Assembly: GCA_020890945.1 (NCBI GenBank)
Contig: JAJHPK010000065.1
Span: 1 to 37,059, forward strand
Length of the DNA stretch: 37,059 bases
Direction: 5' to 3'
Source: Nitrosomonas sp.
GTDB taxonomy: Bacteria > Pseudomonadota > Gammaproteobacteria > Burkholderiales > Nitrosomonadaceae
The notes under the pieces were generated by a model. That model saw only the letters and a list, made by a program, of their open reading frames with translations. It ran no database searches and had not been told where the DNA came from. Made by a program: the position numbers and the translations under genes. Positions 1 to 37,059 of the stretch are shown here, piece by piece (position 1 is the first letter of the stretch; the number at the start of each line of letters is the position of its first letter).

Positions 1-228
1 CGCTTGTTGGTGAAGAAAATGAATAAATAAATCAATAACAAAAATTAATATTCCTATCACATTGAAATTGTTATGAATTTTCCACAATTTGCTATCTTCT
101 GTCCTATTTCCGATTTTTTTGATAAATAAACCCTCTATTTTTAAAATAATGCCATCCTTCAAAAAAAGAATTTGTTAATGTATGTAGAGATAACTACAAA
201 AATCATAAAAACATAATTACAGGGATAA

Positions 229-339
229 TCAATCATATAAAACTCCTTTCTTCCATTTGCACACATCGTCTAAAAGGTCAGTTAACTTGTAGGGTTTGTC
301 CTTCGGTTTAGATTGCCTAACGATGTTATCTGTCAGCAT
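229..339 (-). pseudogene. N-terminal stump of a tRNA-type (P4-like) integrase
   Basis: Reading the minus strand from an ATG at 339 gives a 36-codon frame ending in TGA. Its first 21 residues contain LTDNIVRQ and KPKDKPYKLTD, which match the start of the arm-binding domain (DUF4102 type) of P4-family tyrosine integrases. After KLTD the usual GGGLYL segment is absent and the similarity stops, so only the beginning of the gene survives. The stump lies about 140 bases beyond the 3' end of tRNA-Leu and points the same way, which is the normal position of an integrase in an element inserted at a tRNA 3' end. I infer a decayed integrative element. Bases 1-228 contain no other gene that I recognise. 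Confidence 0.6.
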
Positions 340-365
340 TTATTGGTATCTAATTTGTTGGTATC
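338..365. repeat. Spaced direct repeat upstream of the integrase stump
   Basis: ATTTATTGGTATC (338-350) and ATTTGTTGGTATC (353-365) are two 13-base copies differing at one position and spaced 15 bases apart. They lie immediately upstream of the integrase start and overlap its first codon. TTGGTATC-type repeats in front of tRNA-type integrases fit arm-type integrase binding sites, but that role is inferred. Confidence 0.4.
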
Positions 366-477
366 AAAAGCACCATACTACAGACTCTTTATGATACAGC
401 CTGAATCTATCTATTCCTGTTAAAGCTAGTTAATTCAAGGAATTTGATACGGTGTGAAGCTATTTGAAATTTGTATT

Positions 478-567
478 TGGTGCCCGGAGCCGGAGTCGAA
501 CCGGCACGGGCGGTTTAAGCCCGAGGGATTTTAAGTCCCTTGTGTCTACCTATTTCACCACCCGGGC
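478..567 (-). tRNA. tRNA-Leu (anticodon UAA)
   Basis: The minus strand folds as a class II tRNA. The acceptor strand GCCCGGG (567-561) pairs with the 3' strand at 488-482 with one G-U pair. The anticodon stem AGGGA/TCCCT encloses a 7-base loop CTTAAAA with anticodon TAA at 533-531. A long variable arm typical of Leu tRNAs follows, then a GCCGG-TTCGACT-CCGGC T-arm. Discriminator A and an encoded CCA (480-478) close the gene. An integrase stump follows its 3' end, and an IS1-like transposon begins 119 bases upstream of its 5' end. Confidence 0.97.
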
Positions 568-677
568 GATCAAATTGAAATGCAATTTACTTCAAATATG
601 CATGATTAACAAGTGAAGTGAAATTTCAGGCGGCATTATAACCCGAATATAGGGCATTTTAATATGAATTATTCATT

Positions 678-685
678 TGAAATGC
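678..685. repeat. Target site duplication, left copy
   Basis: TGAAATGC directly abuts the left inverted repeat and is identical to 3938-3945 beyond the right end. Confidence 0.88.
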
Positions 686-704
686 GGTAGTGTCTCAGTT
701 TGAA
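686..704 (+). repeat. Left terminal inverted repeat of the IS1-like transposon
   Basis: The 19 bases GGTAGTGTCTCAGTTTGAA are a perfect inverted match to 3919-3937; similarity ends at base 20. The transposase stop codon (TGA, 697-695) lies inside this repeat, so the coding end and the transposon end overlap. Confidence 0.92.
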
Positions 705-1591
705 TTTTTTGTTTTGTATTTACCCCTGCTTCTATCTTTCAATGATTCTTTGGCATCAATTAAAGCAACAACATTATTCATAGACCATAGAGTATTTGAA
801 ACACCTGCCGCCATAGCTGGGGTTGTTTTCAATGTTTTGTGAATGCGCACAAAGTTATAGTGCATGAAGTGCAATGCCACAGCATGAGCTAAGTTTTCTA
901 TCTTCTTGCTGAATCCGTTGGTTAATCTGGTGAATCTGCGCATTCCCATGCGCATAGTTAAATTGTTGCGTTCAACGTAGCTTGTGGATATGTGATCAAT
1001 ATCAGGATTGCCAGCCATCACACGCTTTTCTGAGCTAACGAATGATGCCGGACTGTAGCGTTTTTGTCCTTTGGTTTCTTCCCCATAAATCTTAACCAGC
1101 ATTGCATAATCAATGGCTCCACCAAAGAATTGTTCAACTGTATTTATATAGCATCCATAACCATCAGTTGTTAATTGAATGCGATCACTCAAACGGCTTG
1201 CCAGATCACCGATGAATGCTTCCGCATATTCATAGTCACGGCGGCCAACTAACCATGATATAGCTAGTTTTGAATCTGCATCAATTGCTGTCCAAGTATA
1301 AACATCGCCATAGCCAAGAATGCCTTTATCTGCTGGCGCTACATTCTTTTCTTTTGAGTAACAGAATGACCAAATCTCATCACATTGAACGCGCTTGCTT
1401 TTGATATTCACTAAATGCTCGTTTTGATACTCTGCACAAACGATGCCTGCATCAACTAACAATTTTGTCACGGTATTGATAGACACATCGGCAATCCGCG
1501 AAACTGAACGCATTGAGCTACCTTCTACCAGCATTGTTAGAATAATTGCGCGTTTTTCAATTGACAGTTTATTCATTTCTGTCTCAAGCAT
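695..1591 (-). CDS. IS1 family transposase (single-ORF type)
   Basis: This 298-aa DDE transposase moves the surrounding element. Residues about 27-46 look like a helix-turn-helix. Acidic catalytic candidates are D71 in CDEIWSF, D143 in TTDG and E207 in YVERNN, followed by the conserved MRMGMRRFTRLTNGFSKK and HFMHYNFVRIHKTL blocks. Classical IS1 makes its transposase by a frameshift between two reading frames; here it is one continuous frame, as in the single-ORF branch of the family. ATG at 1591 gives the longest protein, and a second ATG five codons in (1576) is equally possible. It is divergent from the higB operon; its stop lies in the left terminal repeat. The frame is intact, so activity is plausible. 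Assignment to IS1 rather than IS1595 is by remembered sequence pattern, not a search. Confidence 0.88.
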   Translation of the reverse strand: MLETEMNKLSIEKRAIILTMLVEGSSMRSVSRIADVSINTVTKLLVDAGIVCAEYQNEHLVNIKSKRVQCDEIWSFCYSKEKNVAPADKGILGYGDVYTWTAIDADSKLAISWLVGRRDYEYAEAFIGDLASRLSDRIQLTTDGYGCYINTVEQFFGGAIDYAMLVKIYGEETKGQKRYSPASFVSSEKRVMAGNPDIDHISTSYVERNNLTMRMGMRRFTRLTNGFSKKIENLAHAVALHFMHYNFVRIHKTLKTTPAMAAGVSNTLWSMNNVVALIDAKESLKDRSRGKYKTKNSN

Positions 1592-1663
1592 TTAGTTCAT
1601 GTTGAAATTATACACTATCAATAGCAAAGGTCAAGCATATAGTTCAGTTTAACGCTATGCGTT

Positions 1664-1702
1664 CAGTAATACATTTACAAATAAATATAATTACTGTATG
1701 AT
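1664..1702 (+). promoter_or_regulatory. Promoter and candidate operator of the higBA cargo operon
   Basis: TTTACA (1674-1679), a 17-base spacer and TATGAT (1697-1702) form a good sigma-70-type promoter. The expected transcription start, about seven bases after the -10 box, falls on or next to the higB ATG (1709), and no Shine-Dalgarno sequence precedes that ATG, so the message may be leaderless. An inverted repeat CAGTAAT (1664-1670) / ATTACTG (1690-1696) brackets the -35 box and spacer, a sensible place for HigA autorepression. Confidence 0.55.
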
Positions 1703-1708
1703 TGTTTT

Positions 1709-2008
1709 ATGGAGATTGAGTTTAAAGATCAAGGTTTAGAATTAATAGAAACTGAAAAAGCTGCAGAAAGCGGTCTTCCAGTATCTATTATTAAATCATG
1801 CAGAAAAAAACTCGTATTTTTGAGAAGCGCGACAGACGAAAGAACTCTTAGAGAGTGGAAAAGTCTACATTACGAAAAATTGAGTGGTGATAAAGAAGGG
1901 CTAAGATCAATACGATTAAATGACCAATGGAGGCTAGTGTTTGAAATGGATACAAAATGCAATCCTAACAAAATCACAGTCATATGTATTGAAGATTATC
2001 ACAAATAA
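1709..2008 (+). CDS. higB: HigB-type toxin (RelE/ParE superfamily)
   Basis: This 99-aa protein has the length and layout of HigB toxins: a helical first half, then the conserved segments SLHYEKLSGD and SIRLNDQWRLVFEMD and a final strand ITVICIEDYHK. HigB toxins cleave mRNA on the ribosome and are neutralised by HigA. The toxin gene comes first, the characteristic higBA order, with 23 bases to the antitoxin ATG. The ATG at 1709 has no ribosome-binding site upstream and sits at the predicted transcription start. It is cargo of the IS1-like element and could stabilise the element in the host, which is inference. Confidence 0.88.
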   Translation: MEIEFKDQGLELIETEKAAESGLPVSIIKSCRKKLVFLRSATDERTLREWKSLHYEKLSGDKEGLRSIRLNDQWRLVFEMDTKCNPNKITVICIEDYHK

Positions 2009-2031
2009 ATATAAAGATTAAAGGCTTAAAT

Positions 2032-3156
2032 ATGGATACCACTACAAACGATAACTGGGTTCCTCACCCTGGAGAATTCATTAAAGAGGAGATAGATGAG
2101 CGAGGATGGAGTCAACGTGACTTGGCATTTATTCTTGGTTGCCCTGAACAGGCAATAAATATGCTTGTTTCCGGGAAGCGTGGGATCAGCCCTGAAATGG
2201 CTAAAGCACTTGGAGATGCATTTGGTGTTCCTGCTGATCTTTTTTCAAATTTGCAACGTACATTTGATCTAGCTAACGCACGCGACCCTAATCCCGGGAT
2301 TGCTAAACGTGCACGCATACAATCCGAGTACCCTGTTAGAGAGATGATAAAGCGAGGCTGGTTAGAAGACACTGATGCAATAATGTTAGAAGCACAAATG
2401 GCAAGATTCTTTAATGTACCTAATATTAATGATGTTCCTCATCTCGATCATGCCGCAAAAAAAACTAATTACGATGAAGTGCTATCTGAACAATTGGCGT
2501 GGCTATTTCGTGTTAAACAAATAGCAAAATCTATATCTGTTACTGCCAAATACTCCGAGAAATTACTCAGGAATGCTGTAATAAAATTGAAACATTTATT
2601 GGTTGACCCTGAATCGATCAGAGAAATACCGCGCATTCTTTCAGAAACTGGCGTGAGGTTTATACTCGTTGAATCTCTTCCTGGTTCAAAAATTGATGGC
2701 GTATGTTTTTGGCTAAATAATGAATCTCCTGTTATTGGAATGTCCTTACAGAAAGATCGTATTGATAATTTCTGGTTTGTATTGCGACATGAGATAGAAC
2801 ACGTTTTGTGCGGACATGGTAAAACTAAAGAAATTATTGACTCTGATATATTCGAGAATATAGATAAAGAGATAAACGAGGATGAACAAATAGCGAATAC
2901 TGCAGCATCAGATTTTTGTGCTCCAATAAAAGAAATGGATTCATTTGTGGCTAGAAAATCTCCATTTTTTTCAGAAAAAGATATTCTTGCTTTCGCAAAA
3001 ATTATGCAGGTACATCCTGGGTTAGTTGTTGGTCAATTACATGCTCGTACTAAGAGATATGAATTATTTAGAAAATACTTAGTTAAAATACGTCAATTCG
3101 CATTACAAGAATCGATAAAAGACGGATGGGGCGAACCATTCCCTGTGGATATTTAA
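2032..3156 (+). CDS. higA: HigA-type antitoxin fused to an ImmA/IrrE-like zinc peptidase domain
   Basis: The 374-aa protein has two parts. Residues about 10-75 form an XRE helix-turn-helix with the HigA hallmarks HPGEFIKEE and LVSGKRGISPEMAKALGDAFG. Residues about 195-330 form an ImmA/IrrE-type metallopeptidase with HEIEH (253-257) and a downstream candidate zinc ligand E285 in DEQIANTAASDF. Plain HigA antitoxins are about 100 aa; this is the long form. It should bind HigB and repress the operon, and the peptidase part could sense stress or cut a repressor, as ImmA and IrrE do in other systems. Which activity operates here is not shown by sequence. It lies between higB and a 158-aa unknown gene whose start is 10 bases downstream, so the three are probably co-transcribed. 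Confidence 0.85.
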   Translation: MDTTTNDNWVPHPGEFIKEEIDERGWSQRDLAFILGCPEQAINMLVSGKRGISPEMAKALGDAFGVPADLFSNLQRTFDLANARDPNPGIAKRARIQSEYPVREMIKRGWLEDTDAIMLEAQMARFFNVPNINDVPHLDHAAKKTNYDEVLSEQLAWLFRVKQIAKSISVTAKYSEKLLRNAVIKLKHLLVDPESIREIPRILSETGVRFILVESLPGSKIDGVCFWLNNESPVIGMSLQKDRIDNFWFVLRHEIEHVLCGHGKTKEIIDSDIFENIDKEINEDEQIANTAASDFCAPIKEMDSFVARKSPFFSEKDILAFAKIMQVHPGLVVGQLHARTKRYELFRKYLVKIRQFALQESIKDGWGEPFPVDI

Positions 3157-3166
3157 AGGAACTGCT

Positions 3167-3643
3167 ATGAACTATGCAGAACAAATGCAAAAAATATGGA
3201 ATGAATATCAAGATGCAGGTATGCCTATTCCTGCAACATCAAGAGATGTTGCTGCTTGGGCAATACACAAAGGTCTTTGGAAACCGCGCCCTGCTGATAT
3301 TGTTTCTCAATGTGCAGATGATCTTTCTAGAGCATTAAGAGAGGAATATAGAACAGATAAAAATGGGCGACGCTATAGATCAAAGCATGCAGTAAGAATT
3401 AATTCTGGAGGCACGCAATTAACATTCTGGGCGGATATAGATTCAGCCCCACGCTCTCATATGGAGAAAGCGTTCGCACAGAGACGGCGGCAGATAATTG
3501 GGGATTGCTATCAGCTAAAAACAGACGTGGATTGCTATAACAATGCTCATTCATCAGAGCCTCCAATTAATCTGGTTCTTGATTTTACGATGGACGTAAA
3601 AGAAATAGATGTAATGAACGGTTTTGATCAAAAGTCAGCTTAG
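3167..3643 (+). CDS. Unknown cargo protein downstream of higA
   Basis: This 158-aa protein has no motif that I can name. It is soluble, with no signal peptide or membrane segment. It has an aromatic, Pro-rich stretch early (AWAIHKGLWKPRPADI, about residues 30-45), a basic central part (YRTDKNGRRYRSKHAV) and an acidic end. AGGA lies just before the ATG. The gene follows higA by 10 bases and overlaps the convergent 77-aa gene by 4 bases at its stop. Its position makes it a likely third member of the higBA-peptidase operon. Its job is unknown: it could be a modulator of the toxin system or a substrate of the peptidase domain. Confidence 0.7.
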   Translation: MNYAEQMQKIWNEYQDAGMPIPATSRDVAAWAIHKGLWKPRPADIVSQCADDLSRALREEYRTDKNGRRYRSKHAVRINSGGTQLTFWADIDSAPRSHMEKAFAQRRRQIIGDCYQLKTDVDCYNNAHSSEPPINLVLDFTMDVKEIDVMNGFDQKSA

Positions 3644-3873
3644 CAGTTCTTTTTCCAACGTGCTTCAGCAGCTGTTCTTGCAATATCTGCACGTTCCTCT
3701 GGGGTGAGCTTCTCCGCCCTAGACTTACCTCCTTTAAGGCCACCACGCCGCCCTGATTCAATGGCTGCTTTTTTCTTTTCGTCGATTTCTTCAGGCTGAA
3801 TTTCACCTGTAGCCTCATCAACGATGCGCTTTGCCAGTTGATTCAAATCCATTTTTTTGGGTCGTTTACTCAT
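3640..3873 (-). CDS. Small basic Lys/Gly-rich protein, cargo of the transposon
   Basis: This 77-aa protein is very basic. After a short N-terminal segment (MSKRPKKMDLNQLAKRIVD) it carries the repeated-looking block GRRGGLKGGKSRAEKLTPEE and then RADIARTAAEARW. This Gly-Gly-Lys-x-Arg-Ala / LTPEER / ARxAAxxRW pattern recurs in small proteins often called histone-like or RNA-binding, though their function is mostly untested. It is read toward the higBA operon, overlapping the end of the 158-aa gene by 4 bases, and starts 45 bases inside the right terminal repeat. Nucleic-acid binding is inferred from charge only. Confidence 0.7.
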   Translation of the reverse strand: MSKRPKKMDLNQLAKRIVDEATGEIQPEEIDEKKKAAIESGRRGGLKGGKSRAEKLTPEERADIARTAAEARWKKNC

Positions 3874-3918
3874 GCAGCTATGATAGCATTGATGTAAACA
3901 AGTTCAACTGTGGCAAAT

Positions 3919-3937
3919 TTCAAACTGAGACACTACC
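3919..3937 (-). repeat. Right terminal inverted repeat of the IS1-like transposon
   Basis: It is a perfect 19-base inverted copy of 686-704, with the outermost base at 3937. Confidence 0.92.
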
Positions 3938-3945
3938 TGAAATGC
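3938..3945. repeat. Target site duplication, right copy
   Basis: TGAAATGC is identical to 678-685. Removing 686-3945 restores the uninterrupted ancestral sequence between tRNA-Leu and the DUF4139 gene. Confidence 0.88.
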
Positions 3946-4027
3946 TGTCTACGCCTGGTAAGCTTTATTCGAACTCATTTTCAACCACTCATCATTCGAT
4001 TTCTAATCATTACATTTACTTTCTCAT

Positions 4028-5539
4028 ATGCCATACCACAGTGATATAAAAATAAATTCTTTCTTAATCAGAATATTACAGAGAAAGATTCTTTCATCTT
4101 TTTCTGTAGCAGTGATTGGGATTTTATTGATCATTAACGCAGATACTTTTGCTACTTCTATGGATAACCAAGAAAAGACTTCCACAACACAGGATCAGAA
4201 AAACGTCGCGATCACGATCTATAACGAAAATCTGGCATTAGTAAAAGATTTGCGTCACATTAAGTTGGACTCAGATTTAAATCGTCTGGCGTGGCGTGAT
4301 GTTTCTGCGCAGATTCGTCCAGAAACGGCGATATTGCGAAGCCTGAACCATTCGAGTGAGTTTCGTTTAGTGGAACAAAATTTTGATTTTGATCTGCTGA
4401 CACCGACTAAGCTATTAGAAAAATATCGTGGACAAGAAATTGTTGTGATTCGTACAAACCCTGCTTCTGGGGTTGAAACGAAAGAAACGGCTACCGTACT
4501 TGCTACGAATGAAGGCATTGTGCTGAAATTTGGTGATCGCATTGAAACCGATATTTCTGGTCGGCTGGTATTTCCTGGAGTACCCAATCATTTACGGGAT
4601 AGGCCGACCTTACTACTTTCTTTACTCAATTCTGCGAAAGAAGCACATGATTTTGAACTTTCTTACCTCACGTCTGGATTGTCTTGGCACGCCGATTATG
4701 TCGCGGCACTAAATGAAAAAGACAATGTTTTGGATTTGAATGGATTAGTGACATTAACCAACCAGAGTGGCGCTGCTTATCGTGACGCGCAATTACAATT
4801 GGTTGCGGGTGATGTCAATCAAGTACAGCCAGCACTGGGAAGATCGACCAAAATGATGGAAATGACAGCAATGGCCGCGGCCGATGCGCCACAAATGAAA
4901 CAAGAATCATTTTTTGACTATCATTTATACACATTGCAACATCCGACTACGCTATCCGAAAATCAAACTAAGCAAGTATCATTGATGTCAGCGGTAAATG
5001 TACCTTTAACAAAAGAATATTTATTGCAAGGCGCAGATTACTATTATTCAGGACAACATGGCACGATTGAACAAAAAAAATCGGTCGGGGTATATATCAG
5101 CTTCATGAATAAAGGAAAAGGGTTAGGCATTCCATTACCGAAAGGTGTAATACGTGTGTACAAAAAAGATTTAGCGGGAAATAGTCAATTTGTAGGTGAA
5201 GATCGAATCGAACATACTCCGAATAATGAGTTAATTCGTTTGAAACTGGGTAATGCGTTTGATATCACAGCGAATAAACTACAAACAGATTTTCAGCAGA
5301 TCTCTGCGAATATGCCAAATCAAGCGGGCGTCTTTGAGAGTGCTTATAAAATTACTATAAAGAATGCCAAGAAAGAAGCAATAAAAGTACAAGTACAAGA
5401 ACCTATGCCTGGAGATTGGAAAATTCTATCGGAATCCTTGCCTCATGAAAAAAAATCAGCAAACACGGTGGAATGGAGCGTTCCTGTGGCTGCTGAAAGT
5501 GAAACAGTTCTAACGTATCGTGCACGCAACAAATACTGA
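4028..5539 (+). CDS. Secreted DUF4139-family protein
   Basis: This 503-aa protein begins with a basic N-region (residues 1-20) and a hydrophobic segment (SFSVAVIGILLIINADTFA, about 25-43), so it is probably exported to the periplasm or outer surface. The mature part is mostly beta-rich. It opens with VAITIYNENLALVKDLRHI and contains LTSGLSWHADYVAALNEKD and a C-terminal PGDWKILSESLPHEKK / WSVPVAAESETVLTYRARNKY block, the pattern of DUF4139 proteins. No enzyme activity is known to me for this family. The ATG at 4028 lacks a clear ribosome-binding site, but no later Met precedes the signal core, so I keep it. The gene stands alone, 83 bases right of the transposon's target duplication, so its promoter region may have been disrupted by that insertion. 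Confidence 0.8.
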   Translation: MPYHSDIKINSFLIRILQRKILSSFSVAVIGILLIINADTFATSMDNQEKTSTTQDQKNVAITIYNENLALVKDLRHIKLDSDLNRLAWRDVSAQIRPETAILRSLNHSSEFRLVEQNFDFDLLTPTKLLEKYRGQEIVVIRTNPASGVETKETATVLATNEGIVLKFGDRIETDISGRLVFPGVPNHLRDRPTLLLSLLNSAKEAHDFELSYLTSGLSWHADYVAALNEKDNVLDLNGLVTLTNQSGAAYRDAQLQLVAGDVNQVQPALGRSTKMMEMTAMAAADAPQMKQESFFDYHLYTLQHPTTLSENQTKQVSLMSAVNVPLTKEYLLQGADYYYSGQHGTIEQKKSVGVYISFMNKGKGLGIPLPKGVIRVYKKDLAGNSQFVGEDRIEHTPNNELIRLKLGNAFDITANKLQTDFQQISANMPNQAGVFESAYKITIKNAKKEAIKVQVQEPMPGDWKILSESLPHEKKSANTVEWSVPVAAESETVLTYRARNKY

Positions 5540-5746
5540 AATGATTTTTAGTTGACGATTAAACTATTTCTCAAACAACTGATATTATTTATACAAATAC
5601 CGTTTTTTTAGTGATGATAATGATCAAGAATGTTAAAGCAGCATCATATTTTTTAGTTTAAATAGCTATCGAGAGTGCTAAGGAATAGTAGTGCAATTCA
5701 TCAGCCGGATTTTTGTGAACGAGTTTTCTTGTATGAGACTGGATGG

Positions 5747-6037
5747 CGATGATTCATTGCTGAGTTTGCAAAAGCGATAGCGTGTTAAGGATTTGGCGAA
5801 GCATTCTCTATTCGTTATTTGAAATCTATAGAAAAACCGGGTAGGCCGGTCTGTGTGATAGTTAGATCATTGATACTGAGACGGTTATAGGATTTGAGTG
5901 ATGAAGAGATAGTATTGCAGTGGAAGTGCAATATTTACTCGCAAGCTTTTTGCAACATAAAAGAATTATAGCAGAAGCTGCCGTGTAATGGCGCGGAGTC
6001 GGTTTATTTTCGCAAGCGCATAAATATAGAAGAGTGA
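5747..6037 (+). pseudogene. Decayed IS5-type transposase fragment
   Basis: This is the main content of the gene-poor stretch 5540-6310. One forward frame, through several in-frame stops, reads FIAEFAKAIA, then EAFSIRY, EKPGRPV, DLSDEEIVLQWKCNIYSQAF, LPCNGAESVYFRKRI. This matches the order and spacing of the N-terminal half of IS5-like transposases (GRPxxPIRLMVGL, LSDExVVxxWxENPYxQYF, LPCxxSxLVxFRKRIG). The frame is kept throughout but broken by at least four stops (for example 5786, 5884, 5969, 6035), and the DDE catalytic part is missing. It is an old relic with no possible product. I see no gene in 5540-5746 or 6038-6262. Confidence 0.65.
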
Positions 6038-6310
6038 CGTTACATGAGAAGAAAATCTTGTGATCAATAGATAGCAAAACTCGATAATACGAAGATAAAA
6101 GTAGAGATCAAACGAGTATTTAAGCGTCCTAGAACATTAGGAGGGTCATTTTGTTTTTTTGTCACGAAAACTACGAATTTATTGGATTTCTTGATAGAAA
6201 TTTAAATTGCCGGAACATGCATTTTAATAGACAACAGTTTTTTCGAGTGAGTTTCCAAAAAATTGGTAGTCGATACTTTTTTAGCGTTAAATAACTGGAT
6301 AATTCGTAAC

Positions 6311-6751
6311 TTGCTTAAAAGTATACTCATCGTTTGCATTGGAAATATATGTAGAAGTCCAATGGCTGAAGGTTTATTTAAACAAGCACTTATAGCAGCC
6401 AACAAACCGGATTACGTAGTAAGCTCCGCTGGTCTTGGTGCTTTAGTGGGGTACCCGCCAGATTCAACCGCTTGTTATCTAATGATGGAAAAAGGTATAG
6501 ACATTTCGAGTTTTCGTGCTCGTCAATTAAACCAAGAAATGATTCGCAACTCAGAACTTATTTTGGTGATGGAGTTAAATCAGAAATATATTCTTGAAGA
6601 AAAGGTTCCATCTGCTAGGGGAAAAATTTTTCGGCTAGGTGAATGGGGAAAATTCGACATTACTGATCCGTATCAACAAGAAATCGAGTTTTTTGAAAGA
6701 ACACTGTCATTAATTGAGAAAGGTGTACTTCAGTGGATCGAAAAGTTTTAA
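6311..6751 (+). CDS. Low-molecular-weight protein tyrosine phosphatase
   Basis: This cytoplasmic phosphatase removes phosphate from tyrosine (or arginine) residues. The N-terminal P-loop CIGNICRSP (Cys-x5-Arg) provides the nucleophile, and the late DITDPYQQ supplies the Asp of the DP loop that acts as general acid. The protein is about 146 aa from the TTG at 6311, close to Wzb-type enzymes, which begin a few residues before the P-loop. The frame stays open to a TTG at 6263, which would add 16 residues; no ATG exists in the frame before the P-loop. Wzb-type enzymes usually sit beside a tyrosine kinase and polysaccharide genes, but none are here, so its partner is unknown. Confidence 0.85.
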   Translation: MLKSILIVCIGNICRSPMAEGLFKQALIAANKPDYVVSSAGLGALVGYPPDSTACYLMMEKGIDISSFRARQLNQEMIRNSELILVMELNQKYILEEKVPSARGKIFRLGEWGKFDITDPYQQEIEFFERTLSLIEKGVLQWIEKF

Positions 6752-6870
6752 CGTAATTATGGCATCTGATAATATCACCGGATATGATTAATTGATTTTA
6801 ATCTGAATAATTGTTTTAAAATTAAAAATAATAGAATAAGAGACTTCTGCGTGTAAATGATTATTTATCG

Positions 6871-8622
6871 CTATAGCTGATATTTTTTTATAAAAAACTC
6901 TTCTGCTTGATCGACAGGTAATGGTTTGCTTAAGTAATATCCTTGAACATCATTGCAAGATTTGTTTTTCATAAAATCTAATTGTGTGTTGGTTTCAACC
7001 CCTTCAGCTGTTACCTTCATATTCATGCTGGTAGCCATTGCGATAATGGCTGTGGCAATCGCACCATTGTCGGAGTTTTCTTCTAAATTTCGTACAAAAG
7101 CCTGGTCGATCTTTAATCGATCAATAGGGAAATTCATTAATCGACTTAGGCTAGAATATCCTGTTCCAAAATCATCAATGGCAAGTTGCACTCCGACTTG
7201 TTTCAATTCTCGAAGTACATTAATAACAACGTCGACATCATTGATTAACGCACTTTCAGTTAATTCGAGCTCTAAAATACTCGGATCTAACGAACATTCC
7301 GTTAAGGCGTCATTTACCATTTCGGCGAAACCGGTATGAAGAAGTTGCACAGCCGAAACATTAACTGCAATACGAGTTAGGGGAATACCTTGATTGCACC
7401 ATATCTTAGCTTGATTGCAGGCTTTTCTTAAAACCCATTCGCCAATATGGATAATGAGACCGGTTTCTTCAGCAAGAGGGATAAATTCGACAGGGGAAAT
7501 TTGTCCTAATTCTTTGTTTTCCCATCGTAATAGTACTTCCACTCCATTAAAGTTACCTTTCTCTACATCAAATTGTGGTTGATAATGCAGGTAAAATTCA
7601 TCGCGTTCAATAGCCTTACGCAAATGACTTTCCATGGATAATTTTCGTACGGCCATTTCCATCATATAGTTGGAAAAGTAACAATACATATTACCGCCAG
7701 AACGTTTAGCATAATACATTGCAAGATCAGCGTTTTTGAGCAAATCTTCAGAAGTTTCACCGTCATCTGGATAAACTGCAATACCGATACTCGTAGTGGT
7801 TGTGAGTTCGTGTTCCCCAAAAATGAATGGTTGGGCTAATTTAATTCTAATGCGTTCGGCTACAATCGCCGCATCTTCATTGCGTTCAATTAACGGTAAC
7901 AATGCAGTGAATTCATCTCCTCCTAGACGGGCAAGCGAGATATCACCTTGACTAATTACTGGTTGAGCAAATGTATCGCTGATGCGAATACTTTTTCTTA
8001 ATCGTTCGCTAGTAGCTTGTAGTACTAAATCGCCTAAATGATGACCTAATGTGTCATTAATACGTTTGAAACCATCCAAATCAAGAAATAACACGCCTAG
8101 TTTTAATTTCTTACGTTGTGCCAAGGCAATCATTTGTTGTAGGCTTTCTTGGAAGAAATGGCGATTCGGTAACTCAGTTAAATCATCAAAGTATGCCATC
8201 TGATGAAGACGTTGTTCACTTTGCAGCAATTGCTGTGTAGTAAAACTACCTTTGAGCATATACCGAACCCGATGACTTAATAAAGGAATATTGATTGGTT
8301 TGGTAATAAAATCTGTAGCACCAACTTCGTATGCTCGATTAATCGACTCGATATCTTCTAATCCTGTCATCATCAGAATAGGTAAATGTTTACCCTCGGG
8401 CATATTTCGTAATTCATAACAAGTGGCATATCCATCAATACCGGATGGCATCATGACATCTAGAAGTATTGCATCTATCTCGTTATCTTTGAAAAGACGT
8501 AAACCTTCTTCGCCACTGGATGCTTCAAGCGTATTCATACCTGCAGCTTGCAATGTTCTCGCGACTACCAATCGTATTAAAGGATCGTCGTCAATGATAA
8601 TGACGGTTGATTGATGGTGCAT
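6871..8622 (-). CDS. Response regulator with GGDEF and EAL domains (c-di-GMP turnover)
   Basis: This 583-aa cytoplasmic output protein combines three domains. A receiver (about 5-122) has the acidic pocket DDD at 11-13, phospho-acceptor D55 in LLDVMMP and K108. A GGDEF domain (about 145-315) has an intact GGDEF at 234-238 but no RxxD inhibitory site five residues before it. An EAL domain (about 325-575) has the signature EVL (362-364), plus NVS, ELTES, DDFGTGYSS (483-491), RLKIDQ, AEGVET and VQGYYL. All expected metal and catalytic residues appear present, so both synthesis and breakdown of cyclic di-GMP are possible. It is the last gene of the seven-gene minus-strand operon, one base after the hybrid kinase stop (TAATATG), and so is the obvious recipient of the kinase signal. 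Confidence 0.93.
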   Translation of the reverse strand: MHHQSTVIIIDDDPLIRLVVARTLQAAGMNTLEASSGEEGLRLFKDNEIDAILLDVMMPSGIDGYATCYELRNMPEGKHLPILMMTGLEDIESINRAYEVGATDFITKPINIPLLSHRVRYMLKGSFTTQQLLQSEQRLHQMAYFDDLTELPNRHFFQESLQQMIALAQRKKLKLGVLFLDLDGFKRINDTLGHHLGDLVLQATSERLRKSIRISDTFAQPVISQGDISLARLGGDEFTALLPLIERNEDAAIVAERIRIKLAQPFIFGEHELTTTTSIGIAVYPDDGETSEDLLKNADLAMYYAKRSGGNMYCYFSNYMMEMAVRKLSMESHLRKAIERDEFYLHYQPQFDVEKGNFNGVEVLLRWENKELGQISPVEFIPLAEETGLIIHIGEWVLRKACNQAKIWCNQGIPLTRIAVNVSAVQLLHTGFAEMVNDALTECSLDPSILELELTESALINDVDVVINVLRELKQVGVQLAIDDFGTGYSSLSRLMNFPIDRLKIDQAFVRNLEENSDNGAIATAIIAMATSMNMKVTAEGVETNTQLDFMKNKSCNDVQGYYLSKPLPVDQAEEFFIKKYQL

Positions 8623-8623
8623 A

Positions 8624-11512
8624 TTAATTCTTTCCTGAGGTACTTTCTAACGTATTTAGATAAGATCTTAGCGTGGTACAAGCTTCTAAAAAATGTTGTT
8701 TAATCACGACCAATGCTTGACCAGAGACATCATAGATATTATTCCGAGCTTCGTTTTCAACATTTCGGCATAGCTCAGCCAAAGTATGAGCGCCAACTTG
8801 GCTGCTACTCGATTTAAGCGTATGCGATGTCATTCGAATAGCTTTAAGATCACCGCTACTCCATGCTTGTTCAAGGGTTTCCATTAATTTTTCACCGTTT
8901 TCAAGATAAGTTTTTATCACTTGTTTGAGTAATTCATCCCCATAATCGACTTCAAGAGCACGAATGGACGCAAGAGCTTCAGTATCGATTGAGAGTTTGT
9001 GCGCAGCTTCCATTGAAGCTTGAGTCGTAGTTTGTTTCATTTCAGGAATTTTATTTTTTAATTGCATCGATTTGGAGTTACTTAACCAAGTTTCAACAGT
9101 ATTGGCTAGATCTTTGGCTTTAATGGGTTTTGCTAAATAGTCATCCATGCCAGTTGTCAAGCATTTTTCTCTATCACCCTCTATGGCATTGGCAGTTAAC
9201 GCGATAATAGGGAAATAATTTAATTTTCCGGTACTTTGTTGTCGTCTAATTTCAGTCGTTGCACGATATCCATCCATTTCTGGCATCATGCAATCCATTA
9301 AAACTAAATCATAAGGTTTGCGTTGCACTGCTTCTATTGCTTCGATACCGTTTTTGACGACATCAACGATGTAACCAAAATTACGCAACATGCCTAAAGC
9401 AACTGCCTGATTGACTGGATTGTCTTCTGCAAGTAATAAATAACCTTTTGATTCGAGGGTGTCAGATCCCTCTGCTTGATCGGAAAAGCCTTTAGAAGCA
9501 ATGTCTTTATCAGATTGCAATAGATTATCGGTATGCAAAGAATTTCTTGCTTGCACCAAACATTTATACAACTCACTTTTTCTAATGGGTTTTGTTTTAT
9601 AAACAGCGAATCCTGTTTTCTTTGCTTCATCCGCTTCTCCCTTATAATGCGTTGAAGTTAACATGATGAGAGGAATTTTAGTCCAGTCTGGATTAGCCTT
9701 AATCTTTTGCCCCAACTCTAATCCATTCATATTGGCCATTTTCATATCAATTAATACCAGATCATAATTTTTGTGATTGATCGTCGCTTCATGCAATTTG
9801 TCTAAAGCTTTTTGAGCGCTACCTACTGAGCTGACGTCCATGCCCCACGATTCAGCGTAGGCATTCAAAATACCGCGGCTGGTATTATTGTCTTCCACGA
9901 TTAAAAGTTTTACACCCGACAATTCGGAATTTAATTTTGTCGGTTCTTTTGATTCGGTACATTCTCCTATCTGTAAAGGAAGGGTAAATGCAAAAGTAGA
10001 TCCTTTGCCGATATGACTGTTGACTTTTATTTCTGTCCCTTCCATTAATTCTACCAGTTGCTTAGAGATGGCTAGGCCCAGACCCGTACCGCCGTATTTC
10101 CGGGTGGTTGAACCATCCGCTTGAGAAAAGGCTTGAAACAAACGAGGCATAACATCTTCATTAATGCCGATACCGGTATCGCTGACACTAAAACGTACAG
10201 CAAGCTGGTTTTTACTTTCTGTATAAGTTTGCTTATTGTTATTAACAGAGGTATCAAGGCTAATATCAACGATAACTTCACCGAATTCGGTGAATTTAAT
10301 GGCGTTTCCAATCAGATTACCAAGTACTTGTCTGATGCGAGTGGGGTCGCCTTTAATCCATTCAGGAATTACAGGATCAATTCGATAGTTCAATTCAAGA
10401 TTTTTACTATGTGCCCGTTCAGAAAAAAGTTCGATAACTTCTTCAATCGATCTATGTAAATCAAAATCTATATTTTCTAATTCGAAACGGCCTGCTTCTA
10501 TTTTGGAAAAATCAAGAATGTCATTAATGATAGATAAAAGTGATTCGCCAGAATTATGGAGTATGCTTATGAAATGCAATTGTTGGGAATTAAGTGGTGT
10601 ATCCAATAATAATTCCGCCATTCCGAGCACACCATTCATTGGCGTACGAATTTCATGACTCATTGCTGCTAAGAACTGAGATTTTGCTAAGTTAGCTGCT
10701 TCAGCATTTTCTTTCGCCTGCCTTAATTCAATAGTCCTTTCTTCAATTTTATTTTCCAGATCGGAATGATATTGCACTAACTCTTTGTCTCTAATTTGTA
10801 TTTGTTCAAGCATGCTATTAAAAGCGTCGACTAAAGTACCCACTTCATCATTGACGCTGTGCCGTGTAACGCGTAAGGAATAGTGGCCAGAGCTAGAAAC
10901 TTTTTCTGCAGTGGTTGAAAGATCATAAATAGGTTGTACCACTTTGGACGCCATGCGTTTGGCTAAAAATGTAGCGGCAATAAAAGCTACCAGCATGGAT
11001 AATGCGAAAATCATTAGATTCCATCCTAATTGTTGCCACATTGTTCCTAGCGCATATCTAATTTTCAAGCTTCCGACATACTCTTCTCCCGTTTTAATTG
11101 GTTGATCAATAGACATGTCTTGAAAGGGTAGCCAGTTTGGTAACCATATTTGTTTCGGATTGTTTAAGCTAGCAATTTCTTGCCCATTTTGTGTGGTCAG
11201 TGAGGCTTCAGTGATAGAAGGAATTTGAAGCAATGAATTCAAAGTTTGTTGTGCGTTTTTTTCATCTGCAAATGTGAGAGAAGCTTGAGAGTTATCGGCT
11301 GTGACACGTGCCAATCCATTTAATTGCTCTTTTGCAATGTTAAGTGAACTTCTCACTTCGTTAACTGCAACTAAAGCAAAAATCAATAGCATTGATGATG
11401 CTAGACTTACGAAAATTATTAATAATAATCTGTCCGCAATGGAACGATCTTTGCGTGGTAATTTTTCAATCAGCGTTGAGTTCGACCTAATTCTTATAGG
11501 AAAATAGTTCAT
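8624..11512 (-). CDS. Hybrid sensor histidine kinase, CHASE8-like sensor, HAMP, HisKA, HATPase, two REC, HPt
   Basis: This 962-aa inner-membrane kinase has TM1 at about 28-50 and TM2 at about 163-185, enclosing a periplasmic sensor of about 110 residues. That sensor ([38 protein letters not shown]) looks like the CHASE8 sensor of YfiN-type proteins. A HAMP region (about 186-240) and coiled coil lead to HisKA with H286 in [10 protein letters not shown], then a HATPase with N403, DTGIGI (445-450) and GGTGLGL (474-480). REC1 carries D589 (VLIDMKM) and REC2 carries D740 ([11 protein letters not shown]). A C-terminal HPt has H897 in SHTLKSSSS. This is a BarA-like phosphorelay layout. It starts 4 bases after the yfiR-like gene and ends 1 base before the REC-GGDEF-EAL gene, so both are likely functional partners. 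Confidence 0.93.
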
Positions 11513-11516
11513 ATAC

Positions 11517-12068
11517 TTACCGATCCCTTATATGACGGGCTATTTGTAGAAGTTGAGCACTCAGTTTTAATCCAGAATTTCTAACATGTTCAAGATTAAT
11601 TTCGAAATTTAATGTTTTTCCATTATTAATTAAAATAATCATTCCACCCATATCGAGAAATTCGCTGACATTACTAACTATCAGTATCGGTTTTTGTCTA
11701 GTAATCTTGAGCCAGTTTCGGGTTTTCTCAGCACTTTCCTCTCTCGATAAATACAATAATTGGCAGTCATCTATAGGTTCTCCGAAATTAACATATTTAA
11801 TCAGCACAGGTTTGTTTTCAATCGATCGGCCTGTAATGTCGTCCAATTCTTTAAACTTCTGGTTTTCAGGAATACAAAGCTTTATTTCTCTTGTAATTAT
11901 TTCTCGCGGCCACTCTGTAAATTTTAGAAAATTATAAAGAAAGGCCGCAATCAGTGCTTGCTCACTGGCACTTGTTGTTGCGATAGCCCTATCCATATAA
12001 GTGATATCGGTCACTATCAAGGCTAGCATAAAAATTACTGCTTTAATGGTAATCCGTAATTTTTGCAT
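11517..12068 (-). CDS. YfiR-family (DUF4154) periplasmic protein, copy 1
   Basis: This 183-aa protein has a signal peptide (residues 1-30, ending near RAIA) and then the family core: [57 protein letters not shown] and LRLSAQLL-type ending [18 protein letters not shown]. In Pseudomonas, YfiR is a periplasmic inhibitor of the membrane diguanylate cyclase YfiN. Here it lies 4 bases upstream of a membrane kinase and 4 bases downstream of a TonB-dependent receptor, so I infer it relays between those two. Two cysteines remain in the mature part (C65, C102) and are shared with copy 2, so one disulfide is possible. Confidence 0.9.
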
Positions 12069-12072
12069 TTTG

Positions 12073-14136
12073 TCAGAAGGATTTTTCCAAACGAAATCTT
12101 ACTGTGCGTCCGTCCATACGCAGAACGTCTTGCACATGCTCTGGACCGCCAACCATTTTTGGATGGCTATCTAACACATTATAGAGCCCGAGGTGGGCTT
12201 CAAATCCATAAATCGGTTTGGTCATGGCTAAATTGATGTTAAATATATGATAAGCAGGGGCGGATTCTCCAGCTAAAGTACGGCGGCTGTCTACAAAAAT
12301 TTCTTCAAAACCCAAGCGAAATCGATTGTTAAATATAGGTTCAGCGTAGTGTGCTTTTATTAGATTTTGTGGAGAATTAATGGCTTTTGACCAGGGCGAG
12401 TTGGAAAAATCGTCACGTGTTTCGGTATGATTATATGTCCAAGATAATTTGAACAAGCGGCCATTGTCCCAGCGTCTTTCGCCTTGCAATTCAAAGCCGA
12501 TACTCCTCGCATGACCGGCATTCATGAATTTATTAAAATCTGAATCGTCGGCGTTGGTAAATTGATCTGTTTTTTCTATCAGTAATTTGTTTAAATCGTT
12601 AAAAAATAACGTTCCTAAAAACCTCATGCCATCAATGGGATACCATTCCGCAATAGCTTCATAGCTTTTAATCAGTTCCTCGCGATTGTTGGGATTCCTA
12701 ACATTGGAATCTAATAATACATAATCTCGTTCGTAGATATTGGGGGCACGGAAGGCTGAACTGTAAAGTAATTTTCCGGTGAGTGTTGGCTTAATATTCC
12801 AAATCAAACCAACTCTGGGATTAATCTGAATATTTTTAATCAAGTGATGGTGGTCGACGCGAAATCCGGCGTTCAGGGCTAGATTGTTGGTAATACGATA
12901 TTCATCTTGAAGATAACCGCCTATTCTTAAGCCGCCATTATTACTATTATTATAGGAAAAGAACTCTGGTATGAAATCATAATTGACCATATGTTGGCGT
13001 TGATCATATTGAAAATCAATTCCTGTGATCCATTTATGATCTTTGAAGTGAGTGCCGATTAATTTGACCTCTCCACCCCACCAACGTGCTGAAGTAGCAT
13101 CTTTGTTTACAGCACGGTAGAAACTAATGCCATCATTGCTGTTAAGATAAGCTTCAATGCTATGATAATCGTACCAATGATGAAAGCCGCGAGCTTGTAG
13201 TGTTAAATCTTTATTGATCGACGTATTGTAATCAAGATCAACGAACGCTTGCCTATCTACCATGGTAAACGGTCTGTCGTTAAAAATCCCTCCAAAAGAG
13301 GCTGTAGGAACACGTTTGGAGCGATCCACATAACCCGTGCTTATAGTGAATCCTTTGTAACTCAGTTGTCCAAAAAGCCGGTCACTTCTTTCGCGATCCA
13401 TATTTTGCGCAATACCATTATTGAATTCACGAAATTCTTCAAAAAATAGCTGTGAATTTCCTTGGCTTCTATATTGCGAAGCATTTAATAATAAACTTAC
13501 GCCATTGTCCCATTCTTTTCCGTAGGTTAACCGGCCACGATAGGTATCAAGACTGCCAACTTCTCCAGTCAATCGCAGGGCATTAATGTCTTTGCCTTTT
13601 TTTGTGATCACATTGATGACACCCAGCAACGCATTACCACCATAAACTGAGGAACCCGAACCTGGAATGTATTCGATACGATCAATGATGTTCATATCGA
13701 GCAAAAAATCTTCACCCAGGAAGCTCTGATCAAAGAGCGCGTCATTCATGCGCCGACCGTTGATCATGATCAAGATTCGTGAATTATATTCACCTACTGG
13801 ACCAAAGCCACGTACGCCAAGGTAGGTATAATTGCGATCGGTGCGAACGTGCAAGCCACGAATAGCGTTGAGTGCATCCGATAACGTGCGCCAATTGAAA
13901 CTACGAATATCTTCCGCAGTTAATACTTCAACAGAAGAGGGCGCTTCAGAGGATTTTTGTTTAAAACGGGAAGCGCTTTGCACTTCTACATTAACGAGCT
14001 GTGTGAGCGGCATTTCCAGAAAATCATCTTTTTTATCCGCTTTTGCAGTCAGTGGTGCAATTAAATTGATTAACAAAGAAATAATTAAAAAGCTATAAAA
14101 GCTATGCTTTAAATAGTATTTTTTAATATTTCTCAT
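12073..14136 (-). CDS. TonB-dependent outer membrane receptor 1 (divergent copy)
   Basis: This 687-aa protein has a signal peptide (about 1-33, ending TAKA) and the segment LEMPLTQLVNVEVQSASRFKQ, which serves as the linker and possible TonB box. A plug domain follows (about 55-170; LTAEDIRSFNWRTLSDAL, GVRGFGPVG, DRIEYIPGSGSSVYGGNALLGVINVITKK), then a 22-strand barrel ending in the C-terminal Phe typical of outer membrane barrels. TonB-dependent receptors import bound ligands using ExbBD-TonB energy, and some also signal. It has no N-terminal FecA-type signalling domain. It is clearly less similar to receptors 2 and 3 than those two are to each other. It ends 4 bases before yfiR copy 1. The ligand is unknown. 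Confidence 0.92.
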   Translation of the reverse strand: MRNIKKYYLKHSFYSFLIISLLINLIAPLTAKADKKDDFLEMPLTQLVNVEVQSASRFKQKSSEAPSSVEVLTAEDIRSFNWRTLSDALNAIRGLHVRTDRNYTYLGVRGFGPVGEYNSRILIMINGRRMNDALFDQSFLGEDFLLDMNIIDRIEYIPGSGSSVYGGNALLGVINVITKKGKDINALRLTGEVGSLDTYRGRLTYGKEWDNGVSLLLNASQYRSQGNSQLFFEEFREFNNGIAQNMDRERSDRLFGQLSYKGFTISTGYVDRSKRVPTASFGGIFNDRPFTMVDRQAFVDLDYNTSINKDLTLQARGFHHWYDYHSIEAYLNSNDGISFYRAVNKDATSARWWGGEVKLIGTHFKDHKWITGIDFQYDQRQHMVNYDFIPEFFSYNNSNNGGLRIGGYLQDEYRITNNLALNAGFRVDHHHLIKNIQINPRVGLIWNIKPTLTGKLLYSSAFRAPNIYERDYVLLDSNVRNPNNREELIKSYEAIAEWYPIDGMRFLGTLFFNDLNKLLIEKTDQFTNADDSDFNKFMNAGHARSIGFELQGERRWDNGRLFKLSWTYNHTETRDDFSNSPWSKAINSPQNLIKAHYAEPIFNNRFRLGFEEIFVDSRRTLAGESAPAYHIFNINLAMTKPIYGFEAHLGLYNVLDSHPKMVGGPEHVQDVLRMDGRTVRFRLEKSF

Positions 14137-14198
14137 GATTAATGAAAATTAATTCAGCCCTCAAGCTGCAAAATAGCATTGTTTATGTCGCTAAGATT

Positions 14199-16319
14199 TC
14201 AGAAACGCAATTGCGCGCCAGCATAAAACCCTCTCGGAATAAGACCAGGAAAGGAATATATGAAATCTGGCATTGCTTCTTGGTGATTTTGCGCAAACAA
14301 GTTTTGCCCCACCAAAAATAACTCTAATTTCTTGTTTGGATTAAATGCTAATTTTGCATCCATCGTGACATATCCCGGTATTTTGTAATATGAAATGCCA
14401 CTGACATAACGCAGCCAAAGATTCAATTGAAGCTTGTCGGAGACGTCATAATGTGAACGTACCGAAATGTGATGTTGTTGATTAACCTTATCTGCGCCGT
14501 TAGACGTTGGATCAAAATATCTTTTTGAGGCATCCGATGATATATTCATATCCAGGAAGCTATAGTTTCCTTGCAAGCGCCATTTATCAGTGGGTTTCCA
14601 GTCTCCAGAAATTTCAACTCCATAAGTCAAGCCTGAAGCCTTGTTATTACCCATAAGTGAAAGTAAAACATGTCGTGGTACTCCGCTGACGAATGAAAAT
14701 GCACCCATGGAAAGATCACGTAATTCACTATAATCATTTACAAATCCGGCAATATCAATCGAGGCTTGTGGTGAAAATTGGTGACGGTAACCTAATTCAT
14801 AGGCAATAAGTTTCTCTGATTTAAAGGCATGATTGCCTTGAAAAATAGCTTGAACAGCAAGAGGTAATCCAAGGTTAAGTCCCGGGAGATTAGGAAGGTA
14901 TCCAGCCACGACTTCTCCATCATTTTCTATACGTGAAGGTGTGCGTACCGCTCGAGAGATAGACCCCCACACTGAATTGTAAGAAGTTGGTGTCCACATC
15001 AAACGCGCATTCGGTTGGATTTCTAAACCGGTAAAATCGTTGCGATCTAAACGAGTACCGATCGAAAACATTAAGCGATCAGGAATAAGCTTTATATCAT
15101 TGCGTATAAACCCGCTAAAAACTTGATTCGTTTGACCACTCGGCGACAATTGGATGAGATTGCCTTCGGTCAGCTTAGTATGATACAAGCGATAGTTAAA
15201 TCCCCATGTTAGATCGTTATAAGTCAAAAATGGAAAGCGATGTTGAAAATCAATATCAAAACTTTCTGACATGTAACTAGTAATCGCCGGCAATTTAAGA
15301 TTTACATGATCATAATAGGTTTGCAGCATGATGGAAGATTGTTCGGAAATAGCCCGATCCCAACGCAAGCGAATATTTCCTCCCTCGCTGCGGCCACGGT
15401 CAATGACTAGAGGTATCGTTGGGTCAAGTGTCGCTTGTGAGTAGGTGTTGTTTCCAATGAAATTCGAAAACAAATCTCCTTGCAACGTAAATTGGTCAAT
15501 GCCGCGGCTGTGATCGATACGAAAACCGCCTCTGACCGAATGCCATTCATCGCGATTTGTTTGTCCCAACGGTGACATCATATCGTTCCGCGTAAATCCT
15601 TTTGCAAAAATACGGAAAGGGGTGTCGTCATTGATTTTTCCGCCATAGCGGGCTCCAACAAAACCCTGTTCAAATGTGCCTCCACCCGCTGTTAACAGAG
15701 TTCCTTGAGTATCGGCAGCTTTCTTTGTAATCACATTGATCACACCATTTACCGAATTAATTCCCCATACGGTAGCAGCAGGGCCTCGAATCACTTCGAT
15801 CCGATCAATGTCTTCCATTAACGTATCTTGCTGTTCCCAGAAGGTCCCAGAAAATAATGGTGTATAGACGCTACGGCCATCGATTAAAACTTGTAGCTTG
15901 TTGGCATAGCGACCATTGAATCCGCGGATACTGATTGCCCATTTGTCTGTGCCAATCCGATCGACTTGAACCCCTGGGGCCATCCGTAGAGCTTCGGGAA
16001 TGCTTGTCGCGCCTGATCGACGAATATCGTCTTGTGTAATCACAAATACGGCTGAAGCGACATCCTGTAGTTTTTGCGACCTCCGCGATACACTCGTGAT
16101 TTCAATTTTGGTCAACTCCGCAATGGGTAAATCTAAGAAAGGATTATTAGCGGCTTTATTAAGGTTTGTATCATTGGCAATGACTATTTTTCCTGACAGG
16201 CATGCCAATGAAACCAGAATAAATTTACGAAAAGTAGCGGTTAGAACTATTCTTCTCGAATAAAGATGGTTTTTTCGAAAAAATACAGAGAGATAGGTAA
16301 AGAAAGAATTCATTGTCAT
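14199..16319 (-). CDS. TonB-dependent outer membrane receptor 2
   Basis: This 706-aa receptor has an unusually long N-terminal extension before a hydrophobic export core (FRKFILVSLACLSGKIVIA, about 30-48). Next come FLDLPIAELTKIEITSVSRR, a plug (ITQDDIRRSGATSIPEALRM, SIRGFNGRYANKLQVLIDGR, DRIEVIRGPAATVWGINSVN) and a barrel ending AGAQLRF. The start ATG at 16319 overlaps the stop of yfiR copy 2 by 4 bases (ATGA), implying translational coupling; a second ATG two codons later is possible. It is a close paralogue of receptor 3 throughout its length. No substrate can be assigned from sequence. Confidence 0.92.
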   Translation of the reverse strand: MTMNSFFTYLSVFFRKNHLYSRRIVLTATFRKFILVSLACLSGKIVIANDTNLNKAANNPFLDLPIAELTKIEITSVSRRSQKLQDVASAVFVITQDDIRRSGATSIPEALRMAPGVQVDRIGTDKWAISIRGFNGRYANKLQVLIDGRSVYTPLFSGTFWEQQDTLMEDIDRIEVIRGPAATVWGINSVNGVINVITKKAADTQGTLLTAGGGTFEQGFVGARYGGKINDDTPFRIFAKGFTRNDMMSPLGQTNRDEWHSVRGGFRIDHSRGIDQFTLQGDLFSNFIGNNTYSQATLDPTIPLVIDRGRSEGGNIRLRWDRAISEQSSIMLQTYYDHVNLKLPAITSYMSESFDIDFQHRFPFLTYNDLTWGFNYRLYHTKLTEGNLIQLSPSGQTNQVFSGFIRNDIKLIPDRLMFSIGTRLDRNDFTGLEIQPNARLMWTPTSYNSVWGSISRAVRTPSRIENDGEVVAGYLPNLPGLNLGLPLAVQAIFQGNHAFKSEKLIAYELGYRHQFSPQASIDIAGFVNDYSELRDLSMGAFSFVSGVPRHVLLSLMGNNKASGLTYGVEISGDWKPTDKWRLQGNYSFLDMNISSDASKRYFDPTSNGADKVNQQHHISVRSHYDVSDKLQLNLWLRYVSGISYYKIPGYVTMDAKLAFNPNKKLELFLVGQNLFAQNHQEAMPDFIYSFPGLIPRGFYAGAQLRF

Positions 16320-16873
16320 CTTCCCCTTACTTCTCTGGCAATTTGTAGCAATTGTGCATTCAATTTCAATGCAGAATTTCTAGTAACTTCGAGGTTTACT
16401 GAGAAATTGAGATTTTTGCCATCGTTAATTAATGCAATCATTCCTCCCATATCCAGAAAACCGCTAGCATTGCTGACTATCAGAGTTGGCTGACCTTTCG
16501 TTAAATTAATCCACTCACGAATATTGTCTGCGCTGATATCACGCGGCAGGAATAAAAGTTGACATTGTTTGTAAGAATCGGATTGCGAGATGAATTTAAC
16601 TTGAACTGGTTTGTTTTGAACAACTTTTCCGGAAATTGCTTTAAGTTCTTCAAAAGTGGAATTTTTATCGGTACACAAAGTGATTTCATTGTTGATCGAG
16701 CCTTCTGGCCATTCAGTAAACTTAAGAAAGTTATAAAGAAAAGCTGCGATCAAGGTTTGTTCACTGGCCGTTTGAGAAGATGCGAAAATAGGGGAAATGG
16801 CGCAAAGATTAACAAATAAAATCAGCATTCCAATACTAATTTTTAGAGAATCGAGCAGTCGTTTCATCATCAT
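16316..16873 (-). CDS. YfiR-family (DUF4154) periplasmic protein, copy 2
   Basis: This 185-aa paralogue of the downstream copy has a signal peptide of about 31 residues (ending PIFA), then [58 protein letters not shown] and [17 protein letters not shown]. The two mature cysteines (C67, C104) match those of copy 1. It is sandwiched between receptors 3 and 2 and overlaps the latter by 4 bases. The start MMMKRL offers three successive ATGs; the first is taken here. I infer a periplasmic adaptor paired with receptor 2 or 3. Confidence 0.9.
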   Translation of the reverse strand: MMMKRLLDSLKISIGMLILFVNLCAISPIFASSQTASEQTLIAAFLYNFLKFTEWPEGSINNEITLCTDKNSTFEELKAISGKVVQNKPVQVKFISQSDSYKQCQLLFLPRDISADNIREWINLTKGQPTLIVSNASGFLDMGGMIALINDGKNLNFSVNLEVTRNSALKLNAQLLQIAREVRGR

Positions 16874-16928
16874 CCTCGAACCTTATGGATGATGATGAAG
16901 TGATGCAACGCTTGGGCTATATGGTTTA

Positions 16929-18965
16929 TTAAAAGCGCCATTGTGCTCCCGCATAGATTCCTTGAGGAATGTAGGTTGCCAATGATGGAATAAAATCAGA
17001 TGAAAATTCTCGATGCTTTTCTTGAAATAGATTTTGACCTACGATGAACAATTCAGTGTTTTTGGTCGGCTTAAATATTACTTTTGCATCCATTGTGATG
17101 TAATCAGGAATATTGTAAAAACTAATATTACTGACATAACGCAGCCATAAATTAAATTGCAGTTTTTCTGATAAATCGTAATGCGAGCGTAATGACATAT
17201 TGTGTTGTGGTGTTACCTTATCAGCGCTACCTGTCGTCGGATCTAGGCTTCGAGCAGGGGATTGTGAGTGAATATGCATCGATAAGAAGCTGTAACTCCC
17301 TTGTAGGCGCCATTTCTCATGCGGTTGCCAGTCAATTGAAACTTCAACGCCTTGTGTATGGCCAGACGCTTTATTATTTATTCCAACAGGGAATGTGAAA
17401 TAAGAGGGTACGCCTGAATGAAAAGTAATGAGTCTTGAATCTAAAGACAAATCACGCAGTTGCGTATAATCATTATAAAAAGCGGCAATATCGATGGAGG
17501 CTTTCGGTGTTATTGCGTGACGATAGCCTAATTCATACGCCAACAATTTTTCTGAATTGAAATGCGAAGATCCATTTAACTGCATCATAGTAACAAGGGG
17601 CGGTTGTCCCAGGGTGCCAAAATTCAGCAAGATGTCATTTTCAGCTCGAGATGGAGTGCGTACAGCGCGTGACACGGCTAACCAAAGTGAATTTTTTTCA
17701 TTGGGCGTCCACATTAGGCGCCCATTCGGTTGAATTTCTAATCCAGAAAAATCATTGTGATCAAACCGTGTTCCTAGCGTCAGTTTCAAATGCTCAGGAA
17801 GCAGTGTGATTTCATCACGAATATATCCGCTAATTAAATGATTGGTTTGTTGGCGAGGTGTAAAAGTAATAAGCTGACTGTCAAAAACTTTGTTATGGTA
17901 TAAACGGTAATTAAAGCCCCATGTGACATCGTGTCGATTAAACAATGGAAAGCGATGATTGAAGTCGATATCAAAGCTTTCTGCTTTGAATTGGCTCGCA
18001 GTAAGCAGTTTATAATCAACGCGATCGTAATACATTTGCAACATGATTGCGGATTTTTCCGACAAAGTTCGGTCCCAGCGGAAACGAATGTTTCCACCTT
18101 CGCTATGTCCCCTTGCAGATCCTATCGGGATAATGGAGGGATTCACCAGATTTTTATCCAAAGTATCGCCGACTGCGTTATAGAAGATGTCTCCTTGCAG
18201 CGTTAGTTGATCGTTGCCATGTTGGTGATCTATTCTGAATCCGCCGCGTGCACTATGCCAATCATCATTGGCATTTTTCCCTTGCAAGGATTCCATATTA
18301 TTTCGGCTGAATCCTTTCGCATAAACACGATAGGCGGTATCTTCATTGATTTTTCCACCATAGCGCGCACCAACAAAACCGTGTTCAAAACTTCCACCCC
18401 CTGCGGTGAGGAGTGTTCCTTGTGTGTCCATTGCTTTTTTGGTGATGATATTGATGACACCATTAACGGCATTGGCTCCCCACATAGCAGCGCCTGGTCC
18501 TCGGATGACTTCAATACGTTCGATATCTTCCATGAGCGTATCTTGCAATTCCCATAGAACGCCGGAAAACAGCGGATTGTAAACACTACGGCCATCCATT
18601 AAAACTTGTAATTTTTCAGCAAACCGGCCATTAAAACCGCGGATATTGATAGCCCATTTATCGGTGCCAATACGAGCCACTTCAACACCGGGCGCCATGC
18701 GTAGTGCTTCAGGAATGCTGGTTGCACCAGAACGTCGAATATCATCCTGAGTAATGACAAATACCGCTGCGGCGACTTCAGCGAGTTTTTGCGAGCGTCT
18801 GGAAGCCGTGGTAACCTCGATTTTCATCAATTCTTCAATAGGCAAATCCAATAATTGCCCTTGAAGTCTATAGTTACTTGCGAAAGCATTATTAACACAA
18901 TAAATGCTAAATGCAATCAACAATAAACGATTCAACGGTATGTTTATAAAAGAAGCTGCAACCAT
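16929..18965 (-). CDS. TonB-dependent outer membrane receptor 3 (first gene of the operon)
   Basis: From the ATG at 18965 the protein is 678 aa, with a clean signal peptide (MVAASFINIPLNRLLLIAF and on to NAFA). The frame is open upstream to a TTG at 18986, which would add 7 residues, but neither start has a good ribosome-binding site. LLDLPIEELMKIEVTTASRR precedes the plug (ITQDDIRRSGATSIPEALRM, NIRGFNGRFAEKLQVLMDGR, ERIEVIRGPGAAMWGANAVN), and the barrel ends AGAQWRF. It heads the seven-gene run and is followed 55 bases later by yfiR copy 2. Its high similarity to receptor 2 suggests duplication of a receptor gene within the operon. Confidence 0.92.
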   Translation of the reverse strand: MVAASFINIPLNRLLLIAFSIYCVNNAFASNYRLQGQLLDLPIEELMKIEVTTASRRSQKLAEVAAAVFVITQDDIRRSGATSIPEALRMAPGVEVARIGTDKWAINIRGFNGRFAEKLQVLMDGRSVYNPLFSGVLWELQDTLMEDIERIEVIRGPGAAMWGANAVNGVINIITKKAMDTQGTLLTAGGGSFEHGFVGARYGGKINEDTAYRVYAKGFSRNNMESLQGKNANDDWHSARGGFRIDHQHGNDQLTLQGDIFYNAVGDTLDKNLVNPSIIPIGSARGHSEGGNIRFRWDRTLSEKSAIMLQMYYDRVDYKLLTASQFKAESFDIDFNHRFPLFNRHDVTWGFNYRLYHNKVFDSQLITFTPRQQTNHLISGYIRDEITLLPEHLKLTLGTRFDHNDFSGLEIQPNGRLMWTPNEKNSLWLAVSRAVRTPSRAENDILLNFGTLGQPPLVTMMQLNGSSHFNSEKLLAYELGYRHAITPKASIDIAAFYNDYTQLRDLSLDSRLITFHSGVPSYFTFPVGINNKASGHTQGVEVSIDWQPHEKWRLQGSYSFLSMHIHSQSPARSLDPTTGSADKVTPQHNMSLRSHYDLSEKLQFNLWLRYVSNISFYNIPDYITMDAKVIFKPTKNTELFIVGQNLFQEKHREFSSDFIPSLATYIPQGIYAGAQWRF

Positions 18966-19110
18966 GACGTTTGATATGTTACGCAACGGGTAGATAACTT
19001 GCTTATTTTATTCGATTCCAAAGGCTTTACCTGTTTTTTTGGCAACAAACATAGTACGTTGTAGCAATTACCACAAATAAATGAATTAAGCCGTTTTTAG
19101 GTGTTCTTTT

Positions 19111-19147
19111 CTAAGAAATAAAATTCTTAGAGTATGGTGCACATACT
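19111..19147. promoter_or_regulatory. Two adjacent dyads upstream of the receptor-kinase operon
   Basis: CTAAGAA (19111-19117) and TTCTTAG (19124-19130) form a perfect 7-bp dyad. Directly beside it AGTATG (19131-19136) and CATACT (19142-19147) form a perfect 6-bp dyad with a GTGCA centre. They lie about 145-180 bases before the receptor 3 start, in the gap 18966-19300 that otherwise holds only the htpX terminator. They could be operator sites for the operon; no regulator can be named. Confidence 0.35.
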
Positions 19148-19244
19148 TAAGGAAAATCAGTGGGTAGAACGATTGCACTAACAAATAAGCAGCTACTTTG
19201 CCTGCGGATCTATAGCATTCAAATACCTAGTGAAGATAAAGAAA

Positions 19245-19277
19245 AAAGCCGCGACCTAATTGCTAGATCGCGGCTTT
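19245..19277 (-). terminator. Rho-independent terminator of htpX
   Basis: AAAGCCGCGA (19245-19254) and TCGCGGCTTT (19268-19277) form a perfect 10-bp stem with a 13-base loop. On the minus strand the stem is followed by a run of T (complement of 19247-19242), 24 bases after the htpX stop. Confidence 0.88.
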
Positions 19278-19300
19278 AATTTGAGTTAAACAGAATAGAA

Positions 19301-20185
19301 TTAACGTTGAGTTTCTAGCGCAGCAATTCTTTCTTCCAACGGAGGGTGAGATCTAAATAAATTGCGTAAGCCTGTGCCACCGCCACTAGAAATTCCAAAT
19401 GCAGCGAGTTGCTCTGGAAGTTGTGCTTGTTGAGAATTAATTTGGAGTCGACGTAGCGCTGCGACCATTTTATTTCTACCGGCCAAACTTGCACCTCCAG
19501 CATCAGCGCGGAATTCACGCTGTCTGCTAAACCACATGACAATGATGGTGGCCAATATACCGAGCAGTAATTCGGCTACGATCGTTGTTATCCAAAAAGC
19601 TGGGCCATGTCCTTCTTCTGTTTTGAAAACCACACGATCAACCGTATGTCCGATTACACGAGAAAAGAACATCACAAACGTATTGACTACGCCTTGAATC
19701 AACGCCAATGTGACCATGTCGCCATTGGCAATATGACTCACTTCATGCGCCAATACGGCTTCTGCTTCGTCTTGATTCATGTTGTTGAGTAATCCAGTGC
19801 TGACCGCAACCAACGCATCGTTTTTAGACATGCCGGTGGCAAATGCGTTGACATCTGGCGCGTCATAGATGGCTACTTCTGGCATGCCGATTCCAGCGTC
19901 TTGTGCTTGTTTTTGTACTGTGGTGACTAACCAGTGTTCTTGTGCATTGCGCGGCATTTCAATGACCTGCGCTCCAGTCATTTGTTTGGCTGTCCATTTG
20001 GACATGGCAAGTGAAATGAATGAACCGCCAAATCCGAAAACGGCTGCAAAAGCAAGTAAGGAATTGAGATCGAGACCGGTCCCTTGAGCGTCCAAAATTC
20101 TGTCGACGCCCAATAACCTGAGCGTAATACTGAGAACCAGAACGACAGCCAGGTTAGTGACTAAAAAAAGCAAAATTCTTTTCAT
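19301..20185 (-). CDS. htpX: Membrane zinc protease HtpX
   Basis: HtpX is an inner-membrane M48 metalloprotease that degrades misfolded membrane proteins together with FtsH. The 294-aa protein has four hydrophobic segments (about 4-24, 40-60, 160-180, 192-215) and the zinc site HEVSH (147-151). The downstream Glu ligand lies in [14 protein letters not shown], and the end is [19 protein letters not shown] precedes the ATG. It is the last gene of the minus-strand housekeeping run, separated from ftsB by 248 bases, and has its own terminator. Length and motifs are normal. Confidence 0.96.
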
Positions 20186-20223
20186 TCAATAACTCCTTAG
20201 TGGGTAGAGATTACACAATTAAT

Positions 20224-20255
20224 ATCGATGTAAGACTGATTTCTCAATTTTCAAG
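20224..20255 (-). promoter_or_regulatory. Possible heat-shock (sigma-32-like) promoter of htpX
   Basis: On the minus strand CTTGAAA (20255-20249) matches the sigma-32 -35 box exactly. About 15 bases later TTACATCGAT offers a weak -10 match with only a CAT core, about 40 bases before the htpX start. HtpX genes are heat-inducible in other bacteria. The weak -10 keeps this tentative. Confidence 0.35.
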
Positions 20256-20318
20256 TCATGTTACTTTTAGATTACTCGTAGATTAAACCCAATTTTAACC
20301 AATAAGAATTGCTATTGA

Positions 20319-20339
20319 TTAGTTTGTCTATCAAACTAA
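20319..20339. repeat. Inverted repeat between ftsB and htpX
   Basis: TTAGTTTG and CAAACTAA form a perfect 8-bp stem with a 5-base loop. There is no T-run on the ftsB downstream side, so it is a poor terminator and may instead be a regulatory hairpin or operator for htpX. Confidence 0.35.
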
Positions 20340-20433
20340 GAGTTCGCCAAAATCCCTATTTTTTATCATCGATAGATAATTTTGAAATTTAATGAACTGA
20401 ATGTGTAACGGGGTGGAAATGTGATCAATGGTA

Positions 20434-20765
20434 TTATTTTTTAGGAGAGGAATTGTTTTCATGCGTAGGAAATTGGTTTTCCTGTTTATGAGATTCGATC
20501 TTAACGATTTGAAATAGCACTTCGTTTTGCTTGACCATGCCTAAATCACTGCGTGCTCGTTCTTCAACAGCTTCCAGCCCTTGCTTCAAGTCGCTCAGTT
20601 CAGCTTCTAGCATATTGTTGCGTTGTTGCAGTTTTAAGTTATTCTGACGAGCTTCCGTGACTTCTTCTTCAACTTGCCAAACTCTTTTCCAGCTTGATTT
20701 ACTAAACCAAAGCGGGTGTTGCAACAACGCAATTATCGCAAACAGTATAAGTGCGAGTAACTTCA

Positions 20766-20766
<1 letters not shown>
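20434..20766 (-). CDS. ftsB: Cell division protein FtsB
   Basis: FtsB is a bitopic divisome protein that works with FtsL and FtsQ to activate septal wall synthesis. The 110-aa sequence has a short cytoplasmic start, one membrane segment (LLALILFAIIALLQHPLWF, about 3-21) and a periplasmic coiled coil with heptad-like spacing (about 28-70: EEEVTEARQNNLKLQQRNNM). Then comes the family block AVEERARSDLGMVKQNEVLFQIV. The start overlaps the eno stop by one base (TAATG), so translation is probably coupled. An eno-ftsB pair is common in Proteobacteria. The C-terminal tail (HKQENQFPTHENNSSPKK) is polar and probably disordered. Confidence 0.93.
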
Positions 20767-22049
<1,283 letters not shown>

Positions 22050-22108
22050 CTACTTTCTTCCTGTTAATTAGTGTTGTTGATTTTTAAGTGGCATGATGAT
22101 GAAGACAT

Positions 22109-23794
<1,686 letters not shown>

Positions 23795-23879
23795 TCACAA
23801 ATAGTCAAAATTTAAAGTTTGGCGCAGATAACAGTTCAACACAGAAAACAATAAGGTAGAAAAATTAAAACGATAGTAT

Positions 23880-24767
23880 TTAAGCGCGAATCTCAGCAAG
23901 CAATGCAGTCATCATATGCTCAGCTTGAGCGCGATAACTACTTCCAAAAAGATTCAAATGATTCAAAATATGATAGAGATTATAAATTATTTTGCGTGTG
24001 TTGTACCCAGAATCCAACGGGTAATTATTTTGGTAAGAAGAATAAAAATCGGCGGGGAATCCCCCAAAAAGCTCTGTCATAGCGATATCGCTCTCTCTGT
24101 CGCCATAATAAACAGCAGGATCAAATAAAACAGGACGACCCAAATCATCGAAAGCATAATTGCCATGCCATAGATCACCATGTAACAGTGATGCTGAAGG
24201 TTGATGGTTTGAAAAAAATTGATGTAATTCAGCCACCAAACGTTCCCCCAGCGTTTGTAGCTTCCCTCTATGACCATTGTTAGCAGCGAGTTGGAGTTGA
24301 TAGTTCAAGCGGTTTTTGCGAAAGAAATCAATCCAATGATTGCTTTGGGTATTCATTTGGGGCGTGCTGCCAATGGTGTTGTTGCGAGTCCATCCATATT
24401 GTTTGGCTGTGATACGGTGCATGGCCGCAAGTTGATTGCCTAATGCTTCAGCATTACTGTGTGAGTGACTGCGGAGTGCGATATATTCAAGCACTAGCCA
24501 AGCGGTGTGTTCGTTATTTCCAATGCACAATGGTTGTGGCACACGGATGGTTTGCGATTGATAAATTTCATTCAGTCCATCGGCTTCTGCCTCAAACATC
24601 GTTAAATTTTCTAAGCAATTTAATTTAACAAAGAAGTGCTGTGAATCATGAGAAATTTTGAAACATTGATTGATGCAGCCACCACTGACAGATGTTTTTT
24701 CTTTAATAGAGAAATTTTGTTTTGTAACTGTGCTGATTTGCTGGCTAATATCTTGCCAAAGATCCAT
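23880..24767 (-). CDS. Fructosamine-3-kinase family protein
   Basis: These enzymes phosphorylate sugar-protein adducts (ketoamines) so that they fall off, a form of deglycation. From the ATG at 24767 the protein is 295 aa; three more codons are open to a TTG at 24776. Visible are the nucleotide-binding start SGGCINQCFKI, a Lys strand HFFVKLN, the catalytic loop HGDLWHGNYAF (about 196-206) and the following DPAVYYGDRESDIAMTELFGG, all as in the family. It begins 39 bases after argH and precedes pyrG, so it is probably in the argH transcript. The true substrate in bacteria is uncertain. Confidence 0.9.
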   Translation of the reverse strand: MDLWQDISQQISTVTKQNFSIKEKTSVSGGCINQCFKISHDSQHFFVKLNCLENLTMFEAEADGLNEIYQSQTIRVPQPLCIGNNEHTAWLVLEYIALRSHSHSNAEALGNQLAAMHRITAKQYGWTRNNTIGSTPQMNTQSNHWIDFFRKNRLNYQLQLAANNGHRGKLQTLGERLVAELHQFFSNHQPSASLLHGDLWHGNYAFDDLGRPVLFDPAVYYGDRESDIAMTELFGGFPADFYSSYQNNYPLDSGYNTRKIIYNLYHILNHLNLFGSSYRAQAEHMMTALLAEIRA

Positions 24768-24806
24768 ACGATGCAATCGATTGTCAGGTTGTTGTACGGT
24801 AGTTTT

Positions 24807-26210
24807 TTATGTTTGCAGCCATTGTTTGGCTTTATTAATTGCGATATTGACTTGTTCTGGAGCAGTACCGCCGGTGTGATTGCGGCTTTGTATCGAACCT
24901 TCCAACGTTAATACCGCTAACACGTCCGCTCCAATGCGATCTGAGAATTGCTGTAATGCTTGGATCGGCAGACTACTCAAGTCACAACCATTTTTCTCTG
25001 CAAATTGAACGGTTTTGGCAACAATTTCGTGCGCATCACGAAAAGGAATCCCTTTTTTAACTAAATAATCAGCCAAGTCGGTTGCTGTTGCATGGCCGCG
25101 TAATGTTGATTGGCGCATAGCATCCGTTTTGACGGTTATACCGGAAAGCATATCGGCATAAATACGCAATGTGTCGATTAACGTATCGACGGTATCAAAA
25201 AGCGGTTCTTTGTCTTCTTGATTGTCTTTGTTATAGGCCAAAGGTTGACCTTTCATTAAAGTCAATAAAGCGACTAGATGACCATTCACACGGCCCGTTT
25301 TCCCGCGCACTAACTCTGGGACATCCGGATTCTTTTTTTGAGGCATGATCGAAGACCCGGTACAAAACCGATCGGCTAATTCGATAAAAGCAAATTGCGG
25401 GTTCATCCATAGGATCAATTCTTCCGATAACCGAGAGAGATGCGTCATGATCAGAGCCGCGCAACTGCTAAATTCAATAGCGAAATCCCGATCGGATACC
25501 GCATCCAGTGAATTCTCACATACCCCTTCGAAATCTAATAACTTAGCAACCAAATGACGGTCAATCGGATAACTTGTACCAGCCAATGCTGCGGCTCCCA
25601 ACGGTAACTGGTTAACGCGTTTGCGACAATCCAACAACCGTGCAACATCACGTTTGAACATTTCAAAATAGGCCATTAAATGATGACCAAATGTAATCGG
25701 TTGAGCCACTTGCAAGTGTGTGAATCCAGGCATCACTGTATCCGCATGTTTTTCAGCAAGGTCGACCAAAGCATGCTGGGTGTTTCTAATTAAATCGACG
25801 ATTTCATCTATCGAAGCGCGCAAAAACAAACGAATATCCGTTGCAACTTGATCGTTACGCGAGCGAGCGGTATGTAGTCTTTTGCCGGCATCGCCAATTA
25901 AATGCGTCAAACGTTTCTCAATGTTTAAATGCACATCTTCTAATTCTAGCTGCCAGTTAAATTGGCCTCCGTGAATTTCATTGCGTATTTGATTAAGTCC
26001 CTGTTCAATAGCTTGCCAATCGATTGTGCTGATAATGCCTTGTATGGATAGCATTTTTGCATGCGCTAGCGAGCCTTGAATATCATATTCCGCAAGCCGG
26101 TAATCAAACGGAATCGATGCGGTATAGCGTTCGACCAATTCGGAAACCGGTTCGTTAAACCTGCCAGACCAAGTTTTCTTATTATTTTGTTGCAAAGTGT
26201 TATCAGTCAT
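24807..26210 (-). CDS. argH: Argininosuccinate lyase
   Basis: ArgH catalyses the last step of arginine synthesis, cleaving argininosuccinate to arginine and fumarate. The 467-aa protein has the typical start [19 protein letters not shown], then [57 protein letters not shown] and the fumarase/lyase superfamily signature [12 protein letters not shown] with the catalytic Ser. Length and motifs are normal. It is the first gene of the minus-strand housekeeping run; the region upstream is a 338-base gap to the divergent 203-aa gene. Confidence 0.98.
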
Positions 26211-26548
26211 GAATTGTGATTGCTTTTTAAATGGACGGCATTATTTTATAAAGATGTTCATTATAAAACATTACGCTCAGTTCAAAATGATTTGCATTGG
26301 ATGTGTATTGTTCTTCTGAATATAAAAACCGTGAGTGGAAATAAGCTTTGATTGATTTTCTCAACAGGGGCGTATCAATCCAATTCCCAGGGCAAACAAT
26401 CTTAAAAATTACGCTTTGGTTGAAATAATCAACACTTACCGCCAATGGATAGCTTTGTATTAGTTTTTACTTTCCCTCCCTTCAGGATTGATAGATAATT
26501 TGCATCCTTTGGATGTTTATTACAACGTTACAACGCAAGGAGCTATTG
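26211..26548. other. Intergenic region between divergent argH and the one-TM protein gene
   Basis: It presumably holds both promoters. A 72-codon minus-strand open frame (26227-26445) has no ribosome-binding site or recognisable motif, and I do not call it. A small hairpin CATCC-TTT-GGATG occurs at 26503-26515. I see nothing else. Confidence 0.4.
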
Positions 26549-27160
26549 ATGACAAACTGGCAAAATTCTAATGAGCCTTCTAAAACAACCGATGCATGTC
26601 TCGAGTATGCAAAAGCTAAAATTGAATGGTTGCGTAGTGTGCCGGAAAGACAATTTTCTGGCCGATATATATTAATGCTGGTTGGAGCGATCATTGTGAT
26701 TTTTGCGTGGAAATCTGTTGCTGTTGGGAAAGTTGAGTCGGACATGGCAAAGAAACTCCAGAACGAAAAGCTGACGATTAACCAGCTAGCGCGTGAATAT
26801 GCTGATCAACAATATATCAAGGAAGAAGAACGGTTTGGCCAAGTGCTTTCGTGGGCTGTTCGTAGTGACTTGATTCGTAGCAATATTGATCAAATCGAGC
26901 AGTATTTCGGCGAAGTTGTGCGAATGAAAGATACTGAAAGAGTGGATTTGATAAATGACGAAGGGAAATTATTAGTTTCGACGGATAAACGTTTCGAAGA
27001 ATCCAAAGCGAATGATTTGTATCCTAAAGAGATTCTCAATCTACAAAAAATAACGCTGAAATCCGATGTCAACAATAACAAAATATTGGTTATTCCAGTG
27101 ATGGGATTGAACAAGAAAATTGCCACAGTGATTGTTAGCTATAAATTACAAAAGTTTTGA
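26549..27160 (+). CDS. Bitopic membrane protein with a sensor-like periplasmic domain, unknown
   Basis: AAGGAG lies six bases before the ATG at 26549, so I prefer it to the more upstream ATG at 26513; the product is 203 aa. It has a cytoplasmic start of about 39 residues, one membrane segment (YILMLVGAIIVIFAW, 40-54) and an extracytoplasmic part. That part opens with an amphipathic helical stretch (MAKKLQNEKLTINQLAREYA) and continues with TERVDLINDEGKLLVSTDKR and KILVIPVMGLNKKIATVIVSY. This resembles the extracellular half of PDC/Cache-type sensors, but no signalling domain follows. It is monocistronic and ends at a strong terminator. The function is not recognised. Confidence 0.75.
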   Translation: MTNWQNSNEPSKTTDACLEYAKAKIEWLRSVPERQFSGRYILMLVGAIIVIFAWKSVAVGKVESDMAKKLQNEKLTINQLAREYADQQYIKEEERFGQVLSWAVRSDLIRSNIDQIEQYFGEVVRMKDTERVDLINDEGKLLVSTDKRFEESKANDLYPKEILNLQKITLKSDVNNNKILVIPVMGLNKKIATVIVSYKLQKF

Positions 27161-27206
27161 GGTAAATTAAAAATAGCTTCATTGTATTTTTGTATTAGTT
27201 CCCAAT

Positions 27207-27239
27207 AAAAGCCTTTAATCATAGAGATTAGAGGCTTTT
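27207..27239. terminator. Bidirectional terminator between the one-TM gene and murA
   Basis: AAAAGCCTTTAATC (27207-27220) pairs with GATTAGAGGCTTTT (27226-27239) over 14 bp with one G-T wobble and a 5-base loop. T-runs occur on both strands. The right arm reaches the first base of the murA stop codon (27241-27239), so murA ends inside its own terminator. Confidence 0.87.
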
Positions 27240-28495
27240 TAGTCGATGCGGTTAATGTCAGCGCCAAGTTGCGATAGCTTTTTTTCAATATGTTCGTAAC
27301 CGCGATCCAAGTGATAAATGCGATCGATAGTGGTTTGTCCGCGAGCCACTAATCCGGCAATCACGAGACTCGCGGAAGCACGCAAATCGGTGGCCATGAC
27401 ATGTGCACCATCCAAATGAGAGATGCCGCGTATGATTGCGGTATTGCCTTCGACTTCAATGTCGGCATTCATTCGTTTCAATTCTTGCACGTGCATGAGG
27501 CGGTTCTCAAAAATCGTCTCGGTAATGATGGCTGTTTCATCCGCAATACAATTGAGCGCCATAAACTGTGCCTGCATATCCGTTGGGAAAGCAGGGTAGG
27601 GCGCGGTGCGTAAATTTACCGACCGAGGTTTGGAATTCATCGTTAAACAAATTTGATTGTTATCTAGGTCGATCTGTGCGCCTGCTTCAATGAGCTTATC
27701 GATTACTGCATCCAACAAATGTGCAGCGGTATTATTTAAACGGATTTCACCTCCTGTTGCGGTACAAGCGGTTAAAAAAGTGCCTATTTCGATGCGATCT
27801 GGCATCACCGAATGATTCGCTCCATGAAGTGATGGTTGTCCTTCGATAGTAATGATGTCTGTTCCAGCGCCTTGAATTTTTGCGCCCATTGCAATCAAGC
27901 AATTGGCAAGATCGACAATTTCTGGTTCACGCGCAGCATTCTCCAAGGTGGTGGTTCCTTCAGCCAGCGTTGCTGCCATCATCAAGTTTTCAGTTCCGGT
28001 AACGGTAGTAATATCAAACACAATACGCGTGCCTTGTAGTTTTTTGACGCTTGCATTGATATAACCATGATTGATGGAAATATCCGCGCCCATTGCCTGT
28101 AAGCCTTTGATGTGTTGATCAACGGGGCGTAAGCCAATTGCACAACCGCCTGGTAGAGAAATGCTGGCTTTGCCAATTCGAGCTAATAATGGTCCTAGCA
28201 CCAAAATTGATGCACGCATTGTTTTGACCATTTCGTAAGGTGCTGTTGGGTTATCGATTTGTTTTGTCGTAAGACTGAGATTGGATGGATTGGGCTGCGT
28301 CTCTATATGAACACCCATTTGTTTGAGCAATGCCAGCATCGTAGCAATATCACGTAGTACCGGCACATTATTTATTTGTAGGGGATCTTCAGTTAATAAC
28401 GTCGCACATAAAATTGGCAGTGCTGCATTTTTTGCGCCAGAAATATTAACTTCACCGCGAAGTGGCTTACCACCATGGACTAGCAATTTTTGCAT
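27239..28495 (-). CDS. murA: UDP-N-acetylglucosamine 1-carboxyvinyltransferase MurA
   Basis: MurA performs the first committed step of peptidoglycan synthesis, transferring enolpyruvate from PEP to UDP-GlcNAc. The 418-aa protein has [14 protein letters not shown] with K22, and the active-site Cys at 118 in [16 protein letters not shown], so it should be fosfomycin-sensitive like most MurA. Later family blocks include [14 protein letters not shown] and [17 protein letters not shown]. Length is normal. It stands alone here, convergent with the upstream one-TM gene and divergent from the PEP-CTERM gene. Confidence 0.98.
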
Positions 28496-28636
28496 AAATA
28501 GCGAATAGGGATCTCAAGTAAATGCGTAGAGTGCACCGACAAGAATAATAGATTCTTGGCCTCAACAGCAATGTTATAAATGGTTGCTTCTTCATTAAAT
28601 CATACGATTTTCGATCAAAAAGAGCAGATTAAATTA

Positions 28637-28679
28637 ATCCTTAGGTAAGGATGCGCACAAATAATGTGTACAGATGTAC
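28637..28679. promoter_or_regulatory. Two dyad sites in the murA / PEP-CTERM divergent gap
   Basis: The 343-base gap contains ATCCTTA-GG-TAAGGAT (28637-28652), a perfect 7-bp dyad. Sixteen bases on it has GTACA-GA-TGTAC (28668-28679), a perfect 5-bp dyad. They lie 140-200 bases from either start and may bind a regulator. The rest of 28496-28780 shows nothing recognisable. Confidence 0.35.
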
Positions 28680-28787
28680 TAAAAAAAGGGTCATGATCTC
28701 CCATAGTTAAGTTAAGCCCATCGCTCTAAAATTCGCTCCACTTACTTGAGGAATTTGAACGAATAGAAGCTTCTCATTTTAAACTTT

Positions 28788-28818
28788 TTGCAAGTGTTTT
28801 TAGTGTGTTTCTTATAAA
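28788..28818 (+). promoter_or_regulatory. Possible promoter of the PEP-CTERM gene
   Basis: TTGCAA (28788-28793) and TATAAA (28813-28818) are spaced 19 bases apart, slightly long for sigma-70. AGGG at 28827-28830 is a fitting ribosome-binding site for the ATG at 28839. No sigma-54 TGGCAC-N5-TTGC box was found, although many PEP-CTERM genes have one. Confidence 0.35.
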
Positions 28819-28838
28819 TTTAGGCTAGGGATTTTATA

Positions 28839-29408
28839 ATGAAAAAAGGTTTTAATTTTAAGCTTAATCTGGCAGCTGCCGCCGTCTTGATGACTACGGG
28901 TGTAGCCAATGCAAGCGTTGCGAATGTAGCGGGTAATGGTACTGAATCCAATCCTTATAACCTGGGCGTTATAGGTGCTTCGCCGAGTGTTTTAGCCGTT
29001 ACTTTGAATGGAGCGCCAGGCTCATCATTTACCGAATTCGCAAATTTCACTATACCAACATTATCTACTACCACAGCTTCTGCAAATACTTACACCTTAA
29101 ATCTGGGTGGTTTAAATTTGTTTGAAATAGTCGGATTGACAGTGAGTGTTTGGAAGGACGTGCATCCTAGCACAACCACTTTGTATTCAACTTTCTCCGG
29201 TGACAATTTTACCAACTTTGTTGGTAATCTGGATGCCGGACAATATCACCTCGATATTAATGGATTCTTAGGTGATACCGCTTCTGTAGGTCAGTACTCT
29301 GTTGCATTACAAGCAGTACCTGTGCCTGAGCCAGAAACTTACGCCATGCTTTTAGCTGGCTTAGGACTTGTAGGATTATCAACACGTCGTCGCAAAAAAA
29401 TCAGATAG
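28839..29408 (+). CDS. PEP-CTERM sorting-domain protein (exosortase substrate)
   Basis: The 189-aa secreted protein has a signal peptide (about 1-25, ending GVANA), a Thr/Ser/Asn-rich beta domain of about 135 residues with no enzymatic motif, and a C-terminal sorting tail. That tail has the VPEPETYAML motif (about 162-171), a hydrophobic stretch LLAGLGLVGL and a basic end STRRRKK. Proteins with this tail are processed by an exosortase (EpsH/XrtA) and are linked to extracellular matrix formation. No exosortase gene is in this window, so the processing enzyme must be elsewhere. The gene is monocistronic with its own terminator. Confidence 0.9.
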   Translation: MKKGFNFKLNLAAAAVLMTTGVANASVANVAGNGTESNPYNLGVIGASPSVLAVTLNGAPGSSFTEFANFTIPTLSTTTASANTYTLNLGGLNLFEIVGLTVSVWKDVHPSTTTLYSTFSGDNFTNFVGNLDAGQYHLDINGFLGDTASVGQYSVALQAVPVPEPETYAMLLAGLGLVGLSTRRRKKIR

Positions 29409-29460
29409 TCTCTGATCCTTATTAACTAACAACAATAATAATAACATCGTAATATCGTTT

Positions 29461-29507
29461 ATAAGCCACAGAGTTATAACAATAATAATAAAAACTTTGT
29501 GGCTTAT
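29461..29507. terminator. Bidirectional terminator between the PEP-CTERM gene and lgt
   Basis: ATAAGCCACAGAGTT (29461-29475) pairs with AACTTTGTGGCTTAT (29493-29507) over 15 bp with one G-T wobble and a 17-base A-rich loop. A T-rich stretch follows on the plus strand; the lgt stop is 8 bases away. Confidence 0.8.
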
Positions 29508-29514
29508 TCTTTCT

Positions 29515-30333
29515 TTATTTTTTAGCTTTTAGCATATTTTTTCCAGAGCTTACTGTTTTATTTTTAGACAAAAATAGTAGGGCTATTCCCACCAGAATCA
29601 TTGGTATCGATAACCATTGTCCCATCGTGATTCCTAGTGTTGAGATCCCCATAAATCCGTCTTCCGGTTCTCGAAAGAATTCTGCAAAAGAACGTAAAGT
29701 GCCATATCCGATCATAAATATGCCGCTCACCGCGCCTATTGGACGGGGTTTAGCAGAATAAGTCCACAACAAAATAAAAAGAACAATGCCTTCTAAGAAG
29801 AATTGATAAAGCTGTGATGGATGTCGAGGAAGGTTATCAACGTATGGAAAAATCATTCCCCAGGATACGTCGGTGGTTCTTCCCCATAATTCCGCATTGA
29901 TAAAATTGCCGATACGGCCAGCGCCCAATCCGGGTGGAATCAAAGGCGCGATGAAATCGGTGACTTTAAGCCAAGGGAGATGGTATTTACGTGCAATGAA
30001 AACCATAGACGCCAAAACCCCTAACAGCCCTCCATGAAAAGACATGCCGCCTTCCCAAATAGCAAAAATGCGCAATGGGTGTTCCAGATAGTAGCCTGAT
30101 TGATAAAACAATACATGACCTAATCGGCCACCAATAATGACGCCGAGCATTCCAAAAAATAGCATGTCATCCAGTATTTCTTGTGTAAAAACTGAGTTCT
30201 GGTTGTGCTTAATTCGATATCTTCCTAATACTATGAATAGCAAAAAAGCAATGAGATACATCAATCCATACCAATGAATAGAAATAGTGCCAACTGAAAT
30301 CGCAACGGGATCGATTTGTGGATGAACAAGCAT
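29515..30333 (-). CDS. lgt: Prolipoprotein diacylglyceryl transferase
   Basis: Lgt attaches diacylglycerol from phosphatidylglycerol to the lipobox Cys of prolipoproteins in the inner membrane. The 272-aa protein begins [20 protein letters not shown], typical of the family; AGGA lies seven bases upstream, so I reject an 18-codon longer frame. It has about seven membrane segments, the HGG motif in [10 protein letters not shown], and the signature [16 protein letters not shown] with essential Arg and Asn residues. It is divergent from ilvD across 106 bases. Confidence 0.97.
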
Positions 30334-30439
30334 AGTTTTTTTCCTATTTACGGTAAAATACGGATCATTATACCAAGTGCGTTGCATTGCTCTGTGTTAC
30401 GAACGGTATTTTCTTTTAAAAACATTTTTGGGAGTCAGT

Positions 30440-32113
30440 ATGTCAGATAATAAGCGCAGCCAAGCTATTACCCAGGGTGCGCATCGCACACCCAATCGCG
30501 CCATGTTGCGTGCGGTTGGTTTTAGCGATGGAGATTTTAACAAACCGATTGTTGGGGTCGCCAATGGTTATTCCACCATTACTCCATGTAATAAAGGATT
30601 GAACGATTTGTCATTGAAGGCCGAATCGGCTTTGCGAGGCGCGGGTGCGATGCCGCAGATGTTCGGTACGATTACAGTTTCTGATGGTATTTCCATGGGG
30701 ACCGAAGGAATGAAATATTCACTGGTTTCGCGCGAAGTCATTGCCGATTCGATTGAAACTTGTGTTCAAGCGGAAAGCATGGATGGCGTGATCGCCATTG
30801 GAGGTTGCGATAAAAATATGCCGGGTGCGATGATCGCGATTGCACGTATGAATGTGCCGGCGATTTTTGTATATGGCGGTACGATTAAGCCTGGGCATTA
30901 TAAAGGTCAAGATTTGACTATCGTCAGTGCTTTTGAAGCGGTTGGCCAACACAGTGCGCACAAGATAGATGATGCAGAACTACTGCAGGTTGAACGCCAT
31001 GCTTGTCCTGGTGCGGGTTCTTGCGGAGGAATGTTTACAGCGAATACGATGTCGTCAGCATTTGAAGCGATGGGAATGAGTTTGCCTTTCTCGTCAACCA
31101 TGTCAGCTGAAGATGATGAAAAAATAACTAGCGCAGGAGAATCGGCTCAAGTTCTAGTAAATGCGATCAAAAAACAAATCCTGCCACGCGATATCATTAC
31201 TCGCAATTCTATCGAAAATGCTATTGCTGTCATTATGGCGGTAGGAGGATCAACCAACGCGGTGCTGCATTTTCTTGCAATTGCGCATGCGGCCGATGTC
31301 AAATTGAGCATTGATGATTTTGAAGTAATTCGGGCGAAGGTGCCTGTTTTGTGCGACTTAAAGCCTTCAGGCCGTTATGTGACAGCCGATCTTCATCAAG
31401 CGGGCGGAATTCCTCAAGTGATGAAAATGTTGTTAGCGCATGGATTATTACATGGGGATTGCATGACCATCAGTGGACAAACGATCGCGGAAGCGTTGAA
31501 AGATATTCCGGATTCTCCTCGCGCTGATCAGAAGGTAATTCGCGCATGGAATGATCCAATGTATGCACAAGGACATCTAGCGATTTTGAAAGGGAATTTG
31601 TCCACTGAAGGTTGTGTGGCTAAAATTTCTGGTATTAAGAACCCCAAAATTACTGGACCTGCGCGTGTGTTTGAATCAGAAGAAACCTGTATGCAGGCTA
31701 TCTTAGCGCGAAAGATCCAGCCAGGAGATGTCGTGGTAATTCGCTATGAAGGACCGAAAGGTGGCCCCGGCATGAGAGAAATGTTATCGCCGACTTCCGC
31801 TCTGATTGGAGAGGGGCTGGGAGATTCTGTTGGACTTATTACGGATGGACGTTTTTCTGGAGGAACTTACGGTATGGTGGTGGGGCATGTTGCACCTGAA
31901 GCCTACGTCGGAGGTAACATTGGTTTAGTGCAAGAGGGTGATTCAATTACTATTGATGCCGAACAACGTTTGTTGCAGCTAAATATACCGGATGCAGAAT
32001 TGGAAAAACGTCGTTCCAATTGGAAGCCTCCTCAACCTCGTTACACTCGCGGAGTTTTGGCCAAATATGCAAAACTCGTATCGAGTGCTAGTTTTGGCGC
32101 GATTACTGATTAG
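30440..32113 (+). CDS. ilvD: Dihydroxy-acid dehydratase
   Basis: IlvD dehydrates dihydroxy acids in isoleucine and valine synthesis and needs an iron-sulfur cluster. GGGAG five bases before the ATG at 30440 supports this start over one 21 codons upstream, giving 557 aa. Cluster-ligand cysteines are visible in GGCDKNMPG and in [33 protein letters not shown] and [14 protein letters not shown] near the end are conserved. The short length is typical of the approximately 560-aa branch rather than the 616-aa E. coli form. No terminator is evident after the stop. Confidence 0.97.
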
Positions 32114-32414
32114 TGTCGATGATAAGTACGTTCAAATTCAATCGCAGTATCAAAGAGAAACTTAAGATATTGGGATGGGAAAAAGAGGAAAATGGTACAA
32201 GCTGTGATGAAAAAACCTCCGTAGACTGAAATAATTATCTAGAGATTTTTGCAAAAGCCCATATTGGCATTCCTACTCCACTGTTTTTATTGAGTCAGAA
32301 TTTTATAAAATAGGATTTTGCAATAATGGAATGGACGCCCACTACCCAAAACGGCATCGAAGTGCCAAAGTAGTGGTGCAGTAAAGGCCACTAAACCAGA
32401 GAGGATCGTCCGAC
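32114..32414. other. Intergenic region holding the left flank of an IS110 remnant
   Basis: There is no coding potential. A GGCA-TCGAAG-TGCC hairpin and a CACTAC/GTAGTG inverted pair occur at about 32340-32377, shortly before the IS110 start, and could be subterminal structures of the element. At about 32241-32260 a GAGATTTTTGCAAAAGCCC stretch resembles an IS5-type terminal repeat but has no partner. Confidence 0.35.
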
Positions 32415-32703
32415 ATGAAGATTACAACGATAGGCATTGATTTGGCAAAAGAAGTATTTCAGATTCACGGAGTGGATATGCACGGCAAGGCTGTGTGTGC
32501 AAGCAACTGTGTCGAAGCGAGATTGCGAGGTTCTTTGTTAACCTCGAACCCTGCTTAATCGACATGGAAGCCTGTGGTAGTGCACATCATGGGGCTAGAA
32601 AACTGGAACTCTATGGTCACAGGGTGAAGCTCATGGCACCACAATTCGTTAAACCCTATGTCAAAACGAATAAAAATGATGTGGCAGATGCACATGGGGT
32701 CTA
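32415..32703 (+). pseudogene. Frameshifted and truncated IS110-family transposase
   Basis: The first frame (ATG 32415) reads MKITTIGIDLAKEVFQIHGV, with the first catalytic Asp of IS110 DEDD transposases, then runs into a stop. The continuation KQLCRSEIARFF, LIDMEACGSAHH, LMAPQFVKPYVKTNKNDVAD is in another frame from about 32495, so an indel lies near 32494. That frame stops at TAA after DAHGV, where intact proteins continue for about 200 more residues. It contains the RuvC-like N-terminal half only and cannot be active. It sits directly after the 3' end of the convergent FimV-like gene. From 32704 to 32868 nothing clear remains. Confidence 0.88.
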
Positions 32704-32868
32704 ACTACATGCCGGGGTGCGTCACGCGATCAATCGATGCACAGAATTAAAACACCTGTGCCGCTATAAACTTCTGACACTCAATGATGATGAGTAAGTG
32801 TTGCTGGACGCTAAGCACTGAGGAAAACGTGAGGATTGTGCAAGCTCTTGCTTTAGACCATCGCTCAT

Positions 32869-34203
32869 TTATTCCAGTGAAGAGGAAGGAGTCTCAGAGA
32901 AAAATTTTTCTTGACGTTTCTGGTCATCAAAATATAACGGTTCATTCGGTTCGAGGCGATTACCCAAAGCTTGTATTTGCGCCCAGATATCAGGGAATTC
33001 ATTAAGTCTTTTGAAGCGCCGGGCATTTTTTTTGAAATCAGTCTTATTGCCAGATTGATACAACAGTTCGAATAACTGCAGCCAACCGTGAACATCAAGA
33101 CGGTCAATGGCTAATTGCTTTTGCAGAAATTGTATCGCAGCATGCCGTGATTCACCGCGTTGAATCATTTCGCGTGCCAGCAGAGCCATGTCGGTGGATT
33201 GAGTTGCTGAGTGCTCTGTATGTTGTATATCTTCGTTGAGCTTATCCTTTTTCTTAAACAGGCCATACAAACCGTGACGTTCAATCGGCTGAATATCGGT
33301 TACATCATATTCAGTTTGGGGGTGTCTATTCTTAGTGCCACGGTACCGGCGTAATAATAAGATTGCAAATAGCAATGCGAGTAATAAGCCAGCTAGCAAA
33401 AGTAGATTTGTATCGATAAACGATCCAACGAAATATTCAGTTTCAGACTCAGATTCAATCACGGGGATTGTATTTATCAAAGTCTCCGCTGGCAAAACTG
33501 TAGAAACATTCTTTTCGAATGATTGAGCCGAATCTGTAGCCGCAACGGTATTGAAATTCTCAGTTTCTTTAATAGCATCGGATAGAGTATTTGGATTTAA
33601 ATTAATAGTTTGTGCAGCAAGTTGCAGAGTGGCGATTTGCGCAGCAAGCGTATCAATGTGTTGATTGAGTTTATGCAGATCATTCGTGCTATTTTCAGCA
33701 CCTTGTTCCAAATGCGATAGTCGTTGCACAAATCCGTTATTTTGTTCGATAGTTGACGTTGGATTGTGAGCGGCATTGGGAGACGAATTTGAACGAGAAA
33801 TGTCACTGACAGGTTTGTTTTGTTTTTTGTGAATAGGCTTAGCGTAGCTACCGATGGTTCTCAAATCCGGTATATAAACAACCGTACCAGTCGCTATCGG
33901 TTGATATGTCCTACCAGGAAACAGTTGTGGATTGGTTCGGATGATTGCGCGAACAAGACTCTTACGTGCAGTCGAATTATTGGGATAGATTAATTGTGCG
34001 ATCTGAAAAATATTTTCGTTAGGTTTTATTTGCCAATGTTGTCCAGAAAATACCAAGGATGTTTTTTCATTTTGATATGTTTGAGTGTTATCCGCGATAG
34101 AAGTGACAACAGACGCGCTGTTTGTTGCGAACACGATTGAAAAAGTACCGAGCAACAACAAAAAAATAACTGTCAGAACGAATGGTTTTGTAAAAATTGT
34201 CAT
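32869..34203 (-). CDS. FimV/HubP-like protein with LysM-type domain
   Basis: This 444-aa protein has a signal or anchor segment (about 7-26) and a LysM-like peptidoglycan-binding region (about 55-115: HWQIKPNENIFQIAQLIYPN, AIIRTNPQLFPG). A Ser/Asn-rich linker with a predicted coiled coil follows (about 158-200), then a membrane helix (266-285) and a cytoplasmic part with TPR-like helices (LAREMIQRGESRHAAIQFLQ, LDVHGWLQLFELLYQSGNKT) and a FimV-type C-terminus. FimV proteins organise type IV pili, twitching or the cell pole. It is about half the usual FimV length, so the acidic repeat region is reduced. It follows the DUF4124 gene by 24 bases. Confidence 0.8.
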   Translation of the reverse strand: MTIFTKPFVLTVIFLLLLGTFSIVFATNSASVVTSIADNTQTYQNEKTSLVFSGQHWQIKPNENIFQIAQLIYPNNSTARKSLVRAIIRTNPQLFPGRTYQPIATGTVVYIPDLRTIGSYAKPIHKKQNKPVSDISRSNSSPNAAHNPTSTIEQNNGFVQRLSHLEQGAENSTNDLHKLNQHIDTLAAQIATLQLAAQTINLNPNTLSDAIKETENFNTVAATDSAQSFEKNVSTVLPAETLINTIPVIESESETEYFVGSFIDTNLLLLAGLLLALLFAILLLRRYRGTKNRHPQTEYDVTDIQPIERHGLYGLFKKKDKLNEDIQHTEHSATQSTDMALLAREMIQRGESRHAAIQFLQKQLAIDRLDVHGWLQLFELLYQSGNKTDFKKNARRFKRLNEFPDIWAQIQALGNRLEPNEPLYFDDQKRQEKFFSETPSSSLE

Positions 34204-34227
34204 TGGTTTGATTTAATCAGATTACAT

Positions 34228-34695
34228 TTATTTTTTACAAAGGGTGGCAATCTCTTTAGTCGCTTGGTCTATTTTCTTTTGCCGTTCGTTGTCATCAACG
34301 TAGGCAATTCCACCTGCCCCGTCCGGAACGGTCAATCGCGGAGACTCGGTATACATGCGTAGGCGAGTTTGCGCTTCGATACATTTCTTTTTGTCTTCTT
34401 CTGCCTTGGATTGTTGCTTTGATTGTTCTTCTTTACGTTCTACTTGACGTTTGTCGAGTGCTTCCCTGGCTTCCGATAAGCTTTGAGGCTGATTAGTCCC
34501 ACTAGCGCCGGAAGATGAAGGAGTTCCTCCTTTGGTGTTAAAGCGTTTTTTTTCTGTAGCAACTCCTGGAGGAGGAGGACGGTCGGTATATTGCGTTTTT
34601 CCGTTTTCATCGACCCATTTGTATACTTGTGCAAGTGCCTGAGGAATAGATAACAGCGTTGCCATTAAGAATCCTGTTAATACAAATAATTTCAC
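34228..34695 (-). CDS. DUF4124 domain-containing secreted protein
   Basis: AGGAG with a 7-base spacer precedes a GTG at 34695, giving a 155-aa protein with an ideal signal peptide (VKLFVLTGFLMATLLSIPQA). An upstream GTG at 34734 would add 13 residues and bury the signal, so I reject it. The mature start QVYKWVDENGKTQYTDRPPP is the DUF4124 motif. A charged Gln/Lys-rich middle (ERKEEQSKQQSKAEEDKK) is probably coiled coil, followed by KCIEAQTRLRMY. Such proteins are periplasmic and mostly uncharacterised. It is co-directional with the FimV-like gene and divergent from guaB. Confidence 0.85.
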   Translation of the reverse strand: MKLFVLTGFLMATLLSIPQALAQVYKWVDENGKTQYTDRPPPPGVATEKKRFNTKGGTPSSSGASGTNQPQSLSEAREALDKRQVERKEEQSKQQSKAEEDKKKCIEAQTRLRMYTESPRLTVPDGAGGIAYVDDNERQKKIDQATKEIATLCKK

Positions 34696-34818
34696 CGGCA
34701 CTCTCCTGCTAAAGGTTAGTTTAATCAGTTCCACTGTATTTACCGAAGATTTTTGACATTAAATCATAATACCGTGAAATATGCAGAATTCTAAACGCGA
34801 ATTAAAGCATTTTTTGGC

Positions 34819-36314
<1,496 letters not shown>

Positions 36315-36326
36315 CGATCAACCGTG

Positions 36327-37059
36327 ATGCATCAAAAAATACTGATTCTTGACTTTGGCTCTCAATATACCCAACTGATTGCTCGGCGTATTCGCGAAAG
36401 CAACGTGTATTGTGAGTTGCACCCCTATGATGTAAGTGAAGCATTCATTACAGCATTTGCACCGGATGGTATCATCTTATCCGGCGGTCCCGCTTCGGTC
36501 ACCGAAGAAATTACACCGCGTGCGCCAAAAATTGTATTCGAGCTCAATGTCCCCGTTTTAGGTATTTGCTATGGTATGCAAACCATGGCTTCACAACTCG
36601 GAGGAGTGGTACAAAATGCGCAAGTGCGGGAATTTGGTTATGCAGAAATAGAAACAACGCAAGATGGGTTGCTATTTGATGGTATCAATGATCGAACGAG
36701 TGGAGATGGGAATAATCTTTTAGATGTTTGGATGAGTCATGGTGATTCGGTGGTTTCGCTACCCGATGGTTTTACTGTTATGGCGCATAATACCGCTACC
36801 CCGATCGCCGCAATGGCGGACGACCAACGACGTTTTTATGGTATTCAATTCCATCCCGAAGTAACGCATACCCTTCAAGGGAAGAGCATTCTCGAGCGAT
36901 TTGTGCATGATATTTGCGGCATTGGCCATGATTGGAAAATGCTGGACTATGTTGATGAAGCAATCAAAAAAATTCGTGCCACTGTAGGTAGCGACCAAGT
37001 CATTTTGGGATTGTCCGGAGGTGTGGATTCATCGGTCGCTGCAGCATTGATTCACCGTG
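36327..37059 (+). CDS. guaA: GMP synthase (glutamine-hydrolysing), 3' end outside window
   Basis: GuaA converts XMP to GMP with glutamine and ATP. The 244 codons present cover the whole class I amidotransferase domain: [18 protein letters not shown], the nucleophile Cys81 in LGICYGMQ, and the His-x-Glu in [13 protein letters not shown]. They continue into the ATP-pyrophosphatase domain, whose P-loop [14 protein letters not shown] is the last readable motif. ATG at 36327 gives the expected start; a GTG one codon earlier is less likely. The gene is open to the right edge, so it is partial only because the window ends. Confidence 0.97.

Follow-up and report, generated by a model that had tools for sequence, protein, structure and literature searches.

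The seven genes at positions 6871 to 18986 of the window (the whole 37,059-nucleotide stretch of Nitrosomonas sp. DNA that was analysed) probably constitute a trans-envelope signalling operon of the YfiBNR type, with the outer-membrane lipoprotein YfiB replaced by TonB-dependent receptors and the cyclase YfiN by a hybrid histidine kinase. Judged by gene neighbourhood in other genomes, the conserved part of this system is its front end, consisting of receptor, YfiR and CHASE8 sensor.

Gene organisation

All seven ORFs are located on the minus strand, and their order and Pfam domain content agree with the seven-gene, same-strand operon described in the initial annotation. They encode TB3, a TonB-dependent receptor with Plug and beta-barrel (16929..18986); YfiR2, a periplasmic DUF4154/YfiR-like protein (16316..16873; Pfam, 126.2 bits); TB2, another TonB-dependent receptor (14199..16319); TB1, a divergent TonB-dependent receptor (12073..14136); YfiR1, a second periplasmic DUF4154/YfiR-like protein (11517..12068); a hybrid histidine kinase with the domain order CHASE8-HAMP-HisKA-HATPase-REC-REC-Hpt (8624..11512), assigned by Pfam, its docking motif and a model of the sensor; and a REC-GGDEF-EAL response regulator (6871..8622) in which the GGDEF and EAL motifs are present. 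The junctions claimed earlier were borne out by the coordinates (55, -4, 62, 4, 4 and 1 bases, from the receptor end to the regulator end), and from this spacing we infer that the seven genes form one operon. The longest ORF of TB3 starts at a TTG codon; position 18965, given in the initial annotation, is an ATG seven codons further in.

A strong terminator-like hairpin of 15 pairs (19277-19245) was detected 3' of the upstream gene, which encodes an M48 peptidase (HtpX-like), and about 260 bases without coding sequence lie upstream of TB3, the first receptor. Both features fit a separate transcription unit for the seven genes, and the non-coding leader between hairpin and TB3 (18987..19244, minus strand) is the putative, likely site of the operon promoter. 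One weak terminator-like site (5 pairs) was found in the 62-base gap between TB2 and TB1; terminator-like sites in the region were no commoner than expected from shuffled sequence (12 found, mean 11.0).

TonB-dependent receptors

TB3 passed the cut-off of NCBIfam family NF053590, the TOL_0244 TonB receptor (656.4 bits vs 645), while TB2 scored just under it (621.5 bits) and TB1 far under it (132.3 bits). Close relatives of TB1 in BLAST searches include receptors of Nitrosomonas, Methylobacter and Crenothrix.

The STN domain was absent from the Pfam matches of TB1 to TB3. Among the 50 receptors scanned (47 linked receptors of the even sample described below and the three of the window), none had STN and Plug was the sole family found, and FecA-type signalling was rejected on this evidence. 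The initial annotation had stated that no FecR-type anti-sigma factor is present, which is in agreement with the scan of 17 window proteins, where neither a FecR nor a FecI family was detected.

Many of the receptors linked to YfiR carry a motif near the N-terminus. A first regular expression for it was too strict, matching 5 of 50 linked and 1 of 51 unlinked receptors. The second, which was composed after inspecting the 50 linked receptors, matched 35 of this training set, 46 of 71 held-out linked receptors and 0 of the 51 unlinked receptors (40 hand-picked from 101 matches in eight genomes, and 11 of the own genome), as well as 33 of 2440 shuffled sequences. The motif may be explained by shared ancestry as well as by function.

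Linkage in other genomes

Linkage was assessed in an even sample of 249 genomes from across the phylum, with 69 YfiR loci from outside the genus examined. A TonB-dependent receptor on either strand was located within 4.5 kb of YfiR in 48 of the 69 loci, compared with 2 of 216 genes farther off, the controls being counted per gene and the observed linkage per locus; 21 loci had no receptor. The receptor-linked loci were distributed over 14 of 20 families. These loci are not independent, as a single family (f47) contributed 19 of the 69, with 18 of them receptor-linked. Gene order varied, and in this same family the receptor followed the kinase in 11 of the 18 linked loci.

When the search was started from the receptors, YfiR was found within 5 kb for 42 of 52 receptors of the clade, compared with 6 of 80 weaker matches, which were taken from at least 98 weak receptors; one of these six is TB1 of the window, and another is a further fragment of a receptor that is in the count already. 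Ten clade receptors, including one in the own genome, had no YfiR within 5 kb, some of them being at contig ends. Among the named loci, which represent the best 80 of 519 relatives, a receptor was near YfiR in 71 of 80, compared with 5 of 364 distant genes; since only the best 80 of the 519 confirmed relatives were kept, the counts of this collection scan favour YfiRs like those of the window. The search for conserved co-occurrence proposed in the initial annotation was therefore positive for the combination of receptor, YfiR and CHASE8 transducer. DUF4154 was absent from 10 of 25 genomes of the genus, a set that includes the own genome, indicating that the system is accessory.

Possible exchange of the outer-membrane partner

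An OmpA (YfiB-like) gene was present near YfiR in 10 of the 69 even-sample loci, with zero overlap with the 48 receptor loci. Nine of the ten were set by hand, including ORFs overlapping the cyclase. The tenth (L215) is a kinase locus whose OmpA gene lies on the opposite strand at a distance of 1.25 kb, and belongs to the eight of 48 even-sample kinase loci that were counted with neither receptor nor OmpA, the other 40 being receptor-linked. Across the 118 loci from the genus and the named set, no OmpA gene was found near YfiR; L218, a related Nitrosomonas operon outside the 69, has an OmpA gene 9.6 kb from YfiR, farther downstream of the kinase. In the window, the OmpA family was absent from the 17 proteins scanned, and two YfiB-like queries gave no match among ORFs of at least 80 amino acids. 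Taken together, the linkage and the partner exchange point to TonB receptors as the outer-membrane input of YfiR systems that have no YfiB.

Kinase and output

The catalytic motifs of the kinase are present (H-box, both REC Asp motifs and the Hpt His motif), and its score of 133.5 over residues 24-239 was below the cut-off of NF053592, the YfiR-associated sensor kinase (194). Phe81 of the kinase is located at the YfiR-docking motif; the YfiR binding site mapped by Malone et al. in 2012 is an AAVVF motif (PMC3375315). The first long gene downstream of YfiR encoded a CHASE8 protein in 60 of 68 even-sample cases. A Phe aligning with Phe81 appeared in 63 of the 68 rows, of which three (L158, L204 and L210) are unrelated ORFs and were left out, so that the residue is kept in 60 of 60 CHASE8 proteins, kinases and cyclases alike.

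According to Pfam, the GGDEF domain of the window is on a separate regulator and is not fused directly to the CHASE8 sensor. A REC-GGDEF gene followed the kinase in 22 of 40 named kinase loci (among the best 80 of 519 relatives), and a GGDEF gene did so in 6 of the 48 even-sample kinase loci, where some flanks end with the contig. With these counts, a fixed pathway from receptor to c-di-GMP was rejected as a general rule. Other arrangements were natural fusions of kinase and REC-GGDEF-EAL (L033 by Pfam; L104 and L119 by our own profiles), CHASE8 directly on GGDEF-EAL behind receptor and YfiR (L053), and a YfiR domain fused to a hybrid kinase (L043). As far as gene content indicates, c-di-GMP is one of several outputs of the receptor-YfiR-CHASE8 module. 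The linear relay suggested in the initial annotation, from receptor through YfiR and kinase to c-di-GMP, is partly supported: the genes of its proposed front end are linked in other genomes, but its c-di-GMP end is not general.

YfiR proteins and alternative explanations

YfiR1 matched the PDB entry of YfiR by sequence (E 3.4e-05) and is predicted to fold as YfiR (predicted-fold match E 7e-07, TMt 0.80). Both proteins scored below the cut-off of 125 for NF053591, the TOL_0243 YfiR-like family (YfiR1 106.5 and YfiR2 104.3 bits). The equivalent of E163 is kept in YfiR1, and E was found in 41 of 65 aligned YfiRs. Of the two cysteine pairs of YfiR, YfiR1 retains one, with C65 and C102 as equivalents of C71-C110; the pair C145-C152 is missing, its equivalents being L138 and I145.

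LuxP and LuxQ form a binding-protein/kinase pair, and YfiR could, on this model, be a periplasmic ligand-binding co-receptor: a ligand imported by the TonB receptor would bind YfiR, and the loaded YfiR would be read by the CHASE8 kinase. This explanation predicts identical gene linkage, and the YfiR1 model does resemble a substrate-binding protein of Rhodothermus marinus (E 1.8e-03, TMt 0.57), although it is far closer to YfiR itself. A comparison of YfiR with an ABC-transporter domain of S. pneumoniae is also drawn in the paper on the P. aeruginosa protein. We nevertheless consider a co-receptor role unlikely, because the mutual exclusion of receptor and OmpA genes is easier to reconcile with both serving as the outer-membrane partner than with receptors that supply a ligand.

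The receptors might also be co-expressed transport cargo, in which case the YfiR-kinase-c-di-GMP unit would respond to envelope stress or, by way of its cysteine pair, to redox state. The pair kept in YfiR1 is in keeping with this, redox sensing having been discussed for YfiR of P. aeruginosa (PMC3375315), as are the eight kinase loci without a receptor. However, one receptor clade stays with YfiR across many families and in differing gene orders, which co-expression explains poorly, making this quite improbable. The last alternative, that unrelated genes came to lie together by chance or in particular lineages, would agree with the weak terminator-like site between TB2 and TB1 and with the uneven distribution of the system in the genus. 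It is so improbable that it was rejected, since the distant-gene controls, the receptor-first search, the conservation across families and a natural fusion indicate that the receptor-YfiR linkage is not chance.

Proposed mechanism

In P. aeruginosa YfiBNR, YfiR acts as a repressor that binds the sensor and is sequestered by the outer-membrane partner. In an operon of the YfiBNR type as preferred here, a receptor would bind or release YfiR near its plug, by ligand or TonB engagement. Free YfiR would dock on CHASE8 around Phe81 and alter kinase activity, and phosphate would pass along H-REC-Hpt to the REC domain of the REC-GGDEF-EAL protein, altering c-di-GMP. With two YfiRs and three receptors, several ligands could feed the one kinase. 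With these numbers, the signal input is probably branched rather than the linear one of the initial annotation.

A broader proposal concerns the receptor clade, which is found in many bacterial lineages and has its own plug-proximal N-terminal motif. There is about an even chance that these receptors correspond to YfiB but are gated by ligand, directly capturing or releasing YfiR and controlling CHASE8 kinases or c-di-GMP enzymes.

YfiR systems without YfiB have been known since 2012, and the passages on them in the paper of that year (PMC3375315) give no outer-membrane input. The recurrence of receptor, repressor and sensor in many bacteria suggests a little-studied inward signalling route for such receptors. 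If the proposal is true, it would fill in the outer-membrane input of these systems and add a further TonB-receptor signalling route beside FecA-FecR-sigma, and receptors usually taken for nutrient importers would double as sensors for phosphorelay and c-di-GMP. The scope would include many environmental bacteria, among them ammonia oxidisers, methanotrophs and Nitrospira. The question of TonB-receptor input for YfiB-less systems is now open to direct binding and deletion tests.

Comparison with known systems

In the FecA-FecR-FecI system a TonB receptor serves as the signal input. The window is similar in its receptor input, but differs by the lack of STN in its receptors and of FecR and FecI among the 17 proteins scanned.

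TOL_0244 of Thalassolituus oleivorans, the namesake of the family of TB3, was up sevenfold on C28 alkane compared with Tween 80, and OmpS of Alcanivorax dieselolei, 40.3% similar to it, was termed alkane-detecting (PMC6304351); YfiR is unmentioned in the main text of that paper. The association of receptor, YfiR and kinase is already present in NCBIfam, where the names of NF053590, NF053591 and NF053592 imply the same trio and TB3 passes the cut-off. These entries differ in that TB2, TB1, both YfiRs and the kinase are below the cut-offs, and the names come without a mechanism. In the literature search, no report of a TonB receptor-YfiR pairing was recognised among the matches listed.

Systems of YfiR and a sensor kinase were described by Malone et al. 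in 2012 (PMC3375315), including Thauera, where a single hybrid-kinase YfiN is accompanied by two YfiRs. These are similar to the window in their kinase output, in the frequent absence of YfiB and in having two YfiRs per kinase, but "TonB" has 0 occurrences in the main text of that paper.

Named relatives of YfiBNR are E. coli YfiN/DgcN and Yersinia HmsCDE. The window differs from YfiBNR of P. aeruginosa in having TonB receptors and no YfiB-like OmpA ORF found, a sensor placed on a hybrid kinase instead of on GGDEF as in YfiN, two YfiRs, and no equivalent of the Cys145-Cys152 pair. The two systems are alike in the YfiR-fold periplasmic protein, the CHASE8/PAS sensor with its docking Phe, the outer-membrane partner and the c-di-GMP output.

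Organization of the predicted operon and its genomic setting

ORF and Pfam calls bore out the seven genes of the initial annotation with their strand, order and junctions: three TonB-dependent receptors (TB1 to TB3), two DUF4154 (YfiR) proteins, one hybrid kinase (HK) and one REC-GGDEF-EAL regulator (RR). The start proposed for the first receptor, 18965, is an ATG seven codons inside the longest ORF, which begins with TTG at 18986. HK has the Pfam domain order CHASE8-HAMP-HisKA-HATPase-REC-REC-Hpt, and a motif check found phospho-acceptor and catalytic motifs in HK and RR. In RR, SQGD lies directly ahead of GGDEF, at what we take to be the expected RxxD inhibition site. A strong terminator-like hairpin separates the operon from the upstream M48 peptidase gene.

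The genome (2.68 Mb, with the window as one complete 37-kb contig) encodes 14 plug-domain receptors, three of them in the operon, and no further DUF4154 protein outside the window. A receptor of the same clade (L222, G000:C8:15887-17824; 575.7 bits to NF053590) lies on a contig without DUF4154, and this orphan might use the operon's YfiRs in common. A small mobile or toxin-antitoxin island may occupy window positions 478-3156, where an ORF that is transposase-like (weakly matching IS1/IS240) adjoins genes for a HigB-like toxin and for an HTH and M78-peptidase protein, near a tRNA-Leu (478-567).

In a YfiR scan (best 80 of 519), the closest named relatives were Nitrosomonas records. A locus of a Nitrosomonas MAG (L069) was the top BLAST match for TB3 (79.6% identity), HK (80.1%), RR (90.2%) and both YfiRs (75% and 69%). 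The nearest Nitrosomonas receptors to TB1 showed 69% identity, and 63% over part of the length, and those of Methylobacter and Crenothrix 63.5% and 54.6%. TB2 and TB3 resemble receptors from other Nitrosomonas clusters, and the receptor-YfiR-kinase-regulator core of a Crenothrix locus (L078) is identical in make-up to that of the operon. We infer a TB1-YfiR1-HK-RR core with an added TB3-YfiR2-TB2 input. DUF4154 was found in 15 of 25 genomes of the genus (own included), in up to seven copies, which points to an accessory system that is frequently present in multiple copies.

In L069 the receptor between both YfiRs is visible only as short overlapping ORF fragments (L069:3453-4389), which suggests that receptors turn over while the core of YfiR and kinase stays constant, unless the fragments reflect a sequence error. 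The YfiRs of Methylobacter (L077), Crenothrix (L078) and a Hyphomicrobium MAG (L079) share 44-56% identity with those of the window, and sampled Nitrosomonas paralogues lie below these (25-30%); on identity values, YfiR transfer between ammonia and methane oxidisers is possible.

Linkage of receptors to YfiR across genomes

Of 249 genomes drawn evenly from the phylum, 55 contained DUF4154, with 78 matches. All 69 matches outside the genus were retrieved together with flanking sequence of up to 7 kb, in which domains were assigned by profiles grown from the window proteins. A receptor lay within 4.5 kb of YfiR, on either strand, at 48 of the 69 loci; at 34 loci a receptor in the same orientation stood immediately upstream (≤600 bases). 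As a control, counted per gene where linkage is counted per locus, 2 of 216 genes at distances above 4 kb were receptors. Receptor-linked loci occurred in 14 of 20 families. Family f47 supplied 18 of the 48, and in 11 of these 18 the receptor comes after the kinase, so that linkage is kept though the order changes.

Starting from the receptor, DUF4154 lay within 5 kb for 42 of 52 NF053590 matches of at least 250 bits, and for 6 of 80 tested matches below 200 bits. The named loci (best 80 of 519) include Nitrosomonas, Methylobacter, Crenothrix, Methylomonas, Nitrospira, Geomonas and Acidobacteria. Of these 80 loci, 71 had a receptor no more than 4.5 kb away, 61 a CHASE8 gene and 53 both; receptors were 5 of 364 distant genes.

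A plug-proximal motif, hydrophobic-x-x-L-4-hydrophobic-2-[AVLS][SAG][RK], was noted in the N-terminal 260 residues of the receptors (L077-L148). Of 71 held-out linked receptors 46 carried it, against 0 of 51 without linkage. The motif may be a contact site for YfiR or TonB, although shared ancestry confounds this reading.

The CHASE8 partner and its probable YfiR-docking site

The first long ORF downstream of YfiR, obtained for 67 of the 69 even-sample loci, was aligned with the window kinase, and Pfam detected CHASE8 in 60 of the 68 proteins of this set. The other eight were one UvrA-like and one CPSase-like ORF, two receptors and four ORFs (L214-L217) adjoining the sample's four weakest DUF4154 matches, a kinase fusion in genome G006 aside. 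These four are kinases without Pfam CHASE8, and perhaps represent a second YfiR-kinase class.

Where the window kinase has Phe81 and Asp83, all 60 CHASE8 proteins carried Phe and Asp in the alignment, and both positions were also invariant in 53 profile-picked sensors (named loci, best 80 of 519, plus the window). According to Malone et al. 2012 (PMC3375315), the AAVVF motif of YfiN is the site of YfiR binding; the aligned letters of HK are ASLTF. The fold model of YfiR1 (mean pLDDT 86.7) had solved YfiR structures as its best matches (all 15 with E up to 0.001; TMt up to 0.80). P. aeruginosa YfiR residues mapped to binding include F151, F162, E163, I169 and Q187. The match of YfiR1 to these is partial, since F162 and E163 are kept (F155, E156) and F151, I169 and Q187 are changed (I144, V162, I180). 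The HK sensor model (pLDDT 83.5) is similar to WalK and to the periplasmic part of a LapD orthologue; LapD, too, acts via a protein partner in the periplasm, LapG (Malone et al. 2012, PMC3375315).

Receptor or YfiB at the outer membrane

OmpA domains were assigned by Pfam at L197, L203 and L215, and elsewhere by phmmer with two of these as queries. A YfiB-like OmpA gene adjoined the cyclase at 9 of the 69 even-sample loci; all nine cyclases were CHASE8-GGDEF (YfiN-like) and none of the nine loci had a receptor. Kinase loci numbered 40 with and 8 without a receptor; cyclase loci comprised 3 with a receptor, 9 with OmpA and 2 with neither. A tenth OmpA match, at kinase locus L215, lies on the opposite strand 1.25 kb from YfiR, with no receptor. 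Neither phmmer query matched anything in the window or in the first sets of genus and named loci (118 in all).

A related Nitrosomonas operon (L218, genome G013) carries an OmpA-family gene of 232 aa on the operon's strand (L218:3666-4364), 2 kb downstream of the kinase, at a distance of 9.6 kb from YfiR; the exclusion of receptor and OmpA therefore applies to the close neighbourhood only. Family f18 has both types, on separate loci. From gene content, receptor and YfiB look like alternatives for one slot, with a contribution from ancestry.

Output of the system

Kinase and REC-GGDEF-EAL form a single 1638-aa protein at L033 (Pfam) and are fused at L104 and L119 (own profiles). At L053, a receptor and YfiR accompany a CHASE8-HAMP-GGDEF-EAL protein with no intervening kinase, and at L043:7482-10016 DUF4154 is fused to HisKA-HATPase-REC (844 aa), where Pfam finds no CHASE8. 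These arrangements support a route from YfiR to kinases and c-di-GMP enzymes. At G006:C1:2027069, DUF4154 matches an 881-aa frame that may resemble the L043 fusion.

The check proposed with the initial annotation was conserved co-occurrence of receptor, YfiR, CHASE8 kinase and REC-GGDEF-EAL. The first three did co-occur, but REC-GGDEF was encoded downstream of no more than 22 of the 40 kinases in the named loci (best 80 of 519 loci); a GGDEF gene followed in 6 of 48 even-sample kinase loci. The constant unit is receptor-YfiR-CHASE8, and c-di-GMP is one among its outputs.

Comparison with known systems

Malone et al. 2012 (PMC3375315) already reported YfiR-PAS cores with kinase output, often missing YfiB, and one hybrid kinase with two YfiRs in Thauera. 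NCBIfam 20.0 has models named for the TonB receptor TOL_0244, the YfiR-like TOL_0243 and a YfiR-associated kinase, so the association was apparently noticed by curators. The operon is thus a variant of known YfiR-kinase systems. In this model set TB3 scores above its cut-off, but TB1, TB2, both YfiRs and the kinase fall below theirs. According to PMC6304351, TOL_0244 was up sevenfold with C28 alkane and OmpS, a relative of it, detects alkanes, which hints at sensing receptors in this clade. Among the papers listed by literature searches, no report of receptor-YfiR coupling was recognised, and TonB is absent from the main text of Malone et al. (PMC3375315). The proposal made here is that TonB receptors may serve as the input of YfiR-kinase systems.
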